This document shows positions 1 through 64,000 of a DNA stretch of 64,000 nucleotides, one piece after another. Location of the stretch: positions 352,160 through 416,159 of the forward strand of contig NZ_KE383993.1 in assembly GCF_000423245.1 (NCBI RefSeq). Direction: 5' to 3'. Under the pieces are notes generated by a model. It searched no databases. It was not told where the DNA came from and saw only the letters and a list, made by a program, of their open reading frames with translations. The position numbers and the translations under genes were made by a program. Source of the DNA: Ligilactobacillus ceti DSM 22408 (GTDB taxonomy: Bacteria > Bacillota > Bacilli > Lactobacillales > Lactobacillaceae). Position 1 is the stretch's first letter. Every line of letters begins with the position of its first letter.

Positions 1-450
1 AACTGCGAGTTATCTAATCAAGACAAAAAAGATATTTTAAAATTATATCTTAATTTTGCAGAAACAGAAGAAAGCAAGATTTTAAATAATAGCGACTTTG
101 GATACTATAAGATTGTAGTTAATCGTCCAGAAATAGATGAAAACGACAATTTCGTAAAAGATAAAAAAGGTAAGGTTAAGTTTGATAAATCATTAAAAGA
201 TACTGAAATAGTACCTATGAACTATGAAGGTGGAATTGATGCCTATATGGAAAAAGAAGTATTGCCTTATTATCCATATGCAGAATATGATAAAAAATCA
301 ATAAAGATAGGATATGAAATTAACTTCACTAAATATTTTTATAAACCAAAAGAACTGGAAAGTGTAGAAATTATTGTAGAAAAAATAAAAGTTCTAGAAA
401 AAGAATCAGATGGAATGCTAAAAGGCATTTTGGAGGGTTTGCATGAATAG
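1..450 (+). CDS. hsdM: Type I restriction-modification methylase subunit HsdM, C-terminal part
   Basis: The reading frame is open from the first base, so only the last 149 residues are present. The segment contains FGYYKIVVNRPE and then PYYPYAEYD, both typical of the C-terminal region of type I N6-adenine methyltransferase subunits. The catalytic domain with the NPPF motif lies off the window. HsdM pairs with HsdS for methylation and with HsdR for cleavage. Its stop overlaps the hsdS start by 8 bp, so the genes are translationally coupled. Confidence 0.88.
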   Translation, partial: NCELSNQDKKDILKLYLNFAETEESKILNNSDFGYYKIVVNRPEIDENDNFVKDKKGKVKFDKSLKDTEIVPMNYEGGIDAYMEKEVLPYYPYAEYDKKSIKIGYEINFTKYFYKPKELESVEIIVEKIKVLEKESDGMLKGILEGLHE

Positions 451-1777
451 ATATAAAGAATATAAAAAAGTAGAACTTCCATATTTACATGAGGTGCCAG
501 AGCATTGGACGGTTAGAAGAATAAGTACTATTTTTGAATTAAGGAAAGAAAAAAACAAACCTATTAAAACAGAAAATATATTATCTTTAAGTGCTAAATA
601 TGGAGTTACACTTTATTCAGAACGAATAGAAAAAGGTGGAAATAAACCAAAAGAAGATTTAACGGCATATAATATTTGTCATGAGGGAGATATATTACTT
701 AATTGTATGAATATTGTAGCAGGTTCGGTAGGAATTTCTAAATATTTTGGAGCAATAAGCCCTGTTTATTATGCGTTAAAAGTTCGAGATGATAATGTAT
801 CTTCTAAATATATGGAATATTTATTTAGAAATTATAATTTTCAAAGGAGTTTAGTCGGTTTAGGTAAAGGCATACAAATGTCCGAAACCGATGATGGTAG
901 GTTATATACAGTTAGAATGAGAATATCTTGGGATAGTCTTAAAACACAAGAGTTTATAGTGCCGCCATTTAAAGAGCAAGAACAAATAGCTAATTATCTT
1001 GATTGGAAGATTAGTGAGATAAATAAACTTATTAAGATTGAGAAAGAAAAAATAACGGAATTAAAGAAAGCATTTAATAAAAAAATTCAATTTAATTATA
1101 ACTTGTTTGATTCAAGGTTAATTAAACTTAAATTTTTATTAAAAGAAAAATTAAAATATGGTCTCAATGTAAGTGGGAATTTAACAGGTGAATATAGGTA
1201 TATCAGGATTACAGATATTGATAAAAATGGAAAGTTAAAAGACGATAATAAACTTTTTGTAGACATTGAGGATGATAATTTTGTACTTCAAAAAGGTGAT
1301 GTATTATTTGCACGAAGCGGAGCAACAGTAGGAAAAACCTATATTTTTAATGATAGTGAGAAATGTTCATTTGCTGGATATCTAATAAGAGCTAGAGTGT
1401 CTGATAAAATAATTCCTAAATATTTATACGACTATACGAACACTGCCGATTATGAAGAATGGAAGGACAGTATTTTTATAAAATCAACAATTCAAAACAT
1501 AAGTGCTGAAAAGTATAATGACTTATTAATTCCCGTAATTGATTTAGAAAAACAGAAGATTGTAGTAGCAAATAATCAAAAAGTGTATGAGCAGTATACT
1601 GATTTAATTGATTTAACTAATAAAAAAATAGAAGAACTAAAATCTTTGAAACAATCGCTTATATCAGAAGTTGTAACAGGGAAGATTGATGTTAGGAATA
1701 TAAATATCCCTATATTTGAAGCTGTTGATATAGAAGAAGATATTGATTTAGAGGAATTAATTGAAGAGGAGAATTAG
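443..1777 (+). CDS. hsdS: Type I restriction-modification specificity subunit HsdS
   Basis: This 444-aa protein has the usual HsdS layout: a target-recognition domain (about residues 10-180), a central conserved helix (KEQEQIANYLD, then a Lys/Glu-rich helix at about 185-215), a second recognition domain (about 220-385) and a C-terminal helix (LEKQKIVVANNQK to VVTGKIDVR). The two domains each read half of a bipartite DNA target. The start overlaps hsdM by 8 bp and the stop abuts the next ATG, so it sits inside one operon. The target sequence cannot be predicted from sequence alone. Confidence 0.93.
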   Translation: MNRYKEYKKVELPYLHEVPEHWTVRRISTIFELRKEKNKPIKTENILSLSAKYGVTLYSERIEKGGNKPKEDLTAYNICHEGDILLNCMNIVAGSVGISKYFGAISPVYYALKVRDDNVSSKYMEYLFRNYNFQRSLVGLGKGIQMSETDDGRLYTVRMRISWDSLKTQEFIVPPFKEQEQIANYLDWKISEINKLIKIEKEKITELKKAFNKKIQFNYNLFDSRLIKLKFLLKEKLKYGLNVSGNLTGEYRYIRITDIDKNGKLKDDNKLFVDIEDDNFVLQKGDVLFARSGATVGKTYIFNDSEKCSFAGYLIRARVSDKIIPKYLYDYTNTADYEEWKDSIFIKSTIQNISAEKYNDLLIPVIDLEKQKIVVANNQKVYEQYTDLIDLTNKKIEELKSLKQSLISEVVTGKIDVRNINIPIFEAVDIEEDIDLEELIEEEN

Positions 1778-2551
1778 ATGAATTTAATAGAGTATTATTT
1801 AAAAAATATTACTGATAAAGAATATCACTATAAATTTTTAAAATCTATTACTAATATTTCTAATAAACCTAATATTGGTAGGAATTACTACGATGTTTAT
1901 GATTTAGATGATGCAATTGCTAAATTTAAAGATGTGTGTATGCCAGAAAATGAAAAGGATACTAGCGAAGAATATAAATGTTTATTTTATGTATTAACTT
2001 ATTATTTAAATAAGAATTACTATAAAATAAAAGAGTTTCCATTAGTATTAGAAAGACCACCAGAAACACCGTTTAAATTTACTTATGAACAAATAAGAAA
2101 TGAACTCATAAACTTGGGTAAGTATGATGGCAATTCTGTAAAATGGGATGATAGAAGGCAGTTTGTTTATAATTTACACTTTATTCGTGGTAATGATTAT
2201 TACCTAACAGAAGAGATTGATGTAAAATTTAAAAAGATATCAAACAGGTCAGCTTCTTTTAATAATATGACACAAGATGAAAAATTAATGGAAATGGCTA
2301 ATCTAATAGAGAATTTATTAAATGTATATGGTAAATATTTAAAATTAGATTATTCTAATATTAGTAATGATTTTCTTAATACTGATATTATTAAGGCATA
2401 TAGAAAAAAGCTACAATGTTTTAGACATAGTAATGAAAAAACATTAATTGAAAGAAATAGTTATAATAATAAGCAAAAGGAATTTTTAATTAAATATGGA
2501 CTATCAATTTTGGATGCTATTTATTATACATTAAATAAAGGAGATAAGTAA
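1778..2551 (+). CDS. Unknown protein inside the type I RM operon
   Basis: A 257-aa protein of no family I recognise. Its ATG follows the hsdS stop with no gap, and its TAA overlaps the hsdR ATG (TAATG), so it is locked into the RM operon between specificity and restriction subunits. It is soluble-looking, rich in Asn, Lys and Tyr, with no signal peptide or membrane segment. An Rx6H motif (R127-H134) resembles the HEPN RNase signature, but one such motif is weak evidence. Position suggests an accessory restriction, anti-phage or control role; that is inference. Confidence 0.75.
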   Translation: MNLIEYYLKNITDKEYHYKFLKSITNISNKPNIGRNYYDVYDLDDAIAKFKDVCMPENEKDTSEEYKCLFYVLTYYLNKNYYKIKEFPLVLERPPETPFKFTYEQIRNELINLGKYDGNSVKWDDRRQFVYNLHFIRGNDYYLTEEIDVKFKKISNRSASFNNMTQDEKLMEMANLIENLLNVYGKYLKLDYSNISNDFLNTDIIKAYRKKLQCFRHSNEKTLIERNSYNNKQKEFLIKYGLSILDAIYYTLNKGDK

Positions 2552-5475
2552 TGGGAATTAGAACAAATAAATTTGAGGATGAATTAGAAAAAAATATCAT
2601 CGAATATCTAGAGCACTCACAAGGATATGAATATATAAAGCCTAGTGAAATGAAAAGTTCATATAATAAAAAGTATGGTATTGATGAAGTTAGATTATTG
2701 AGATTTATTAAAGAAACCCAATTAGAAAAATATGAAAAGTTAAAATTAGATACAGAAACTGGAAAAACTAATTTTTTCAGAAGGTTATCAGATATTATAA
2801 GAAAAGATGGAGTTGTTTCTGTCCTTAAAAATGGAATAAAGTGTTATCCAGTAGAAAATGCAATTTTGTTTTACCATGCTTTAGATAAGAAAAGACCAGC
2901 ATCATTTGATGAATTTAATAGTAATATTTTTGCTGTTACAAACCAATTTACTTATTCTGAAAGTAATCCTGCTTTAGAACTTGATTTGTGTATATTCATT
3001 AATGGTCTACCGATTATTACAATGGAACTTAAAAGTCGTGCATCTAGTACTGGTTGGACATATAAAGATGCAGAAGAACAATATAAAAATGAAAGAAGCA
3101 ATAAAGATAAATTGTTTGAGTTCAAAAAATGTATTGCTCATTTTGCAGTAGATGAAAATATGATTAGTTTTACTACTAAGATTGATGGTAAAGATACAAA
3201 ATTTATGCCATTTAATAAAGGTGTGAATGGTGGAGCAGGTAATCCTGTAAATGATGGAACAATGACAGATTATTTATGGAAGTACTTTTTAGATAAAGAA
3301 ACACTTACATCTTTAATTGTAGATTTTTGTAATGTTGTTAAAGATAAAGAAAGTAAAAAAGAAACACTTATTTTCCCAAGGTTTCATCAACATAGAGTGG
3401 TTACAAGATTACTTGCAGATGTATTAGAAAAAGGAGTAGGACAAAAATACCTAATACAACATAGTGCGGGAAGCGGCAAGTCTAATTCAATTACATGGCT
3501 TGCATATAGACTTGTAACTGCTGAAAGAAATGATAAAAAAGTATTTGATTCTGTAATAGTTGTAACGGATAGAAAAGTTTTAGATAGTCAAATAAGCAAA
3601 AATATCAGAAACTTTTTAGATGTAAGTTCTATTGTAGGAAGGGCAGGTTCTTCAAAAGAGTTGAAAGAAATGTTATCCGATGGCAAAAAGATTATTACAA
3701 CAACTGTTCAAAAGTTTCCATACATTTTAAAAGATATAGGAACAACACTTAAAGATAATAATTTTGCAGTTATTATTGATGAGGCACATTCATCACAAAG
3801 TGGTAAAGCAGCAGCATCTCTTAATATGTCTATATCTGGTAAGGTGGATTTTAATGAAGATTTTGAAGTTGAAGATTTATTATCTGCTTTAATTGAAGCT
3901 AAAACAATGCCGAAAAATGCTAGTTTCTTTGCTTTTACAGCTACTCCAAAAGCTAGAACCATTGAGATGTTCGGCTCAGCATTCGATGTATATTCAATGA
4001 AACAAGCGATAGAAGAAGGTTTTATTTTAGATGTATTAAAAAATTATACTCAATATCAGAATTATTATAAGATTTATAAAACAATAGAAGATAATCCAGA
4101 ATTTGACTCTAAAAAAGCAAAGAGAAAAATTAGAAGTTATGTTGAGGGGCAAGAATTTCCTATTAGACAAAAAGCAGAAGAAATTGTAAATCATTTTATT
4201 AATAACACTAAAAATAAAATAAATGGTAAAGCGAAAGCTATGGTTGTTACTAGTAGTATTTTAAGAGCTATTGATTATTACTATGCTATTAATGATATTC
4301 TTAAAAATACTAAAACAGGATATAAAGCAATAGTAGCCTTTTCTGGCGAGAAGGAGTATAAAGGTAAAAAATTAACTGAAAGTAGTATAAATGGATTTTC
4401 TGATAAAGAAACTCCTATAGAATTTAAGAAAGATGAATATAAATTCTTAATTGTAGCGGATAAATATCAAACGGGTTATGATGAACCACTACTTCATACA
4501 ATGTATGTAGATAAGGTATTAAATAGTGTAAAAGCGGTACAAACATTATCTAGACTTAATAGAAGTGCTAAAAATAAAATAGATACTTGTGTTATTGATT
4601 TTGCTAATGATCCAGAAGACATTGAAAAATCATTCCAACCTTATTACAAGGAAACTAAATTAGAAAAAACAACTGATCCTAATAAAATTTATAATATTTT
4701 ATCTGATTTAGATAGTAAATATGTTTATGAAGAAGATGAAGTAAATAGATATGTTGAGTTATTCTTGGATGATAGTGAAAGATATCTATCAGATCCAATA
4801 TTAGATAAGTGTGTTGAAAGATATAAAGAATTAGATGAAGAAGATCAAGTGGAATTTAAGAGTGGAGTTAAATCATTTTTAAGAACATATAACTTTTTAG
4901 CTTCAATACTTCCTATTGGACAAGTTGAATGGGAGAGAAAATCCATCTTCTTTCAAGGGCTAATTTATAGATTGCCTACACCAAAAGGTAATGATGATTT
5001 AACAGCTGGAATTTTAGAAAGTATAGACCTTGAAAGCTATCGTCTTGAAAAAAGAAATGCTGTAGATATTATTTTAGAAAATGAAGACGGACAAGTTGCT
5101 AATATTGATACAGGAATTGGCAGAAAATCAGAACCAGAGATGGATTTGCTTGAAAAGATTGTAGCAAATTTCAATGATATTTTTGGGAATATTGAATGGC
5201 AAGATAAAGATAATGTAGAAAGACAAATTCGTGAATTACCAAATATGGTAATGAAAAATGAAAGATTAAAAAATGCATTAAAAAATTCTGATGTAGAAAA
5301 TGTTAAAAAAGAATACGGAGTTGCATTAGATAAAGCATTAAGAAGTATTATAAAAGATAATATGGATTTATTTGTACAATATACTAATAATGATAATTTT
5401 AGTAGTTGGCTTAAAAAATCTATTTTTGAAGAGATTTTAGAAAGATCTAAAAATATGCAAGAAGAAAATAAATAA
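2551..5475 (+). CDS. hsdR: Type I restriction endonuclease subunit HsdR
   Basis: The 974-aa motor and nuclease subunit. The N-terminal PD-(D/E)xK nuclease is visible as D145 followed by E159-x-K161 (ELDLCIFINGLPIITMELK). The SF2 translocase follows: Walker A HSAGSGKS at 304-311, DEAH at 410-413, and FTATPK as motif III. The sequence then continues to a helical C-terminal region that contacts HsdM. Length and motifs fit the EcoR124-like class. It translocates DNA and cuts unmodified DNA away from the recognition site. All key residues seen are intact, so the system may be active if hsdM is complete upstream. Confidence 0.95.
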   Translation: MGIRTNKFEDELEKNIIEYLEHSQGYEYIKPSEMKSSYNKKYGIDEVRLLRFIKETQLEKYEKLKLDTETGKTNFFRRLSDIIRKDGVVSVLKNGIKCYPVENAILFYHALDKKRPASFDEFNSNIFAVTNQFTYSESNPALELDLCIFINGLPIITMELKSRASSTGWTYKDAEEQYKNERSNKDKLFEFKKCIAHFAVDENMISFTTKIDGKDTKFMPFNKGVNGGAGNPVNDGTMTDYLWKYFLDKETLTSLIVDFCNVVKDKESKKETLIFPRFHQHRVVTRLLADVLEKGVGQKYLIQHSAGSGKSNSITWLAYRLVTAERNDKKVFDSVIVVTDRKVLDSQISKNIRNFLDVSSIVGRAGSSKELKEMLSDGKKIITTTVQKFPYILKDIGTTLKDNNFAVIIDEAHSSQSGKAAASLNMSISGKVDFNEDFEVEDLLSALIEAKTMPKNASFFAFTATPKARTIEMFGSAFDVYSMKQAIEEGFILDVLKNYTQYQNYYKIYKTIEDNPEFDSKKAKRKIRSYVEGQEFPIRQKAEEIVNHFINNTKNKINGKAKAMVVTSSILRAIDYYYAINDILKNTKTGYKAIVAFSGEKEYKGKKLTESSINGFSDKETPIEFKKDEYKFLIVADKYQTGYDEPLLHTMYVDKVLNSVKAVQTLSRLNRSAKNKIDTCVIDFANDPEDIEKSFQPYYKETKLEKTTDPNKIYNILSDLDSKYVYEEDEVNRYVELFLDDSERYLSDPILDKCVERYKELDEEDQVEFKSGVKSFLRTYNFLASILPIGQVEWERKSIFFQGLIYRLPTPKGNDDLTAGILESIDLESYRLEKRNAVDIILENEDGQVANIDTGIGRKSEPEMDLLEKIVANFNDIFGNIEWQDKDNVERQIRELPNMVMKNERLKNALKNSDVENVKKEYGVALDKALRSIIKDNMDLFVQYTNNDNFSSWLKKSIFEEILERSKNMQEENK

Positions 5476-5496
5476 TATTAAAAGAGAGGTGTTCTT

Positions 5497-7344
5497 ATGG
5501 ATAGAGAGGATAGAGAGTTTACAGAGTATATAAAAAATAAGTTTTATGATAATTTATATAAAGCATCAGAACGATTTATTGAGGAAAATAAGGACACCTT
5601 TGATTTTGATTATCTTGATTTGCATACTATTGGTGAAATAGAAATGGAAGATGGTGAGATAAAGCAAATATGGATTCAAGAGGGTAGTGGTAATGAAATA
5701 AAATACGAGATAGCTTTTTCTACTGAGTTAATAATTTATGATGGTCATAGACATTATGATGATTCAGTAAATGAAGAAAAGTGGTTATTATTAAAATGTT
5801 CATCAACATTAGATGATAAACTATCAACTATAAAAATTTTATCTGTTGAAGAGTTTGTCTCTAAAAGTAGATTGGATAATTCATTAACACAAAGATTAAT
5901 ACCTATAATTAAGAATTCAGAATATGAAGAAATAGCAGATAAGATATTAAATAAGTATTATCCAGAAGCGTTGAAATATGGAACTGTTATATCTCCACAA
6001 ATATTAGCAACTAGACTGGGGCTTAAAATTGAAGAAAGAAAAATAGAAAAAGATGATTCTATTTTAGGTAGAATATATTTTGAGGATACAGAAGCAAATT
6101 TATATGATGAAGAAAAAGATGATTATACTTTTACTAAAATAGATAAAGACACTATTTTAGTAGATACATCAGTTAATCCACTTTTAAATATAGGTAGGTA
6201 CTATAACACAATATATCATGAGTGTGTTCATAAAATACTACATCAGAAAATATTTGAATTTCAGAAGATTTTAGATGAGGATGTTGAATCTATATGTACC
6301 ATCAAAGTCAATGGTGAGATTTCTCATACTGAAACTCATGCTAGAAAATTAGCACCAAAACTTCATATGCCTAAAAATAGAATTGTTAGAAGAGCTAATG
6401 AGCTTATTAAAGAACTGAAATATTTAAATGCAGCCAAATATGAAAATGAAGTAATGGAAGAGGTTATTTCTCAACTTGCACAAGAGTTTTATGCTTCTAA
6501 ACAATCGGTAAAAATAAGATTAGCAGAGTTAGGTTTTCAAAGTGCAATTGGTACATTTACTTATGTAGATAACCATTATGTTAAACCACATACTTTTAAA
6601 AAGGGCTCATTAAAAAATAATGAAACATATACTGCAAATATTAAAGATATAGCGTTTCAAAGTGTAATTAATCCAAGATTAAAGAAACAAGTAGAGCAAG
6701 GTAAGTATTTGTTTGTAGATAATCATCTTGTCTATAATTCAAAAAAATATTTACAGTCTACAGATGATGGATTGGAATTAACATCATATGCGTTATCACA
6801 CATGGATGAATGCTGTATTAAATTTAAATTAAATATCGTAAAAAGCAAATATATAAGCATAGATAATGTTTGCTTTTTAAGTCGATCAGTAGATAGTTTA
6901 TATACTTTTGAAGCCGTAGCTTGTGATGAGCAGTTTGAAAATATGTCAGATGAAGAACAAGGGCAACTTCTTAAAAATGAAATACAAGAAGAAATGAAGA
7001 TAGCTAATGAACTGACAAATAATCCAAAGCAAGTAATAAAAAGACTTTTGCAGTGGAGAGAAATGAGCCAAGTAGAATTATCTTCATTTAGTGAAATAGA
7101 TACAGAAACTATTAGTAGGATAGTTAATGGAAAAACTAATCCTAAAATTGAAACAGTTGTAAGACTTTGCTTAGCATTAAAGTTATCTCCAACTATTAGT
7201 ACACGAGTATTAGACATATTTGGATGTGCTATTAATCCTAATTTGTTTAACCATCAAGTTTATAGATTTGCATTACAAACTTTATATAAGCATGATTTTG
7301 ATGATATCAAAGAAAAATGTAAGGCTATGGGCGTTAATATATAA
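5497..7344 (+). CDS. ImmA/IrrE-type metallopeptidase with C-terminal HTH
   Basis: A 615-aa protein. A zinc-peptidase core is shown by HECVH at 241-245, with a downstream ETHARKLAPKLHMP segment matching the ImmA/IrrE third ligand and LLMP region. A Cro/CI-type helix-turn-helix lies near the C-terminus (about 512-570: QVELSSFSEIDTETISRIVNGK). This reverses the common order of N-terminal HTH then peptidase. ImmA-family enzymes cleave phage repressors and related regulators to trigger element induction. The gene lies 21 bp after hsdR and may be co-transcribed with the RM operon; a start with AGAGAGG 10 bp upstream was chosen. The role here is inferred. Confidence 0.85.
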   Translation: MDREDREFTEYIKNKFYDNLYKASERFIEENKDTFDFDYLDLHTIGEIEMEDGEIKQIWIQEGSGNEIKYEIAFSTELIIYDGHRHYDDSVNEEKWLLLKCSSTLDDKLSTIKILSVEEFVSKSRLDNSLTQRLIPIIKNSEYEEIADKILNKYYPEALKYGTVISPQILATRLGLKIEERKIEKDDSILGRIYFEDTEANLYDEEKDDYTFTKIDKDTILVDTSVNPLLNIGRYYNTIYHECVHKILHQKIFEFQKILDEDVESICTIKVNGEISHTETHARKLAPKLHMPKNRIVRRANELIKELKYLNAAKYENEVMEEVISQLAQEFYASKQSVKIRLAELGFQSAIGTFTYVDNHYVKPHTFKKGSLKNNETYTANIKDIAFQSVINPRLKKQVEQGKYLFVDNHLVYNSKKYLQSTDDGLELTSYALSHMDECCIKFKLNIVKSKYISIDNVCFLSRSVDSLYTFEAVACDEQFENMSDEEQGQLLKNEIQEEMKIANELTNNPKQVIKRLLQWREMSQVELSSFSEIDTETISRIVNGKTNPKIETVVRLCLALKLSPTISTRVLDIFGCAINPNLFNHQVYRFALQTLYKHDFDDIKEKCKAMGVNI

Positions 7345-7369
7345 AAATTTAAAAAATATGAAAAAATTA

Positions 7370-7392
7370 TCCACTTTCAGAGTGGATTTTTT
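7370..7392 (+). terminator. Palindrome with T-run after the ImmA-HTH gene
   Basis: A TCCACTT...GAGTGGA inverted repeat is followed by a run of T, fitting an intrinsic terminator for the RM/ImmA operon. The same core recurs as a perfect palindrome at 7472-7488, so it could also be an operator. Confidence 0.6.
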
Positions 7393-7471
7393 AAATGGAG
7401 GATATAGAGATATATCTTCTTTTTTTTATGCTTTAAAATAGCAAATCCTATATTTATAAGTAGTAAAGCGG

Positions 7472-7488
7472 TCCACTTTTAAAGTGGA
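7472..7488. promoter_or_regulatory. Perfect 17-bp palindrome (TCCACTTT-T-AAAGTGGA)
   Basis: An 8-bp arm, single-base centre perfect palindrome lies 102 bp after a near-identical one at 7370-7386. Both are just downstream of the HTH-peptidase gene and upstream of the structured leader. A repressor binding site is plausible, but no binding partner is shown by the sequence. Confidence 0.45.
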
Positions 7489-7545
7489 TCATGCTTTTTT
7501 AAAAGATTATAAAATTTAGATGTACTTAATAAAAAGGTACAAAAA

Positions 7546-7752
7546 TCTAGCGACAGTTCATAAATGAACAGCCTAGAAAAAAGTTTGTGTTATTGGCTCA
7601 TAGTCTGACGAGATTATGCCTGCAGCAATAACATAGACAAAAAATATTAAATAGTTAGCCTAGCAGGATGGTTAACCAGAAAGTGAGAATTCATTTTATG
7701 GTTAGCAAATATTTAATTTCCACTGTGGGTTCTTACTTTCTGAGAAGAAAGG
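7546..7752 (+). ncRNA. Structured leader RNA candidate upstream of sigma-like gene
   Basis: This non-coding stretch folds into a chain of helices found by eye: 7546-7550/7573-7577 enclosing 7556-7560/7565-7569; 7588-7595/7626-7633 enclosing 7599-7606/7611-7618 with loop GACG; 7654-7660/7670-7676; and a 13-bp helix 7677-7689/7730-7742 with one G-U pair. No long open frame covers it. It ends about 12 bp before the ATG of the sigma-like gene, so it may be a cis-regulatory leader or an independent phage RNA. I do not recognise it as a named RNA family. Confidence 0.6.
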
Positions 7753-7764
7753 ACGGACTCGCAG

Positions 7765-8286
7765 ATGAAGGCAGATCAAAAAAAGCAATATGTTATCCAA
7801 ATGGAGGTAACAAAAGAATCAATTAAGGATTTAGGAATTAATCCTAAAGAAGTTAGCTATCAAAAGGTAGGTAGTGAATATAAATTAGTTCATTTAATAA
7901 AAACAGATAATGAAGAGCTATATAAAGAATTCATGCAACCTGTCTGGAGAGAAGCAAAAGAAATAGAAAGAAAGAGAAATGCAGAAATGGAATGTAAAAA
8001 AACTGCTCTTTCATTAGATGAGCTTTATGAAAATTATAAATATGAAACACTAGATTATAATCAAGAATCAGCTCTTGAAAGACTAGAAAAAGAAGAATTG
8101 TTAGAAAAACTAAACAAATTAGTTGAAGAATTAGATGAGATAGACAAACAAATCTTTAAATATTATATGGAAGAAAAATCAGATAGTGAAATAGCTGATT
8201 TACTAGGAAGTAAAAGAACTACTGTTAATTATCAAAGACGCAGAATTTTCTCGAATTTAAAAAACTCCTTAGAAGATTATTTATAA
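7765..8286 (+). CDS. Sigma-70 region 4-like phage transcription regulator
   Basis: A 173-aa protein whose C-terminal third (about 115-170) reads as a sigma region 4 HTH: LDEIDKQIFKYYMEEKSDSEIADLLG, then a recognition-type helix with TTVNYQRRRIF. The N-terminal 90 residues are charged and unassigned; no region 2 is evident, so it is not a complete sigma factor. It lies directly downstream of the structured leader and upstream of the first replication-cassette leader. It may activate early phage promoters; this is inferred from position. Confidence 0.7.
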   Translation: MKADQKKQYVIQMEVTKESIKDLGINPKEVSYQKVGSEYKLVHLIKTDNEELYKEFMQPVWREAKEIERKRNAEMECKKTALSLDELYENYKYETLDYNQESALERLEKEELLEKLNKLVEELDEIDKQIFKYYMEEKSDSEIADLLGSKRTTVNYQRRRIFSNLKNSLEDYL

Positions 8287-8308
8287 AAAAATAAAAAATT
8301 TTCAAAAA

Positions 8309-8378
8309 TTTTTGTCACCTAGCTAATTTTTGTCCGTTAACAAGTGAAGGGGAGAAACACCACTTCAAAAATAACGGA
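8309..8378 (+). promoter_or_regulatory. Conserved cassette leader, copy 1 of first type
   Basis: After an A/T-rich AAAAATTTT tract comes GTCACCTAG and, 17 bp on from its start, GTCCGTTAACAAGTGAAGGG. The same blocks at the same spacing recur at 12581-12637. In this copy TCCGTTA (8333-8339) pairs with TAACGGA (8372-8378) around an AAGTG/CACTT helix (8342-8346/8361-8365), giving a two-tier hairpin ending at the ribosome binding site. It is probably a phage promoter or leader that sets expression of the replication cassette. Confidence 0.6.
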
Positions 8379-8393
8379 AAGGAGGTAAGCCAA

Positions 8394-8549
8394 ATGACAA
8401 AAAATATAGACGAAAAGATATGCGATGTATTACTTGAAATAAGTAATAAGACCAAAAGCATAGCTGACAATCTAAAAAAGTTAAATAAGTTGAAAGGAGA
8501 AGAAAATGGGAAAAGTCAAAGATCTATCTGTAATCGCAGAAGAACTTAA
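8394..8549 (+). CDS. Small 51-aa protein opening the replication cassette
   Basis: An ATG preceded by a strong AAAGGAGG begins a 51-aa frame (MTKNIDEKICDVLLEISNKT) that overlaps the following gene by 44 bp in another frame. It is lysine-rich, helical in appearance and has no family I recognise. The strong ribosome binding site supports translation. The long overlap makes part of the C-terminus suspicious, although coupled overlapping genes are common in phages. Confidence 0.45.
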   Translation: MTKNIDEKICDVLLEISNKTKSIADNLKKLNKLKGEENGKSQRSICNRRRT

Positions 8550-8796
8550 AAAATGTAGTCAAACTTTAGATTTAATAACATCAGATTTATTAAGTTTAAC
8601 CAGTGGAAAAGCTATTAAAGAAGAGGAAGAAATACCAACACTAGAAGATGTAAGAAAAGTACTAGCTGAAAAAAGCAAACTAGGTTTTACTCCACAAATA
8701 AAGGAAATAATAAATTCTTTTAATGCTAATAAGTTAAGTGAAGTTAATCCATCAGATTATCTAGAACTTTTAAATAAAGTAAGGGGGCTAGAATAA
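8506..8796 (+). CDS. Conserved phage 96-aa protein of the YqaJ cassette
   Basis: A 96-aa protein beginning with a helical ELKKCSQTLDLI segment and ending in a compact domain (VRKVLAEKSKLGFTPQIKEI, NKLSEVNPSDYLELL). It is homologous to the 95-aa product at 36835-37122, which occupies the same place in the second cassette. The C-terminal part resembles small domains often found beside single-strand DNA binding or annealing functions, but no function is proven. Its stop overlaps the YqaJ start by one base, so the two are coupled. Confidence 0.75.
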   Translation: MGKVKDLSVIAEELKKCSQTLDLITSDLLSLTSGKAIKEEEEIPTLEDVRKVLAEKSKLGFTPQIKEIINSFNANKLSEVNPSDYLELLNKVRGLE

Positions 8797-9767
8797 TGGA
8801 AAAACCAAGTAGTGTAACAGAAAATAGACAAAGATACATCGGTGGTTCAGATATTCCAATAATTATGGATATATCTGCATTTAAAAGTAGAAGTCTACTA
8901 ATGAAAGAAAAAGCAGGTTTTAGTAAAAATACTTTTAAAGGTAATGAATACACAGAATATGGAAATATCCTAGAACCGATGATAAGAGATTATATCAATG
9001 AAGAATTTAGAAAATCTAGTCCATTTAAGGAAGGATACTTTATAGGTGATTTAAGTCCAAATGAAACAGACAAATTAAAGTTTAGATGTAATGTTGATGG
9101 AATAAATGATAGTGAAATACTAGAAATTAAAACTACATCAAATATTAAATCAGACATTAAGGATTATAAATACTATCTAGTGCAACTGCTCTTTTATATG
9201 ATAAATGCTAAAAAAGAAAAAGGAATGCTAGCTATCTATGAAAGAACTACCTTTAATATTCCAAAACAAATCGATAAAGATAAATTAAAAATCTATCATA
9301 TTGATTTAAAGGATTATCAGAAACTTGCAACAGAAATATTAGAAAGTGTAGATAAGTTTCAAGAAGACTTAATAGCCTTAAAGAACAATCCAGAAATGAC
9401 AGATGAAGATTTTATAAATCCAATCATTGTAGATAACTCAAAAAAAGTAATAGCCTTAGAAAATAAGTTAAAAGGTTTAAAAGAAGTAGAACAAGAATTA
9501 AAGAAAACCAAAGAAGACTTATTTGAAGCTATGAAAAAATACAATGTTAAGAAATGGAAAACATCAAATGGTGTAACTATTTCAAGAGTTGATGAAACTA
9601 CCAGTCAAAGAGAAGTGATTGACACTAAAAAATTAAAGGCAGATGAGCCTACTATCTATAACAAATATATGGAAGTAAAAACATCAAAAAGAAAAGGCTA
9701 TGTAAGAATAGCCATTGATGAAAACAATGTAAATCAAGAATTTAATAAAATAAAAGGAGAAAATTAA
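8796..9767 (+). CDS. YqaJ-like viral recombinase/exonuclease
   Basis: A 323-aa nuclease of the YqaJ/lambda-exonuclease fold. The N-terminal RYIGGSDIPIIM motif, GNEYTEYGNILEP, the acidic DGI segment and EIKTTS (ExK) followed by YLVQLLFYM are the family hallmarks. The enzyme resects DNA ends for phage recombination and replication, normally with a single-strand annealing or binding partner, here probably the next gene. The C-terminal third (about 215-323) is charged and helical. A second copy lies at 37115-38080. Confidence 0.92.
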   Translation: MEKPSSVTENRQRYIGGSDIPIIMDISAFKSRSLLMKEKAGFSKNTFKGNEYTEYGNILEPMIRDYINEEFRKSSPFKEGYFIGDLSPNETDKLKFRCNVDGINDSEILEIKTTSNIKSDIKDYKYYLVQLLFYMINAKKEKGMLAIYERTTFNIPKQIDKDKLKIYHIDLKDYQKLATEILESVDKFQEDLIALKNNPEMTDEDFINPIIVDNSKKVIALENKLKGLKEVEQELKKTKEDLFEAMKKYNVKKWKTSNGVTISRVDETTSQREVIDTKKLKADEPTIYNKYMEVKTSKRKGYVRIAIDENNVNQEFNKIKGEN

Positions 9768-9768
9768 A

Positions 9769-10314
9769 ATGAAGAATAATAAATGCAAAGTAATAACAGG
9801 TGTAAATACAAGATTATCATACTTTAATGGTTGGGAGCCTGTATCAATTAACGGTGGTAAAGAAAGATACTCTGTATCTGTTCTAATTCCAAAAGAAGAT
9901 AAAGAAACATTAGACCAAATAGAGAAGGCAGTAGATGCTGCAATTGAAGAAGGAATGAGTAAGTTTGGAAATAAGAAACCAAACAAACAAGCAATTAAAC
10001 TACCACTTCGTGATGGAGATATTGAAAGAGATGATGAAGCATATAAAGGACATTACTTCATCAATGCTAATTCAATTACACCACCACAAATTGTAGATAA
10101 AAATGTCAAACCAATATTAGATAGATCAGAAGTCTACTCAGGGTGCTACGGACGAGTATCACTTAACTTCTACGCTTTTAACTCTAACGGTAATAAAGGT
10201 GTAGCTTGTGGACTTGGAAATATCCAAAAAATAAAAGACGGAGAGCCATTAGGTGGCAGAACAAATGCTACTGATGAATTTACAACTCTAGAGTCTGACG
10301 ACTTTTTAGCATAA
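9769..10314 (+). CDS. DUF2815 single-strand DNA binding-like protein
   Basis: A 181-aa DUF2815 protein: TGVNTRLSYFNGWEP near the start, LPLRDGDIERDDEAYKGHYF in the middle and an aromatic GCYGRVSLNFYAFNSNGNKG segment. DUF2815 proteins sit between YqaJ nucleases and family A polymerases in Firmicutes phages and are thought to bind single-stranded DNA. It starts one base after the YqaJ stop. The homologue at 38083-38637 is nearly colinear. Confidence 0.88.
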   Translation: MKNNKCKVITGVNTRLSYFNGWEPVSINGGKERYSVSVLIPKEDKETLDQIEKAVDAAIEEGMSKFGNKKPNKQAIKLPLRDGDIERDDEAYKGHYFINANSITPPQIVDKNVKPILDRSEVYSGCYGRVSLNFYAFNSNGNKGVACGLGNIQKIKDGEPLGGRTNATDEFTTLESDDFLA

Positions 10315-10324
10315 GGAGATGGAT

Positions 10325-10504
10325 ATGAAAGAATTAACAGAAGTAATGAACTTAATAGCAAATATTGGAATGGCTACTTTTCTTATATCAATTAACATAT
10401 GTCTTTGTTGGGCTATGATTATTGGATATAAAGAACAAAAAGCAAAAGAAAAAGCAAGAAAGCTAAAACAGTTAAAAGAAAGACGACTAAGAAGGTCAGA
10501 ATAA
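10325..10504 (+). CDS. Small single-pass membrane protein
   Basis: A 59-aa protein (from MKELTEVM) with one hydrophobic segment (about 8-33, IANIGMATFLISINICLCWA) and a very basic C-terminal tail. The ATG at 10325 is preferred because AAGGAG lies 6 bp upstream; an earlier in-frame ATG at 10319 touches that site. The second cassette has an unrelated-looking 47-aa membrane protein in the same slot (38648-38791). Function unknown. Confidence 0.6.
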   Translation: MKELTEVMNLIANIGMATFLISINICLCWAMIIGYKEQKAKEKARKLKQLKERRLRRSE

Positions 10505-10518
10505 ATAAGCATATAAAG

Positions 10519-10540
10519 TGGCAAGGATTAGTCTTTGCCA
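10519..10540 (+). promoter_or_regulatory. TGGCAA/TTGCCA hairpin before polymerase gene
   Basis: A 6-bp stem (10519-10524/10535-10540) lies upstream of the polymerase ribosome binding site. The same hairpin, with GTGGCA/TGCCAC arms, occurs at 38804-38828 before the second polymerase, so it is conserved despite divergence around it. Possible mRNA-level control. Confidence 0.4.
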
Positions 10541-10563
10541 TCTTTATTTTAAAAGGAGTAACA

Positions 10564-12513
10564 ATGGAAAAAATAAAAACACTGAGTTGTGATATTGAGA
10601 CATTTTCTAGCATAAATTTAGGTAAAAGTGGAGTTTATAAATATTGCGAGAGTAAAGATTTTGAAATCTTACTATTTGCATATTCAGTAAATAACACTGA
10701 TGTAAAAGTAATAGATTTAGCAAGTGGAGAAAAACTGCCACAAGAAATAATAGAGGCACTAAAAAGTGATAAAGTTATTAAATGGGCTTTTAATGCTAAC
10801 TTTGAGAGAATTTGTCTATCAAGATATTTAGGTATGAAAACAGGAGAATATTTAAATCCTAAATCGTGGAGATGTTCTATGGTTTGGTCTGCATATATGG
10901 GACTGCCTTTATCTCTTCAAGGTGTAGGTGCAGTTTTAGGATTAGATAAACAAAAATTAGCAGAAGGTAAAGATTTAATAAGGTATTTTTGTATACCTTG
11001 TAAGCCGACTAAAACTAATAATCAAAGAATAAGAAATTACTATTATCACGATAAAAACAAATGGGAGCTTTTTAAGGAATATAACAAGCGAGATGTTGAA
11101 GTAGAAATGAAGATACAAGAAAAACTAAAAAACTTTAAAGTACCTGACTTTATTTGGAAAGAATATGAATTAGACCAAATTATAAATGATAGAGGCATAA
11201 AAATAGATAAGCAGTTTGTCTTATCTGCAATTGAGATTAACAGGATATCTAGGTTTAGAAATATGAATGAGTTAAAAGAAATAACTAATCTTGAAAATCC
11301 TAATTCAGTACTGCAAATAAAACAGTGGCTTAAAGAAAATAATGTAGAAACAGATAGCCTTGATAAAAAGACAGTAATAGAACTTTTAAAAACATCAAAT
11401 AATAAAGTAAGTAGAGTTTTAGAACTTAGACAAAAACTATCTAAATCATCAATCAAAAAATATGAGGCTATGATAAATGCAGTTTGTTTAGATGATAGAT
11501 GTAGAGGTATGTTTCAATTTTTAGGAGCAAACAGAACTGGGCGTTGGAGTGGAAGACTGGTTCAACTTCAAAACTTAAAAAGAAACTCAATGTCAGATTT
11601 AAAACAGGCACGAGATTTAGTTAAAGATAAAAATATAGAGGCATTAGATTTACTTTATGAAGATATACCAAATGTACTATCTGAACTTATACGAACGGCA
11701 TTTATACCAAAAGAAAACACTACATTTTTTGTAGCAGATTTTAGTGCTATTGAAGCAAGAGTTATTGCTAATCTTGCAGGAGAAAAATGGAGAGAAGAAG
11801 TCTTTAAAAACGGTGGAGATATTTACTGTGCATCAGCTAGTCAGATGTTTAATGTTCCAGTAGAAAAACATGGAGTAAATGGGTATTTAAGACAAAAAGG
11901 TAAGATTGCAGAACTTGCACTTGGATATGGCGGGTCTGTTGGAGCTTTGACTGCTATGGGTGCTCTTGATATGGGGCTTAAAGAGGAAGAATTAAAACCA
12001 TTAGTTGATGCTTGGAGAGATGCTAATCCACATATAGTTGAGTTTTGGTGGGCAGTAGATAAAGCAGTTAAGGATTGTATAAAGCAAAGAATAACAACCA
12101 AAACTCATGGCATTAAATTTATTTATAAAAGTGGGATACTTTTTATAGAACTACCAAGCAAAAGACGACTTGCATATATAAAACCAAAAATAGAAATAAA
12201 CCAATATGGTAGTGAATCTGTTAGTTATGAGGGAATAGGAGTAGGAAAGAAATGGGATAGACTTGAAAGTTATGGTCCAAAGTTTGTAGAAAATATAGTG
12301 CAAGCAATCGCAAGAGATTTATTAATGTTTGCTATAACAAATTTAAGTGATTTAGAAATAGTAGCCCATATTCATGATGAATTAATTATTGAAGGAGATA
12401 AAAGTTTATCACTAGATAAAATTTGTAAGGATATGAGCATGTTACCTGATTGGAATAAGACTTTATTACTTAATGCCGATGGTTATACTTGTGAGTTTTA
12501 TAAGAAGGATTAA
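10564..12513 (+). CDS. Phage DNA polymerase, family A
   Basis: A 649-aa replicative polymerase. DIETFSS at about residue 9-15 opens a 3'-5' exonuclease-like domain. Family A polymerase motifs follow: RTGRWSGRLVQLQNL (palm/fingers), DFSAIEARV (motif A, about 390-400), RQKGKIAELALGYGG (motif B) and HDE at 604-606 (motif C). It lacks the 5' nuclease domain of host Pol I, as is normal for phage enzymes. It ends the first replication cassette and is followed by a strong terminator. The copy at 38849-40798 has identical length and looks roughly three-quarters identical by eye. Confidence 0.95.
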   Translation: MEKIKTLSCDIETFSSINLGKSGVYKYCESKDFEILLFAYSVNNTDVKVIDLASGEKLPQEIIEALKSDKVIKWAFNANFERICLSRYLGMKTGEYLNPKSWRCSMVWSAYMGLPLSLQGVGAVLGLDKQKLAEGKDLIRYFCIPCKPTKTNNQRIRNYYYHDKNKWELFKEYNKRDVEVEMKIQEKLKNFKVPDFIWKEYELDQIINDRGIKIDKQFVLSAIEINRISRFRNMNELKEITNLENPNSVLQIKQWLKENNVETDSLDKKTVIELLKTSNNKVSRVLELRQKLSKSSIKKYEAMINAVCLDDRCRGMFQFLGANRTGRWSGRLVQLQNLKRNSMSDLKQARDLVKDKNIEALDLLYEDIPNVLSELIRTAFIPKENTTFFVADFSAIEARVIANLAGEKWREEVFKNGGDIYCASASQMFNVPVEKHGVNGYLRQKGKIAELALGYGGSVGALTAMGALDMGLKEEELKPLVDAWRDANPHIVEFWWAVDKAVKDCIKQRITTKTHGIKFIYKSGILFIELPSKRRLAYIKPKIEINQYGSESVSYEGIGVGKKWDRLESYGPKFVENIVQAIARDLLMFAITNLSDLEIVAHIHDELIIEGDKSLSLDKICKDMSMLPDWNKTLLLNADGYTCEFYKKD

Positions 12514-12536
12514 GTGAAAATAAATATTTTTTAAGA

Positions 12537-12566
12537 AAGTAGGATTAATTTCCTACTTTTTTTAAT
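12537..12566 (+). terminator. Terminator after first polymerase gene
   Basis: An 8-bp stem AAGTAGGA/TCCTACTT (12537-12544/12551-12558) with a 6-base loop is followed by a T-run. It ends the replication cassette, and the second leader copy starts right after it. Confidence 0.85.
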
Positions 12567-12580
12567 TTTTTTTGAGAAAT

Positions 12581-12650
12581 TTTTGTCACCTAGACGTTTT
12601 TTGTCCGTTAACAAGTGAAGGGGAAAAGAGCCCACTTCAAAAATTTAAAA
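12581..12650 (+). promoter_or_regulatory. Conserved cassette leader, copy 2 of first type
   Basis: This repeats the GTCACCTAG and GTCCGTTAACAAGTGAAGGG blocks of 8309-8378 with the same 17-bp offset, then keeps the AAGTG/CACTT helix (12613-12617/12633-12637). The outer TCCGTTA arm has lost its partner here. It precedes the antirepressor and downstream operon, so both early operons share one leader type. Confidence 0.6.
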
Positions 12651-12672
12651 AAACAGAAAGGAGACATTAAAG

Positions 12673-13578
12673 ATGTCAAAAACACAGTCATTCCAAGAAA
12701 AGGAATTCAAAAAATCAACAGAATATAACAATGAAAAGAAAGGAGGATGTTTAGAAATTACAAAGCAAATAGAAAAAATAGCAATATTAAATAGTTCTGA
12801 ATTTGGAAAAATTAGAACATTAAATATCAATAATCAGATTTGGTTTGTAGGAAAAGATATATGTACAGCTTTTGGAGATAAAAATCATAATAGATCACTA
12901 TCAAGAATAGATGAAGAAGATAAACTTGAAAGCCTCATTATAGATAATCTTGGAAGAAAGCAGAAAATTAAATTTATCAATGAAAGTGGATTGTATGCAT
13001 TACTTTTTACTCTTAAACCTGAAAGAGCAAATTCAGGTGGGGTACAGAATGCGTACCCCATAGAAGTGCAAGAAAGAATAAATAAAATCAAAAGATTTAA
13101 AAGATGGGTTACAAGTGAAGTATTACCATCAATTAGAAAAAATGGTGGATATATTCAAGGTCAAGAAAATCTAGATGGTGAAACTATAAAAGAAGCACTA
13201 ACTGCTGCAAAAGAAGTAATCAAGCAAAAAGACTTATTGATTGAAACAATGAAACCAAAAGCTTTATTTGCAGATAGTGTTGCTACAAGTAATACAACTA
13301 TTCTAATTGGAGAGCTTGCAAAAATTCTAAAAGGAAATGGTATCAATACTGGTCAAAACAGATTGTTTGAATGGCTTAGAGTTAATGGCTATCTAATTAA
13401 AAGAAAAAGTGGTGACTATAATATGCCAACACAAAAGAGTATGGAACTTGGTCTATTTAAAATCAAAGAAACAGTATTCACATATCCAGATGGTCATACA
13501 ACTATTAGCAAAACTACAAAAGTTACAGGTAAGGGACAACAGTATTTTATAAATCTATTTTTAAAGGAGAATAACTAA
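12673..13578 (+). CDS. Phage antirepressor (BRO-N plus KilA-C)
   Basis: A 301-aa DNA-binding regulator. The N-terminal BRO domain (about 40-160) shows IWFVGKDICTAFG, FINESGLYALLF and FKRWVTSEVLPSIRKNGGYI. The C-terminal KilA-C/ANT domain (about 200-301) shows ILIGELAKILKGNGINTGQN and FEWLRVNGYLI. Such proteins counter phage repressors. The first 35 residues are an unusual polar extension, and the segment before FKRWV is longer than usual. A start at 12673 fits AAAGGAG 10 bp upstream. Confidence 0.88.
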   Translation: MSKTQSFQEKEFKKSTEYNNEKKGGCLEITKQIEKIAILNSSEFGKIRTLNINNQIWFVGKDICTAFGDKNHNRSLSRIDEEDKLESLIIDNLGRKQKIKFINESGLYALLFTLKPERANSGGVQNAYPIEVQERINKIKRFKRWVTSEVLPSIRKNGGYIQGQENLDGETIKEALTAAKEVIKQKDLLIETMKPKALFADSVATSNTTILIGELAKILKGNGINTGQNRLFEWLRVNGYLIKRKSGDYNMPTQKSMELGLFKIKETVFTYPDGHTTISKTTKVTGKGQQYFINLFLKENN

Positions 13579-13940
13579 TGAAAGAGAAAAAAGAATTCAA
13601 ACCACTAGTATATGTATGTGCTCCATACAGTGGAAATATCAAAGAAAATATAAAAAGAGCAACTAAATTTGCAGAGTTTATTTATAACCAAAACTGCATA
13701 CCAATTACGCCTCATCTAATGTTCCCATTTTTAGATGACACTAAAAAAGCAGATAGATATAATGCAATATTTATGGATATTATCTTACTTGGAAAAGCAA
13801 ATGAAGTGTGGGTTTTAGCAGAAAACATTACAAAAGGAATGAGTAAAGAGCTTGAAATATCTAAAAAGAGATTTCAAAAAGTAAGATACTTCAATAACGA
13901 TTTTAAGGAGGTGGCAATCAATGAAGTTAACAATATATAA
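13578..13940 (+). CDS. DUF4406, deoxyribosyltransferase-like
   Basis: A 120-aa protein of the DUF4406 type: VYVCAPYSGN at the N-terminus, PITPHLMFPFLDD in the middle and LGKANEVWVLAENITKGMSKE. These match the nucleoside 2-deoxyribosyltransferase-like fold found in many Firmicutes phages, usually beside primase-helicase genes. It overlaps the antirepressor by one base and the primase by 20 bp. The substrate is unknown. Confidence 0.8.
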   Translation: MKEKKEFKPLVYVCAPYSGNIKENIKRATKFAEFIYNQNCIPITPHLMFPFLDDTKKADRYNAIFMDIILLGKANEVWVLAENITKGMSKELEISKKRFQKVRYFNNDFKEVAINEVNNI

Positions 13941-16170
13941 ATCAGATGTAGTACAAAATTCTAAAAATTGTATCTATCCATATAAGGAAATAGTAACAAA
14001 CAAAGAAGAGTTAAAAAATGTGGTCGCATTTGACCATGTTTGTGGTCAGTTTAAAAACAATTATAGAGCAAAGGATAATTACATAGGTTCTGACTGCGAT
14101 GTATTTGATGTAGATAATGACCATACAGAAGATGAAAGTAAATGGATATATCCAGAAGACTATGAATTCATATTTGGAAATGTAGCATATGCTATTGTTC
14201 CAAGTAGAAATAATATGAAAGAAAAGAACGGTAAAAAAGCTAGACCTAGACATCATATCTACTTCCCACATAAACCGTTTAATAGTGTTAAGGGGTGTCA
14301 AGAATTTAAAAATAAGGTATATGAGAACTTTAAATTTTTAGATAAAAATGCATTAGACCCTGCAAGATTTATCTATGGAAATAATGCAGATGAGATTATT
14401 TGGAATGATAGTGATAAAAGTATAGAAGATGTACTTGTAGAAGAACAAGACCTTTTTGCAGAATTTGATGAAATGACTGGTTCTATTCAAGCTGGAAGTC
14501 GAAATTCTACTATGAGTCATATAGCTGGAAAACTTATCAAGCGTTATGGAATTACAGATACTGCTAAAAAAGAATTTTTAAAACAAGCAGAAAAATGCAC
14601 ACCACTATTATCTGATAGTGAGCTTAATAAAATATGGCATAGTGCTATTAAGTTTGGAAATAAGGTTATAAATCAAGAGGGATATATTCCACCAGAACAG
14701 TACAATCAAGAATTTAATTTAATGCCTCACGATTTAACTGATGTTGGACAAGCAGTTATGCTTTCAAAAGAATATAAGGATATATTAAGGCATTCTTCAT
14801 CAACAGATTATCTAGTATATAACGGCTCATTTTGGGAAGAATCATCATCAAAAGCACAAGGTTTAATTCAACTATTAACTGAAAGACAACTAGAAGAGGC
14901 AGAAGTTGAAATTAAAAAGTGTATGGATGAAATGACTAAAAATGGAGCATTTGAACTGCTTGCTGCACTTGGAAATAAAAAGGCATTAGATCAGTTTAGT
15001 TCAGTCCAAAGAAGAAGTTATGATAAGTATGAAAAAGCACTAGTTTATCAGAAGTTTGCACTTAAAAGAAGAGATAGTAGATATATTTGGGCAGCACTAA
15101 AAGAAGTAAAACCTATGATAGTTATAGAACCAAATGAATTAGACTGTAATGATATTTTATTAAATACACCAACTAACACTATTAATCTTAAAACTGGTAT
15201 ATCTGATGAGCATAAAGCAAGTGACTTTATCACTAAACAAACTAGTGTAGACCCATCAAATGATGGTATGAACTTATGGCTTGATTCATTAAATGTGTTT
15301 TTTGAAAGCAATCAAGAATTAATAGATTATGTACAAAAAATTGTAGGACTTGCAGTTATAGGAAAGGTTTATGTAGAGGCTCTTATTATTGCTTATGGAG
15401 AGGGAAGAAATGGTAAGTCTACATTTTGGAATACAATCGCAAAGGTTCTAGGTACATATAGTGGAACGATGTCGGCAGATATTCTAACTGCTGGTTGCAG
15501 AAGAAATGCTAAACCAGAACTTGCAGAGGCAAAAGGTAAAAGACTGCTTATTGCAGCTGAGCTTGAAGAGGGAATGCGAATGAATACATCAAACGTTAAA
15601 CAGCTATGTTCTACTGATGAAATAACAGCAGAAAAGAAATTCAAATCTCCATTTGCTTATACTCCATCACACACATTAGTACTTTATACTAACCACCTGC
15701 CAAGAGTTGGAGCATTAGATAAGGGGACTTGGAGAAGACTTATTGTAATACCATTTAATGCAAAGATTGAAGGTAAAAGTGATATCAAAAACTATACTGA
15801 TTACATATTTAAAAATTCAGGTGGTGCAGTTTTACAGTGGATAATCGATGGTGCTAAAAAAGTAATCAAAGATGATTTTAAATTAAAAAAACCAAAGATA
15901 GTAGAAGAGGCTATAAGCAAATATCAAGATGAAAATGACTGGTTTAATCAGTTTTTAGAAGAATGCTGTGAGATAGGAGTGGATTTTGAAGAAAAAAGTG
16001 GTGAGCTTTATTCAGAGTATCGTTCATTTTGCATCCGAAGAGGTGAGTATATTCGTAGTACAACAGATTTTTATGCAGCCGTTGAAAGCGAGGGGTATAT
16101 ACGAAGAAAAACTATGAAAGGTAATATTATTGTAGGCGTTAGACTAAAATCTGAATTTGAAAATATATAA
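13921..16170 (+). CDS. Phage primase-helicase (D5/VapE-like)
   Basis: A 749-aa replication initiator. The N-terminal third carries a primase-polymerase-like region with acidic DCDVFDVDNDH and ARPRHHIYFP. The C-terminal half is a D5/P4-type superfamily 3 helicase: Walker A GEGRNGKS at 493-500, a RLLIAAELEEG acidic strand, YTNHLPRV as sensor and GTWRRLIVIPF. It should unwind and prime phage DNA at the origin. AAGGAGG sits 9 bp before the ATG, inside the end of the preceding gene. Confidence 0.9.
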   Translation: MKLTIYKSDVVQNSKNCIYPYKEIVTNKEELKNVVAFDHVCGQFKNNYRAKDNYIGSDCDVFDVDNDHTEDESKWIYPEDYEFIFGNVAYAIVPSRNNMKEKNGKKARPRHHIYFPHKPFNSVKGCQEFKNKVYENFKFLDKNALDPARFIYGNNADEIIWNDSDKSIEDVLVEEQDLFAEFDEMTGSIQAGSRNSTMSHIAGKLIKRYGITDTAKKEFLKQAEKCTPLLSDSELNKIWHSAIKFGNKVINQEGYIPPEQYNQEFNLMPHDLTDVGQAVMLSKEYKDILRHSSSTDYLVYNGSFWEESSSKAQGLIQLLTERQLEEAEVEIKKCMDEMTKNGAFELLAALGNKKALDQFSSVQRRSYDKYEKALVYQKFALKRRDSRYIWAALKEVKPMIVIEPNELDCNDILLNTPTNTINLKTGISDEHKASDFITKQTSVDPSNDGMNLWLDSLNVFFESNQELIDYVQKIVGLAVIGKVYVEALIIAYGEGRNGKSTFWNTIAKVLGTYSGTMSADILTAGCRRNAKPELAEAKGKRLLIAAELEEGMRMNTSNVKQLCSTDEITAEKKFKSPFAYTPSHTLVLYTNHLPRVGALDKGTWRRLIVIPFNAKIEGKSDIKNYTDYIFKNSGGAVLQWIIDGAKKVIKDDFKLKKPKIVEEAISKYQDENDWFNQFLEECCEIGVDFEEKSGELYSEYRSFCIRRGEYIRSTTDFYAAVESEGYIRRKTMKGNIIVGVRLKSEFENI

Positions 16171-16180
16171 AAATATGGAT

Positions 16181-16332
16181 GTCATTGAAGTCATATATAT
16201 AAGTTTTCTTATAGGTATAAAAAATAGGTATATAAGGTAATATAGGAAAATGACTTCCTTGACCTCCATAATATATAAAAAGTGACGATATATACTCTAT
16301 TTATATATAAAAGTTAGGAAATTGAGTATATA
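16181..16332. repeat. AT-rich intergenic region with two inverted repeats
   Basis: The gap between the primase-helicase and nuclease genes holds a 14-base inverted repeat (16181-16194 against 16250-16263, two mismatches) and a perfect 9-base one (TATATACTC 16289-16297, GAGTATATA 16324-16332). The intervening DNA is almost all A/T. Position beside the initiator gene suits a replication origin; a folded mRNA region is the alternative. Confidence 0.45.
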
Positions 16333-16364
16333 GCACTGCACGAATAAAAAATAAGGAGTAATAA

Positions 16365-16646
16365 ATGTTAGAAAAAAATATAGAAAAAAAGCTAGTAAAG
16401 GCAGTTAAGGATAAAGGGGGACTTTGTTTAAAACTTAATTCTTTAAGCATGATAGGAATTCCAGATAGGTTAATTTTGATGAATAAAGGAAAAATAGGAT
16501 TTGTAGAATTAAAGCAGAAAGGTTTAAAACCCCGTCCTATTCAGATAAGAAGAATAAAAGATTTAAGAAAGCTAGGTTTTAAATGCTTTGTCATTGATGA
16601 TGTAGAAAGAATAGGAGGTGTGATAGATGAAATATGCTCCACATAA
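16365..16646 (+). CDS. VRR-NUC domain nuclease
   Basis: A 93-aa single-domain VRR-NUC protein. The core IPDRLILMNKGKIGFVELKQ gives the PD...ExK catalytic residues, and the C-terminal FKCFVIDDVE strand-helix is typical. These small nucleases accompany SNF2 helicases in phages and probably act on branched or replicating DNA. Its end overlaps the helicase start by 20 bp, implying coupled expression. Confidence 0.88.
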   Translation: MLEKNIEKKLVKAVKDKGGLCLKLNSLSMIGIPDRLILMNKGKIGFVELKQKGLKPRPIQIRRIKDLRKLGFKCFVIDDVERIGGVIDEICST

Positions 16647-17997
16647 ATATCAGGAAGTAGCAACAGATTTTATAATCAATAAACCCATATCTGCCATCCT
16701 ACTTGAATGTGGTTTGGGCAAAAGTATTATAACTTTAACAGCTATAAATGATTTAATGCTAGATAGCTTTGATGTTTCAAAAGTATTAATTATAGCACCT
16801 TTAAGAGTCGCTAAAACTACATGGAAAGATGAAATTAAGAAATGGGAACATTTAAACTTGCTTGAATATTCCATCATAGTTGGTAGTAAAAAAGAGCGAG
16901 AACAGGCATTAAATAAAAAAGCACATATCTATATAATCAATCGTGAAAATATAGATTGGCTTATTACTAAAAGTGGATATAAGTTCGATTTTGATATGTT
17001 AGTAATTGATGAATTATCAAGTTTTAAAAATGGACAGTCTAAAAGATTTAAATCACTACTTAAAGTAAGACCAAAGATTAAAAGAGTAGTTGGACTAACA
17101 GGCACGCCAAGTTCTAATGGACTGATGGACTTGTGGGCAGAATTTAAAATACTAGATATGGGAGAAAGACTTGAAAAGTATATAACTCATTATAGGAATA
17201 AGTACTTTTTACCAGATAAAAGAAATGGTATGCAGATATTTTCATATAAACCAATGATTGATTCAGAAGAAAGAATCTATGACAAAATATCAGATATAAC
17301 AATTTCAATGAAAGCAAAAGACCATCTTAAAATGCCAGAACTTGTAATCAATGAAGTTAAAGTATCGATGGATAATAATGAGAGGGCTATTTATGAAGAG
17401 CTTAAAAAGAAGTTTGTAGTAGAAGTTGCAGAAAGTGTTAAAAATAGAACTTACACAACTGAAATAGATGCAGTAAATGCTGCCGTGCTATCTGGAAAGC
17501 TACTGCAACTTGCAAGTGGAAATATTTATGATGAAGATAGAAAATCTTATCATATCCACGATAGAAAGCTAGATGCCCTTGAAGATTTAATTGAAGGTGC
17601 AAATGGTAAGCCAGTATTAGTTGCTTATTGGTATGGCTCGGATAAAGAAAGAATAATGAAAAGGTTTAGTGTTCGTGAAATTAAAACCGAGCAAGATATA
17701 AGAGATTGGAATGATGGGAAAATACCAGTTGCAATTATCCACCCAGCAAGTGCAGGGCATGGACTAAATCTTCAAATAGGAGGAGCAACACTTATATGGT
17801 TTAGCTTGATTTGGTCGCTTGAATTATACCAACAAACCAATGCCAGACTTTACAGACAAGGTCAAAAAGATACAGTAGTTATTCATCACATAATATGTAG
17901 TGGAACTATTGATGAAGATGTAATGAAAGCATTACAAAGAAAAGAAAAAATACAAGATGCATTAATGAATGCAGTAAAAGCACAAATAAAAGAGTAG
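16627..17997 (+). CDS. SNF2-family DNA helicase
   Basis: A 456-aa SF2 ATPase. N-terminal YQEVATDFI, Walker A ECGLGKS (about 28-34), Walker B VIDELSSFKN (about 125) and LTGTPSSNG are followed by the second RecA lobe with HPASAGHGLNLQ and QQTNARLYRQGQKDTV, the SNF2 motif V/VI pair. It is the standard partner of phage VRR-NUC nucleases and may remodel replication intermediates. It has no accessory domains. Confidence 0.92.
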   Translation: MKYAPHKYQEVATDFIINKPISAILLECGLGKSIITLTAINDLMLDSFDVSKVLIIAPLRVAKTTWKDEIKKWEHLNLLEYSIIVGSKKEREQALNKKAHIYIINRENIDWLITKSGYKFDFDMLVIDELSSFKNGQSKRFKSLLKVRPKIKRVVGLTGTPSSNGLMDLWAEFKILDMGERLEKYITHYRNKYFLPDKRNGMQIFSYKPMIDSEERIYDKISDITISMKAKDHLKMPELVINEVKVSMDNNERAIYEELKKKFVVEVAESVKNRTYTTEIDAVNAAVLSGKLLQLASGNIYDEDRKSYHIHDRKLDALEDLIEGANGKPVLVAYWYGSDKERIMKRFSVREIKTEQDIRDWNDGKIPVAIIHPASAGHGLNLQIGGATLIWFSLIWSLELYQQTNARLYRQGQKDTVVIHHIICSGTIDEDVMKALQRKEKIQDALMNAVKAQIKE

Positions 17998-18042
17998 AAG
18001 TTATTAAGATAACTTACCTCGGAAAGAATAGAGGTAAGAAAA

Positions 18043-18474
18043 ATGAAATCAAAAGAATATTTTAGAAAAATTAATTATTTAAAAACAGCAATTGAATTTA
18101 AATTAGAAAAGGCAGAGTTCTATAAAGAACTAGCACAAAGTGCAGGTGGGACAGTTTATAGTGATATGCCAAAACCACCAAAAGGAAGTGTAAGAAGTCC
18201 TATGGAAGAGGCTATGATTAAAGCATTAGATTTAGAAATTGAAGCTAAAAAAGATGAAGAAGAACTAAGTAGACTAACAGTTGAGGCATTGAATTTTATA
18301 GAAAGAATAGAAGATCTGAAACTGCAAAAGATATTAATACTTAGATATTTAAAGGAGTTAAATTGGTATAAAATTCAAAGAACTATGGATTATAGTGAGA
18401 GTGCAATTCATAAACTTCATAACAAAGCTTTAGCTAAAATGGATGTGATAATTAATGAAAAATACAAAAAGTAG
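18043..18474 (+). CDS. DUF1492/ArpU-like late transcription regulator
   Basis: A 143-aa protein with a helical N-terminal part and a C-terminal sigma region 4-like HTH (about 95-138: LQKILILRYLKELNWYKIQR, then SESAIHKLHNKALAKM). This matches DUF1492 and the ArpU/RinA group that activates late phage genes just before the packaging module. It is followed by a promoter-like stretch and the HNH/terminase genes, which fits that job. Confidence 0.8.
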   Translation: MKSKEYFRKINYLKTAIEFKLEKAEFYKELAQSAGGTVYSDMPKPPKGSVRSPMEEAMIKALDLEIEAKKDEEELSRLTVEALNFIERIEDLKLQKILILRYLKELNWYKIQRTMDYSESAIHKLHNKALAKMDVIINEKYKK

Positions 18475-18505
18475 ACCTAAGGAGAGCCGAAGAGAGCCGT
18501 GAAGA

Positions 18506-18601
18506 GTTGTTTACACCTAGCCAATTGTAGTACTATATAATTAGGAAAAAGCTATGGGAACATAAAAGACCTTGTAAGGACAGACCTTGCAGGGTTTTTA
18601 T
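18506..18601 (+). promoter_or_regulatory. Late promoter candidate and small hairpin
   Basis: TTTACA at 18511 followed about 18 bp later by TATATAAT resembles a promoter. It includes CACCTAGCCAATT, which echoes CACCTAGCTAATT in the leader at 8309-8378. About 50 bp on, ACCTTG and CAGGGT arms form a hairpin followed by five T, like an attenuator. It precedes the HNH and packaging genes. Confidence 0.45.
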
Positions 18602-18624
18602 TATGCAAAGAAAGAGAGATTTAT

Positions 18625-18978
18625 ATGCCAAGAAAACCTAAAAGACCATGTTCTTTTCCTAACTGTCCAGAACTAACTGATGGTAGGTTTTGTGAGAAAC
18701 ACTTAAAAGAAGATAACAAAAGATATGAAAAGTATGGTAGGAAGTATAAACCACATTTAAGGTATGGTAGAGCATGGAAAAGAATAAGAGATAAATATGT
18801 AAAGACACATCCTTTTTGTGAGATGTGCTATAAGAACGGAATACTTGTAGAGGTCGAGCAAGTACATCACAAACTACCACTTGCAGAAGGTGGAACACAT
18901 GATATTAATAATTTAATTTCATTGTGCCAAAGTTGTCACTCCAAAGTTCATGCCAAGCGTGGAGATAGATGGGGGTAG
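18625..18978 (+). CDS. HNH homing-type endonuclease
   Basis: A 117-aa protein with N-terminal zinc cysteines (CSFPNCPELTDGRFCEKH) and a C-terminal HNH core: VEQVHHKLPLAEGGTHDINN then LCQSCHSKVH. In HK97-type cos phages an HNH protein is encoded next to terminase and is needed for packaging-site cleavage by the terminase complex. Its place immediately before terS fits this. Confidence 0.92.
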   Translation: MPRKPKRPCSFPNCPELTDGRFCEKHLKEDNKRYEKYGRKYKPHLRYGRAWKRIRDKYVKTHPFCEMCYKNGILVEVEQVHHKLPLAEGGTHDINNLISLCQSCHSKVHAKRGDRWG

Positions 18979-19092
18979 GGGCTTAATTATCTCTAAACCC
19001 TAGTAAACAGAAGAACGGGCGAGAACCTTCGTGCAGAAAAAGTTTGGTTCAAACAGGGTATTAAAGAAAATTAAAGAAAAGGAGGAAAAAAC
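18979..19092 (+). other. Candidate cos region between HNH and terS
   Basis: This 114-bp non-coding gap begins near GGGGGTAGGGGC and contains CGGGCGAGAACCTTCGTGC, locally much more GC-rich than its surroundings. In HNH-terminase phages the cohesive-end site usually lies here. No cut site can be assigned from sequence alone. A good AAAGGAGG precedes terS. Confidence 0.4.
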
Positions 19093-19665
19093 ATGGCAAA
19101 AGACGGTACAAATCGTGGTGGTAGAAGAGTTAGAGCAGGAGATAAACCACACTCTGCAGTACAAAAAATCCAAAAAGGAAAAGAAGTAAAAGTTATAGAT
19201 AATGAAATACCAGAATTAACAATTGAAGAATTAGATGCAGTTGATTTACCTGATGGAGCAGTTCTTGAAGGGGTAAATATTCCAAAGCCAAGTGAATATT
19301 TATCTGCAAAACAGAAAAGTGGTATCCCACTTGGTGCAGATAGAATTTACAAAGAAACATGGTTATGGCTAAAAGAAAGAAACTGTGAAAAATTAGTAAA
19401 TCCAAGATTATTAGAGGCATATTCACAAGCATTTGCTAGATATATTCAATGTGAAGAAGCATTAAGTAATTATGGACTTCTAGGTAAACATCCTACAACA
19501 GGAGGAGTTATTACATCTCCATTTGTTCAGATGTCAGTTCAATTCCAAAAAAGTGCAAATCTTTTATGGTATGAGATTTATGACATAGTAAAACAAAATT
19601 GCACATCAGTATTTGAAGATACTGGTGATGATTTAATGGAAAAATTACTTCGTATGAAGAAATAG
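19093..19665 (+). CDS. Phage terminase small subunit (P27 family)
   Basis: A 190-aa protein with a basic N-terminus (GTNRGGRRVRAGDKPHS) and a helical core with ETWLWLKERNCEKLVNPRLLEA and FVQMSVQFQKSANLLWYEI, typical of P27-type small terminases. It recognises the packaging site and recruits the large subunit. The large-subunit gene is not adjacent: five kilobases of modification and small genes are inserted between them. Confidence 0.85.
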   Translation: MAKDGTNRGGRRVRAGDKPHSAVQKIQKGKEVKVIDNEIPELTIEELDAVDLPDGAVLEGVNIPKPSEYLSAKQKSGIPLGADRIYKETWLWLKERNCEKLVNPRLLEAYSQAFARYIQCEEALSNYGLLGKHPTTGGVITSPFVQMSVQFQKSANLLWYEIYDIVKQNCTSVFEDTGDDLMEKLLRMKK

Positions 19666-19678
19666 AAAGGAATATGAA

Positions 19679-20461
19679 ATGATAGAAAAAGTTAATCCAA
19701 AGCACCCAGATAAAATCAGCGATTGTATTGCAGGTGCTATTGTAGATTTAGCATATAAGAAAGAAGATGAACCAAAGATTGCAGTTGAAGTTTTAATTGG
19801 TCATGGTGTATGTCATACAATCATTGAAACAACTGTAAAATTTGAAAATAAAGAAATAGAAGAAATCATAAAAAGAATAGCAGGTAATGTTAAATGCGAT
19901 ATTATGGTTGTAGAACAAGATGAGCATTTATCTAAAAACCAAGAAGATGAAATTAGATGTGGAGATAATGGAATATTTAAAGGTATGCCATTAACTAATG
20001 AGCAGATTAAATTATCTAAAATTGCAAAAGACATTTATGAAAAATATCCATTTGATGGTAAATACATATTAGATAAAGATAGACTTATAATCTGCCAATC
20101 AAATGCAAAAACAGAAGAACTTAAAAAGCTATATCCAAAAGCAATAATCAATCCATTAGGAGAGTGGATAGGTGGAACAAATGTGGATACAGGATGTACA
20201 AATAGAAAACTAGGAAGTGATATGGCAGATAGCTTAACAGGTGGTGGACTTCACGGTAAAGATTTATCTAAGGCAGATGTTTCAGTAAATATATATGTAT
20301 TTTTAAAAGCACAAGAAACTAAAAAAGAAATAAAACTATCATGTGCAATTGGAGATACTGAAATTGATGGCAAGCCTTATGGCGAGATAGTAAAAATTGC
20401 AAAAGAATATATAGACTCTATTGGTGGATTTGAAGAATTTGCTAAATGGGGTCTTTTTTAG
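19679..20461 (+). CDS. Phage-encoded S-adenosylmethionine synthetase
   Basis: A 260-aa MetK-like enzyme, shorter than the roughly 385-400 aa host form. Recognisable MetK landmarks are NPKHPDKISDCIAGAI at the N-terminus, GDNGIFKGM, GEWIGGTNVDTGCTNRK and the glycine loop TGGGLHGKDLSKADVS. It would make SAM from methionine and ATP. It is followed directly by two DNA methyltransferase genes, so it may supply their methyl donor; that coupling is inference. Missing central segments leave activity uncertain. Confidence 0.85.
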   Translation: MIEKVNPKHPDKISDCIAGAIVDLAYKKEDEPKIAVEVLIGHGVCHTIIETTVKFENKEIEEIIKRIAGNVKCDIMVVEQDEHLSKNQEDEIRCGDNGIFKGMPLTNEQIKLSKIAKDIYEKYPFDGKYILDKDRLIICQSNAKTEELKKLYPKAIINPLGEWIGGTNVDTGCTNRKLGSDMADSLTGGGLHGKDLSKADVSVNIYVFLKAQETKKEIKLSCAIGDTEIDGKPYGEIVKIAKEYIDSIGGFEEFAKWGLF

Positions 20462-20471
20462 TGGAGGAAAG

Positions 20472-21722
20472 ATGAATAAAGAAACAAAATATTACATTGC
20501 AGATATTGATGAGCTAATACCTTATGTCAATAATGCAAGAACCCATAATGAACAACAAGTAAATCAAATAGCTGCAAGTATAAAAGAGTTTGGATTTTTA
20601 AATCCTGTTTTAGTTACAAGTGATAATACAATACTAGCTGGTCACGGTAGAATTCTCGCAGCAAGAAAGCTAGGACTTAAAAAGATACCTTGTATTAAAG
20701 AAGAGCATTTAAGTGAGGCACAAAAGAAAGCATACATTATTGCAGATAACAAACTAGCACTCAATGCTGGATGGGATAATGAACTTTTAAATGTTGAATT
20801 ATCTGAACTCGAAGGTATGGATTTTGATATTGACCTTTTAGGTTTCAGTGGAGAAGAGCTATCTAAAATATTTGATGAAGCTAGAGATGTTGAAGAAGAT
20901 AAATTTGATGTAGAAGAAGAACTTAAAAAGCCGTGCATAAGTAAGAATGGAGATATTTGGAAAATTGGAAAGCATAAAGTTATTTGTGGAGATAGTACAG
21001 ATTTAAAAACATATGAAAGATTACTAGAAGATAAAAAAGTAAATCTAGTTTGTACAGACCCACCATATATGATTGATTTAGATAGTGCATCAGGAAAAAT
21101 AAAAAACGATAATCTTAAAGATAAAGAAGCCTATGAGTTTTTACTTAAGGCTTTTAATAATTTTAAGGAAACAATGTCAACAGATGCATCTATTTATATT
21201 TTTTATGCAACTATGAAAGCTCGTATTTTTTATGATGCATATGAAGACGCAGGATTTAAGGTTGGAGCAGGACTTATTTGGAAGAAACCAAGAGCCCCAC
21301 TTATGAGAACTGACTGGAAGTTTAATATGGAGCCAATTATATGGGGGTGGAGAAAAGATGGAAAACATATCTGGTATGGTGATCAAAAGCAAAAAGCAAT
21401 ATTTGAATTTGACGGACTTTCTAATTCTAAGACAGAGGGATTTGGTCATCCATCAAGTAAGCCAGTAGCTTTAATAGCATATCTAATTAAACAATGTACT
21501 CAAACAAATGGATTGGTACTTGATGGATTTTTAGGCTCTGCTACAACACTAATAGCTTGTGAAGAGCTTGATAGAATTTGCTATGGAGTAGAACTCGAAC
21601 CAAAATTTGTAGATGTTGCAGTAAAAAGATACATAGAATTAAAAGGTTCAAGTGAAGATGTAATCTTAATTAGAGATGGTAAAGAATATAAATATAGTGA
21701 TGTAGAGGTTAAAGATGAGTGA
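20472..21722 (+). CDS. ParB-domain DNA adenine/cytosine-N4 methyltransferase
   Basis: A 416-aa fusion. The N-terminal ParB-like nuclease fold (about 8-100) shows VNQIAASIKEFGFLNPVLV and LAGHGRILAARKLG. The methylase half has the catalytic CTDPPY motif (about 195) and the SAM-binding FLGSATTLIACEEL near the C-terminus, an order typical of N6/N4 methylases. Phages use this combination to protect DNA. The start at 20472 follows GGAGG; it is coupled to the next gene by an 8-bp overlap. Confidence 0.9.
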   Translation: MNKETKYYIADIDELIPYVNNARTHNEQQVNQIAASIKEFGFLNPVLVTSDNTILAGHGRILAARKLGLKKIPCIKEEHLSEAQKKAYIIADNKLALNAGWDNELLNVELSELEGMDFDIDLLGFSGEELSKIFDEARDVEEDKFDVEEELKKPCISKNGDIWKIGKHKVICGDSTDLKTYERLLEDKKVNLVCTDPPYMIDLDSASGKIKNDNLKDKEAYEFLLKAFNNFKETMSTDASIYIFYATMKARIFYDAYEDAGFKVGAGLIWKKPRAPLMRTDWKFNMEPIIWGWRKDGKHIWYGDQKQKAIFEFDGLSNSKTEGFGHPSSKPVALIAYLIKQCTQTNGLVLDGFLGSATTLIACEELDRICYGVELEPKFVDVAVKRYIELKGSSEDVILIRDGKEYKYSDVEVKDE

Positions 21723-23094
21723 TTTAACACTAGGTAGTCTTTTTTCAGGCTCTGGTGGATTTGAGTTAGGAGCTTTAATTTCAAATATTACTCCAATCTG
21801 GAATTCTGAAATCGAACCTTTTCCTATAAGGGTTACAACTAAAAGACTACCAAATGTTAAACACTTAGGAGATATAACTAAGATAAAAGGTATTGAAATA
21901 GAACCAGTAGATATCATAACATTTGGAAGTCCTTGTCAAGACTTATCAATTGCAGGAAAAAGAAATGGACTAGATGGCACAAGGTCTAGTCTTTTTTATG
22001 AAGCAATAAGAATAATAAAGGAAATGAGGAATAAAACAAATGGAGAAAAACCAAGATACATTGTGTGGGAAAATGTGCCAGGAGCATTCTCATCAAACAA
22101 AGGGGAAGATTTTAGATGTGTCCTTGAAGAAATCTGCAAAGTTAAAAAAGAAGATATATTTATACCTAAATCTACAAAATGGCAAAATGCAGGAACAATC
22201 ATGGGAAGAGATTACTCCATATCATGGCGAGTGCTTGATGCTAGATATTTCGGAGTACCACAAAGAAGAAGACGAATCTTCCTTGTCGCAGATTTTAATG
22301 GACAAAGTAGCGAGCAAATATTATTTAAGCAAGAAAGCAAGTCTTGGAATACTAGCAAGGGCAAAAAAGTGTGGAAAAAAGCTACCAGAGATTTTAGAAA
22401 AAGCACTGATAAACACATCAATGATACAAAATTAGTATTTGAAAATCATGGTCAAGACACAAGGTATACTGGACCAATAGGAGTAAGTACTACCCTTGGA
22501 GCAAATCTTGGCAGTGGCGGGGGAAATACTCCCTTTGTGGTTGAAGATAAAAGCATATTTGATATAAGACTTACATCAGATAATACTAAAAATGTAAGAG
22601 CAAATATCTATAAAACAGATACATCAAGAGCACTTGATACCAACGGAAATAATCCAAATGCTAATCAAGGTGGTGTAGCAGTTTGCTATTCAACTTCAAA
22701 AAGTTCATTTCATACTATTGCAGAAAAAGAACTAGTAAATACATTAGTTGCAACAGACTATAAAGACCCACCACTTGTAAATGATAATTACATCGTAAGA
22801 AGATTAACTCCACTTGAATGTTTAAGACTTCAAGGCTTTCCAGATTATTGGTGTGATGATTTAGAAACTGAAAATCCAACGTATAAAGAGATTAAGTTTT
22901 GGAGAGAAGTATTTGAAACACATAGAAAAGTAGTAACTAAATCTAAAAGACCAAAGACAGATAAGCAAATAATAAAATGGCTTAAAAATCCTTATTCAGA
23001 TAGTGCAATGTATAAAATGTGGGGAAATGGTGTAGCTCTTCCTTGTGTAGTTTTTGTCTTAAATAGTATTAAAAACTTTAATAATAATGGCTAA
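21715..23094 (+). CDS. DNA cytosine-5 methyltransferase
   Basis: A 459-aa C5 methylase. Motif I LFSGSGGFELGA, motif IV FGSPCQDLSIAGKR with the catalytic Cys, motif VI WENVPGAF and motif VIII QRRRRIFLVA are intact. The C-terminal part holds a long recognition region and motifs IX-X (RRLTPLECLRLQGFPD, GNGVALPCV). It probably shields phage DNA from host restriction. The target is not predictable here. Confidence 0.94.
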   Translation: MSDLTLGSLFSGSGGFELGALISNITPIWNSEIEPFPIRVTTKRLPNVKHLGDITKIKGIEIEPVDIITFGSPCQDLSIAGKRNGLDGTRSSLFYEAIRIIKEMRNKTNGEKPRYIVWENVPGAFSSNKGEDFRCVLEEICKVKKEDIFIPKSTKWQNAGTIMGRDYSISWRVLDARYFGVPQRRRRIFLVADFNGQSSEQILFKQESKSWNTSKGKKVWKKATRDFRKSTDKHINDTKLVFENHGQDTRYTGPIGVSTTLGANLGSGGGNTPFVVEDKSIFDIRLTSDNTKNVRANIYKTDTSRALDTNGNNPNANQGGVAVCYSTSKSSFHTIAEKELVNTLVATDYKDPPLVNDNYIVRRLTPLECLRLQGFPDYWCDDLETENPTYKEIKFWREVFETHRKVVTKSKRPKTDKQIIKWLKNPYSDSAMYKMWGNGVALPCVVFVLNSIKNFNNNG

Positions 23095-23156
23095 ATTACT
23101 TGATATATAAACCAATCTACGGGAATATGTACATAACAAAATTAAAGGAGAAAACC
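23095..23156 (+). promoter_or_regulatory. Twin leader, copy 1
   Basis: TTACTTGATATATA, then TACGGGAATATGTA and ATAACAAAATTAAAGG, ending at a ribosome binding site. The same arrangement is found at 23793-23861. TTGATA and GAATAT lie 17 bp apart in both, so each copy looks like a promoter plus leader for a small gene. Confidence 0.5.
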
Positions 23157-23384
23157 ATGAATAAAGAAAAAATTATGGAACAAATCATAAATCCAAATAC
23201 ACTAAATGAAACTGAAAAGAAATTCGAGAAGATATGCAAAGATGTTTTATATGAATTTGAAACTTTAGAAACTAGACATCATGATGATTTAGACTTTAAA
23301 GATATATCAGTATGGTCAATTAGAGAACTAATGCAAAAAGCATATGACCTTGGAAAAGAAGATACATTAAAAGGAATTAAATAA
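23157..23384 (+). CDS. Small conserved phage protein (DUF6900-like)
   Basis: A 75-aa acidic protein with an ISVWSIRELMQKAYDLGKE C-terminal helix, which I associate tentatively with DUF6900-type accessory proteins. An in-frame start upstream exists, but AAAGGAG places the real ATG at 23157. It overlaps the next gene by one base. It belongs to a block of small genes between the methylases and terL. Function unknown. Confidence 0.55.
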   Translation: MNKEKIMEQIINPNTLNETEKKFEKICKDVLYEFETLETRHHDDLDFKDISVWSIRELMQKAYDLGKEDTLKGIK

Positions 23385-23611
23385 TGGTTGTTAAAAAAGA
23401 GATTTTAGAAGAACTAAGAATTAAATATCCAAAAGGTGTAAGAGTTGAATTACTTAAAATGGAAGATAAACACGCTCCCTCAGTTGGAACAAAAGGAACT
23501 GTTATGGGAGTTGATGACATTGGTTCAATAATAGTTAAGTGGGATAATGGTAGCAGCTTAAATGTTGTTTTAAATGAAGATATATGTAGGAGAATAGAAG
23601 ATGACAGATAA
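23384..23611 (+). CDS. DUF4314 protein
   Basis: A 75-aa beta-rich protein: YPKGVRVELLKMEDKHAP, GTKGTVMGVDDIGSIIVKWD and NGSSLNVV match the DUF4314 pattern, an SH3-like barrel seen in conjugative elements and phages. No catalytic residues are evident. It is coupled to its neighbours by 1-bp and 11-bp overlaps. Confidence 0.75.
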   Translation: MVVKKEILEELRIKYPKGVRVELLKMEDKHAPSVGTKGTVMGVDDIGSIIVKWDNGSSLNVVLNEDICRRIEDDR

Positions 23612-23771
23612 AATAAAAGAGCAAATATTAGAAATTAGAGATACTGGACTTACAAATATGCTAGATACTGTAATGGTTCAAAGAATTGCTCATGATAAAG
23701 GCTTTTATGAATTAGTTATATTTATAGAAGAACAAAAATCTGATTATATTGCCTTTATTCTTGGAAAATAA
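23601..23771 (+). CDS. DUF5049-like small protein
   Basis: A 56-aa protein beginning MTDKIKEQILEIRDTGLTNM and containing DTVMVQRIAHDKGFYELVIF, the DUF5049 pattern common beside DUF4314 in Firmicutes phages and ICEs. It overlaps the preceding gene by 11 bp. Function unknown. Confidence 0.65.
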   Translation: MTDKIKEQILEIRDTGLTNMLDTVMVQRIAHDKGFYELVIFIEEQKSDYIAFILGK

Positions 23772-23792
23772 GCAGATATTTAAAGAAATATG

Positions 23793-23861
23793 CCTAATTT
23801 ACTTGATATATAGTCGATAGTACGGGAATATGTATATAACAAAAATTAAAGGAGAAAAAAC
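23793..23861 (+). promoter_or_regulatory. Twin leader, copy 2
   Basis: The second copy of the TTACTTGATATATA...TACGGGAATATGTA leader also seen at 23095-23156, ending at AAAGGAG for the 124-aa gene. The conserved spacing and variable bases between blocks argue for functional sites rather than a recent duplication. Confidence 0.5.
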
Positions 23862-24236
23862 ATGAGCAGAAGAGCAAGAATAGCAATAAAAGAAGAAAAC
23901 GGAGGAAAATCAATTTACCTTCACAATTCAGAAGAACCTAGCAAAATGCTAGAATTTCTTAAAAAATATTATTACCAAAAAGATAAAGTTAAAAAGATTA
24001 TAGAACTTGGAGATTGTTCAATATTAGCAGAAAAATTAGAACCAACTAAGAAAGGACACAGTTTCAATAATCCAGAAGAAAATGTATCAATCTTTTATGG
24101 AAGAGATAGAAATGAAACAAATGTTAAAGCAATAGACTTTAAAAATAGAGATGAATTAATAAAACAAGCTAAAGATTCATGGGCAGATGATTGCTACATT
24201 TATAATAAAGAACAAGGAAGATGGGACATTTTATAA
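23862..24236 (+). CDS. Conserved phage protein of the SRIAI type
   Basis: A 124-aa protein starting MSRRARIAIKEENGGKSIYL and containing KKIIELGDCSILAEKL, FYGRDRNETNVKAI and a final CYIYNKEQGRWDIL. I recognise this as a widespread phage accessory family, usually starting with a similar SRIAI motif, whose function is not known. It has its own leader and is followed by a terminator, so it is expressed as a single unit. Confidence 0.7.
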   Translation: MSRRARIAIKEENGGKSIYLHNSEEPSKMLEFLKKYYYQKDKVKKIIELGDCSILAEKLEPTKKGHSFNNPEENVSIFYGRDRNETNVKAIDFKNRDELIKQAKDSWADDCYIYNKEQGRWDIL

Positions 24237-24261
24237 TTTAAAAACAAAATAATTAAACTTT

Positions 24262-24287
24262 AAGAGCTTTTATAAAGGCTCTTTTTT
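24262..24287 (+). terminator. Terminator before terL
   Basis: AAGAGC and GCTCTT arms (24262-24267/24278-24283) are followed by six T. The structure closes the small-gene block just before the large terminase gene. Confidence 0.75.
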
Positions 24288-24306
24288 AGTTGGAAAGGAG
24301 ATAGTT

Positions 24307-25905
24307 ATTAAAACAAATGATTACAAACCAACCAAATTTATGCTTAAGACATCAACTTATGATAAGAAAAGTGCAGATTATGCAGTTAATTTTATAGAAC
24401 TTTTAACTCATACAAAAGGTAGATGGGCAGGTAAAAAGTTTAAATTACTAGATTGGCAAAAACAAATTATTAGAGATTTATTTGGAATATTAAAACCCGA
24501 TGGATACAGACAGTTTAATACTGCATATATTGAAATTCCAAAGAAGATGGGTAAATCAGAACTTGCAGCTGCCGTTGCACTTCTTCTTTGTTGTGGAGAT
24601 GGAGAAGAAAGAGCAGAAGTTTATGGTTGTGCAGCTGATCGTGGACAAGCAACGATTGTTTTTGATGTTGCAGCCGATATGGTAAGAATGTGTCCTGCAC
24701 TAAACCGTAGAGTTAAAATTCTAACTTCGCAAAAAAGAATAATCTACTTACCTACTAATAGCTTTTATCAAGTGTTATCTGCTGAGGCTTATTCTAAACA
24801 CGGTTTTAATATTCACGGTGTAGTGTTTGATGAACTTCATACTCAACCTAATCGTAAGCTCTTTGATGTTATGACCAAAGGTTCAGGAGATGCTAGAACT
24901 CAACCATTATACTTTTTAATTACAACTGCTGGAACAGATACTAATTCAATTTGCTATGAAACGCATCAAAAAGCAAAGGATATTATTAGTGGCAGAAAAA
25001 TTGACCATACATTTTATCCAGTGATTTATGGAGCAGATGAAGATGATGATTGGTCAGATGAAAAAGTATGGAAAAAAGCTAATCCATCACTTGGAGTAAC
25101 TGTTCCAATTGAAAAAGTAAGGTCTGCTTTTAACTCTGCTAAACAAAACCCAGCAGAAGAAAATGCGTTCAGACAGTTAAGACTTAATCAATGGGTTAAA
25201 CAATCTGTTAGATGGATGCCAATGGATAAATGGGATAAGTGTGATTTTAATATTAGTGAAGAAGAACTTGAAGGTAAGGTTTGCTATGGTGGACTTGATT
25301 TATCTTCTACAACAGATATGACTTCGTTTGTATTAGTCTTTCCACCAGAAGCTGAGGAAGATAAATATAAGGTGCTACCTTTCTTTTGGATACCAGAAGA
25401 TACACTTGATTTAAGAGTTAAACGAGATCATGTTCCATATGATTTATGGCAAAAGCAAGGTTATATTAAAACAACAGAGGGAAATGTAGTTCACTATGGC
25501 TTTATAGAAAAGTTTATAGAAAAACTAGGAGAACGATTTAATATCCGAGAGATTGCTTTTGATAGATGGGGAGCAGTTCAAATGGTGCAAAATTTAGAAG
25601 GTATGGGTTTTACTGTTGTTCCATTTGGACAAGGATTTAAAGATATGAGCCCACCAACTAAAGAACTGATGAAACTAACACTAGAACAAAAACTAGCTCA
25701 TGGTGGTCATCCAGTTTTAAGATGGAATATGGATAATATCTTTATAAGAAGAGACCCAGCAGGAAATATCAAAGCAGATAAAGAAAAATCAACTGAAAAA
25801 ATAGACGGAGCGATTGCTACAATTATGGCACTTGATAGAGCAATAAGATGTGGCAATGTTAGTGAAGAAAGCGTCTATGATGATAGAGGACTGTTATTTA
25901 TGTAA
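24307..25905 (+). CDS. Phage terminase large subunit
   Basis: The ATPase/nuclease that packages DNA. The Walker A region is IPKKMGKSELAAA and Walker B is GVVFDELHTQPN; the C-terminal nuclease holds the early acidic YGGLDLSSTTDM, then FDRWGAVQM and DGAIATIMALDRA. The first ATG is at 24340, but the frame stays open upstream and encodes KTNDYKPTKF, which matches the usual N-terminus of this family. AAAGGAG at 24294-24300 lies 6 bp before an in-frame ATT at 24307, so a rare ATT start is proposed. If not, the gene starts at 24340. Confidence 0.9.
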   Translation: MKTNDYKPTKFMLKTSTYDKKSADYAVNFIELLTHTKGRWAGKKFKLLDWQKQIIRDLFGILKPDGYRQFNTAYIEIPKKMGKSELAAAVALLLCCGDGEERAEVYGCAADRGQATIVFDVAADMVRMCPALNRRVKILTSQKRIIYLPTNSFYQVLSAEAYSKHGFNIHGVVFDELHTQPNRKLFDVMTKGSGDARTQPLYFLITTAGTDTNSICYETHQKAKDIISGRKIDHTFYPVIYGADEDDDWSDEKVWKKANPSLGVTVPIEKVRSAFNSAKQNPAEENAFRQLRLNQWVKQSVRWMPMDKWDKCDFNISEEELEGKVCYGGLDLSSTTDMTSFVLVFPPEAEEDKYKVLPFFWIPEDTLDLRVKRDHVPYDLWQKQGYIKTTEGNVVHYGFIEKFIEKLGERFNIREIAFDRWGAVQMVQNLEGMGFTVVPFGQGFKDMSPPTKELMKLTLEQKLAHGGHPVLRWNMDNIFIRRDPAGNIKADKEKSTEKIDGAIATIMALDRAIRCGNVSEESVYDDRGLLFM

Positions 25906-25937
25906 TGGTTCTTTTTTAATTTTAAGAAAGGAAAAAC

Positions 25938-27236
25938 ATGGGAATATTTAAATATTTTTTTAGAACAAGAGATAAGCCACAAAACAAAATGAGTGGCAGT
26001 ACATACAACTTTTTAACTGGTATCAGTTCAAGTGGAAGTAAAGTAAATGAAAAAACTGCAATGCAAATGACTGCCGTTTATTCATGCGTTAGGGTTTTGT
26101 CTGAAACGCTTGCAAGTTTACCTATCCATATTTATGAAGTAACTAACAATAAAAGAGAAAAAGCAATCAATCATCCTTTATATAAAGTGCTTCATGATGA
26201 ACCAAATCCAGAAATGACAAGTTTTATATTTAGAGAAACATTAATGAGCCACTTACTTCTTTGGGGTAATGCCTATGCACAGATTATTAGAAATGGTCGT
26301 GGCGAAGTTTTAGGTCTTTATCCACTTATGCCAGATAAAATGACAGTAGATAGAGATGATAGTGGACATATTTATTATGAATATAAATCAAGTGGAATGG
26401 GTGGTGAGAGCATTAAACTCTCAGAAAGTGATGTACTTCATATACCAGGACTTGGTTTTGATGGGCTTGTTGGATACTCACCAATTGCTATGGCAAAAAA
26501 TGCAATTGGTATGGCAATTGCAACAGAAGAATATGGTGCGAAGTTCTTTTCAAATGGAGCAACACCTAGTGGGATACTCGAACATCCAGGTACTGTTAAA
26601 AATCCACAAGCTATGAGGGAAAGTTGGAGTAAAGGCTTTTCAGGAAATAATGCTCATAAGGTAGCAATCTTAGAAGAAGGCATGAAATATACACCAATTT
26701 CAATCTCTCCAAATGAGGCACAGTTTTTAGAAACTAGAAAATTTCAAATAAATGAGATAGCTAGAATTTTTAGAGTTCCACCACATATGGTTGGTGACCT
26801 TGAAAAGTCTAGCTTTTCTAATATAGAGCAACAATCACTTGAATTTGTTAAATACACACTTGACCCTTGGGTTTCAAGGTGGGAGCAAGCTATCACAAAG
26901 AAACTATTAAGTGATGAAGAAAAGCAAAAGTATTCTATTAAATTCAATGTTGATGGACTGCTTCGTGGAGATTACCAATCTCGTATGAATGGATATGCAG
27001 TCGGTCGTCAAAATGGCTGGATGAGTGCAAATGATATAAGAGCACTTGAAAATCTAGATATGATAAGTAAAGAAGATGGTGGAGATTTATATCTAGTTAA
27101 TGGAAATATGCTACCACTAAAAAATGCAGGAGCATTTGCAAATATAGAAGAAAAGGAGAAAGAAGATGGAAAATCAGAAGAGGAAGTTTTGGAGCTTTCA
27201 AAAAAGAAAAATAAAAAACAAAAGCGAAGAAGTTAA
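25938..27236 (+). CDS. Phage portal protein (HK97 family)
   Basis: A 432-aa HK97-type portal: MTAVYSCVRVLSETLASLP near the N-terminus, LLLWGNAYAQIIRNGRGEV, and FRVPPHMVGDLEKSSFSNIE in the conserved core. It forms the ring through which DNA enters the capsid. The C-terminal 40 residues are a highly charged tail that overlaps the protease gene by 71 bp in another frame. Confidence 0.94.
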   Translation: MGIFKYFFRTRDKPQNKMSGSTYNFLTGISSSGSKVNEKTAMQMTAVYSCVRVLSETLASLPIHIYEVTNNKREKAINHPLYKVLHDEPNPEMTSFIFRETLMSHLLLWGNAYAQIIRNGRGEVLGLYPLMPDKMTVDRDDSGHIYYEYKSSGMGGESIKLSESDVLHIPGLGFDGLVGYSPIAMAKNAIGMAIATEEYGAKFFSNGATPSGILEHPGTVKNPQAMRESWSKGFSGNNAHKVAILEEGMKYTPISISPNEAQFLETRKFQINEIARIFRVPPHMVGDLEKSSFSNIEQQSLEFVKYTLDPWVSRWEQAITKKLLSDEEKQKYSIKFNVDGLLRGDYQSRMNGYAVGRQNGWMSANDIRALENLDMISKEDGGDLYLVNGNMLPLKNAGAFANIEEKEKEDGKSEEEVLELSKKKNKKQKRRS

Positions 27237-27924
27237 TGAAGAGCGAATACTTTTTATTAATGGAACAATTGCTGATGAGTCGTGGTTTGATGATGATGTA
27301 ACACCTAAAATCTTTAAAGATGAACTTTTTGAAGATGATGGAAGTATTACTGTTTGGATTAACTCGCCAGGTGGTGATTGTGTTGCAGCTGCACAAATCT
27401 ACAATATGTTAAAAGAGTATAAAGGCAAGGTCACAGTAAAGATTGATGGACTTGCAGCCTCTGCTGGTTCAGTTATAGCAATGGCAGGAGATGAAGTTTT
27501 AGCATCACCTGTATCATTACTTATGATTCATAACCCTATAACTCAAGTTTATGGGAATAAGGAACTTATGAAACAAGTAATCTCTATGCTTGATGAAGTA
27601 AAAGAATCAATCATCAATGCATATGAAATTAAAACTGGACTTAGTAGAGATAAGATTTCTAACTTAATGAATAATGAAACTTGGATGAATGCTAATAAAG
27701 CAATCGAGCTAGGTTTTGTTGATGGAATTATAGATAGAAAATCACTAGAGAATTTGGAAATGCCAAATGTATCAGATAGTTTTTCACAAATAAAAGTGAT
27801 GAACTCATTAGTAAATAAAATCGCACACAAGTGCAAAATAGAAAGAAAGGAAAATATTAATAAAGTAAAAGCGACTGACTTGTTTGGTCGTTTAGATTTA
27901 ATTAAGAATTGGAGGAATAAATAA
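27166..27924 (+). CDS. ClpP-like prohead protease
   Basis: A 252-aa serine peptidase of the ClpP/S14 fold used as capsid maturation protease. The nucleophile is in LAASAGSVIAMAG, the His in LLMIHNPITQ, and the NSPGGDCVAAAQI oxyanion segment precedes them. It processes the scaffold-like N-terminal region of the capsid protein encoded next. It starts inside the portal gene with AAGGAG upstream, and its stop overlaps the capsid ATG. Confidence 0.92.
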   Translation: MENQKRKFWSFQKRKIKNKSEEVNEERILFINGTIADESWFDDDVTPKIFKDELFEDDGSITVWINSPGGDCVAAAQIYNMLKEYKGKVTVKIDGLAASAGSVIAMAGDEVLASPVSLLMIHNPITQVYGNKELMKQVISMLDEVKESIINAYEIKTGLSRDKISNLMNNETWMNANKAIELGFVDGIIDRKSLENLEMPNVSDSFSQIKVMNSLVNKIAHKCKIERKENINKVKATDLFGRLDLIKNWRNK

Positions 27925-29114
27925 TGAATAAAGTTTTAGAAATGATAGAAAAGAGAAATAAAGCATGGAATACTGCTAAAAATTTTGTAGAGGAAAAACA
28001 AGATAAGGACGGACTTTTATCTGAAGAAGATGCAAAAGTCTATAACGAATTAGAACAGAAAGTAAGAGATTACAGTGTTCAAATAGAAAGATTAAAGGAG
28101 ATGGAAGAAATGGATAAAGAATTATCTAAACCAATAAATCAGGCAATTACAGAAAAGCCACAAAATGTAAAAATAGAAACAGAGAAAAAAGAAGAAAAGA
28201 AAGGTAGAGCAAGAGATGAATATAAAAAGGCTATGTTAAGTGCTTTTAGGTCTAATTTTAGAAATGTAAATAATATATTGCAAGAAGGAATAGATACTGA
28301 TGGTGGATATTTAGTGCCAGATGAATATGATGACAGATTAGTTACAACACTTAAAGAAGAAAATATTATAAGAAAATTAGCTTATGAAATTTCTACAAGT
28401 GGAAAGCATAAAATTAATATTGCAGCCACTGACCCAGCAGCTGCTTGGATTGAAGAAGGTGGAGAGTTAACATTTGGAGAGTCTAAATTTAAACAAATAA
28501 ATCTAGATGCACATAAACTTCATGTAGCTATTAAAATTACAGAAGAACTCCTATATGATAATGCTTTTAATTTAGAAAATTATGTAATGGAGGCCTTTGG
28601 AAAAGCACTAGCTAATGCAGAAGAAGACGCATTCTTAAACGGTGATGGGAATAATAAGCCAACAGGTATATTCCATAAAACAAAAGGTGGTAATTTACTA
28701 AAAGAAGTTACAGCTCTTAAAGCAGATGATTTAGCAAAACTAGTTTATGCTTTAAAAAGACCTTATAGAAAAAATGCATCATTTATTTTAAACGATAAGC
28801 TAATCGCAGAAATTAGAACATTAAAAGATAATAATGGTACATATATTTGGCAACCATCATATCAAGATGGAGAACCAGATAGATTACTTGGATATAAAGT
28901 TTATACATCTGCATATGCTCCAGAAGATAAAATTGCTTTTGGTGATTTTAGCTACTATAACATTGGAGATAGAGGAACTAGATCTTTCCAAGAATTAAAA
29001 GAGTTATTTGCAGGAAATGGAATGGTTGGATTTGTTGCTAAAGAAAGAGTTGATGGAAAATTGATTCTTCAAGAAGCAGTCCAAATCTTACCTATAAAAG
29101 CAACAGGTAAATAA
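27924..29114 (+). CDS. Major capsid protein (HK97 fold)
   Basis: A 396-aa capsid protein. The first 110 residues are a charged coiled-coil delta domain (KVLEMIEKRNKAWNTAKNF onward) that is normally removed by the protease. The HK97 core begins near DTDGGYLVPDEYDDRL and continues through AWIEEGGELTFGESKF, a GDGNNKPTGI loop and KERVDGKLILQEAVQIL. The delta domain and protease upstream show a self-scaffolding capsid. Confidence 0.94.
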   Translation: MNKVLEMIEKRNKAWNTAKNFVEEKQDKDGLLSEEDAKVYNELEQKVRDYSVQIERLKEMEEMDKELSKPINQAITEKPQNVKIETEKKEEKKGRARDEYKKAMLSAFRSNFRNVNNILQEGIDTDGGYLVPDEYDDRLVTTLKEENIIRKLAYEISTSGKHKINIAATDPAAAWIEEGGELTFGESKFKQINLDAHKLHVAIKITEELLYDNAFNLENYVMEAFGKALANAEEDAFLNGDGNNKPTGIFHKTKGGNLLKEVTALKADDLAKLVYALKRPYRKNASFILNDKLIAEIRTLKDNNGTYIWQPSYQDGEPDRLLGYKVYTSAYAPEDKIAFGDFSYYNIGDRGTRSFQELKELFAGNGMVGFVAKERVDGKLILQEAVQILPIKATGK

Positions 29115-29136
29115 TTAAGAAAGGGGATGAAATTAA

Positions 29137-29412
29137 ATGAATATTACATTAGATGAGATGAAAAACTATCTAAGAGTAGATACTAGTGAAGATGATATTC
29201 TTATTTCATCCCTTCTAGTATCTGCTAAAAGCATATGTTTAAGCGTTGCTAGAATTGATGATGAAAAAGATATAACAGATAAAGACAATTTTAAAGTAGC
29301 AATACTCTATACGGTTGCTTATCTTTATGAGCATAGAGAAGAGGCTAATCATAAAGACTTAATGTTAACACTTCGCTCCCTTTTATTTGGAATGAGAAAG
29401 GCAGAGTTTTAA
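29137..29412 (+). CDS. Head-tail connector (gp6-like)
   Basis: A 91-aa phage gp6-like protein: MNITLDEMKNYLRVDTSEDD at the N-terminus, then SAKSICLSVAR and YTVAYLYEHREEANHKD. These features match the adaptor ring attached to the portal in HK97-like phages. It is coupled to the next gene by a one-base overlap. Confidence 0.85.
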   Translation: MNITLDEMKNYLRVDTSEDDILISSLLVSAKSICLSVARIDDEKDITDKDNFKVAILYTVAYLYEHREEANHKDLMLTLRSLLFGMRKAEF

Positions 29413-29753
29413 TGAAAATAGCACTTTTAAATGAAAGAATCACAATTCAAAAAGTAGAAGTAGTTAAAGATAAAATAGGTAATCACTTTAATAGATGGAG
29501 TGATTACTTTAATCTTTATGCAACTATAAGTAGTGAAAGCCCGACAGAAGTAACAGCTGCTGGTAATGTGTGGGACGAATCAAAGATAGATTTTACAGTT
29601 CGTTATTCAAATGAAATAAAAGATATAACATCAACTAATTATAGAGTTGTATTTAAAAATACTGTCTACCAAATTAAAGGTATAGACCATATGAACTATA
29701 AAAAGAAAACTATCAAGCTACATTGTCAAAGGTGTGAAGATGAAAAAGACTAA
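29412..29753 (+). CDS. Head closure / head-tail adaptor protein
   Basis: A 113-aa beta-rich protein with LNERITIQKVEVVKDKIGN, WSDYFNLYATISSESPTEV and VVFKNTVYQIKGIDHMNYK, matching SPP1 gp16-type head closure proteins. It closes the filled head and joins it to the tail. It overlaps the next gene by 14 bp. Confidence 0.85.
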   Translation: MKIALLNERITIQKVEVVKDKIGNHFNRWSDYFNLYATISSESPTEVTAAGNVWDESKIDFTVRYSNEIKDITSTNYRVVFKNTVYQIKGIDHMNYKKKTIKLHCQRCEDEKD

Positions 29754-30120
29754 CATTAATGATTTAGCAAAAGCTGTGATGTCTGAGCTTGAAAATTATA
29801 AAAATAAGACAACAGAAAATATTAAAAAGACTGTTATAGAAATTAGTGATGAAACAAGAAAAGATATAAAAGCTAATGCTCCTAAAAAGACAGGTAAATA
29901 TGCTAAAGGTTGGAAAAAGAAAATAGTAAAAGAAACAGGAGATAGTATAGCAGTTACTGTTTATACACCGAGCGGTTATAGATTATCTCACTTACTTGAG
30001 TATGGTCATGCAAAAAGAAATGGTGGCAGGGTTAAAGCTATGCCACATATAAAACCAGCTGAAGAAGAGGCAATTAAGAAATTAGAAAAGGAGATTATTA
30101 AAAATTTACAAGATGGATAA
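29740..30120 (+). CDS. HK97 gp10-like tail completion protein
   Basis: A 126-aa protein with DETRKDIKANAPKKTGKYAKG and SHLLEYGHAKRNGGRVKAMP, the landmarks of the HK97 gp10 family. The ATG at 29740 is preferred over a GTG two codons earlier because AAAGG lies 7 bp upstream. It overlaps the next gene by 8 bp. Confidence 0.88.
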   Translation: MKKTNINDLAKAVMSELENYKNKTTENIKKTVIEISDETRKDIKANAPKKTGKYAKGWKKKIVKETGDSIAVTVYTPSGYRLSHLLEYGHAKRNGGRVKAMPHIKPAEEEAIKKLEKEIIKNLQDG

Positions 30121-30439
30121 GATATTAAAAATAATAGATAAGATAGATTTACCATTTGCATATGACCATTTTGCAGAAGGTGAATCACCAAGTCCACCTT
30201 TTCTAATTTATCTACTTCCAAGCACTAATCATATGGGAGCAGATGGAAAGGTGTACTACAAAATAAATAGAGTAAATTTAGAGATTTATTCAAATAAAAA
30301 AGATATTAAATTAGAAAGGAAAGTAGAAGCCGTACTCGATGAGTATGGTATTTTTTATGACAAAAGTGAAGTATGGATAGCTAGTGAAAAACTATATGAA
30401 GTACTTTACAAATTTGAAATGGAGGAAAAATATGAGTAA
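30113..30439 (+). CDS. Tail terminator-like protein
   Basis: A 108-aa protein with LPFAYDHFAEGESPSPPFLI, YKINRVNLEIYSNKKDIKLE and a final VLYKFEMEEKYE. Size, position between gp10-like and major tail genes, and the beta-strand pattern fit a tail completion/terminator protein. It overlaps both neighbours by 8 bp. Confidence 0.75.
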   Translation: MDKILKIIDKIDLPFAYDHFAEGESPSPPFLIYLLPSTNHMGADGKVYYKINRVNLEIYSNKKDIKLERKVEAVLDEYGIFYDKSEVWIASEKLYEVLYKFEMEEKYE

Positions 30440-31022
30440 TAAAGTAAAATATAATTTAAAAAATGTTTATGCTGCAAAATTAAATAAAACAAATGATGGG
30501 TATAATTATGAAGAACCTAAAAGAATACCAGGTGCAGTAAGTATAAGTTTAGAAGCAGAGGGAGATTCATCTCCTTTTTATGCAGATGGAATTGTATATT
30601 TTAGGTCAACATCAAACAATGGATATAGCGGAGATTTAGAAATTGCACTTATCCCTGAATGGTTTAGAACTGAAATACTAAAAGAAAAATTAGATACAAA
30701 TGGAGTACTAATTGAAAATTCAGAAGTAACAGAAACAGAGAAATTTGCACTACTTTTTGAATTTGATGGAGATAAAAAAGCAATAAGACATGTGATGTAT
30801 AATTGCTCTGCCAATAGACCATCAATAGAATCAGAAACAAAAGAAGAATCAATCGAGCCAGGTACTGAAACATTATCTCTTACTTGCGACCCTAGAAGTG
30901 ATGGTTTAGTTAAATCTAGAACAGGAGACACTACAAAAGATACAACATATAACAATTGGTATTCTTCTGTATATATTCCAGCTAAAAAGCCAGAAAGTCC
31001 AAAACAAGTCGGTGGAAAATAG
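30432..31022 (+). CDS. Major tail protein (phi13-like)
   Basis: A 196-aa protein: KYNLKNVYAAKLN, EPKRIPGAVSISLEAEGDSS, FYADGIVYF and GYSGDLEIALIPEWF match the phi13-type major tail protein of Gram-positive siphophages. It polymerises to form the tail tube. The ATG at 30432 with GGAGG upstream is chosen over an in-frame start inside the preceding gene. Confidence 0.9.
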   Translation: MSNKVKYNLKNVYAAKLNKTNDGYNYEEPKRIPGAVSISLEAEGDSSPFYADGIVYFRSTSNNGYSGDLEIALIPEWFRTEILKEKLDTNGVLIENSEVTETEKFALLFEFDGDKKAIRHVMYNCSANRPSIESETKEESIEPGTETLSLTCDPRSDGLVKSRTGDTTKDTTYNNWYSSVYIPAKKPESPKQVGGK

Positions 31023-31032
31023 GAGGTAGACA

Positions 31033-31398
31033 ATGCTTGAAAAAACAATAGAAATAAATAATAAAGAAGTAAAATTTAAGTCATCTGCAACTATTCCAAG
31101 ACTATATAGAATCAAGTTTAAAAGAGATATTTTTAAAGATTTATCTAAACTTGAAAAATCATTCAAAGGTAGTGAATCAGAATTTGAAATTGAAGATTTA
31201 GAAATCTTTGAAAATGTTGCATATATAATGGCTTATCATGCAGATAATAAAATACCTGCAACGATTGAAGATTGGTTAGACCAATTTGAGATGTTTTCAA
31301 TTTATGAAATCTTACCTGAAATATTAGAACTTTGGGGTACTAATATGATGACAGATATTGAGTCTAAAAAAAACTTCAAAAAAGTAGCAGGGAAATGA
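31033..31398 (+). CDS. Tail assembly chaperone, G-type
   Basis: A 121-aa protein following the major tail gene, with TIPRLYRIKFKRDIFKDL and YIMAYHADNKIPATIEDWLDQ. This is the short form of the tail assembly chaperone. An A_AAA_AAC heptamer in its own reading frame at 31368-31374 can shift ribosomes -1 into the frame at 31395-31559, giving a G-T fusion of about 175 aa. Its TGA overlaps the ATG of the T frame. Confidence 0.88.
   Translation: MLEKTIEINNKEVKFKSSATIPRLYRIKFKRDIFKDLSKLEKSFKGSESEFEIEDLEIFENVAYIMAYHADNKIPATIEDWLDQFEMFSIYEILPEILELWGTNMMTDIESKKNFKKVAGK
31368..31374 (+). other. Programmed -1 frameshift site A_AAA_AAC
   Basis: The heptamer lies on codon boundaries of the G frame (codons end at 31368, 31371, 31374). 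After a -1 slip, reading continues from 31374 as CTT CAA AAA and joins the T frame without a stop. This is the lambda G/GT arrangement used by most long-tailed phages. Confidence 0.8.
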
Positions 31399-31559
31399 CA
31401 ACACCACTATTCCTATTAAGATGTGTAGAACTGGGAATATCTATAAATGATTTAGATTTACTAACAATAGGAATAGTGCTAGATATATGGACAGAAAAAG
31501 CAAATGATAGTGTGAAATACAAGAAAGTAGCAAGCCAGAGTGACTTTGATAAGTTTTAA
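31395..31559 (+). CDS. Tail assembly chaperone, T segment
   Basis: A 54-aa frame (MTTPLFLLRCVELGISINDL, then LTIGIVLDIWTEKAN) that starts in an ATGA overlap with the G-frame stop. The TIGIVLDIW segment is characteristic of T domains that bind the tape measure. It is likely made mainly as a frameshift fusion with the upstream protein rather than alone. Confidence 0.8.
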   Translation: MTTPLFLLRCVELGISINDLDLLTIGIVLDIWTEKANDSVKYKKVASQSDFDKF

Positions 31560-31574
31560 ATAGTAGTAATTTAC

Positions 31575-31603
31575 TTTAATAAAAATAGCTATTATTGTAT
31601 AAT
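31575..31603 (+). promoter_or_regulatory. Promoter candidate for rhuM moron
   Basis: TATAAT (31598-31603) with TTTAAT 17 bp upstream (31575-31580) lies in the gap before the RhuM-like gene. Having its own promoter inside the late operon fits a lysogenically expressed cargo gene. Confidence 0.5.
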
Positions 31604-31641
31604 AAGTACAAGAAATATAGAGAAAGAAAGGTGTTGATAAT

Positions 31642-32673
31642 ATGGCAAATAAAAATGAATTAGTGAATTCTAGTGCAGCGGAATATTTAACTTTTATAGC
31701 ATCAACTGGAGATAATAAAGAACAATTTGAAGTAAGATATGAAGATGAGAATATATGGCTAACACAGAAAATGATGAGTGAGTTATATGGAATATCAATA
31801 CCAACTATTAATGAGCATTTAAAAACACTATTTAGTGATGGGGAAATAGAAAAGGCAACTATTAGGAAATTCCTAATAGTTCAAAAAGAGGGAAATAGAG
31901 AGGTTAAAAGGCAAATCGACCACTATAATTTAAGAGCCATTATAGCAGTAGGTTTTAAAGTTAACAATCAAAGAGCAGTTCAATTTCGTAAATGGGCAAA
32001 TAAAATTGTAAAAGATTATACTATCCAAGGTTGGACTATGGATGTTGAAAGAATTAAAAAAGGTCATATGTTTACTGATGAATATTTTGATAGACAACTT
32101 CAACTTATTAGAGAAATTAGACTATCTGAAAGAAAATTCTATCAAAAAGTAACAGACCTTTACACATCAGCATTTGATTATGATAAAAACGCTCAAACTA
32201 CAAGGTTGTTTTTTCAAACTGTACAAAACAAACTACACTATGCAGTTCATAGACATACTGCATCAGAATTAATTGTTGAAAGAGCAGATGCAAACAAAGA
32301 ACATATGGGACTTGAAACATGGGAAAATGCACCTGACGGAAAGATACTAAAAGCAGATGTAACTATTGCTAAAAATTATCTAAACAAAGAAGAAATGAAT
32401 TTTTTAGAAAGAATAGTATCAATGTATTTAGATTATGCAGAATTACAAGCAGAAAGAAAAATACCAATGAGCATGGAAGATTGGTCTAAAAAGCTAGATG
32501 GTTTTATTGAATTTAATGGCAGAGAAATCTTGATGGGTGCAGGAAAAATAAGTGCAGAACAAGCAAAACTTCATGCAGAAACACAATATGAAAAGTATCG
32601 CATTATTCAAGATAATTTATTTGTATCTGATTTTGATAAATTTATTTTAGAAAGTAAAAAACTAGATGAATAG
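31642..32673 (+). CDS. RhuM family protein (moron)
   Basis: A 343-aa RhuM-type protein. The N-terminal part (about 28-75) has IWLTQKMMSELYGISIPTIN, an HTH-like segment, then IDHYNLRAIIAVGFKVNNQR and FRKWANKIVKDYTIQGW. The rest is helical with HRHTASELIVERADANK. RhuM proteins occur as cargo on islands and phages; the name came from a Salmonella island locus, and the molecular role is unsettled. It splits the usual chaperone-tape measure adjacency and has its own promoter, so it is an inserted cargo gene. Confidence 0.9.
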   Translation: MANKNELVNSSAAEYLTFIASTGDNKEQFEVRYEDENIWLTQKMMSELYGISIPTINEHLKTLFSDGEIEKATIRKFLIVQKEGNREVKRQIDHYNLRAIIAVGFKVNNQRAVQFRKWANKIVKDYTIQGWTMDVERIKKGHMFTDEYFDRQLQLIREIRLSERKFYQKVTDLYTSAFDYDKNAQTTRLFFQTVQNKLHYAVHRHTASELIVERADANKEHMGLETWENAPDGKILKADVTIAKNYLNKEEMNFLERIVSMYLDYAELQAERKIPMSMEDWSKKLDGFIEFNGREILMGAGKISAEQAKLHAETQYEKYRIIQDNLFVSDFDKFILESKKLDE

Positions 32674-32834
32674 AATTTTTAAAAGGGGTTGAATTCTACC
32701 CGTTTAAACCCACCTCAAATTCGAGAGGGTTTTAAAAGTTAACCGTGTGTAATTCGACACGATAATCAAACTAAGGCAATTACATTACGTAGGTGTCTTT
32801 TTTTATGCCAAAAATTAAAAGAAAGGAGTAACTG
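32674..32834 (+). other. Intergenic remnant between rhuM and tape measure gene
   Basis: This non-coding gap holds a CGTGT/ACACG hairpin (32744-32748/32757-32761) and GGTGTC followed by a T-run near 32793-32803. It may be the original chaperone-tape measure spacer displaced by the moron insertion. AAAGGAG precedes the tape measure start. Confidence 0.3.
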
Positions 32835-35570
32835 ATGGCAAGTAGAATAAAAGGTATAACCGTTGAAATTGGTGGAGATACTACTGGTTTAGATAAAGCC
32901 TTAAAAGGTGTTAATTCATCAATAAGACAAACGCAGTCTTCTCTTCGTGATGTTAATAGATTATTAAAATTAGATCCAAGAAATAGTGAACTTTTAGCAC
33001 AAAAGCAAAAGTTACTCCAAAATGAAATCAAAGGAACTAAGGAAAAACTAGAAGCATTAAAAGAAGCAGATAAACAAGCAAAAATTCAACTTGAAAAAGG
33101 AGAACTTGGTCAAGATAAGTATGATGCACTTCAAAGAGAAATTATAGCAACTGAAAGCAAACTAAAATCACTAGAAAGTGAAGCTAAAAATACAACTAAT
33201 GCATTAACTAAAATATCTGAAGCAGGAACTAAACTGCAAACAGTAGGAAAAGGCATAGAAAATGCAGGTAAGAAAATGACTGCCGTATCTGCTGGAATTG
33301 TAGCAATTGGTGGAGCAAGTAGCAAAATGTCTATGGATTTTGAAGATGCAATGGCAAAAGTAAATACCATAGCAGATACAACAGAAGTTCCACTTAAAAC
33401 ATTAGAAAAATCTATCATGGATTTATCTAACCAAACAGGTATAAGTTCTAGTGAGATTGCAGAAAATGTCTATAACGCAATATCTGCTGGTCAAAAGACA
33501 GGTGACGCAGTTAACTTTGTAGCACAATCTTCTAAACTTGCAAAAGCAGGTTTTGCAGAAAGTGGTGCAGCACTTGATGTATTAACTACTATTATGAATG
33601 CCTATGGACTTAAAGCTAGTGAAGTAAATAAAGTATCAGATATTTTAATTCAAACACAAAATTTAGGAAAAACAACAGTAGGACAACTTTCAAGTTCTAT
33701 GGGTAAAGTTATACCAACTGCAAATGCCTATGGAGTAAGTATCGAACAATTAGGAGCAAGTTATGCAGTGATGACATCAAAAGGTATCGCAACTGCAGAA
33801 TCAACTACATATATGAACTCAATGCTTAATGAATTAGGTAAAAGTGGAACAAAGGCATCAACTATTTTAAGAAACCAAACAGGTATGAGCTTTGGAGAAT
33901 TAATGAAAAAAGGCTATTCACTATCTGATGTTTTAGCTATTTTGAAAAAAGAGGCAGATAAACAAGGTAAGTCACTCGGAGATATGTTTGGAAGTGCCGA
34001 GGCAGCAAAAGCAGGACTTACTATTTTAGGAGATAGTGCTAAAGATTTTAATGGTGTATTAAGTAAAATGAATAATAGCACTGGTGCAACAGATACTGCT
34101 TTTTCAAAATTGCAGACTAATTCTTTTAAAATTCAAAAGTCTATTAATCGACTTAAAAATATGATGGTAGAACTAGGTAGAGCAGTAATGGAAGTTATAG
34201 CTCCAATTATGGAAAAACTAGCAGATAAGATTAAAGGTTTAACTACATGGTTTTCTTCATTAGATGATGGGACAAAAAAGATAATTGTGACTATTGCATT
34301 AATTGTAGCTGCAATTGGTCCTGTACTACTTATTATTGGAAAAATAATAACGGCAGTAGGAACTATTATGACAATAATTCCAACACTAGTAAGCGTTATA
34401 GGAGTATTGAAAACAGGTTTTATTGCACTCAATGCAGTGATGTTAGCTAATCCAATTTTTCTAATTATTGCAGCTATCGTAGCACTAGTTGCAGGATTTG
34501 TACTACTTTGGAATAAATCAGAGGCATTTAGGAATTTTTGGATTGGACTATGGGAATCAATTAAGACAGTAATAATGACAGTTTGGAATAGTATAGTAGA
34601 ATTTCTAACTCCAATATTTGAGGCAATAAAATTAATTATTACCACAGTTTGGAACGGTATAAAAGATTTCTTTATTAATCTTTGGGAATCTATAAAACTA
34701 ATTTTTACTACTGTATTTGATGTAATTAAAACAATAGTTATGACATATTTTAATATCTATAAAACTATTATTGTAACTGTCTTTAACATCATAAAAACGG
34801 TAATTACAATCATTTGGAATAGTATAAAACTAGTAATTACAACAGTAGTAAATGTAATTAAAACAGTTATTACCACAGTTTTTAATGGGATAAAAGTTAC
34901 AATTACAACTATTTTAAATACAATAAAATCAGTAGTTTCTACTATTTGGAATGCTATCAAATCAGTTATTAGTAGCGTAGTAAATGGAATTAGAAATACA
35001 GTCGTAAGTATATTTAATGGACTAAAAAACATAATAAGCTCTGTATTTAATGGTATAAAAAATACTGCAACAAGTGTATGGAATGGAATAAAAAATGCAA
35101 TTGTATCTCCAATTCAAACTGCAAAAGATAAGATAAAAGGAATAATAGATAAAATTAAAGGTTTCTTTGGTGGCTTAAAACTAAATCTACCAAAGATAAA
35201 ACTACCACATTTTACTATTAGAGGTGGATTTTCAATAGCACCACCAAGAGTTCCAAAACTATCTATTGATTGGTATAAAGACGGTGGAATTATGAAAAGA
35301 CCGACTATATTTGGAATGAATGGCTCATCACTTATGGCAGGTGGCGAGGCAGGAGCAGAAGCTATACTTCCACTTAAAGACTTTTATAATAATCTTGAAA
35401 AAATGCTAAATAGTAATGCAGATAATACACAAATGGAAAACTACCTATCAATAATTGCAGAAAATAGTAGCAAAGGTATCTATCTAGAAGATGGAACATT
35501 GGTTGGAAAACTACTACCTGCAATTGATGAGGGCTTAGGAAAAATATCTGTAAGAAAGGATAGAGGATGA
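32835..35570 (+). CDS. Tape measure protein
   Basis: A 911-aa tail tape measure protein. The N-terminus (KGITVEIGGDTTGLDKALKG) leads into a coiled coil (about 40-130), then the TP901-type core with AMAKVNTIADTTEVPLKTLE and FVAQSSKLAKAGFAESGAAL. Hydrophobic segments lie at about 480-560. Residues about 579-760 are tandem 11-residue repeats with an aromatic residue every 11 positions. The C-terminus carries FGMNGSSLMAGGEAGAEAIL, typical of this family. It sets tail length and ends in a 4-bp overlap with the distal tail remnant. Confidence 0.95.
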   Translation: MASRIKGITVEIGGDTTGLDKALKGVNSSIRQTQSSLRDVNRLLKLDPRNSELLAQKQKLLQNEIKGTKEKLEALKEADKQAKIQLEKGELGQDKYDALQREIIATESKLKSLESEAKNTTNALTKISEAGTKLQTVGKGIENAGKKMTAVSAGIVAIGGASSKMSMDFEDAMAKVNTIADTTEVPLKTLEKSIMDLSNQTGISSSEIAENVYNAISAGQKTGDAVNFVAQSSKLAKAGFAESGAALDVLTTIMNAYGLKASEVNKVSDILIQTQNLGKTTVGQLSSSMGKVIPTANAYGVSIEQLGASYAVMTSKGIATAESTTYMNSMLNELGKSGTKASTILRNQTGMSFGELMKKGYSLSDVLAILKKEADKQGKSLGDMFGSAEAAKAGLTILGDSAKDFNGVLSKMNNSTGATDTAFSKLQTNSFKIQKSINRLKNMMVELGRAVMEVIAPIMEKLADKIKGLTTWFSSLDDGTKKIIVTIALIVAAIGPVLLIIGKIITAVGTIMTIIPTLVSVIGVLKTGFIALNAVMLANPIFLIIAAIVALVAGFVLLWNKSEAFRNFWIGLWESIKTVIMTVWNSIVEFLTPIFEAIKLIITTVWNGIKDFFINLWESIKLIFTTVFDVIKTIVMTYFNIYKTIIVTVFNIIKTVITIIWNSIKLVITTVVNVIKTVITTVFNGIKVTITTILNTIKSVVSTIWNAIKSVISSVVNGIRNTVVSIFNGLKNIISSVFNGIKNTATSVWNGIKNAIVSPIQTAKDKIKGIIDKIKGFFGGLKLNLPKIKLPHFTIRGGFSIAPPRVPKLSIDWYKDGGIMKRPTIFGMNGSSLMAGGEAGAEAILPLKDFYNNLEKMLNSNADNTQMENYLSIIAENSSKGIYLEDGTLVGKLLPAIDEGLGKISVRKDRG
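34571..35111 (+). repeat. Tandem 33-bp (11-residue) repeats in the tape measure gene
   Basis: About sixteen diverged units of the pattern V-W/F-N-x-I-K-x-x-I/V, with Trp or Phe every 11 residues, lie in this stretch. Such hendecad-like repeats fit an extended helical ruler whose copy number scales tail length. Confidence 0.75.
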
Positions 35571-35782
35571 TAACAATTAAATTTAATGATGTAGATATTT
35601 ATAAAGAATATAAAGTTGTTCTTGAAAATTTTAATATAGGTATTCCAGAACCAAAGCTCACTACACTATCCATACCAGGTCGAGATGGTGGTTTGCTGAA
35701 AACTACCGCAAAGCAAAAGCAGCAGGCTTACATGTCGGAGCTTACTGGTATTCCTATGCCGACTCAGCAAGTGAAGCGGTAA
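35567..35782 (+). pseudogene. Distal tail protein, truncated after about 41 codons
   Basis: The frame starts MITIKFNDVDIYKEYKVVLE and reaches LSIPGRDGG, the conserved N-terminus of SPP1/TP901-type distal tail proteins, which are normally several times longer. From about 35689 the DNA is GH25 lysin sequence read in a different frame, so the last 30 residues are nonsense. This is a deletion junction that removed the baseplate genes. Confidence 0.85.
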
Positions 35783-36489
35783 GGGAAGCAAAATCATGTG
35801 CCGATATTCTAAAAGGCAGGCAGCTTGATTATCCTATCTACTTTGACCTTGAAGAGCGAAGCCAACTAAATCGTGGCAGGAATTTTTGCTCTAGCCTAAT
35901 TACGGCTTTTTGTAATGAGCTTGAAAGACAAGGCTTCTTTGCTGGCTTTTACACCTCACTATCAGCAGCAGAAAACTATGTAAGCGTAGAGGTTCGTAAT
36001 CGTTATGCTTTTTGGCTTGCACAATGGAATGACACCTGCCAGTACGATGGCAAATACGGGTTATGGCAATACACATCAAGCGGACATGTAGCAGGCATTG
36101 GCGGTCGGGTTGATATGGATATGTCTTATGTTGATTATCCAGCAATCATCAAAAACATGGGATTTAACGGATATGCAAAAGGCACAACCTCAAAGTCTGT
36201 ATCAAAGACTAAAAGCGTTGATGAATTAGCAGACGAAGTGCTTGAAGGCAAATGGGGTAACGGAAACGACCGATACAACCGCCTAACCAACGCAGGCTAT
36301 GATTATGATAGAGTGCAAGACAAAGTTAACGAAAAACTAGGAATCACGAGGACGCTTAAGTCAGTAGATACTATCGCACGAGAAGTTATCCATGGTGATT
36401 GGGGTAACGGAGAAGAAAGATATAACCGCCTAACAAACGCAGGATACGACTACGATAAAGTCCAAACAAGAGTAAACGAACTCATCTAA
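35689..36489 (+). pseudogene. GH25 endolysin lacking its N-terminus, with two CW_7 repeats
   Basis: Frame 1 from 35689 encodes WFAENYRKAKAAGLHVGAYW, YPIYFDLEERSQLNRG and WLAQWNDTC, clear glycosyl hydrolase 25 lysozyme. The first 55 or so residues with the leading Asp motif are missing. Two Cpl-7-type cell-wall binding repeats follow (36211-36345 and 36358-36486; core KWGNGNDRYNRLTNAGYDYD and a near-copy). An internal ATG at 36115 could yield only the wall-binding part. GC content and codon use differ from the tape measure gene, so it may come from a second phage. Confidence 0.88.
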
Positions 36490-36500
36490 AAACAGGGAAA

Positions 36501-36540
36501 GCCCATTCTAGAAAAAACTCTAGGATGGGCTCTTTTTTTA
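36501..36540 (+). terminator. Terminator after endolysin remnant
   Basis: GCCCAT and ATGGGC arms with an inner CTAG/CTAG pairing span 36501-36530, followed by TCTTTTTTT. It is a strong late-operon terminator. Confidence 0.88.
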
Positions 36541-36564
36541 TGCCTAAAAAAATTTTTTGAAAAA

Positions 36565-36607
36565 TTTTATAAAAAACATCCGATTTGCTCCTTTCCCAAG
36601 GCTACCT
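36565..36607 (+). promoter_or_regulatory. Conserved cassette leader, copy 1 of second type
   Basis: A block ATAAAAAACATCCGATTT, then 8 variable bases and CCCAAGGCTACCT. Identical blocks at identical spacing recur at 40862-40904. Both copies are preceded by an AAAAAATTTTTT tract like the first leader type. The copy sits before the second replication cassette. Confidence 0.6.
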
Positions 36608-36649
36608 AATAGAGGCGATAAGTAAGACCTCTAGAAAGGAGGAAAGATT

Positions 36650-36832
36650 ATGAAACATAAACTCAAAATCAGCTTAAGCAAAAAGCCTAAAAATGAAGGC
36701 TTAGCAAGCTACCGTGCTTTGACCTTCAAAGAAAAACTGCTCTATTTCTTTTTAGGCAAAGACAAAGATGTGATGGTGTTCGTGCCAGGAGACAAGATTT
36801 CAGAAGTATCTATTAGCAGGGAAGGAGAATAA
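36650..36832 (+). CDS. Small conserved phage protein (VPGD type)
   Basis: A 60-aa basic protein: KLKISLSKKPKNEGLASYRA, LTFKEKLLYFFLG and MVFVPGDKISEVSI. I recognise the FKEKLL...VPGD pattern from gut Firmicutes phages, always in front of YqaJ-type cassettes, but no function is known. AAAGGAGG gives a strong ribosome binding site. It replaces the unrelated 51-aa protein that opens the first cassette. Confidence 0.65.
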   Translation: MKHKLKISLSKKPKNEGLASYRALTFKEKLLYFFLGKDKDVMVFVPGDKISEVSISREGE

Positions 36833-36834
36833 AG

Positions 36835-37122
36835 ATGGAAAAAGAAAAACTTGTAACACTCGCAAATGAGCTAAAAAAGTGTAGCAAAATGTTGGAACAA
36901 ATCGCTAGCAAACTTTTAGCAGAAGAAGAAACAAAAAGCGAAAAAGTATCATCTGTTTCATTTGAAGGGCTAAGAGGCATTTTAGCTGATAAGTCAAGGA
37001 AAGGTCATACCAAGGCTATCAAAGAAATCATCCTATCACTAGGTGTAAATAGGCTTAGTGAAGTAAAGAAAAGCGATTATGATTCTTTGCTTGAAAAAGT
37101 AAAGGAGCTAGAAGATGAATAA
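36835..37122 (+). CDS. Conserved 95-aa cassette protein, second copy
   Basis: The homologue of the 96-aa product at 8506-8796: ANELKKCSKMLEQIASKLL at the N-terminus and FEGLRGILADKSRKGHTKAI with NRLSEVKKSDYDSLLEKV at the C-terminus. The linker between the two parts differs, but the C-terminal module aligns closely. It overlaps the YqaJ gene by 8 bp, where the first copy overlaps by one base. Confidence 0.75.
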   Translation: MEKEKLVTLANELKKCSKMLEQIASKLLAEEETKSEKVSSVSFEGLRGILADKSRKGHTKAIKEIILSLGVNRLSEVKKSDYDSLLEKVKELEDE

Positions 37123-38080
37123 AAGCATTAGCGTCACAGAAAAAAGACACCGCTATATTGGTGGGAGTGATATTCCGATTCTTATGGAGATTTCATTTTT
37201 CAAATCAAGAATGGAGCTTTTAAAAGAAAAAGCAGGGCTTGTAAAGAATGAATTTCAAGGAAACGAGTATACCGAGTATGGGAATCTCTTAGAACCAAAG
37301 ATAAGGGAATATATCAATCAGTCATATAAAGGCGATCCTTTTAAGGAAGATAGCTTTATCGGAGTATTAAGTCCAAGCGATGGAGAAAGTCTAGACTTTA
37401 GGTGCAATGTTGATGGCATAAATAAAGATAGCGTTTTGGAAATCAAAACAACATCTAATGTCAAAACAAAACTTGAAGACTATAAGACCTATCTTGTGCA
37501 ATTACTCTTTTACATGGTAAATGCAAAAAAGCACAAAGGAATCCTTGCAGTTTATGAAAGAAGCGACTTTTCTATTCCAGAGACTATTGATGAAGCAAAA
37601 CTTAAAGTCTATGAAATCAAACTATCTGATTATGAAGAGATGGTAGATGAGATTTTAGAAAGTGTAGCTAGGTTTCAACAAGACCTAATGGCACTAAAAG
37701 AAAATCCAAGTATGACGGAAGAAGACTTTATGCCTGCTCTTATCGTAGAAAACTCAAAAAAGATTGTAGCTTTGGAAAACCAGCTAAAGGGATTTAAGAA
37801 GCTAGAAGCAGAGTTAAAAGCAGTTAAAGAAGAACTCTTTGAAGCAATGAAAGCGTATGGCGTTCGTAAATGGTCAACGCCTAATGGAGTCAGCTTTTCA
37901 AGGGTAGATGAAACACAAAGTATTAAAAAGGTTATTGATGAAGAGTCTCTAAAAGTATCTCATCCAAGAATCTATAAAAAGTACTTGATGGAAAAAGTAT
38001 CTAAGCGTAAAGGCTACGTGAGGATAACAATAAACGAAAACAATGTAAACAACGAATTCAAAGTAGAAAAAGGAGAATAA
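37115..38080 (+). CDS. YqaJ-like viral recombinase, second copy
   Basis: A 321-aa YqaJ nuclease with RYIGGSDIPILM, GNEYTEYGNLLEP, CNVDGINKDSVLEIKTTS and YLVQLLFYMVNAKKHKG, so the catalytic acidic residues and ExK are intact. It is diverged from the 323-aa copy at 8796-9767 but alignable end to end. It is a complete gene and may still be functional. Confidence 0.92.
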   Translation: MNKSISVTEKRHRYIGGSDIPILMEISFFKSRMELLKEKAGLVKNEFQGNEYTEYGNLLEPKIREYINQSYKGDPFKEDSFIGVLSPSDGESLDFRCNVDGINKDSVLEIKTTSNVKTKLEDYKTYLVQLLFYMVNAKKHKGILAVYERSDFSIPETIDEAKLKVYEIKLSDYEEMVDEILESVARFQQDLMALKENPSMTEEDFMPALIVENSKKIVALENQLKGFKKLEAELKAVKEELFEAMKAYGVRKWSTPNGVSFSRVDETQSIKKVIDEESLKVSHPRIYKKYLMEKVSKRKGYVRITINENNVNNEFKVEKGE

Positions 38081-38082
38081 TT

Positions 38083-38637
38083 ATGAAAACAACTAATCTA
38101 AACACAAAGGTTATCACTGGAGTAAACACAAGACTAAGCTATGCCAATGTATGGGAAGCAGTCTCAATCAATGGAGGAAAAGAAAAATACTCTGTATCTG
38201 TTCTTATTCCAAAGGACGATAAGAAAACGCTAGACGCTATTGAAAAAGCAGTAGATGCTGCAATCGAAGTAGGTATCGCCAAGTTTGGAGGTAAAAAGCC
38301 TAATAAAGTTGCTATCAAACTTCCACTCCGTGATGGAGATATTGAGCGTGATGATGAAGCGTATAAAGGACATTATTTCTTAAATGCTAATTCAGTAACG
38401 CCACCTCAAATCGTGGATAAGAATGTTGATCCTATCCTTGATAAATCAGAAGTCTATTCAGGTTGCTATGCAAGGGTGTCACTAAACTTCTACGCTTTTA
38501 ACTCTAACGGTAATAAAGGAGTTGCTTGCGGACTTGGTAATATCCAAAAGATTAAAGATGGAGAAATGCTAGGTGGAAGAAGTAATGCATTTGATGATTT
38601 CACATCATTTGAAGGTGATGACGATTTTCTAGCATAG
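38083..38637 (+). CDS. DUF2815 protein, second copy
   Basis: A 184-aa DUF2815 protein with TGVNTRLSYANVWEAVSING, LPLRDGDIERDDEAYKGHYF and GCYARVSLNFYAFNSNGNKG. It follows the YqaJ stop by 2 bp, as in the first cassette. Several internal stretches are identical in protein to the 181-aa copy, including the two long motifs quoted in part here. Confidence 0.88.
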   Translation: MKTTNLNTKVITGVNTRLSYANVWEAVSINGGKEKYSVSVLIPKDDKKTLDAIEKAVDAAIEVGIAKFGGKKPNKVAIKLPLRDGDIERDDEAYKGHYFLNANSVTPPQIVDKNVDPILDKSEVYSGCYARVSLNFYAFNSNGNKGVACGLGNIQKIKDGEMLGGRSNAFDDFTSFEGDDDFLA

Positions 38638-38647
38638 GGGGATAGAT

Positions 38648-38791
38648 ATGTATCAGTTTATGGATCACATTAACACTGTTTTTATCTTTTGCTTCGTGAT
38701 AGCTCTAGCCACCATCATTTGGGTGGATCTGCTTAAAAGTTTTATCAGATTCTTAAAAGAAAAGATGAATAGACGAAGAATGCAAAGGTAA
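38648..38791 (+). CDS. Small membrane protein, second cassette
   Basis: A 47-aa protein (MYQFMDHINTVFIFCFVIAL) with one hydrophobic segment followed by a basic tail ending in RRRMQR. It sits in the slot of the 59-aa membrane protein of the first cassette. The two share topology and charge but little sequence. A weak GGGG site precedes the ATG by about 8 bp. Function unknown. Confidence 0.55.
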   Translation: MYQFMDHINTVFIFCFVIALATIIWVDLLKSFIRFLKEKMNRRRMQR

Positions 38792-38803
38792 GAAAAGGGA
38801 TAA

Positions 38804-38828
38804 GTGGCAGAGAGTTAATCTTTGCCAC
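38804..38828 (+). promoter_or_regulatory. GTGGCA/TGCCAC hairpin before second polymerase
   Basis: A 6-bp stem (38804-38809/38823-38828) stands at the same place as the hairpin at 10519-10540. Conservation in both cassettes argues for a function in mRNA stability or polymerase expression. Confidence 0.4.
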
Positions 38829-38848
38829 TTAACTTTAAGGAGGAATAT

Positions 38849-40798
38849 ATGGAAGTAATAAAAACACTCTCAGTTGATATTGAAACTTTTTCTAGCACAA
38901 ATCTATCAAAGTCGGGTGTATATAAATATGCGAGTAGTCCAGACTTTGAGGTGCTTCTTTTTGCATACTCAATAAACCACGGAGCAGTAAAAGTAGTTGA
39001 CCTAGCAAGTGGAGAAAAAATACCAACAGAAATAATAGAAGCTATTAAAAGTGACGAGGTTATCAAGTGGGCTTTTAATGCAAACTTTGAGCGTATCTGT
39101 TTGTCCCATCATCTTGGCATGAAGGTGGGAGAATATTTAAGTCCTGCGTCTTGGAGATGTTCTATGGTGTGGTCTGCTTATATGGGGCTACCATTATCCC
39201 TTGAAGGAGTGGGAGCGGTTCTTGGTCTTGATAAACAAAAACTAGGAGCAGGAAAAGACCTCATCAGATATTTTTGTATTCCTTGTACGCCAACCAAAAC
39301 AAATGGAAATAGAAAAAGAAACCACTACTATCACGATAAGGAAAAATGGGAGCTTTTTAAGAAATATAATAGGCGTGATGTTGAGGTAGAAGTTAGATTG
39401 CAAGAAAAACTTAAAAATCATCCTGTCCCAGATTTCCTATGGGAAGAATATAAATTAGATCAAATCATCAATGATAGAGGGATAAAGATTGATAGAGATT
39501 TTGTTACATCAGCAATCAAGGTAAACGATATATCAAGAAAAGAATGTATGAACGAACTATCAAGGCTAACTAATCTTGAAAATCCAAACTCAGTCATGCA
39601 GATGAGAAGCTGGCTAAAAGAACATGGCATAGAAACAGAAAGCCTCGATAAAAAAGTGGTCAACGAGCTTCTTGATAAGGTTGATGAAAAAGCAAGAAAG
39701 GTACTACTTTTAAGGCAAAAAATATCAAGGTCATCAATTAAAAAATATGAAGCTATGATAAACGCTAGCTGCACTGATGATAGATGCCGTGGTATGTTTC
39801 AATTTCTAGGAGCAAATAGAACGGGTAGATGGAGCGGAAGACTTGTCCAACTTCAAAACCTTAAAAGAAACTCCATGACGGATCTAAAAGAGGCACGAGA
39901 ACTTGTAAAAATGCAAAATCTTGAAGCCCTAGATTTACTATATGAAGATATACCAAATACTCTATCAGAACTTATCCGTACTGCCTTTATACCAAAAAAG
40001 GATACACTCTTTTTTGTAGCAGACTTTAGTGCTATTGAAGCAAGAGTCATAGCATATCTTGCAGGAGAAGAATGGAGAAATCAGTCTTTTAGAGAAGGTA
40101 AAGACATTTATTGCATGAGTGCCTCACAGATGTTTAATGTTCCAGTAGAAAAACATGGTGTTAATGGAGAATTAAGACAAAAAGGAAAGGTCGCAGAACT
40201 TGCCTGTGGATATGGCGGATCGGTTGGAGCCTTAAAAGCTATGGGGGCTCTCGATATGGGACTTACTGAAGAAGACCTAAAACCGCTAGTAGATTCATGG
40301 CGTAAAGCAAATCCAAATATAGTAAATCTTTGGTGGAATGTAGATAGAGAAATAAAAAGAGCAATCAAAACGAAAAAAGAAACAGAAACTAACGGCATAA
40401 AGTTTTTATATAAAGGAAAGGCTTTATTTATAGAATTGCCGTCAAAAAGAACACTCACATACATCAAGCCCGAAATAGAAATCAACGCTTATGGAAGTGA
40501 ATCAATAACTTATCAAGGAATCGGAGCAAATAAGAAGTGGGAGAAAATAGAAAGCTACGGTCCAAAGTTTGTAGAAAACATAGTGCAAGCCATATCAAGA
40601 GACTTACTAATGGAAGGCATAAGGAATTTAGCTGATTTAGATATAGTAGCCCATGTTCATGATGAGATTATCTTAGAAGCAAAAGATAATATCTCTCTTG
40701 ATGAAATCTGTAAGAAGATGAGCAAAGTTCCAGATTGGTGTAAAGATTTATATCTAAATGCAGATGGATATATTTGCGAGTTTTATAAAAAAGATTAA
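38849..40798 (+). CDS. Phage DNA polymerase, family A, second copy
   Basis: A 649-aa polymerase of the same length as the one at 10564-12513. SVDIETFSSTNLSKSG, RTGRWSGRLVQLQNL, DFSAIEARVIAYLAG, RQKGKVAELACGYGG and the final HDE are intact. The ATG at 38849 follows AAGGAGG; an in-frame ATG at 38822 has no such site. Both polymerases appear functional, so one mobile element carries two replicative polymerase genes. Confidence 0.95.
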   Translation: MEVIKTLSVDIETFSSTNLSKSGVYKYASSPDFEVLLFAYSINHGAVKVVDLASGEKIPTEIIEAIKSDEVIKWAFNANFERICLSHHLGMKVGEYLSPASWRCSMVWSAYMGLPLSLEGVGAVLGLDKQKLGAGKDLIRYFCIPCTPTKTNGNRKRNHYYHDKEKWELFKKYNRRDVEVEVRLQEKLKNHPVPDFLWEEYKLDQIINDRGIKIDRDFVTSAIKVNDISRKECMNELSRLTNLENPNSVMQMRSWLKEHGIETESLDKKVVNELLDKVDEKARKVLLLRQKISRSSIKKYEAMINASCTDDRCRGMFQFLGANRTGRWSGRLVQLQNLKRNSMTDLKEARELVKMQNLEALDLLYEDIPNTLSELIRTAFIPKKDTLFFVADFSAIEARVIAYLAGEEWRNQSFREGKDIYCMSASQMFNVPVEKHGVNGELRQKGKVAELACGYGGSVGALKAMGALDMGLTEEDLKPLVDSWRKANPNIVNLWWNVDREIKRAIKTKKETETNGIKFLYKGKALFIELPSKRTLTYIKPEIEINAYGSESITYQGIGANKKWEKIESYGPKFVENIVQAISRDLLMEGIRNLADLDIVAHVHDEIILEAKDNISLDEICKKMSKVPDWCKDLYLNADGYICEFYKKD

Positions 40799-40818
40799 AA
40801 GAACAAGTAAACACTGCT

Positions 40819-40848
40819 AAGACGAGGCAATCTGTCTCGTCTTTTTTA
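40819..40848 (+). terminator. Terminator after second polymerase gene
   Basis: An 8-bp AAGACGAG/CTCGTCTT stem (40819-40826/40836-40843) with a T-run. It is unrelated in sequence to the terminator at 12537 but in the same position. Confidence 0.87.
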
Positions 40849-40861
40849 TTTCTAAAAAATT

Positions 40862-40904
40862 TTTTATAAAAAACATCCGATTTCACCTTCTCCCAAGGCT
40901 ACCT
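40862..40904 (+). promoter_or_regulatory. Conserved cassette leader, copy 2 of second type
   Basis: Matches 36565-36607: ATAAAAAACATCCGATTT, 8 variable bases, CCCAAGGCTACCT. It precedes the HTH/zinc protein and recombinase operon, so both operons of this second element share a leader. Confidence 0.6.
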
Positions 40905-40921
40905 ATTAGGAGGTAGTAATC

Positions 40922-41317
40922 ATGAACGATGAAATCAAAGAAAAAATCATCCTCTTAAGAAAGGATGGACTAGGCTATAAAAAAATAGCAAAAGAACTAG
41001 GCGTCAATCTAAACTCAGTTAAATCATTTTGTAGAAACCAAAGGAATAAAAAGAGCAAGCTAGAAATCATCAACTGCAAATACTGTAAAGAAATCATTAA
41101 TACCAAAGGGAAAAGAGGAAATGTCAAGTTTTGCTCTAAGGCTTGTAAAACAAAATGGTGGAATGCCAATAAGAAAAAGCTAAATAGAAAAACGGCTATC
41201 GCAAAGACTTGTGCCAATTGTAATAAAGAGTTTTTTAGCTATAAAAACGAAAAAAGAAAATACTGCACTCATGCCTGCTATATCGAGCATAGATTTAGAG
41301 GTTGCAGTAATGGATAA
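40922..41317 (+). CDS. HTH protein with two zinc knuckles
   Basis: A 131-aa protein. The N-terminal HTH (about 1-45: LLRKDGLGYKKIAKELGVNL, then SVKSFCRNQRN) resembles sigma region 4. Two Cys-rich knuckles follow: CKYCKEIINTKGKRGNVKFC with CKTKWW, and CANCNKEF with CTHAC. Such proteins commonly lie just upstream of large serine recombinases in Firmicutes elements and may act as excision regulators; that role is inferred. Confidence 0.7.
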   Translation: MNDEIKEKIILLRKDGLGYKKIAKELGVNLNSVKSFCRNQRNKKSKLEIINCKYCKEIINTKGKRGNVKFCSKACKTKWWNANKKKLNRKTAIAKTCANCNKEFFSYKNEKRKYCTHACYIEHRFRGCSNG

Positions 41318-41477
41318 AGAAAAGCAAAATGAAATGATGTATCAAGTTGCCATATCCTTTTATCAAAAACTACTAGATGATGGCGTAATAAGTAAGAGTG
41401 AATTTAAGAATATCAGAGGTATTTTGCTTGAAAAATATAAGCCTTATATAAGCGAGTTATCAGCAGATTTAACTTGA
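41310..41477 (+). CDS. Small SHOCT-like protein
   Basis: A 55-aa protein (MDKEKQNEMMYQVAISFYQK, then LLDDGVISKSEFKNIRGILL) with a SHOCT-like short helical motif (LLDDGVISKSEF). It overlaps the upstream gene by 8 bp. This pairing of HTH/zinc protein, short SHOCT-like protein and recombinase is common in clostridial elements. Function unknown. Confidence 0.6.
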   Translation: MDKEKQNEMMYQVAISFYQKLLDDGVISKSEFKNIRGILLEKYKPYISELSADLT

Positions 41478-41525
41478 TAAATAAGCCTTTTAGAGTGATA
41501 TATGTATGTAAAGAAAGGAGGGTAA

Positions 41526-42800
41526 ATGATGAAAGAAATAATACAAATAAAGCCTAAAAAGGACATCATCAAAGACAAGAAAAAAGTATGTGCTTATGCC
41601 CGTGTTTCTATGGATACAAGTGCTCTAAGGCATTCATTATCAATGCAAGTTAGCTACTACAATAAATTCATTCAAGCAAATCCAAGCTGGGAGTTTAAGG
41701 GCGTATTTGCAGACCTTGGAATATCTGGAACATCCATAAAGAAAAGAACTGAATTTAACAAAATGCTAGCTGAATGCGATAAAGGAAATATCGATATTAT
41801 CCTAACTAAATCTATCCAGCGTTTTGCAAGAAACACAGTCGACCTATTAGAAACCGTTAGAGAGTTAAAAGCAAAAGGGATAGAAGTAAGGTTTGAAAAA
41901 GAAAATATTAACTCCATGAGTAGTGATGGAGAGCTTATGCTATCAATTCTTGCTTCCTTTGCACAAGAAGAATCAAAGTCCATATCAGATAACGTCAAAT
42001 GGGGCATAAAAAAGAGAATTGAAAAAGGCATGGTAAATGCTGGTGGTAAGTTTCAGATATTTGGATATAGATGGATAGGTGAAACCTTAACTCCCTATGA
42101 ACCAGAAGCTAGCATTGTAAAAAAGATGTATGAACTCTATGCAAAAGGCGATATGAGTTTTAGAGAAGTTGCCAAAGAGATAAATAAGCTAGGCGTTAAA
42201 AGCATTAAAAATAATGAGTTTTGCTGGGCAAGCATAAAATGCATTCTCACAAATCCTACCTATACAGGGAATATGGTCTTTAAAAAGGAATATATAACTG
42301 AAATCGGAAATAAGAAGATGAGGAAAAACTACGGCGAAGTAGAAAGATACCGAGTTGAAAATAGTCATGAAGGTATCATCACGCAGGAGCTTTTTGATAA
42401 AGTCCAAGAAATAAAAGAAAAGCGTTCTAGTCTGCATCTTGGTCCACCAATTAAAGATGAAAATAAGACAGAATTTAGTGGGAAGCTAAAATGCATGTGC
42501 TGTGGTTCGGATTTTGTAGGGTGCAGGGTATCGGTAAAAAGAGGTAGAGGTCTTTACTGGAAATGTTATAGAAAAGATAAAAAAAGGTTCAAAGATGAAG
42601 TGCCATGTAATACCGCAATGATGAGCGACCTAAAAATTAAAAGAGCGATAGCAGAAGCTCTAAACCTAAAAGAATATACCACTGACTATTTTAATAAGAA
42701 TATAGAAGTAATCGAATTTTATAACAAAAAAGACATGGTCATAAGACTTAAAAACGGAGAAGAAGTTAAAGGTAAATACAAAAAGAAAGGAGGAAAATAG
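41526..42800 (+). CDS. Serine recombinase 1
   Basis: A 424-aa serine recombinase. The catalytic domain begins CAYARVSMD with Ser28, then DLGISGTSIKKRTEFNKML, LTKSIQRFARNTVDLLETV and EKENINSMSSDGEL. The recombinase domain and a zinc ribbon (KCMCCGSDFVG) follow. It lacks the long C-terminal coiled coil seen in the next protein. The stop overlaps the GTG of the second recombinase, so the two are made together. Confidence 0.93.
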   Translation: MMKEIIQIKPKKDIIKDKKKVCAYARVSMDTSALRHSLSMQVSYYNKFIQANPSWEFKGVFADLGISGTSIKKRTEFNKMLAECDKGNIDIILTKSIQRFARNTVDLLETVRELKAKGIEVRFEKENINSMSSDGELMLSILASFAQEESKSISDNVKWGIKKRIEKGMVNAGGKFQIFGYRWIGETLTPYEPEASIVKKMYELYAKGDMSFREVAKEINKLGVKSIKNNEFCWASIKCILTNPTYTGNMVFKKEYITEIGNKKMRKNYGEVERYRVENSHEGIITQELFDKVQEIKEKRSSLHLGPPIKDENKTEFSGKLKCMCCGSDFVGCRVSVKRGRGLYWKCYRKDKKRFKDEVPCNTAMMSDLKIKRAIAEALNLKEYTTDYFNKNIEVIEFYNKKDMVIRLKNGEEVKGKYKKKGGK

Positions 42801-44374
42801 TGCAAAAAAGAGTAACGACAATACCTGCAACCATAAGTAAATTTAACAAAAAGCCGATAAGCGAAATCAAGAAAAGAAAGGTTGCAGGCTACGCAAGAGT
42901 AAGTACCGATAAAGATGAACAGCAATCAAGCTACGACGCACAACTTGACTATTACACTAACTACATCAAAAGTAGAGATGACTGGGAGTTTGTAAAGGTC
43001 TATACAGATGAAGGAATAAGCGGAACAAATACCAAAAAGCGTGCAGGCTTTAACAAAATGATAAAAGACGCAATGAATGGCAAGATTGACCTCATTGTTA
43101 CTAAATCAGTATCAAGGTTTGCTCGTAATACAGTAGATTCCCTTACAACAGTTAGAAAACTAAAAGAAAAAGGAATCGAGATTTACTTTGAAAAAGAAAA
43201 CATCTGGACACTTGATTCTAAAGGAGAACTACTCATCACTATCATGAGTTCTCTTGCCCAAGAAGAAAGTAGATCTATATCAGAAAATGTGAAATGGGGT
43301 AAAAGAAAAGGCTTCTCTGATGGGAAAGTCACTGTCGCCTATAAAAACCTTCTAGGATACAAAAAAGGAGAAAATGGAGAACTAGCAATAGATGAAGAGC
43401 AAGCAAAAGTCGTAAGAAAGATATATGCACTTTTCTTAAAAGGATACTCAGAAAGAGCAATCGCAAAAAAGCTAGAGGAAGAAGGAATTAAAACGGTCTA
43501 CGGCAAAAGCAAATGGTATTCAAATATTATCCATAGCGTTTTGACAAACGAAAAATATAAGGGTGATGCCTTACTTCAAAAATATTACACAGTAGATTTC
43601 CTCAGTAAAAAGCAACAACGAAACAACGGAGAAATCCAGCAATATTATGTGAAAAACAACCATGAAGCAATCATCAAGCCATCAACCTTTGATAGAGTTC
43701 AAAGAATGATAGAACAAAGAAAAAAGCTAAATATCAGAACTTCAAGAATTAGTATTTTTTCAAGTAGGCTTATATGTGGGAGCTGTCAGTCTTATTATGG
43801 ACCAAAGGTATGGCACTCAAATGATAAATATAGGAGAACCATATGGCAATGTAACTGCAAGTTCGATAAAAAATGCAAAACGCCTCATCTAACAGAAGAT
43901 GAGATAAAAGAGGTATTTATAAATGCAGCAAATCAGCTATTTGAAAATAAAGGTGAACTCATTAAAACGCATAAGGAGATAACGAAAGAGCTATTTAAGA
44001 CTGACGTCTTAGAAGAAAAACAAGCAAAACTAGAAAACGAGATAAGCATAATCTCTGAACTAATAAATGAAGAGATAGGTAAAAACTCAAGGTTTGCACA
44101 AGATCAAGAAGAATACGAAAGAAAATATAACGACCTAGTAAAAAGGTTTGAAACCGCCAAAGCAAAACTTGATGATGTAGTTGAAAAGATAATAGATAAA
44201 AACAGTAAGTACGACTTGATAAACGAGTTCATTGAAAAGTTAGAAGGACAAGATATCATCACAGAATTTAATGAAGACCTATGGTGCAGCCTAGTAGAAA
44301 GCCTAACCATCCATTCAAAAAAGGAAATCTTGGTCGTCTTTCAAGATGGCACGAAAATCAAGACAGAACTTTAA
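42800..44374 (+). CDS. Serine recombinase 2 (large integrase)
   Basis: A 524-aa large serine recombinase with a GTG start that shares its G with the preceding TAG. GYARVSTDKDEQQSSYDAQL contains Ser35; DEGISGTNTKKRAGFNKMI, TKSVSRFARNTVDSLTTV and a zinc ribbon CGSCQSYYGPKVW with CNCKF follow. The C-terminal coiled coil (about 380-470) controls directionality in this family. It is the last gene of the element and probably catalyses integration into trmN6, possibly with recombinase 1. Confidence 0.94.
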   Translation: MQKRVTTIPATISKFNKKPISEIKKRKVAGYARVSTDKDEQQSSYDAQLDYYTNYIKSRDDWEFVKVYTDEGISGTNTKKRAGFNKMIKDAMNGKIDLIVTKSVSRFARNTVDSLTTVRKLKEKGIEIYFEKENIWTLDSKGELLITIMSSLAQEESRSISENVKWGKRKGFSDGKVTVAYKNLLGYKKGENGELAIDEEQAKVVRKIYALFLKGYSERAIAKKLEEEGIKTVYGKSKWYSNIIHSVLTNEKYKGDALLQKYYTVDFLSKKQQRNNGEIQQYYVKNNHEAIIKPSTFDRVQRMIEQRKKLNIRTSRISIFSSRLICGSCQSYYGPKVWHSNDKYRRTIWQCNCKFDKKCKTPHLTEDEIKEVFINAANQLFENKGELIKTHKEITKELFKTDVLEEKQAKLENEISIISELINEEIGKNSRFAQDQEEYERKYNDLVKRFETAKAKLDDVVEKIIDKNSKYDLINEFIEKLEGQDIITEFNEDLWCSLVESLTIHSKKEILVVFQDGTKIKTEL

Positions 44375-44381
44375 AAACGCT

Positions 44382-44409
44382 AAAAGCCTTGCATTTCAAG
44401 GCTTTTTTG
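44382..44409 (+). terminator. Terminator after recombinases
   Basis: AAAAGCCTTG and CAAGGCTTTT arms (44382-44391/44397-44406) with a short loop and T-run. It is the last recognisable feature of the element. Confidence 0.9.
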
Positions 44410-44486
44410 TATAATAGTCTCTATAATTAAAGTTTCAGAATATATCCATTAGTTTATTTGTATCAATTATATAATGGCAATCAATC
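44407..44486. other. Right element-chromosome junction (attachment site region)
   Basis: Between the recombinase terminator and the NPPYF codons of trmN6 the sequence changes from element to host. The exact crossover is not identifiable because the left end lies off the window. Serine integrase cores are only a few bases long. Confidence 0.65.
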
Positions 44487-44863
44487 CACCGTATTTTGCG
44501 GATCAACCAACAAGTGAAAAAAATCCGAATCCATATTTAGCAATTGCTCGCCATGAAATCAAAGTGAACTTAGCGCAAATTATTGAAATGAGTAGTGCTT
44601 TATTGAAACGTGGCGGAAAATTAGCTATGATTCACCGACCAGAACGGTTAATTGAAATTTTTGCTGAAATGGAGAAAAATCATTTAGTACCTAAAAGAGT
44701 GCAATTAGTCTATCCAAAAGCTGATAAAGAAGCTAATATGGTGTTAGTAGAAGCGATTCGTGATGGTAATCCGGGTGGAACGCGCTTTTTACCACCATTA
44801 ACGGTGTATCAAGCAAATGGAGAATATACTAAAGAGGTGCATACAATTATTTATGGAGAATGA
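44474..44863 (+). pseudogene. trmN6: trmN6-like tRNA methyltransferase, C-terminal fragment
   Basis: A 129-residue remnant starting at the catalytic NPPYF motif of the TrmN6/YabB family and continuing through HEIKVNLAQIIEMSSALLKR, GGKLAMIHRPERLIEI and RVQLVYPKADKEANMVL. The SAM-binding N-terminal half is missing, replaced by the element. The full enzyme methylates N6 of A37 in tRNA-Val. A chance ATG at 44474 opens the fragment, but it cannot bind SAM. It overlaps the GIY-YIG gene by 11 bp, the normal chromosomal pairing. Confidence 0.85.
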
Positions 44864-45131
44864 TAAGAAATATTATTTTTATGTTTTATTATGTGCCGAT
44901 AAGACTTTTTACGGTGGTTTTACGACAGATTTAGAAAAACGCTTAGCCACGCATAATCAAGGCAAAGGTGCGAAATATACGCGCATTAAAAGTAAACGCC
45001 CCGTGAAGATGATTTATTCAGAAGAATTTACTACTAAATCAGAAGCTTTAAAAGCTGAATATGCTTTTAAACATCAAACACGTGCCAAAAAAGAAGCTTA
45101 TTTACAAGAACATAATGTGAAATTTAATTAA
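44853..45131 (+). CDS. GIY-YIG nuclease family protein (UPF0213/YazA-like)
   Basis: A 92-aa GIY-YIG domain protein: [20 protein letters not shown] gives the modified Y-F/Y-G-G core, followed by [19 protein letters not shown] and [20 protein letters not shown]. YazA-like proteins are encoded directly after the trmN6/yabB gene in many Firmicutes, which supports the identity of the fragment upstream. The start at 44853 overlaps that fragment. Role unknown. Confidence 0.88.
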
Positions 45132-45155
45132 TTACAACTAAAGGAGTTAATACTG

Positions 45156-46148
45156 ATGAAATTTATTGCTTTTGCAGTTCGTGAAGAAGAACAACCTTAT
45201 TTTGCAAGTTGGTCACAAGCAACGGGGATTGAAGTTGAGTTACACAAAGACATTATCACTCCAGAAAACGTGGCGTTAATTCAAGGTTTTGATGCGGTGA
45301 TTGGTTTACAAGCTGACCAATATCCCGATGAATTATTTGCACAAATGGAAGAATCAGGCATTAAAGTTTTGGCGATTCGTAATGTTGGGGTGGATAATAT
45401 TCACTTAGATGTTGCTAAGAAACATCACGTTACAATTACTAATGTGCCAGCCTATTCACCAAATGCAATTGCAGAATTTTCTATTACGCAACTTTTACAG
45501 TTGTTACGTCGGACGGCGGAATTTAATGCTCGGATGGAGCGCGATGATTATCGCTGGACACCATTAATCGGGAAAGAAATTCGAAGTTTAACAATCGGTG
45601 TGATTGGAACTGGACGAATTGGTCAAGTAGCGATTGATATTTATCGCGGTTTTGGTGCGAAAGTGATTGCTTATGATCCATATCAAAATCCAACTTTAGC
45701 TCAACAAGGGATTTATGTATCCGATTTAGCCGATTTATATCAGCAAGCTGATGTGATTACTTTGCATTTACCAGCTACTCCAGAAAATTATCATATGTTA
45801 AATGAAAAAACTTTTGCGCAAATGAAAGATGGTGTGTATATTATCAATACTGCACGAGGGAGTTTGATTGATACACAAGCCTTAGTAGATGCGGTTAAAA
45901 AAGGTAAAGTCGCTGGGGCAGCTTTAGATACGTATGAAAATGAGTTACAAATTTTTAATTATGATTTAGGCCAAACTGGGGTGCAAGATCCATTATTTGT
46001 TGAAATGAAAGCTATGCCGCAAATCATTATGACACCACATATTGCCTTTTATACAGAAACTGCGGTTGAGAATATGGTTAAAATTGCGTTAGCAAGTGCT
46101 TTATCTGTGATTGAAACAGGGACAGCGGAAACTTTAGTTTTAAACTAA
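45156..46148 (+). CDS. D-lactate dehydrogenase / D-2-hydroxyacid dehydrogenase
   Basis: A 330-aa enzyme of the D-isomer dehydrogenase family. It has the NAD-binding GVIGTGRIGQVA (about 150-161), the catalytic Arg in NTARGSLID, Glu in DTYENE and His in TPHIAFYT. It reduces pyruvate or branched 2-oxoacids to D-hydroxyacids with NADH in the cytoplasm. Sequence around NVGVDNIHLDVAKKHHVTI resembles lactobacillar D-LDH; substrate preference between pyruvate and 2-oxoisocaproate is not decidable here. Confidence 0.9.
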   Translation: MKFIAFAVREEEQPYFASWSQATGIEVELHKDIITPENVALIQGFDAVIGLQADQYPDELFAQMEESGIKVLAIRNVGVDNIHLDVAKKHHVTITNVPAYSPNAIAEFSITQLLQLLRRTAEFNARMERDDYRWTPLIGKEIRSLTIGVIGTGRIGQVAIDIYRGFGAKVIAYDPYQNPTLAQQGIYVSDLADLYQQADVITLHLPATPENYHMLNEKTFAQMKDGVYIINTARGSLIDTQALVDAVKKGKVAGAALDTYENELQIFNYDLGQTGVQDPLFVEMKAMPQIIMTPHIAFYTETAVENMVKIALASALSVIETGTAETLVLN

Positions 46149-46159
46149 GCTAAAAGTGA

Positions 46160-46188
46160 TTGCAATTTTATTCAGAATCCAGTATAAT
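46160..46188 (+). promoter_or_regulatory. rpsB promoter
   Basis: TTGCAA (46160-46165), a 17-bp spacer and TATAAT (46183-46188): a near-consensus vegetative promoter ahead of the ribosomal protein S2 gene. Confidence 0.85.
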
Positions 46189-46316
46189 CATTGAAGTGTT
46201 AAAAATTAACACTAATTCACACTTTGCAAGATGATTAAAAGGGTGCTCGGGAGAGTCTTTTGTCAGATGACTGCAAAGGAGGAAAATAAAAAACTATTTA
46301 TCGGAGGTATATTGTA
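46189..46316 (+). promoter_or_regulatory. rpsB 5' leader with a closing helix
   Basis: The 128-base leader has CTTTGCA (46222-46228) pairing with TGCAAAG (46272-46278) around a GGTGCTCGGGAGAG-containing loop region. Ribosomal protein leaders of this sort often bind the encoded protein for feedback. The fold is suggestive only. Confidence 0.5.
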
Positions 46317-47108
46317 ATGGCAGTTATTACCATGAAACAATTACTAGAAGCTGGTGTACATTTCGGACACCAAACACGTCGTTGGAACCCTAAGATGAAG
46401 CCTTATATCTTTACAGAACGTAATGGCATTTATATCATTGACTTACAAAAAACAGTTAAGTTAATTGATAAAGCATATGATTTTGTTAAAGATGCTGCTT
46501 CAAATGATGGAGTTGTTCTTTTTGTTGGTACAAAGAAACAAGCACAAGATGCTATCGCTGAAGAAGCAAAACGTGCTGGTCAATACTACATTAACCATCG
46601 TTGGTTAGGTGGTACTTTAACTAACTGGAACACAATTCAAAAACGTATCAAACGTTTGAAAGACATCAAAGCAATGGCTGAAGATGGTACTTTTGAAGTA
46701 TTACCTAAAAAAGAAGTTGCTATTTTAATCAAAGAACGTGACCGTCTTGAAAAATTCCTTGGTGGGATTGAAGACATGCCACGTATCCCAGATGTAATGT
46801 TCATCGTTGATCCTCGTAAAGAACGTATTGCTGTTAAGGAAGCTCAAAAATTGAACATTCCTATCGTAGCAATGGTTGATACAAACGCTGATCCTGATGA
46901 AGTTGATGTAATCATCCCATCAAATGATGATGCTATTCGTGCTGTTCGTTTAATCACAGCTAAAATGGCAGATGCAGTTATCGAAGGTCGTCAAGGCGAA
47001 GATAACGAAATCGTTGAAGAAACATTCAATGATGTTGTTGAAGTAGTTGAATCAATCGAAGATATCGTTGAAGTTGTAGAAGGCAACAACGATACAGATG
47101 CTGAATAG
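46317..47108 (+). CDS. rpsB: 30S ribosomal protein S2
   Basis: A 263-aa S2 protein: [53 protein letters not shown] and [10 protein letters not shown] are diagnostic. It is a component of the 30S subunit. The acidic C-terminal tail is typical of Lactobacillales. It is followed by a hairpin attenuator and tsf, the near-universal order. Confidence 0.98.
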
Positions 47109-47120
47109 TTAATTACTTAG

Positions 47121-47174
47121 GCTGTCTCAAAAGTTAGGCATTATATATGGCCTTAGTTTTGGGGCAGCTTTTTC
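47121..47174 (+). terminator. Attenuator between rpsB and tsf
   Basis: A 12-bp stem (GCTGTCTCAAAA 47121-47132 with TTTTGGGGCAGC 47157-47168, including G-U pairs) is followed by five T. It would lower tsf transcription relative to rpsB. Confidence 0.8.
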
Positions 47175-47215
47175 AATTAAAAAATAAATTATATTTAAAA
47201 GGAGACATGTTTACC

Positions 47216-48094
47216 ATGGCAAAAATTGCTGCAAAACAAGTTAAAGAATTGCGTGACAAAACAGGTGTCGGTATGATGGAAGCTAAAAAAGCTTTAGTAG
47301 CCGTAGAAGGCGACATCGAAAAAGCTATCGATTTCTTACGTGAAAAAGGAATGGCTAAAGCTGCTAAGAAGAGCGATCGTATCGCTGCTGAAGGTTTAGC
47401 TGACGTTGAAGTAGTAGGTAACACTGCTGCTATCGTTGAAGTTAACGCTGAAACAGACTTCGTTGCACAAAACGATCAATTCAAAGCTTTAGTAAAACGT
47501 ACTGCTAAATTAATTGCTGAAAACAAACCAGCAACTGTTGAAGAAGCATTAGAAATCAAAACAGAAAACGGTACATTAAACGAAGAATATATCGAAGCAA
47601 CACAAGTTATCGGTGAAAAGATTACTTTACGTCGTTTCGAAATCGTTGAAAAAACAGATGACGAAGTATTTGGTGCATACTTACACATGGGTGGTAAGAT
47701 TGCAACACTTGCTTTACTTGAAGGTTCAGATGCTGCCGTAGCTAAAGATGTAGCAATGCACGTTGCTGCTATCAACCCTAAATATGTTAACCGCGAACAA
47801 GTTCCTGCTGAAGAAGTAGAACGTGAAAAAGCAGTTTTAACAGAAGAAGCTAAAAACGAAGGCAAACCAGCTAACATCATCGAAAAAATGGTTATCGGTC
47901 GTATGGGTAAATTCTATGCACAAATCGTTTTAGATGATCAAGATTTCATCAAAGATCCAGATATGACAGTTGGTAAATATGTTGCATCTAAAGATTGCAA
48001 AGTTAAATCATTCGTTCGCTATGAAGTTGGCGAAGGTATGCAAAAACGCGAAGAAAACTTCGCTGAAGAAGTTGCAGCTCAAATGAAAGGCTAA
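47216..48094 (+). CDS. tsf: Translation elongation factor Ts
   Basis: A 292-aa EF-Ts with [19 protein letters not shown] at the N-terminus, [13 protein letters not shown] and [19 protein letters not shown]. It recycles EF-Tu from GDP to GTP form. The ATG at 47216 (MAKIAAKQV) gives the family N-terminus; in-frame ATGs at 47147 and 47207 are upstream but less likely. Codon use is strongly biased, as expected for high expression. Confidence 0.97.
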
Positions 48095-48147
48095 GACTTT
48101 TTCTTGAAAAAAGTCTCTACAAAAGTAATTTTGCGGAGGCTTTTTTT
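48094..48147 (+). terminator. Terminator after tsf
   Basis: An AGACTTTTT/AAAAAAGTCT hairpin is followed by a second stem (CTCTACAAAA 48115-48124 with TTTTGCGGAG 48129-48138, one mismatch) and seven T. Confidence 0.8.
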
Positions 48148-48191
48148 GTTTGGGGTGAGATTTGAATTCCATTAAAAACCAGAAATAGCTA

Positions 48192-48220
48192 TCGACTTTA
48201 TTAAACTGAAACTATATAAT
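48192..48220 (+). promoter_or_regulatory. Promoter of the 108-aa gene
   Basis: TCGACT (48192-48197), 17-bp spacer, TATAAT (48215-48220). Confidence 0.7.
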
Positions 48221-48261
48221 TGTATGTAATAGGGTTGAAAAAAATTAAAGGGGATTAAATC

Positions 48262-48588
48262 ATGCAAGAATTAGTAATTATTAAAAATAATAAAGAAACA
48301 CAAGAAGCTAGTGAATTTTTGAAAAATGGAGCAGTTTATAATGTTTTACTTGATAAATTACCAACAGGTAAATTAATCGTAACTGAATCTGTTTCATTAG
48401 AACGTGATCCTAACGTTAAAGGAACAATTTATAAGAGTGTTTATAACGATAACCGTAAAGGTGTTTTCAGTGTTTCTGAAGGTACAAACAATGAATTAGG
48501 TTTTGAAAAAGAAGACTTAGAAAAAATCATTAGTAAAGTTGTTTTAGATTCTGAAGAAAACAAAGTTGAATTAAAAGAAATTAAATAA
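48262..48588 (+). CDS. Unknown 108-aa cytoplasmic protein
   Basis: A monocistronic gene with its own promoter and terminator. The 108-aa product (MQELVIIKNNKETQEASEFL, then LIVTESVSLERDPNVKGTIY) is charged, mixed alpha/beta and lacks membrane segments or catalytic motifs. Highly biased host codons suggest good expression. I recognise no family. Confidence 0.7.
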   Translation: MQELVIIKNNKETQEASEFLKNGAVYNVLLDKLPTGKLIVTESVSLERDPNVKGTIYKSVYNDNRKGVFSVSEGTNNELGFEKEDLEKIISKVVLDSEENKVELKEIK

Positions 48589-48602
48589 GAATCGATCGAA
48601 GA

Positions 48603-48632
48603 AGGCTTGCTTTTGAAGCGAGTCTTTTTTCG
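48603..48632 (+). terminator. Terminator after the 108-aa gene
   Basis: AGGCTTGCTT (48603-48612) pairs with AAGCGAGTCT (48616-48625) with two G-U pairs, followed by a T-run. Confidence 0.82.
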
Positions 48633-48651
48633 TATCGCCAGGAAAAAGTTG

Positions 48652-48685
48652 TTAATTGACAATTAAAAAGCGAATGTTGTATAGT
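48652..48685 (+). promoter_or_regulatory. Promoter with palindromic operator candidate
   Basis: TTGACA (48656-48661), an 18-bp spacer and TATAGT (48680-48685). A perfect palindrome TTAATTG-A-CAATTAA (48652-48666) covers the -35 box, suiting repressor control, for instance by a MarR-type dimer. Confidence 0.6.
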
Positions 48686-48731
48686 TTTAGGCAGCTTTAG
48701 AGGGCGTAAAAATGATGTGTGGGGTGAAAAG

Positions 48732-49760
48732 ATGCACGTTAAAGAAAAAGATTATCAGTTTTTAAAGCCGATTGGTGCTTGGTTTACAATGTTAATACCA
48801 ATTGTGATTGGTTATTATACAAATAATTTTGATATTCAATCCTTAGGGGTCTTAGGAGCTTTTTCTTTTCATATTTTTCAAATTGATAAAAGTGTTATTT
48901 ATAATTTAGAAATGGTGGCATTACATGGGATTGCGCTCGTGATAGCTTTTTATGCGGGGATCAATAGTTCCTATAATGTTTGGATTATTCCGTTTGTAAT
49001 TTTAATCTTTGCGTTTATATTACACTTAGTTACGAGTATTTATGATATACCACGGCCAAAATACTTTTTCGTGATGGTTTTTTATATTATTGGGACGAAT
49101 TTTAAAACCGATAGTTGGATAGAAGCGCTGAACTTAAGTAAATACCTCTTAGTCGGTATTTTTAGCGCGTTATTGATGGCTTTCTTAGTTTGTTTGGTTC
49201 GTGGGTTCCCTAATTATAAAAAGGGTCAGAACCGGTTTAAATTGCGTTTAGCGGAATGTTATCGTTGTACTATTCAAGATGAACCACGGACAATTTTACG
49301 GGCGATTCACTTTTCGGAAATTTTATTCATTTCAGCATATTTATCAATTTTATTAAAATCAGAACATGGTTATTGGATTTTGATTTCTTCCGCAGCTGTT
49401 TTATCTGGTGAAAATGTTATGCGTATTAAAGAGCGTTCGTTTGATCGGATTCTCGGAAGTGTTGTGGGTGCTATTTTAGGTTCAATTCTTTTACGGGTGC
49501 CAATGAGTATCTTAGGTAAGACAATTGTCTTAAGTGTGTTGTTTGCTTTAGTAATTTATTTTTCTAAAAAGAATTATATGATTGCGAACTTTTTTGCGAC
49601 ACCACAAGCTTATATGTTAACGAGTTTAACAGCGAAGTTTCAATATCATGATTTAGGCCGGTATCGTTTAGTTGATACGGTCGTTGGGTCTTTAATTGCT
49701 TTAATTTTAGTGGCAATTATGGAATATGGTTTAGCGGTTGCTGAACGGAAAAAGCAGTAA
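48732..49760 (+). CDS. FUSC family membrane protein
   Basis: A 342-aa membrane protein with clusters of transmembrane segments near the N-terminus (about 15-145, IGAWFTMLIPIVIGYYTNNF onward) and another set at about 205-330 with ISSAAVLSGENVMRIKERSF and DRILGSVVGAILGSILL. This matches the FUSC/aromatic acid exporter fold, where ERxxDRxxG marks the conserved loop. The substrate is unknown. The palindrome at its promoter suggests control by a ligand-sensing repressor. ATG at 48732 follows GGGGTG. Confidence 0.8.
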   Translation: MHVKEKDYQFLKPIGAWFTMLIPIVIGYYTNNFDIQSLGVLGAFSFHIFQIDKSVIYNLEMVALHGIALVIAFYAGINSSYNVWIIPFVILIFAFILHLVTSIYDIPRPKYFFVMVFYIIGTNFKTDSWIEALNLSKYLLVGIFSALLMAFLVCLVRGFPNYKKGQNRFKLRLAECYRCTIQDEPRTILRAIHFSEILFISAYLSILLKSEHGYWILISSAAVLSGENVMRIKERSFDRILGSVVGAILGSILLRVPMSILGKTIVLSVLFALVIYFSKKNYMIANFFATPQAYMLTSLTAKFQYHDLGRYRLVDTVVGSLIALILVAIMEYGLAVAERKKQ

Positions 49761-49781
49761 AATTATTTAAAGGGGTATATT

Positions 49782-50549
49782 ATGCAAGTTATACAATCAG
49801 TTAGTAATCCAAAAGTTAAAAATTGGAAAAAATTAAATACGAAAAAAGGTCGTAAAACACAAGAAAAATATTTATTAGATGGTTGGCATTTAGTTAAAGA
49901 AGCGTTAAAAGCTAATGTTGAAGTTTTGGAAATTATGTTTACACCTGATTATCAAGATTATGAAGAATTATATCAATTACAAAATGTTGAATTATATGAA
50001 ATTACAGAACAAATTGCTAAAAATTTAAGTGCAACACCAAGTCCACAAGGGATTTTTGCGACTATTAAAACAACGCCTGCAACTACACAAATTCCCACAG
50101 AATTAACCGGTGCCTGGTTGTTATTAGATGGTGTACAAGATCCTGGCAATATTGGTACGATGGTACGCACAGCTGATGCGGCTGGTTTTACGGGCGTTGT
50201 CTTTGGGACTGGTTCAGCCGATATTTATCAAGCAAAAGTATTACGTTCAATGCAAGGGAGTCACTTTCATTTAGAAGTTCGTTCAGGTGAATTAATGCCT
50301 TGGATTGCGCAATTCAAAAAACAAGGTGATCCAGTTTATGGTTCAGAGTTGAATCCAGAAGCTGTTTCATATCAAGCAGTCCCACAAGCAGAACAATTTG
50401 CCTTGATTATGGGTAATGAAGGCAATGGAATGCAAGCACAACATTTAGCTGAAACAACGAAGAATTTATATATTCCAATTCAAGGTGAAGCAGAATCATT
50501 AAATGTGGCTGTGGCAGCGGGAATTTTAATGTTTACTTTGAAAAAGTAA
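49782..50549 (+). CDS. TrmH-family rRNA 2'-O-methyltransferase (YsgA-like)
   Basis: A 255-aa SpoU/TrmH methylase. The N-terminal substrate-binding domain (about 1-95: QVIQSVSNPKVKNWKKLNTK) precedes the knotted SPOUT domain with LLDGVQDPGNIGTMVRTADA (motif 1), FALIMGNEGNGM (motif 2) and LYIPIQGEAESLNVAVAAGI (motif 3). It probably methylates 23S rRNA. In Bacillus the similar ysgA gene also lies upstream of pheST. Confidence 0.92.
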   Translation: MQVIQSVSNPKVKNWKKLNTKKGRKTQEKYLLDGWHLVKEALKANVEVLEIMFTPDYQDYEELYQLQNVELYEITEQIAKNLSATPSPQGIFATIKTTPATTQIPTELTGAWLLLDGVQDPGNIGTMVRTADAAGFTGVVFGTGSADIYQAKVLRSMQGSHFHLEVRSGELMPWIAQFKKQGDPVYGSELNPEAVSYQAVPQAEQFALIMGNEGNGMQAQHLAETTKNLYIPIQGEAESLNVAVAAGILMFTLKK

Positions 50550-50597
50550 AGAAAAGTTTAAATTCATTTAAAAAAGACTTTTTTTAAGCCGAAAAGG

Positions 50598-50625
50598 TTA
50601 CAAATGCGTTTAAAAGGAGTATGAT
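50598..50625 (+). promoter_or_regulatory. Promoter candidate of the HD-domain gene
   Basis: TTACAA (50598-50603), a 16-bp spacer and TATGAT (50620-50625), about 50 bp before the ATG. Confidence 0.5.
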
Positions 50626-50675
50626 TAGACCAAGTTAAAAAACGGACGGTCAAAAAAAGCGAGGGAACTAAATCA

Positions 50676-51176
50676 ATGAGAAGAAACCAATGGTCAAATG
50701 ATTCAGAATATATGAGTTATGTTGGTGAATTACTTGCAACACAAGAAGTACAAAAATTAGATAATTATATTCAACATCATTATGCAACACGTTTAGAACA
50801 TTGCATCACAGTTTCTTATGTTAGTTATCGAATTGCGAAAAGATTTCATTTAAACGCACGTTCTGTAGCACGTGCTGGTCTTTTACATGATTTATTTTAT
50901 TATGATTGGCGAACAACGAAATTCGACCGCGGTACACACGCTTGGATTCATCCACGAATTTCAGTTCGAAATGCTGAAAAAATTACTAAATTAAGTAAAT
51001 TAGAAAAAGATATTATTATCAAACATATGTGGGGTGCAACATTATGCCCACCAAAATATGCAGAAGGTTATATTGTAACTTTAGTTGATAAATATGCAGC
51101 CGTAACAGAATATTGTGGCCACTTAAAAGAAAAATTTACTACATTTTGGAATAAAACATTTAAAACAGCACGTTAA
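50676..51176 (+). CDS. HD-domain phosphohydrolase
   Basis: A 166-aa HD-superfamily protein. HCITVSYVSYRIAKRF and ARAGLLHDLFYYDW give the H...HD metal ligands (HD at about 71-72), and a later His and VTLVDKYAA (Asp) complete the set. Such enzymes hydrolyse nucleotides or phosphoesters. It is common in enterococci and relatives near pheST, but its substrate is not established. Confidence 0.85.
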   Translation: MRRNQWSNDSEYMSYVGELLATQEVQKLDNYIQHHYATRLEHCITVSYVSYRIAKRFHLNARSVARAGLLHDLFYYDWRTTKFDRGTHAWIHPRISVRNAEKITKLSKLEKDIIIKHMWGATLCPPKYAEGYIVTLVDKYAAVTEYCGHLKEKFTTFWNKTFKTAR

Positions 51177-51182
51177 AGACTT

Positions 51183-51213
51183 AAAGATCAGGATAATAAC
51201 TGATCTTTTTTCT
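51183..51213 (+). terminator. Terminator after HD-domain gene
   Basis: AAAGATCAG (51183-51191) and CTGATCTTT (51200-51208) arms with a T-run. Confidence 0.88.
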
Positions 51214-51277
51214 TTTGGATGGAAAAGTTAGTAATGGTTTGAAAAAAAGATAATTAGTGTAAAATTAAAGTGTTACA

Positions 51278-51306
51278 TTTGAAATTATATTTAAACTAAT
51301 TTCAAA
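51278..51306. promoter_or_regulatory. Ten-bp inverted repeat upstream of hxlR-like gene
   Basis: TTTGAAATTA (51278-51287) and TAATTTCAAA (51297-51306) flank a 9-base centre; TTACAT and ATGTAA extend it outward. It lies just downstream of a likely promoter (TTGAAA near 51238, TAAAAT near 51259), so it may be the gene's own operator or a 5' hairpin. Confidence 0.5.
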
Positions 51307-51346
51307 TCGATGTAAGGGGAAATTGAGATATTCGAGGTGAAGAAAA

Positions 51347-51679
51347 ATGCCAGATAGTCGTTCATTTTGTATGTGTCCTAAGTTTGAAAAAACATTTAGT
51401 ATCTTAGGTAAAAAATGGAATGGTCTTATTATTGATGTATTATTAACTGAAGGCCAACAACGCTTCAAAGAGTTAGCTGCTAAAGTTGACAAATGTAGTG
51501 ATCGTGTTTTAGTTGAACGTTTAAAAGAACTTGAAGTTGAAGGTCTTGTTCAAAAAGTGGCCGTACCTGATAGTTGTCGTGTTGAATATGCTTTAACAGA
51601 ACAAGGTGCTGATTTAGCAGATATTATGACAGCCATTCATGATTGGTCTGAAAAATGGTACGCTGAGTGCCATAACTAA
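51347..51679 (+). CDS. HxlR-family transcriptional regulator
   Basis: A 110-aa winged-helix regulator: CPKFEKTFSILGKKWNGLII, RFKELAAKVDKCSDRVLVER and LKELEVEGLVQK are HxlR hallmarks. The N-terminal Cys residues (about 8, 10) and Cys at 49 could sense redox or electrophiles, as in HxlR relatives. Its target may be itself through the inverted repeat at 51278-51306. Confidence 0.9.
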   Translation: MPDSRSFCMCPKFEKTFSILGKKWNGLIIDVLLTEGQQRFKELAAKVDKCSDRVLVERLKELEVEGLVQKVAVPDSCRVEYALTEQGADLADIMTAIHDWSEKWYAECHN

Positions 51680-51729
51680 GAATTTTTAAACAGCAATTAT
51701 TCAATTATATATTTCATTAAGTTTTGTAA

Positions 51730-51767
51730 AAAGGCATTTAACGAGGTTTGTTGAGTGTCTTTTTTGC
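51730..51767 (+). terminator. Terminator after hxlR-like gene
   Basis: A 13-bp stem with G-U pairs (51730-51742 with 51750-51762) followed by T. It insulates the T-box operon. Confidence 0.8.
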
Positions 51768-51828
51768 TGGGAACCACTTTTGCACTCTGGGTCAAAATAT
51801 GTTAAAATATGAAATAATAATTAAAAAC

Positions 51829-52072
51829 GCAGACGGAAAAAAGTAGATTATTAAAAGTTACAGGGAGGAACGACGAGATTGAGAACGTTCTAACTAGAGA
51901 TAATTGAAATTCACTTCTTGAGTTGTCGCTGGGATTTATGATTATCATAATGAATAGTGGACCGGTCAGTATGATCGTTAACAAACTTAGAGTGTTATTT
52001 AGTGTACATCACTAAATAAAATTAGGGTGGTACCGCGATGCCTCGTCCCTTTTTAAGGGATGGGGCATTTTT
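51829..52072 (+). promoter_or_regulatory. T-box riboswitch of the pheST operon
   Basis: A tRNA-sensing leader. The T-box sequence AGGGTGGTACCGCG is at 52024-52037 and pairs with the tRNA acceptor end. A 12-bp terminator (52040-52051/52055-52066) with a T-run follows. Stem I contains the usual GACGAGATTGAGAACG segment near 51870. TTC codons at 51910 and 51915 could serve as the phenylalanine specifier; the exact one is unsure. Uncharged tRNA-Phe would prevent termination. This leader fills most of the gap between the hxlR-like gene and pheS. Confidence 0.95.
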
Positions 52073-52101
52073 TGCGTTTTAATAAAGAAAGGAAGGATTC
52101 T

Positions 52102-53148
52102 ATGAGTCTTAAAGAACAACTTACAGAATTAAAAGAACAAGGTTTAACTCAAATTGCCGAAGTTCAAGATCTGAAAGCACTTAATGATATCCGTGTTAAC
52201 TTTTTAGGTAAGAAAGGTCCAATTACCGAAGTTTTACGTGGTATGCGTAACGTAGAACCAGCAGAACGTCCAATTATTGGGAGTTTCGCTAATGTTATTC
52301 GTGATGAATTAACAGCTGCGATTGCCGCAAAGAAAGAAGAATTAGAAAAAGCAGCTTTAGCACAACAATTAGCTGCGGAAACAATTGATATTACATTACC
52401 GGGGGTACCAGTTAAATCTGGACAACCACATATCATTGCGCAAGTTATTGATCAAATTGAAAAATTATTCTTAAGCATGGGATTCCAAGTTGTTGATGGA
52501 CCTGAAGTTGAAGAAGATCACTATAACTTTGAAATGTTAAACTTGCCAAAAGATCACCCAGCTCGTGATATGCAAGATACATTTTACATTACAAAACAAT
52601 TATTAATGAGAACACAAACATCTCCAGTTCAAGCACGGACAATGGAAAAACATGATTTTTCAAAAGGTCCTTTGAAGATGATTTCTCCAGGGAAAGTTTA
52701 TCGTCGTGATAGCGATGATGCAACTCACTCCCACCAATTCCACCAAGTTGAAGGTTTAGTTATTGATAAACATATTACAATGGCTGACTTGAAAGGTACT
52801 TTGGAATTAGTAGCGAAGACGGTCTTTGGTGAAGAACGTGAAATTCGTTTACGCCCAAGTTACTTCCCATTTACAGAACCATCATGTGAAGTTGATGTTT
52901 CTTGTTTCAAATGTAGTGGGAAAGGTTGTTCCGTATGTAAACAAACAGGTTGGATTGAAGTTTTAGGTGCTGGTATGGTGCATCCAAACGTCTTACGTCT
53001 TGTAGGCGTAGATCCAGAAGTTTACGGAGGATTTGCCTTTGGTTTAGGACCTGATCGTTTTGCGATGTTGAAATATGGTGTCGATGATATCCGTAATTTC
53101 TACTTGAACGATTTACGTGTCTTACAACAATTTTCTCAGAAAGGATAA
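52102..53148 (+). CDS. pheS: Phenylalanyl-tRNA synthetase alpha subunit
   Basis: A 348-aa class II synthetase subunit. An N-terminal coiled coil (about 1-85) binds tRNA; the catalytic part shows [12 protein letters not shown] (motif around 165), [15 protein letters not shown] (motif 2), and [18 protein letters not shown] (motif 3). It forms an alpha2-beta2 enzyme with PheT, charging tRNA-Phe. MSLKEQL at 52102 with AAAGGAAGG upstream is the start. Confidence 0.98.
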
Positions 53149-53155
53149 TTAAAAT

Positions 53156-55570
53156 ATGAAAGTTTCAACAAAATGGTTAAATGAATATGTTTCAGTAAAT
53201 GACATTGAACCACAAGTCCTTGCTGAAAAAATCGAAAGAACAGCTGTCGAAATCGATGCAGCTGGCCGTCGTGAAGATGGCATGAAAAAAATCGTTGTTG
53301 GTCATACTTTAAGTGTAGTGGATCATCCTGATTCAGATCACTTGCATATTTGCCAAGTTGATGTTGGTGAAGCAGAACCATTCCAAATTGTGTGTGGTGC
53401 TCCTAACGTGGCGGCAGATCAAAAAGTTATTGTGGCGTTACCTAACTCCCGCATTGCTGACAACATTAAAATTAAAAAAGGTAAAATGCGTGGTGTCGTA
53501 TCACAAGGTATGATCTGCGGTTTACAAGAAATCGGATTCCCAGATAGCGTAGTTCCAAAAGAATTCGCTGATGGTATTTATGTTTTACCGGAAGATGCAG
53601 TTGCTGGCGAACCAGTCTTTGGCTACTTAGGAATGGATGAATTAGTTTTAGAATTAGATTTAACTCCAAATCGTGCTGATTTAATGAGTATGCGTGGCGT
53701 TGCTCATGAAATTGCTGCCATCTATGGTCGTGAAGTTAAATTAACACATCCTGAATTAAAAGATATGAGTGATGAAAAAATTGCTGATTTCGTTGATGTT
53801 ACAGCTGACGAAACATTAGCACCAACATATTTAATGCGTGCTATTAAAGATGTTAAAATTGCCCCAAGTCCAATGTGGTTACAAAACCGCTTATGGAATG
53901 CAGGTATTCGTCCAGTAAACAATGTGGTTGACGTTACAAACTATATCTTATTAGATTATGGTCAACCATTACATGCCTTTGACTACGCAAAATTAGCAGG
54001 TAAAGAAATTTTCGTTCGTTTAGCTCAAGAAGGTGAAAAATTAATTACACTTGATGGTGAAGAACGTGAATTAGAACCAACAGATATGGTTATTGCAGAC
54101 GCTAATGGTCCAATCGCTTTAGCTGGTGTGATGGGCGGACAAAGTACAGAAGTTGATGATCAAACAACAACTATCTTATTAGAAGCTGCTGTTTTCAATT
54201 CCAGTTTAGTTCGTAAAACTGCTCGCCGTGAAGTCTTACACAGTGAATCTTCAGCTCGTTTTGAAAGAGGTATTAATATTGCAACTGTTAAAGAAGCAAT
54301 CGATGCCGCTGCTGCTTTAATTGCTGAATTAAGTGGTGGTCAAGTTGTGGCTGAAATGGCACAAGCTACTTTCAAAGAACCAGAAGATACAATTGTTAAA
54401 GTAACTTTAAAACGCATTAATGATGTTTTAGGAACAGATTTTGATGCAGCTACTGTTGAAAAAATCTTTATTGACTTAGGCTTTGGTGTGGTACAAACAG
54501 ATGGTGAATTCACTGTGACAGTTCCACCTCGTCGTTGGGATATCAAGATTGCCGCTGATTTATTAGAAGAAGTGGCTCGTCTCTATGGTTATGATAATTT
54601 ACCAACAACATTACCAGTTGCTGAAATGACACCAGGACACTATACAGACTTACAAATGATGGTACGTTCTGCCCGTGAATTATTAGAAGCTGCTGGTTTA
54701 TCACAAGCTATTTCATATTCTTTAGTTAGTGCAGAAAAAGCACAACGTTTCTTGATGGAACCAACCGAAACAACTGAATTAGTCTTCCCAATGACTTCTG
54801 AAAGAACAACATTACGTTCAAACTTAATCAGTGGTTTATTAGATGATTTAGCTTATAATACAGCGCGCAAAGTTGAAAACATTGCGATGTATGAACAAGG
54901 TAAAGTCTTTTACAAAAAAGCTGGCGAAGATCGTCCACGTGAAGTAGAACATGTGGCTGGTGCGATGACTGGTTTATTTAAAGCTGAAAACTGGCATGAT
55001 GCAAAACAACCAGTTGATTTCTATATTGCTAAAGGTGTTGTAGAACATTTATTAAGCAAATTAGGTTTAGAAAAGGGCATTTCATTTAAAGCTAGTCAAG
55101 CTTATCCAGAAATGCACCCGGGTCGTACAGCTGATATCTTCTTAGGTGAAGAATATATTGGTTTCATTGGTGAAATTCATCCAAACATTGCGCAAGAATA
55201 TCGTTTACAAAGAACATATGTCTTTGAACTTGATTTAGAAAAGATGGTTGCAGTTAAACCTAAACAAGAACAATATGTTCCTGTTTCTAAATTCCCAGAA
55301 GTTAAACGTGATATTGCGTTATTAGTTGCTGAAGATGTAACTAATGCTGATCTTGTTGATTGTATTAAAGCTAATGGTGGTGCTTACTTAGCTGACGTTG
55401 AAATCTTTGACGTTTATGCTGGTGATAAGATTGCTGATGGCTTCAAATCATTAGCTTACAAGTTAGTCTTTAGAAATGCGCAAGCAACACTTGTTGATGA
55501 AGATATCAATAAAGCAGTTGAAAAAGTTATTAAAAACTTACAAGAAAAATTTGCCGCAGAAGTTCGTTAA
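53156..55570 (+). CDS. pheT: Phenylalanyl-tRNA synthetase beta subunit
   Basis: An 804-aa beta subunit, full length. A tRNA-binding EMAP-like domain (about 40-155, ICQVDVGEAEPFQIVCGAPN) is followed by B3/B4 editing domain (about 210-390) with RPVNNVVDVTNYILLDYGQP, the B5 domain (about 400-475), the catalytic-like core and a C-terminal anticodon-binding domain (about 710-804, VSKFPEVKRDIALLV). It begins 7 bp after pheS. Confidence 0.98.
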   Translation: MKVSTKWLNEYVSVNDIEPQVLAEKIERTAVEIDAAGRREDGMKKIVVGHTLSVVDHPDSDHLHICQVDVGEAEPFQIVCGAPNVAADQKVIVALPNSRIADNIKIKKGKMRGVVSQGMICGLQEIGFPDSVVPKEFADGIYVLPEDAVAGEPVFGYLGMDELVLELDLTPNRADLMSMRGVAHEIAAIYGREVKLTHPELKDMSDEKIADFVDVTADETLAPTYLMRAIKDVKIAPSPMWLQNRLWNAGIRPVNNVVDVTNYILLDYGQPLHAFDYAKLAGKEIFVRLAQEGEKLITLDGEERELEPTDMVIADANGPIALAGVMGGQSTEVDDQTTTILLEAAVFNSSLVRKTARREVLHSESSARFERGINIATVKEAIDAAAALIAELSGGQVVAEMAQATFKEPEDTIVKVTLKRINDVLGTDFDAATVEKIFIDLGFGVVQTDGEFTVTVPPRRWDIKIAADLLEEVARLYGYDNLPTTLPVAEMTPGHYTDLQMMVRSARELLEAAGLSQAISYSLVSAEKAQRFLMEPTETTELVFPMTSERTTLRSNLISGLLDDLAYNTARKVENIAMYEQGKVFYKKAGEDRPREVEHVAGAMTGLFKAENWHDAKQPVDFYIAKGVVEHLLSKLGLEKGISFKASQAYPEMHPGRTADIFLGEEYIGFIGEIHPNIAQEYRLQRTYVFELDLEKMVAVKPKQEQYVPVSKFPEVKRDIALLVAEDVTNADLVDCIKANGGAYLADVEIFDVYAGDKIADGFKSLAYKLVFRNAQATLVDEDINKAVEKVIKNLQEKFAAEVR

Positions 55571-55585
55571 GAATTAAAAAGCATA

Positions 55586-55620
55586 AAAACCTCAGAAATT
55601 AATGTTTCTGAGGTTTTTTT
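55586..55620 (+). terminator. Terminator of pheST
   Basis: A 13-bp AAAACCTCAGAAA/TTTCTGAGGTTTT stem (55586-55598/55605-55617) with a T-run. Confidence 0.93.
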
Positions 55621-55722
55621 ATTGGAGTTAAATAAATTATTAAACTACAATCAGATGCAAGCTTTTAGTTTTTTTAGTATAATGACATGAGGTATTGAAT
55701 AAATAAGAGGAGGACTCATTTT

Positions 55723-56814
55723 TTGGAAAAAGAAAATAAGTCAGGGCAAAAGAAAATTCTTACAATTATTATCGGAATTATTGTTTTAGCTGGTGTAATT
55801 TTAGGAGTTGGGTATGGCTTTTTAAAAGTACAACAAAAACCATTGAATCCTAATTCAAAAAAAGAAATTGAAATTAATGTTCCATATAATAGTTCAAGTC
55901 AAGAAATTGGCAATTTACTCGTTGATAAAAAAATTATTAAAAATGAATTTGCTTTTAAAGTATATTTAAAAACACATCATATTAATGAGTTAAAAGCAGG
56001 TTATTATATGTTTTCACCAGCGATGGATTTAGTTACAATTACACAAAAACTAACTAAAGGTGGCTCACCACATTCTTTAATTGGTAAGAAGATTGTTGTG
56101 TATGAAGGATCGTCTATTCTTCAGGTTGCGAAAGAAATTGAAGTTAAAACGAAATATACATCACAAGAATTCTTAAATGCTGTGCAAGATGAACATTTAA
56201 TTAATGAATTAGCACAAAAATATCCGCAATTATTAGGTTCTGCGATGCAAGCGACAAATGTGCGTTATCGTTTAGAAGGGTATTTATTCCCGGCAACATA
56301 TCATTTCTATCGTAAAGAAACATTACAAGAATTGATTAAAGAAATGGTTGCGAAAACTAATACTGAATTAAAACCTTATTATGCTGAAATTGCTAAACAA
56401 GGCTGGAAAGTGCAAGATTTAATGGCGTTAGCTTCTATTGTGCAATATGAAGGTGGATCTCATAAAGATGATGCACGTAAAATTGCCGGCGTTTTCTTAA
56501 ATAGAGTGGAAATTGGGATGCCATTACAATCAGATGTTACTGTCCATTATGCGCTTAATAAACCGCAAGATCAGTTAAGTTATGCCGATTTAAAAGTCGA
56601 TTCACCATATAACTTATATATTCATCGTGGATATGGTCCAGGACCAATTGATAATCCAGGCTTAAAAGCAATTAAAGCGGTGTTGAACCCAATGGATCGT
56701 GATAAGAAATATATTTATTTCATCGCTAATATTAAGACGGGTAAAGTATATTACTCAAAAACATTTGCTCAACATCAAGAATTAACTCAAAAATTATCAA
56801 AATATAACGATTAA
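55723..56814 (+). CDS. mltG: Endolytic transglycosylase MltG
   Basis: A 363-aa membrane-anchored YceG/MltG protein with a TTG start (AGAGGAGG 9 bp upstream). One transmembrane segment at about 14-34 (TIIIGIIVLAGVILGVGYGF) is followed by a LysM-like region and the YceG domain with YLFPATYHF and IGMPLQSDVTVHYAL. It cuts nascent peptidoglycan strands. At the catalytic motif, usually SIVEKE, this protein reads SIVQYE (Q241-Y242-E243); see findings. A weak promoter with TATAAT at 55678 precedes it. Confidence 0.93.
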   Translation: MEKENKSGQKKILTIIIGIIVLAGVILGVGYGFLKVQQKPLNPNSKKEIEINVPYNSSSQEIGNLLVDKKIIKNEFAFKVYLKTHHINELKAGYYMFSPAMDLVTITQKLTKGGSPHSLIGKKIVVYEGSSILQVAKEIEVKTKYTSQEFLNAVQDEHLINELAQKYPQLLGSAMQATNVRYRLEGYLFPATYHFYRKETLQELIKEMVAKTNTELKPYYAEIAKQGWKVQDLMALASIVQYEGGSHKDDARKIAGVFLNRVEIGMPLQSDVTVHYALNKPQDQLSYADLKVDSPYNLYIHRGYGPGPIDNPGLKAIKAVLNPMDRDKKYIYFIANIKTGKVYYSKTFAQHQELTQKLSKYND

Positions 56815-56820
56815 TTAAAC

Positions 56821-56860
56821 AAAAACAAGCAATTTTTTAAAAGAGTTGCTTGTTTTTTTA
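56821..56860 (+). terminator. Terminator of mltG
   Basis: A 12-bp AAAAACAAGCAA/TTGCTTGTTTTT stem (56821-56832/56846-56857). Confidence 0.92.
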
Positions 56861-56892
56861 GGTTAAATAAATTTAAAAAAGGTGTAAGGCTA

Positions 56893-56921
56893 TTGATATT
56901 AAGGGCTATTGTTGCTAGAAT
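56893..56921 (+). promoter_or_regulatory. udk promoter
   Basis: TTGATA (56893-56898), 17-bp spacer, TAGAAT (56916-56921). Confidence 0.7.
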
Positions 56922-56973
56922 AAATTAGATATCATATTGTGAAAAATTCAGAATATATAAGGAGCAATTTTTA

Positions 56974-57636
56974 ATGTCAGAAAATAACGCAAAACGTCGT
57001 CCAATTATTATTGGAGTTACAGGTGGATCTGGTAGTGGTAAAACAACAGTTAGCCGCGCAATGTTTGAAGCTTTAGATGGCCATTCATTATTAATGGTAG
57101 AAGAGGATTCCTACTACAAGAACCAAGATCATTTACCAATGGAAGAACGAGTTAAAGCTAACTACGATCATCCAGATGCTTTTGATACAGATTTATTAAT
57201 TGAACAATTACAAGATTTATTAGAATGGAAAACAATCGAAAAACCAGTTTATGATTATGTAGAACATACACGTAGTCAACAAGTTGTTTTAGAAGAACCA
57301 AGAGAAGTTATCATTGTTGAAGGGATCTTAGTTTTAAATGACCCACGTGTGCGTGATTTAATGGATATTAAGATTTTCGTTGATACAGATGATGATATTC
57401 GTTTGCTTCGTCGTATCCAACGTGATATGGAAGAACGTGGTCGCTCATTGGAATCTGTTATTACACAATACACATCAACAGTTAAACCAATGTATCACCA
57501 ATTTATCGAACCAACAAAACGCTATGCTGATATTATTGTTCCAGAAGGCGGCGAAAACCAAGTTGCGATTGATATTTTAGTAACTAAAGTTCGTGACATT
57601 ATCCGTAATAACCAAGAATTTACAAACGAAGATTAA
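56974..57636 (+). CDS. udk: Uridine kinase
   Basis: A 220-aa P-loop kinase: [17 protein letters not shown] (Walker A), [35 protein letters not shown] and [20 protein letters not shown] are those of the uridine/cytidine kinase family. It phosphorylates uridine and cytidine for pyrimidine salvage. It lies between mltG and greA with its own promoter and terminator. Confidence 0.96.
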
Positions 57637-57642
57637 TCTGAT

Positions 57643-57679
57643 AAAAACAGTCTTGAGTTAAGAGCTCAGGCTGTTTTTA
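57643..57679 (+). terminator. Terminator of udk
   Basis: AAAACAG...CTGTTTT arms with an inner TGAG/CTCA pairing and a T-run. Confidence 0.85.
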
Positions 57680-57736
57680 AACATTTAAATTATGCTATAA
57701 TTACTTTTGTGATTATATATATAAGGAGACTTAAAC

Positions 57737-58213
57737 ATGGATCAAGAACAAACATTTCCAATGACATTAGAAGGTAAAGCTAACCTTGAAGCTGAATTAG
57801 AAGAATTACGTACAACGAAGAGAACAGAAGTTATTGAACGTATCAAAATTGCGCGTTCTTTTGGTGATTTATCTGAAAACTCTGAATATGAATCAGCTAA
57901 AAATGAACAAGCTTTCGTTGAAGGTCGAATTAAAGAAATCGAAAACATTTTACACCACGTAGAAATTATTGATAGTGATAGTGTTGCTAGTGATGAAATC
58001 GCTGTTGGTCGGACAGTAACATTTGTTGAATTACCTGACGAAGAACCAGAAACATATACAATCGTTGGTGCAACAGAAGCTGATCCATTCTCTGGTAAAA
58101 TTTCTAACGATTCTCCAATTGCAGTTGGTTTATTAGGCCACAAATTAGGTGAAGAAGTTACAATTGATACACCAGGTGGATCAATGCAAGTTAAAATTAC
58201 AGAAGTTAAATAA
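57737..58213 (+). CDS. greA: Transcription elongation factor GreA
   Basis: A 158-aa GreA: the N-terminal coiled coil (about 10-78, [20 protein letters not shown], then [20 protein letters not shown] with the two acidic tip residues) and a C-terminal FKBP-like domain with [19 protein letters not shown]. It rescues stalled RNA polymerase by stimulating transcript cleavage. The Asp and Glu at the tip are present. Confidence 0.97.
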
Positions 58214-58222
58214 TTAATTTTG

Positions 58223-58250
58223 AACTAGTCTGATACAGGCTAGTTTTTTT
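58223..58250 (+). terminator. Terminator of greA
   Basis: A 10-bp AACTAGTCTG/CAGGCTAGTT stem (58223-58232/58236-58245) with a T-run. Confidence 0.9.
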
Positions 58251-58260
58251 ATTGCATATA

Positions 58261-58297
58261 AAAAACCGCTACACAAAAGCTGTGTAGCGGTTTTTGT
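58261..58297. terminator. Bidirectional terminator between converging genes
   Basis: A perfect 15-bp stem (58261-58275/58281-58295) with AAAAA and TTTTT at its ends, so it can stop transcription from both greA and the minus-strand operon. Confidence 0.92.
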
Positions 58298-58303
58298 TTG
58301 CTT

Positions 58304-58657
58304 TTACATTTTAAAAAGAAGATAAGCACTTCCGATACTCGTTAATAAACTAACCACACAAATGATTAGGCTGACACCAGGGAGTCCGATTTTAAAGCGG
58401 AAATTCCGGATGCTGAGATAGAGAAGTAATAATGTTGTGATGAGTAAAAGTAAGTAAAACGTTTTTAAATTAGCGAAAAAAAGTAGGGTAAAACTTGCGA
58501 TAATTAATAAAATATTCCGTAAGTTTTTATACCATAATAAATCGCCGAATAAAGTTGTTTTATACGAGAAATTGCGATTTTTAGGCATTTTATTATATTT
58601 TAAGATGATCAATAATAACCAGATGCCATAAAGGGCAATTCCGATAATACTCAACAT
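58304..58657 (-). CDS. Small membrane protein
   Basis: A 117-aa protein with about four hydrophobic segments (MLSIIGIALYGIWLLLIILK; ILLIIASFTLLFFANL; YLLLLITTLLLLYL; LIICVVSLLTSIGSAYLLF) separated by short basic loops. No family is recognised. It lies 17 bp after the nucleoside hydrolase on the same strand, so it is likely in its operon; association with nucleoside handling is only positional. Confidence 0.75.
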   Translation of the reverse strand: MLSIIGIALYGIWLLLIILKYNKMPKNRNFSYKTTLFGDLLWYKNLRNILLIIASFTLLFFANLKTFYLLLLITTLLLLYLSIRNFRFKIGLPGVSLIICVVSLLTSIGSAYLLFKM

Positions 58658-58674
58658 AGACTAATCCTCACTTT

Positions 58675-59634
58675 TTAGTTTTTAGCAAATAATGATGTTA
58701 ATTTTTCCATAAAGTCAGCAACAAAGCGATCTTTATCAACTTGAACAGCTGCTTTTGTATGCAAGGCAGGGACATTGACACGTGTTTCGTCACCGATTGT
58801 CCGACCAGCAAATGGAGCTTGTGTATCAACTTTCATGTTAAGTTCAATTGTTTCTACTAAACGAGGTTGAACTGCAGCTGCAACAGCTAATGGATCGTGT
58901 AAAGCACAACCACCAAGGTGAGGGCTTGTTACTTTGTAAGCGTCGATATAGTAATCTGTTAAATCAGCATATGCTTTACCAGCAACTGTATCTAAGTTAC
59001 GCCATTGTTGTGTTTCTGTAGTTGTTAATAAAGTTCTTGTTGTAACATCTAAACCGATCATTGTTAAGTTAAGGTTGCTACGGAAAACTTCATTAGCAGC
59101 TTCTGGATCTTGGCTAATATTAGCTTCTGTGACAGGTGAAACGTTACCAGGAACTGTTAAAGCACCACCCATAAGTGTTACATTACCGATTAATTCAACG
59201 ATTTCTGGGTCTTTTTTAATCGCAGCAGCTAAGTTTGTTAACGGACCTGTTGGCACGATAATTAAATCTTGACCATATTCGTGAGCAGCTTCAATGAAGA
59301 AATCAACACCAGATGTTGCTTCTGCTTTACGGTTAGCTTTTTTAATTTCAACTTCACCGACACCATTTTGACCGTGGATTTGTGCACTAATTGGAAGTAC
59401 AGCAAAACTATCAGTTGTAGATGAATGAGGTAAACCTGGGAAAACAGGAACTTCAGGATGTCCTAACATTTCTAAAAGGTTTAAACTATTTTGGACACCG
59501 TCTTCCATTAAAACGTTCCCGTAAGAACCAACGATACCAATTAAATCACATTCAGGTGTTGCAAGTGCGTAAGCGATTGCTAAAGCGTCATCAATACCTG
59601 TGTCAAGGTCCAAGATCATTTTGTACTTGGCCAT
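58675..59634 (-). CDS. Inosine-uridine preferring nucleoside hydrolase
   Basis: A 319-aa IUNH-family enzyme. The calcium-binding DLDTGIDDALAI motif at about 8-19, IIVPTGPLTNLA, GGALTVPGNVSPVTEANISQ and HDPLAVAAA (second Asp) match. It splits ribonucleosides into base and ribose. It is on the minus strand with a promoter at 59687-59715. Confidence 0.95.
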   Translation of the reverse strand: MAKYKMILDLDTGIDDALAIAYALATPECDLIGIVGSYGNVLMEDGVQNSLNLLEMLGHPEVPVFPGLPHSSTTDSFAVLPISAQIHGQNGVGEVEIKKANRKAEATSGVDFFIEAAHEYGQDLIIVPTGPLTNLAAAIKKDPEIVELIGNVTLMGGALTVPGNVSPVTEANISQDPEAANEVFRSNLNLTMIGLDVTTRTLLTTTETQQWRNLDTVAGKAYADLTDYYIDAYKVTSPHLGGCALHDPLAVAAAVQPRLVETIELNMKVDTQAPFAGRTIGDETRVNVPALHTKAAVQVDKDRFVADFMEKLTSLFAKN

Positions 59635-59686
59635 GAAATCAACTCCTTAATAATTAAATATTTTAATGTATAAGATTTACAACCCT

Positions 59687-59715
59687 ATTCTACCACCATT
59701 TTCTAAAAAATGTAA
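59687..59715 (-). promoter_or_regulatory. Minus-strand promoter of the nucleoside hydrolase
   Basis: Read on the minus strand: TTACAT (59715-59710), a 17-bp spacer and TAGAAT (59692-59687). It diverges from the prmA promoter. Confidence 0.65.
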
Positions 59716-59746
59716 CGGCTTTCTTGAAAATAACTAGTGATTTCCA

Positions 59747-59776
59747 TTGCTTAGCTTGACCTGCATCATGTAAAAT
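59747..59776 (+). promoter_or_regulatory. prmA-rsmE promoter
   Basis: TTGCTT (59747-59752), 18-bp spacer, TAAAAT (59771-59776), ahead of the two-gene methyltransferase operon. Confidence 0.55.
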
Positions 59777-59810
59777 TGTTTTTAAATAGAAGATTATCGG
59801 AGTGAACGAA

Positions 59811-60689
59811 ATGGAATGGACAGAATTAGTCGTTGTAACAACGAATGAAGCAGTAGAAGCTGTTTCTAATATTTTAATGGAACATGGGGCACAAGGTGTT
59901 CAGATTAAAGATGAAACAGCAGATGTTGAAATTTTAACTTATTTCCCTGCTGATTTTGCCGTACAAGCTGAAGTCCCAGCAATGCAACAAGAAATTCAAA
60001 ATTTAACCCAATTTGGTTTAGCTATTGGAAAAGGGCAAATTTTATTAAAAGAAAATCAAGCAGATACATGGACGGATGTTTGGGAAAAATATTATCAACC
60101 AATTCGGATTAGTCGTTATTTGACGATTGTCCCAAGTTGGGAAGAATATCAACCAGCACAACCTGATGAAAAAGTGCTTTATTTAAATCCGCAACGTTCT
60201 TTTGGAACGGGGCAGCATTTAACAACACAATTAAGTTTACACGCTTTAGAAATGACTTTACGTGGTGGAGAAAGCATGCTTGATGTCGGAACTGGTTCAG
60301 GAGTGTTAAGTATTGCAGCTGCTAAATTAGGTGCAAAGACGATTGCAGCTTATGATATTGATGCAAAAGCAATTCAAGCAGCCCAAGAAAATGTTGTTTT
60401 AAACCAAGTTCAAGATCAAATCACTTTAGGGGTTAACGATTTATTAAATGGTATTACTGCCCAAGTAGATGTGATTGTGGCTAATATTTTACCGGAATTT
60501 TTAGTGCCATTAATTCCCCAAACAACTACTCGTTTAAATCAAGGTGGGAAATTGATTTTATCAGGTATTATTAATGAGAAAAAAGATCAAATTGTTTCCG
60601 TATTAAATGAAAATAATTATCAAGTTTTAGAATTATTACGTGCAGGTGACTGGTATGGGATTGTCGCTGAATTAGCACAGGAGGATTAA
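59811..60689 (+). CDS. prmA: Ribosomal protein L11 methyltransferase
   Basis: A 292-aa PrmA. The N-terminal domain (about 1-110) binds L11; the SAM domain shows SFGTGQHLTTQLSLHALE, LDVGTGSGVLSIAAAKLGAK and DVIVANILPEFLVPLIP. It trimethylates L11. The ATG at 59811 is chosen over a GTG 9 bp earlier because GGAG at 59799 fits it. It is followed by rsmE after 3 bp. Confidence 0.96.
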   Translation: MEWTELVVVTTNEAVEAVSNILMEHGAQGVQIKDETADVEILTYFPADFAVQAEVPAMQQEIQNLTQFGLAIGKGQILLKENQADTWTDVWEKYYQPIRISRYLTIVPSWEEYQPAQPDEKVLYLNPQRSFGTGQHLTTQLSLHALEMTLRGGESMLDVGTGSGVLSIAAAKLGAKTIAAYDIDAKAIQAAQENVVLNQVQDQITLGVNDLLNGITAQVDVIVANILPEFLVPLIPQTTTRLNQGGKLILSGIINEKKDQIVSVLNENNYQVLELLRAGDWYGIVAELAQED

Positions 60690-60692
60690 ACA

Positions 60693-61472
60693 ATGCAACG
60701 ATATTTTAGTGATGAGCAGACTTTGCAATTAAAGCAAACAATTACTTTACCAGCTGATTTATATAAACACGCGATTACGGTGATGCGCATGCGGGAAGGT
60801 TCAGAATTTGAATTAGTGACGCAAGATCAACAAGTTAATATTATGACTTTAACAGCTGTAACGAAAAAATCTGCCCAAGCCCAAGTAACAGAAATTTTCA
60901 CGCATCAAGTCGAACTACCAGTCGAAGTGACAATTGCTTGTGGTTTACCTAAAAGCGATAAAAAAACAGATTTGATTGTTGAAAAAGGTACGGAATTAGG
61001 TGCCACTCATTTTATCTTTTTTACAAGTGATTATTCGCAAGGTAAATGGGATGAGAAAAAACAAATTAAAAAATTAGAACGACTCAATAAAAAAGCTTTA
61101 AGTGCAGCGGAACAATCGCATCGCGTAGTTGTTCCCGATGTTAAATATGTAAAAAAATTAGCGGATTTAGATGTATCAGCGTATCAAGCCCGTGTGGTAG
61201 CTTATGAAGAATCAGCCAAAGCCGGTGAAGTTAGCAATTTAGTGCAAGTGTTAAGTCATTTACAAGGAAAACAAACGCCACCACAACAAATGATTGCTTT
61301 GTTTGGTCCAGAAGGTGGGATTTCACCACAAGAAATCAGTACCTTAGAAGCGAATGATTTTACTTTATGTGGTTTAGGACCAAGAATTATGCGGGCTGAA
61401 ACAGCACCATTAGCTTTCTTAGCGACAACGATGTATGCTTTAGAATTAGCACAACAAACACCAAAAGATTAA
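60693..61472 (+). CDS. rsmE: 16S rRNA (uracil1498-N3)-methyltransferase
   Basis: A 259-aa RsmE. The N-terminal PUA-like domain (about 1-75) precedes the SPOUT knot with LPKSDKKTDLIVEKGTELGA, FFTSDYSQGKWDEKK and LFGPEGGISPQEI with LGPRIMRAETAPLAFLATTM, the diagnostic motifs. It methylates U1498 in 16S rRNA. It forms an operon with prmA, the usual arrangement. Confidence 0.96.
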   Translation: MQRYFSDEQTLQLKQTITLPADLYKHAITVMRMREGSEFELVTQDQQVNIMTLTAVTKKSAQAQVTEIFTHQVELPVEVTIACGLPKSDKKTDLIVEKGTELGATHFIFFTSDYSQGKWDEKKQIKKLERLNKKALSAAEQSHRVVVPDVKYVKKLADLDVSAYQARVVAYEESAKAGEVSNLVQVLSHLQGKQTPPQQMIALFGPEGGISPQEISTLEANDFTLCGLGPRIMRAETAPLAFLATTMYALELAQQTPKD

Positions 61473-61536
61473 ATTCAAGAAGTTTAAAAAACTGATAAAT
61501 AACGTGTAACTACTAGGGTAAAAGGGTTATTATTTA

Positions 61537-61566
61537 TTGACTAAATCCCAGAAAATGCGTTAAAAT
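61537..61566 (+). promoter_or_regulatory. Promoter of the 109-aa membrane protein gene
   Basis: TTGACT (61537-61542), 18-bp spacer, TAAAAT (61561-61566). Confidence 0.65.
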
Positions 61567-61598
61567 AAGGATATTAAACTTAAAGAGTGAGGGAATTC

Positions 61599-61928
61599 AT
61601 GCAAAGTAGTAAATCAATTATTATCTTAAGAACATTATGGTATATCGCCTTTGCCGCAACATTTTCTTTTATCCTACCAATTGTTTGTACAATGATTGGT
61701 TTAGATGAAATCAAGACAATGGCAATCGTTTTAGTATCCGCTAATGCTATTTATGCGGTTGTATCAGGATTAGTCGCTGGAAAATTAGATCATTCAGGTT
61801 TATATCTATTAATTTTCCCAATTTTGTATGCACTTGGGGCGCATTTCTTCTTTGAAAAATATGCCTTATTCTTAGTAGTAGCATATCTTATTTTCACATA
61901 CTTAGCTTACGGAATAGCGAAAAAATAA
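61599..61928 (+). CDS. Small integral membrane protein
   Basis: A 109-aa protein with four hydrophobic segments (about 10-30, 38-58, 62-80, 85-105). It resembles short uncharacterised membrane proteins of lactic acid bacteria. No motif points to a function. ATG at 61599 is preferred over an upstream GTG on spacing to GAGGG. It has its own promoter and a terminator, so it is monocistronic. Confidence 0.75.
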   Translation: MQSSKSIIILRTLWYIAFAATFSFILPIVCTMIGLDEIKTMAIVLVSANAIYAVVSGLVAGKLDHSGLYLLIFPILYALGAHFFFEKYALFLVVAYLIFTYLAYGIAKK

Positions 61929-61966
61929 CAATTTAAAGATAATACTTTTATAGAACAAAAAGATTG

Positions 61967-62013
61967 AAGCACGTTTGCATATGATAATTTACATCAGCAT
62001 ACGTGCTTTTATT
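61967..62013 (+). terminator. Terminator before rel
   Basis: AAGCACGT (61967-61974) pairs with ACGTGCTT (62001-62008), followed by TTATTAT. The long loop includes a second GC/GC pairing. Confidence 0.7.
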
Positions 62014-62048
62014 ATATACATATTACAACTAGTCGAGGAGAATTGCTT

Positions 62049-64000
62049 ATGAATAAAAAAACAATCTGGAGTGCCGAAGATGTCATTAATATGGTAAGTG
62101 AATATATGAACGAAGAACATGTGGCACTTGTTCAAAAAGCTTACGATTTTGCTTATTACGTTCATAAAGAACAATTCCGTCAATCTGGTGAAGCTTATAT
62201 TATTCATCCGATTCAAGTTGCCGGAATTTTAGCTGATTTAAAAATGGATCCTGCTACCGTCTGTGCTGGATTTTTACATGATGTAGTGGAAGATACCCCC
62301 GTGACATTAGGTGATATCGGCGAATTATTCGGCGAAGATGTTATGGTAATCGTGGATGGTGTAACTAAATTAAGTAAAATCCGTTATAAATCACATCAAG
62401 AACAATTAGCTGAAAACCACCGTAAATTATTATTAGCCATGTCCCAAGATTTACGCGTTATTATTGTTAAATTAGCCGATCGGGTGCACAATATGCGTAC
62501 TTTAGGACATTTACGTCCGGATAAACAACGCCGGATTGCGAATGAAACTTTAGAAATTTATGCTCCTTTAGCTGATCGTTTAGGGATTAGTACGATTAAA
62601 TGGGAATTAGAAGATACTTCTTTACGCTATTTAAACCCACAACAATATTACCGGATTGTTCATTTAATGAATTCAAAACGGACAGAACGGGTGCAATATA
62701 TCGAAGAAGCTATTTCTGAAATTCAAAAATCAATTTCTGTTTTAAATTTAAAATGTGAAATTTATGGTCGACCTAAACATATTTATTCCATTTATCGGAA
62801 AATGCATGATCAACATAAACAATTCAATCAAATTTATGATTTGTTAGCGGTCCGGGTGATTGTTGATTCCATTAAAGATTGTTATGCCGTTTTAGGTGCG
62901 ATTCATACGCGTTGGACACCAATGCCAGGTCGATTTAAAGATTATATTGCCATGCCAAAAGCTAACATGTATCAATCACTGCATACTACAGTGGTCGGTC
63001 CACAAGGGCAACCTTTCGAAGTTCAAATTCGAACTGAAGAAATGCATCGTGTTGCTGAATTCGGGATTGCCGCACACTGGGCTTATAAAGAAGGTGTGAC
63101 AACTGGAGTAACGATTTCTGATACTGGTGAAAAATTAAACTTATTCAAAGAAATTATTGAATTACAAGATGAATCAACTGATGCCTCTGACTTTATGGAT
63201 AGTGTTAAAGGTGATTTGTTTAGTGATCGTGTGTATGTCTTTACACCAAAAGGCGATGTTTTTGAATTGCCACAAGGCTCAGGTCCGTTAGATATGGCTT
63301 ATTCTATTCATACGAAAATTGGTCATCATACAACAGGCGCAAAAGTTAATGGCAAAATTGTACCTTTAAACTATGAAATTGAAAATGGTGATATTGTTGA
63401 AATTTTAACAGCACCAAATTCTACCGGTCCAAGTCGTGATTGGTTAAAATTAGTCCGCACGAAAAAAGCGCGTAACAAGATTAAACGTTTCTTCAAACAA
63501 CAAGATCGCGTGGAAAATATCGCTAAAGGGCATGATATGTTGTATAAAGCTTTAGTTGAAGGTGGTTATCCTGCTAAAGACTTGATGAAGCCCGATAAAA
63601 TGGCGCCAATTTTTGAAAAATATAGTTTCAATGATAATGACGATTTATATGCGGCGCTTGGTTTTGGTGAAGTAACACCATTGAATATTATGAATATTTT
63701 AACGCAAGATATTCGAATTCAAGAACAAAAAGATCGTAATCTGCAAGTTGAAAAAGAACTCCTTGAAAGCGAAACAGGTTATGTGAAAGAAGTCGACAAA
63801 GAAAAGAAAGCCAAACAAAATGAAGGTGTCTTAATCGAAGGCATTGACAATATGTTAGTTCGTCTCAGTCATTGTTGTAATCCAATTCCGGGCGATGAAA
63901 TTGTCGGTTATATTACAAAAGGACGTGGTGTTTCGATTCACCGTGTTGATTGTCCGAATGTGAAAAATGATACCGATCAACGTCTAGTGAAAGTTTCTTG
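62049..64000 (+). CDS. rel: Bifunctional (p)ppGpp synthetase/hydrolase Rel, 3' end off window
   Basis: The frame is open from ATG 62049 (AGGAG upstream) to the end. The hydrolase domain has GFLHDVVEDTP with HD at 77-78; the synthetase has YGRPKHIYSIYRKM, RFKD at 295-298 and QIRTEEMHRVAEFGIAAHW. RxKD is the bifunctional type, unlike the ExDD of RelA. A TGS domain (VYVFTPKGDVFELPQGSG) and the start of the zinc-finger region (HCCNPIPGDEIVGYITKGRG) follow. It sets alarmone levels in the stringent response. Confidence 0.97.
   Translation, partial: MNKKTIWSAEDVINMVSEYMNEEHVALVQKAYDFAYYVHKEQFRQSGEAYIIHPIQVAGILADLKMDPATVCAGFLHDVVEDTPVTLGDIGELFGEDVMVIVDGVTKLSKIRYKSHQEQLAENHRKLLLAMSQDLRVIIVKLADRVHNMRTLGHLRPDKQRRIANETLEIYAPLADRLGISTIKWELEDTSLRYLNPQQYYRIVHLMNSKRTERVQYIEEAISEIQKSISVLNLKCEIYGRPKHIYSIYRKMHDQHKQFNQIYDLLAVRVIVDSIKDCYAVLGAIHTRWTPMPGRFKDYIAMPKANMYQSLHTTVVGPQGQPFEVQIRTEEMHRVAEFGIAAHWAYKEGVTTGVTISDTGEKLNLFKEIIELQDESTDASDFMDSVKGDLFSDRVYVFTPKGDVFELPQGSGPLDMAYSIHTKIGHHTTGAKVNGKIVPLNYEIENGDIVEILTAPNSTGPSRDWLKLVRTKKARNKIKRFFKQQDRVENIAKGHDMLYKALVEGGYPAKDLMKPDKMAPIFEKYSFNDNDDLYAALGFGEVTPLNIMNILTQDIRIQEQKDRNLQVEKELLESETGYVKEVDKEKKAKQNEGVLIEGIDNMLVRLSHCCNPIPGDEIVGYITKGRGVSIHRVDCPNVKNDTDQRLVKVS

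Follow-up and report, generated by a model that had tools for sequence, protein, structure and literature searches.

The leader RNA analyzed here lies on the + strand of the window (the whole 64,000-nt stretch of Ligilactobacillus ceti DSM 22408 DNA under study), between a phage-type HTH gene and a sigma-like gene at the head of a prophage early operon. It was found as a single copy in its genome. The surrounding features were as follows.

5497-7344, + strand, phage-type HTH gene upstream of the leader
7369-7387 and 7470-7490, + strand, two terminator-like hairpins between the HTH gene and the leader
7765-8286, + strand, sigma-70 region-4-like gene of 173 aa (Pfam PF08281; PHROG 13787)
8506-12513, + strand, rest of the early operon (small ORF, YqaJ-like recombinase, ssDNA-binding protein, DNA polymerase)

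Three terminator-like sites were found compared to 0.3 expected in shuffles, and no sigma-70-type promoter-like site was recognized on the + strand between 7300 and 8500. The product of 7765-8286 matched PF08281 with 26.8 bits (cut-off 25.7) and PHROG 13787 with an E-value of 8.7e-15, bearing out the original prediction of a region-4-only sigma-like gene just downstream. Close homologues of this protein were confined to the same or a sister genome, and searches for distant sigma homologues with peptide patterns were unsuccessful. Within the operon, the small ORF belonged to PHROG 408, the ssDNA-binding protein was of the Enc34 type (DUF2815), and the YqaJ-like recombinase occupied the place of DUF2800; the same gene order was found in locus L154, which carries a true DUF2800 RNA (Rfam RF02960). 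The repeated early leaders said to follow the sigma-like gene were present at 8299-8356 and 12570-12627, and were 88% identical. These 58-nt repeats lie upstream of ORF 8394 and of a Bro-N/KilAC antirepressor gene (12673), respectively. Each contains two direct copies of TTTTTGTC spaced 18 bp apart, an arrangement found nowhere else in the 64-kb window, and these copies are candidate targets for the sigma-like protein.

Folding of 7546-7752 confirmed a strongly structured RNA of about 200 nt, with a minimum free energy (MFE) of -64.5 kcal/mol compared to -39.6 (sd 4.2) on average for shuffled sequences, a z-score of -5.87, and none of 200 shuffles equally stable. The complementary strand had no excess structure (z -0.54), and an antisense RNA was rejected on this value. 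The helices listed in the original prediction, including one of 13 bp, were all present in the MFE fold of this interval. Their joint formation was true of 7546-7752 but not of the full leader, in which the 13-bp helix was lost; the listed helices are not all mutually compatible there, as 15 extra nucleotides gave a different MFE fold. Likewise, the structure within the proposed extent stood but its 3' end did not, stopping 15 nt before the start codon (7765-7767). Extended to 7767, the RNA from 7546 had an MFE of -71.0 kcal/mol and was refolded relative to 7546-7752, and the ∼185 nt from 7583 to the start codon had an MFE of -62.7 kcal/mol (z -6.5). An ORF across the leader (7668-7826) was dismissed as a mechanical ORF with no support. 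The elements of the RNA were as follows.

7546-7577, + strand, upstream hairpin, separate and outside the conserved core (MFE fold)
7583-7638, + strand, P1 hairpin, 7583-7595 with 7626-7638 (MFE fold; pairs kept in the model alignment)
7599-7605 with 7612-7618, + strand, P1b inner helix (MFE fold)
7619-7623 with 7663-7667, + strand, putative pseudoknot, CCUGC with GCAGG, positioned as the covarying pseudoknot of the relatives
7646-7652 with 7711-7717, + strand, core outer helix, AUUAAAU with AUUUAAU (MFE fold of 7583-7767)
7670-7706, + strand, P2/P3 stem-loop, 7670-7677 with 7700-7706 and inner helix 7679-7686 with 7690-7697 (MFE fold)
7677-7689, + strand, segment Y, CAGAAAGUGAGAA, alternative-state partner of X
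7730-7742, + strand, segment X, UUCUUACUUUCUG, partner of Y or of the Shine-Dalgarno (SD) arm
7723-7764, + strand, SD-sequestering hairpin, -20.0 kcal/mol alone, with the SD AAAGGA at 7748-7753

Once the leader reaches the start codon, the MFE fold replaces the 13-bp helix with the hairpin over the SD. The 13-bp helix consists of Y paired with X and represents a competing state with the SD freed; the change in MFE fold upon addition of 15 nt indicates that X is common to two exclusive partners, Y and the SD arm. In the SD-closed state, segment Y is engaged by the P2/P3 stem-loop. Over 7546-7790, the SD-closed state was computed at -74.1 kcal/mol and the Y:X state at -66.4 kcal/mol, and by MFE the 3'-truncated leader favored Y:X while the full-length leader favored a hidden SD. 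The SD is buried in a stable hairpin, and the 5' arm of that hairpin can pair elsewhere in competition; P-values were 0.0005 for the Y:X complementarity (2000 shuffles) and 0.003 for the SD hairpin (300 shuffles).

A search of Rfam at the gathering threshold returned no family for the leader. The claim that it belongs to no catalogued RNA family was formally correct, yet a permissive search revealed a diverged relative of RF02960 at 7585-7737, scoring 21.5 bits where Rfam's gathering threshold is 60.2 (model positions 1-158 of 158, E 0.28 in 1161 bases searched against 4227 families), and thus short of Rfam's score for membership. Other sub-threshold matches nearby (csRNA, snoR110, AbsR25 and others) were low-complexity or unrelated. 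DUF2800 RNA was reportedly introduced in an earlier paper. Rfam classes it merely as 'Cis-reg', and, judging by title and abstract, none of the papers searched that mention DUF2800 seemed to concern the RNA itself.

The relationship was also recovered with two covariance models from which the window RNA was left out. Model R1, built from 12 class I (RF02960-like) RNAs and scored with filters off at every position of the 4 kb from 5500 to 9500, aligned end to end (1-207 of 207) with 7580-7767, placing AUG on AUG, at 20.1 bits (E 7e-5); the second-best score in this interval was 6.8 bits, and R1 did not detect the RNA when run over 64 kb with default filters. Model R2, built from 24 relatives more diverse than those of R1, found it in 64 kb under default filtering, scoring 23.0 bits (E 1.4e-4; runner-up 12.2 bits), in a best alignment that stopped at 7742 and skipped the SD hairpin. 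Structured leaders of other classes reached at most 13.1 bits with R1 and 15.0 bits with R2, so that general structure could supply part of the score.

With regard to the consensus structure of RF02960, all 11 aligned P1 pairs were standard in the window RNA, mostly with both sides changed relative to the relatives, and the inner core helix was kept. The outer core helix was only partly kept, its missing part being stood in for by 7646-7652/7711-7717, and one sub-helix of 4 pairs was absent. The likeness extends to the P1 hairpin, an A-rich linker, a core stem with CC.GAAA..GAGAAUUC, and the position of the pseudoknot. It extends also to the genomic place, since both RNAs belong to early replication operons, ahead of the DUF2800/DUF2815 genes and directly before a sigma-like gene. 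In contrast, the CUGAUCA loop and GCUCAA motifs of RF02960 were not conserved in the window RNA, being replaced by CUGACGAG and CCUGC, and the pairing partners of the SD were rewritten. The Rfam model, at 158 nt, ends ahead of the SD hairpin. The window RNA is a strongly diverged relative of DUF2800 RNA and not a member by Rfam's cut-off, because the score and the two motifs fail while structure, the window-free models, genomic context and the downstream gene agree. Comparisons of the blastn type with phages and plasmids gave short chance matches only, and the sole other copy, in IMGVR_UViG_2523231024, was identical. As the collections hold no close homologue, covariation in the window RNA depends on distant relatives.

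Relatives were collected from 80 viral loci obtained through DUF2815 homologues, and a pattern search plus tblastn added more RF02960-type RNAs along with Ca. Heliusvirales phages. A search of 398 genomes of the phylum yielded a true RF02960 member (138 bits), in the gene order RNA, 175-aa sigma-like gene, small ORFs, DUF2800, DUF2815 and DNA polymerase. Past the 158 nt of the Rfam model, this member had an SD-hiding hairpin (CCUCCGUUU...AAACGGAGG), whose 5' arm CUCCGUUUCG also complements the conserved CGAAACGGAG within the model. The sub-threshold L155 (33.6 bits) had the same dual complementarity with different bases. A similar match, L092 (31.2 bits), was in an AT-rich context, seemingly arose by chance, and was left out.

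Counting both strands, genomes and viral contigs contained 78 matches to the pattern CCGAAACGGAG-N42-72-CTCCGTTTCG. At 57 of these, X was closely followed by an SD and start codon, at a distance of 23-29 nt in nearly all cases, and a sigma-like ORF adjoined 51 of about 57 selected places; several of the remaining places were near a contig end, and a number of the matches fell in unrelated genomes. The leaders at L246:7935-8130 and L247:6837-7043 were RF02960-like, with the CCGAAACGGAG/CTCCGTTTCG pair and an otherwise different core, and are perhaps another subtype.

An HMM of the sigma-like proteins retrieved several dozen genes, and nearly all of their leaders had a hairpin over the SD at the 3' end and, upstream of it, a segment that competes for pairing. 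The layout of the window leader recurs before sigma-like genes in many phages. These leaders fell into several sequence classes, comprising class I, class II (L024 and others, with the more distant L157 and L160), and the additional classes L012/L028/L070, L079/L169, L162 and L040/L087/L089. Class II leaders are conserved, structured RNAs of ∼190 nt before sigma-like genes, without an Rfam match, and could be proposed as a new family. They share with the window leader the order of genes, the sigma-like gene, the hairpin over the SD and a competing Y segment, but differ in core sequence, and their similarity to the DUF2800 models was only weak, at 14-15 bits for three of them. Hairpins over the SD also occurred at more remote sigma-like genes (L174, L176, L178 and L188), which belong to genomes of the same order and probably sit on mobile elements.

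Compensatory changes, the check put forward with the original prediction, were present in the relatives. In alignment A9, with 24 RNAs and 93.4% of cells paired, 25 pairs had changed on both sides compared to 16.8 in shuffles (0 of 500 as high), and the cells with both-side changes numbered 138 compared to 40. All 12 P1 pairs and all five P1b pairs covaried in the relatives. The pseudoknot, first seen in the alignment and absent from the nested structure printed by cmscan, was paired in 97.9% of the relatives' cells and had both-side changes in four of six pairs, with variants including GCUCAA/UUGAGC, UUCAG/CUGAA, AUCCAGU/ACUGGAU, UUCCAG/CUGGAA and ACCCA/UGGGU; on its own, the 5-bp CCUGC/GCAGG match of the window RNA is weak, having a chance of about 0.09. 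The invariance of Y and X in A9 arose by construction, as most members were picked by a pattern that fixes both segments. In the R1 alignment, made with a structure lacking Y:X, 110 of 112 Y:X cells paired compared to 32-69 of 106-116 in slid controls, and the window RNA kept nine of nine alignable Y:X pairs, two of them changed on both sides (C-G to G-C and G-C to U-A). A MAFFT alignment (A6) set the X arm of the window RNA one base off and was discarded in favor of the model-based alignment.

The full-length MFE fold hid the SD and lacked Y:X in 17 of 17 leaders examined. Some 3'-truncated form adopted the Y:X fold in 13 of the 17, although in two of these at just two successive 3' ends. Complementarity of Y and X exceeded that of shuffles with a combined Fisher P of 9e-11 for 13 leaders, some of them related, and was not significant in L163 and L063. 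Among the gene starts of these loci, the window leader had the highest combined switch score (31.4), the 791 others reaching 28.0 at most, and five of the top background starts (L087, L040, L089, L050 and L048) were themselves sigma region-4 genes in the equivalent place, L089 being assigned from its near-identity to L087.

Modeled on these computed folds, on the three-way complementarity, and on its conservation and relation to DUF2800 RNA, the leader is probably a cis-acting, two-state translational switch in the 5' leader of the prophage sigma-like gene, a reading to which we assign a probability of roughly 0.7. It would consist of a core domain (P1 hairpin, pseudoknot and P2/P3 stem) and a 3' platform. 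With the core folded, Y would be held and X could engage the ribosome-binding site, keeping translation off; with the core open, the 13-bp Y:X helix would form and free the ribosome-binding site, and the sigma-like protein would be made, through which the downstream early genes could then be made. That the RNA switches in vivo, does so in this direction, and is set by a bound ligand or protein is what we infer. Translational riboswitches form a general class whose 3' platform sequesters the SD. The window leader is like them in having an aptamer-like core and a 3' platform that would hide or free the SD, but they serve metabolic genes, whereas here the gene is an early phage gene and the ligand putative. 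Among the three roles first suggested for the RNA, a riboregulator of the sigma-like protein is the best supported, given the SD of the sigma gene in the 3' hairpin and the recurrence of the layout before sigma-like genes in phages. An anti-termination RNA or a stand-alone phage RNA found no such support, as the window leader runs straight into the start codon and has no U-tract.

Several alternatives have to be weighed against a signal-responsive switch. The folded core might be bound by the sigma-like protein, or by another phage or host protein, that represses translation, comparable to the protein-mediated repression of ribosomal-protein operons as opposed to the small molecule of a riboswitch. 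Such autoregulation is the strongest competitor, if still unlikely: very different phages keep the leader joined to the sigma-like gene, as if the product were the ligand, but related proteins occur with different core classes (L157 combines a class II leader with a protein closely resembling that of L154, whose leader is a DUF2800 RNA), and no RNA-binding domain was recognized beyond region 4. A kinetic timer appears rather improbable. It would need no ligand, as new RNA would pass through the open Y:X state, be translated briefly, and then settle into the more stable SD-closed fold. The maturation-gene leader of phage MS2 has such a transient open state followed by a stable SD-closed fold, and the window leader may resemble it in this respect, but its core is much larger and covarying. 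The order Y, X, SD fits a timer, as does Y:X being the MFE fold of some truncated RNA, and not of the finished RNA, in 13 of the 17 leaders; the four others lack this intermediate, two more have it only across two 3' ends, the MFE of a truncated RNA differs from a kinetic simulation, and a large covarying core with a pseudoknot exceeds what a timer needs.

Many RF02960-type members have a U-tract directly after the GC-rich hairpin (e.g., CGGAGGACUUUUUU-AUG), as in a transcription attenuator with the X:SD hairpin acting as intrinsic terminator and Y:X as antiterminator. A mechanism of this kind may hold for such class I members, not for the window leader, where it is very unlikely: the AUG directly follows its 3' hairpin with no U-tract, and L106, L155 and class II leaders also lack the tract and yet keep the hairpin with the SD. 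Finally, the leader could be an unrelated structured RNA that resembles DUF2800 RNA by convergence, consistent with its score below the Rfam threshold, the lack of primary-sequence similarity detectable by blastn, and the 13-15 bits reached by structured leaders of another class. We consider this improbable, given 20-23 bits with two models, one of them aligned end to end and finishing on the AUG, and the shared gene order, sigma-like family (PHROG 13787), P1 pairs and pseudoknot place.

Under the preferred reading of a two-state translational switch, DUF2800 RNA gains a likely target, the sigma-like gene directly downstream, together with an added pseudoknot and a switch testable by point mutation. 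More tentatively, and with the odds somewhat against it, the window RNA might belong with DUF2800 RNA and several uncatalogued leaders to one superfamily of phage regulatory RNAs, structured domains that sense a common infection or induction signal and gate translation of a sigma-like factor whose gene opens the early operon of Heliusvirales-like phages and related phages of Firmicutes. The translational switch itself would mean that, in phages of several Firmicutes hosts, a large folded and possibly signal-sensing RNA gates early gene expression by way of the ribosome-binding site for a sigma-like factor; the sister leaders of equal layout without an Rfam match widen the class.

Elsewhere in the window, a second prophage fragment (36835-40798) carried small ORF, YqaJ-like, DUF2815-like and DNA polymerase genes in unchanged order, and neither a copy of the RNA nor a sigma-like gene was found in this segment (36.4-41 kb). 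Another sigma region-4-like/ArpU-like phage regulator gene was located at 18043-18471, and ORF 31642-32673, amid prophage tail genes, is presumably RhuM-like from its appearance. A T-box leader (Rfam RF00230, 99.7 bits) was present at 51821-52053, upstream of a gene reading as pheS.
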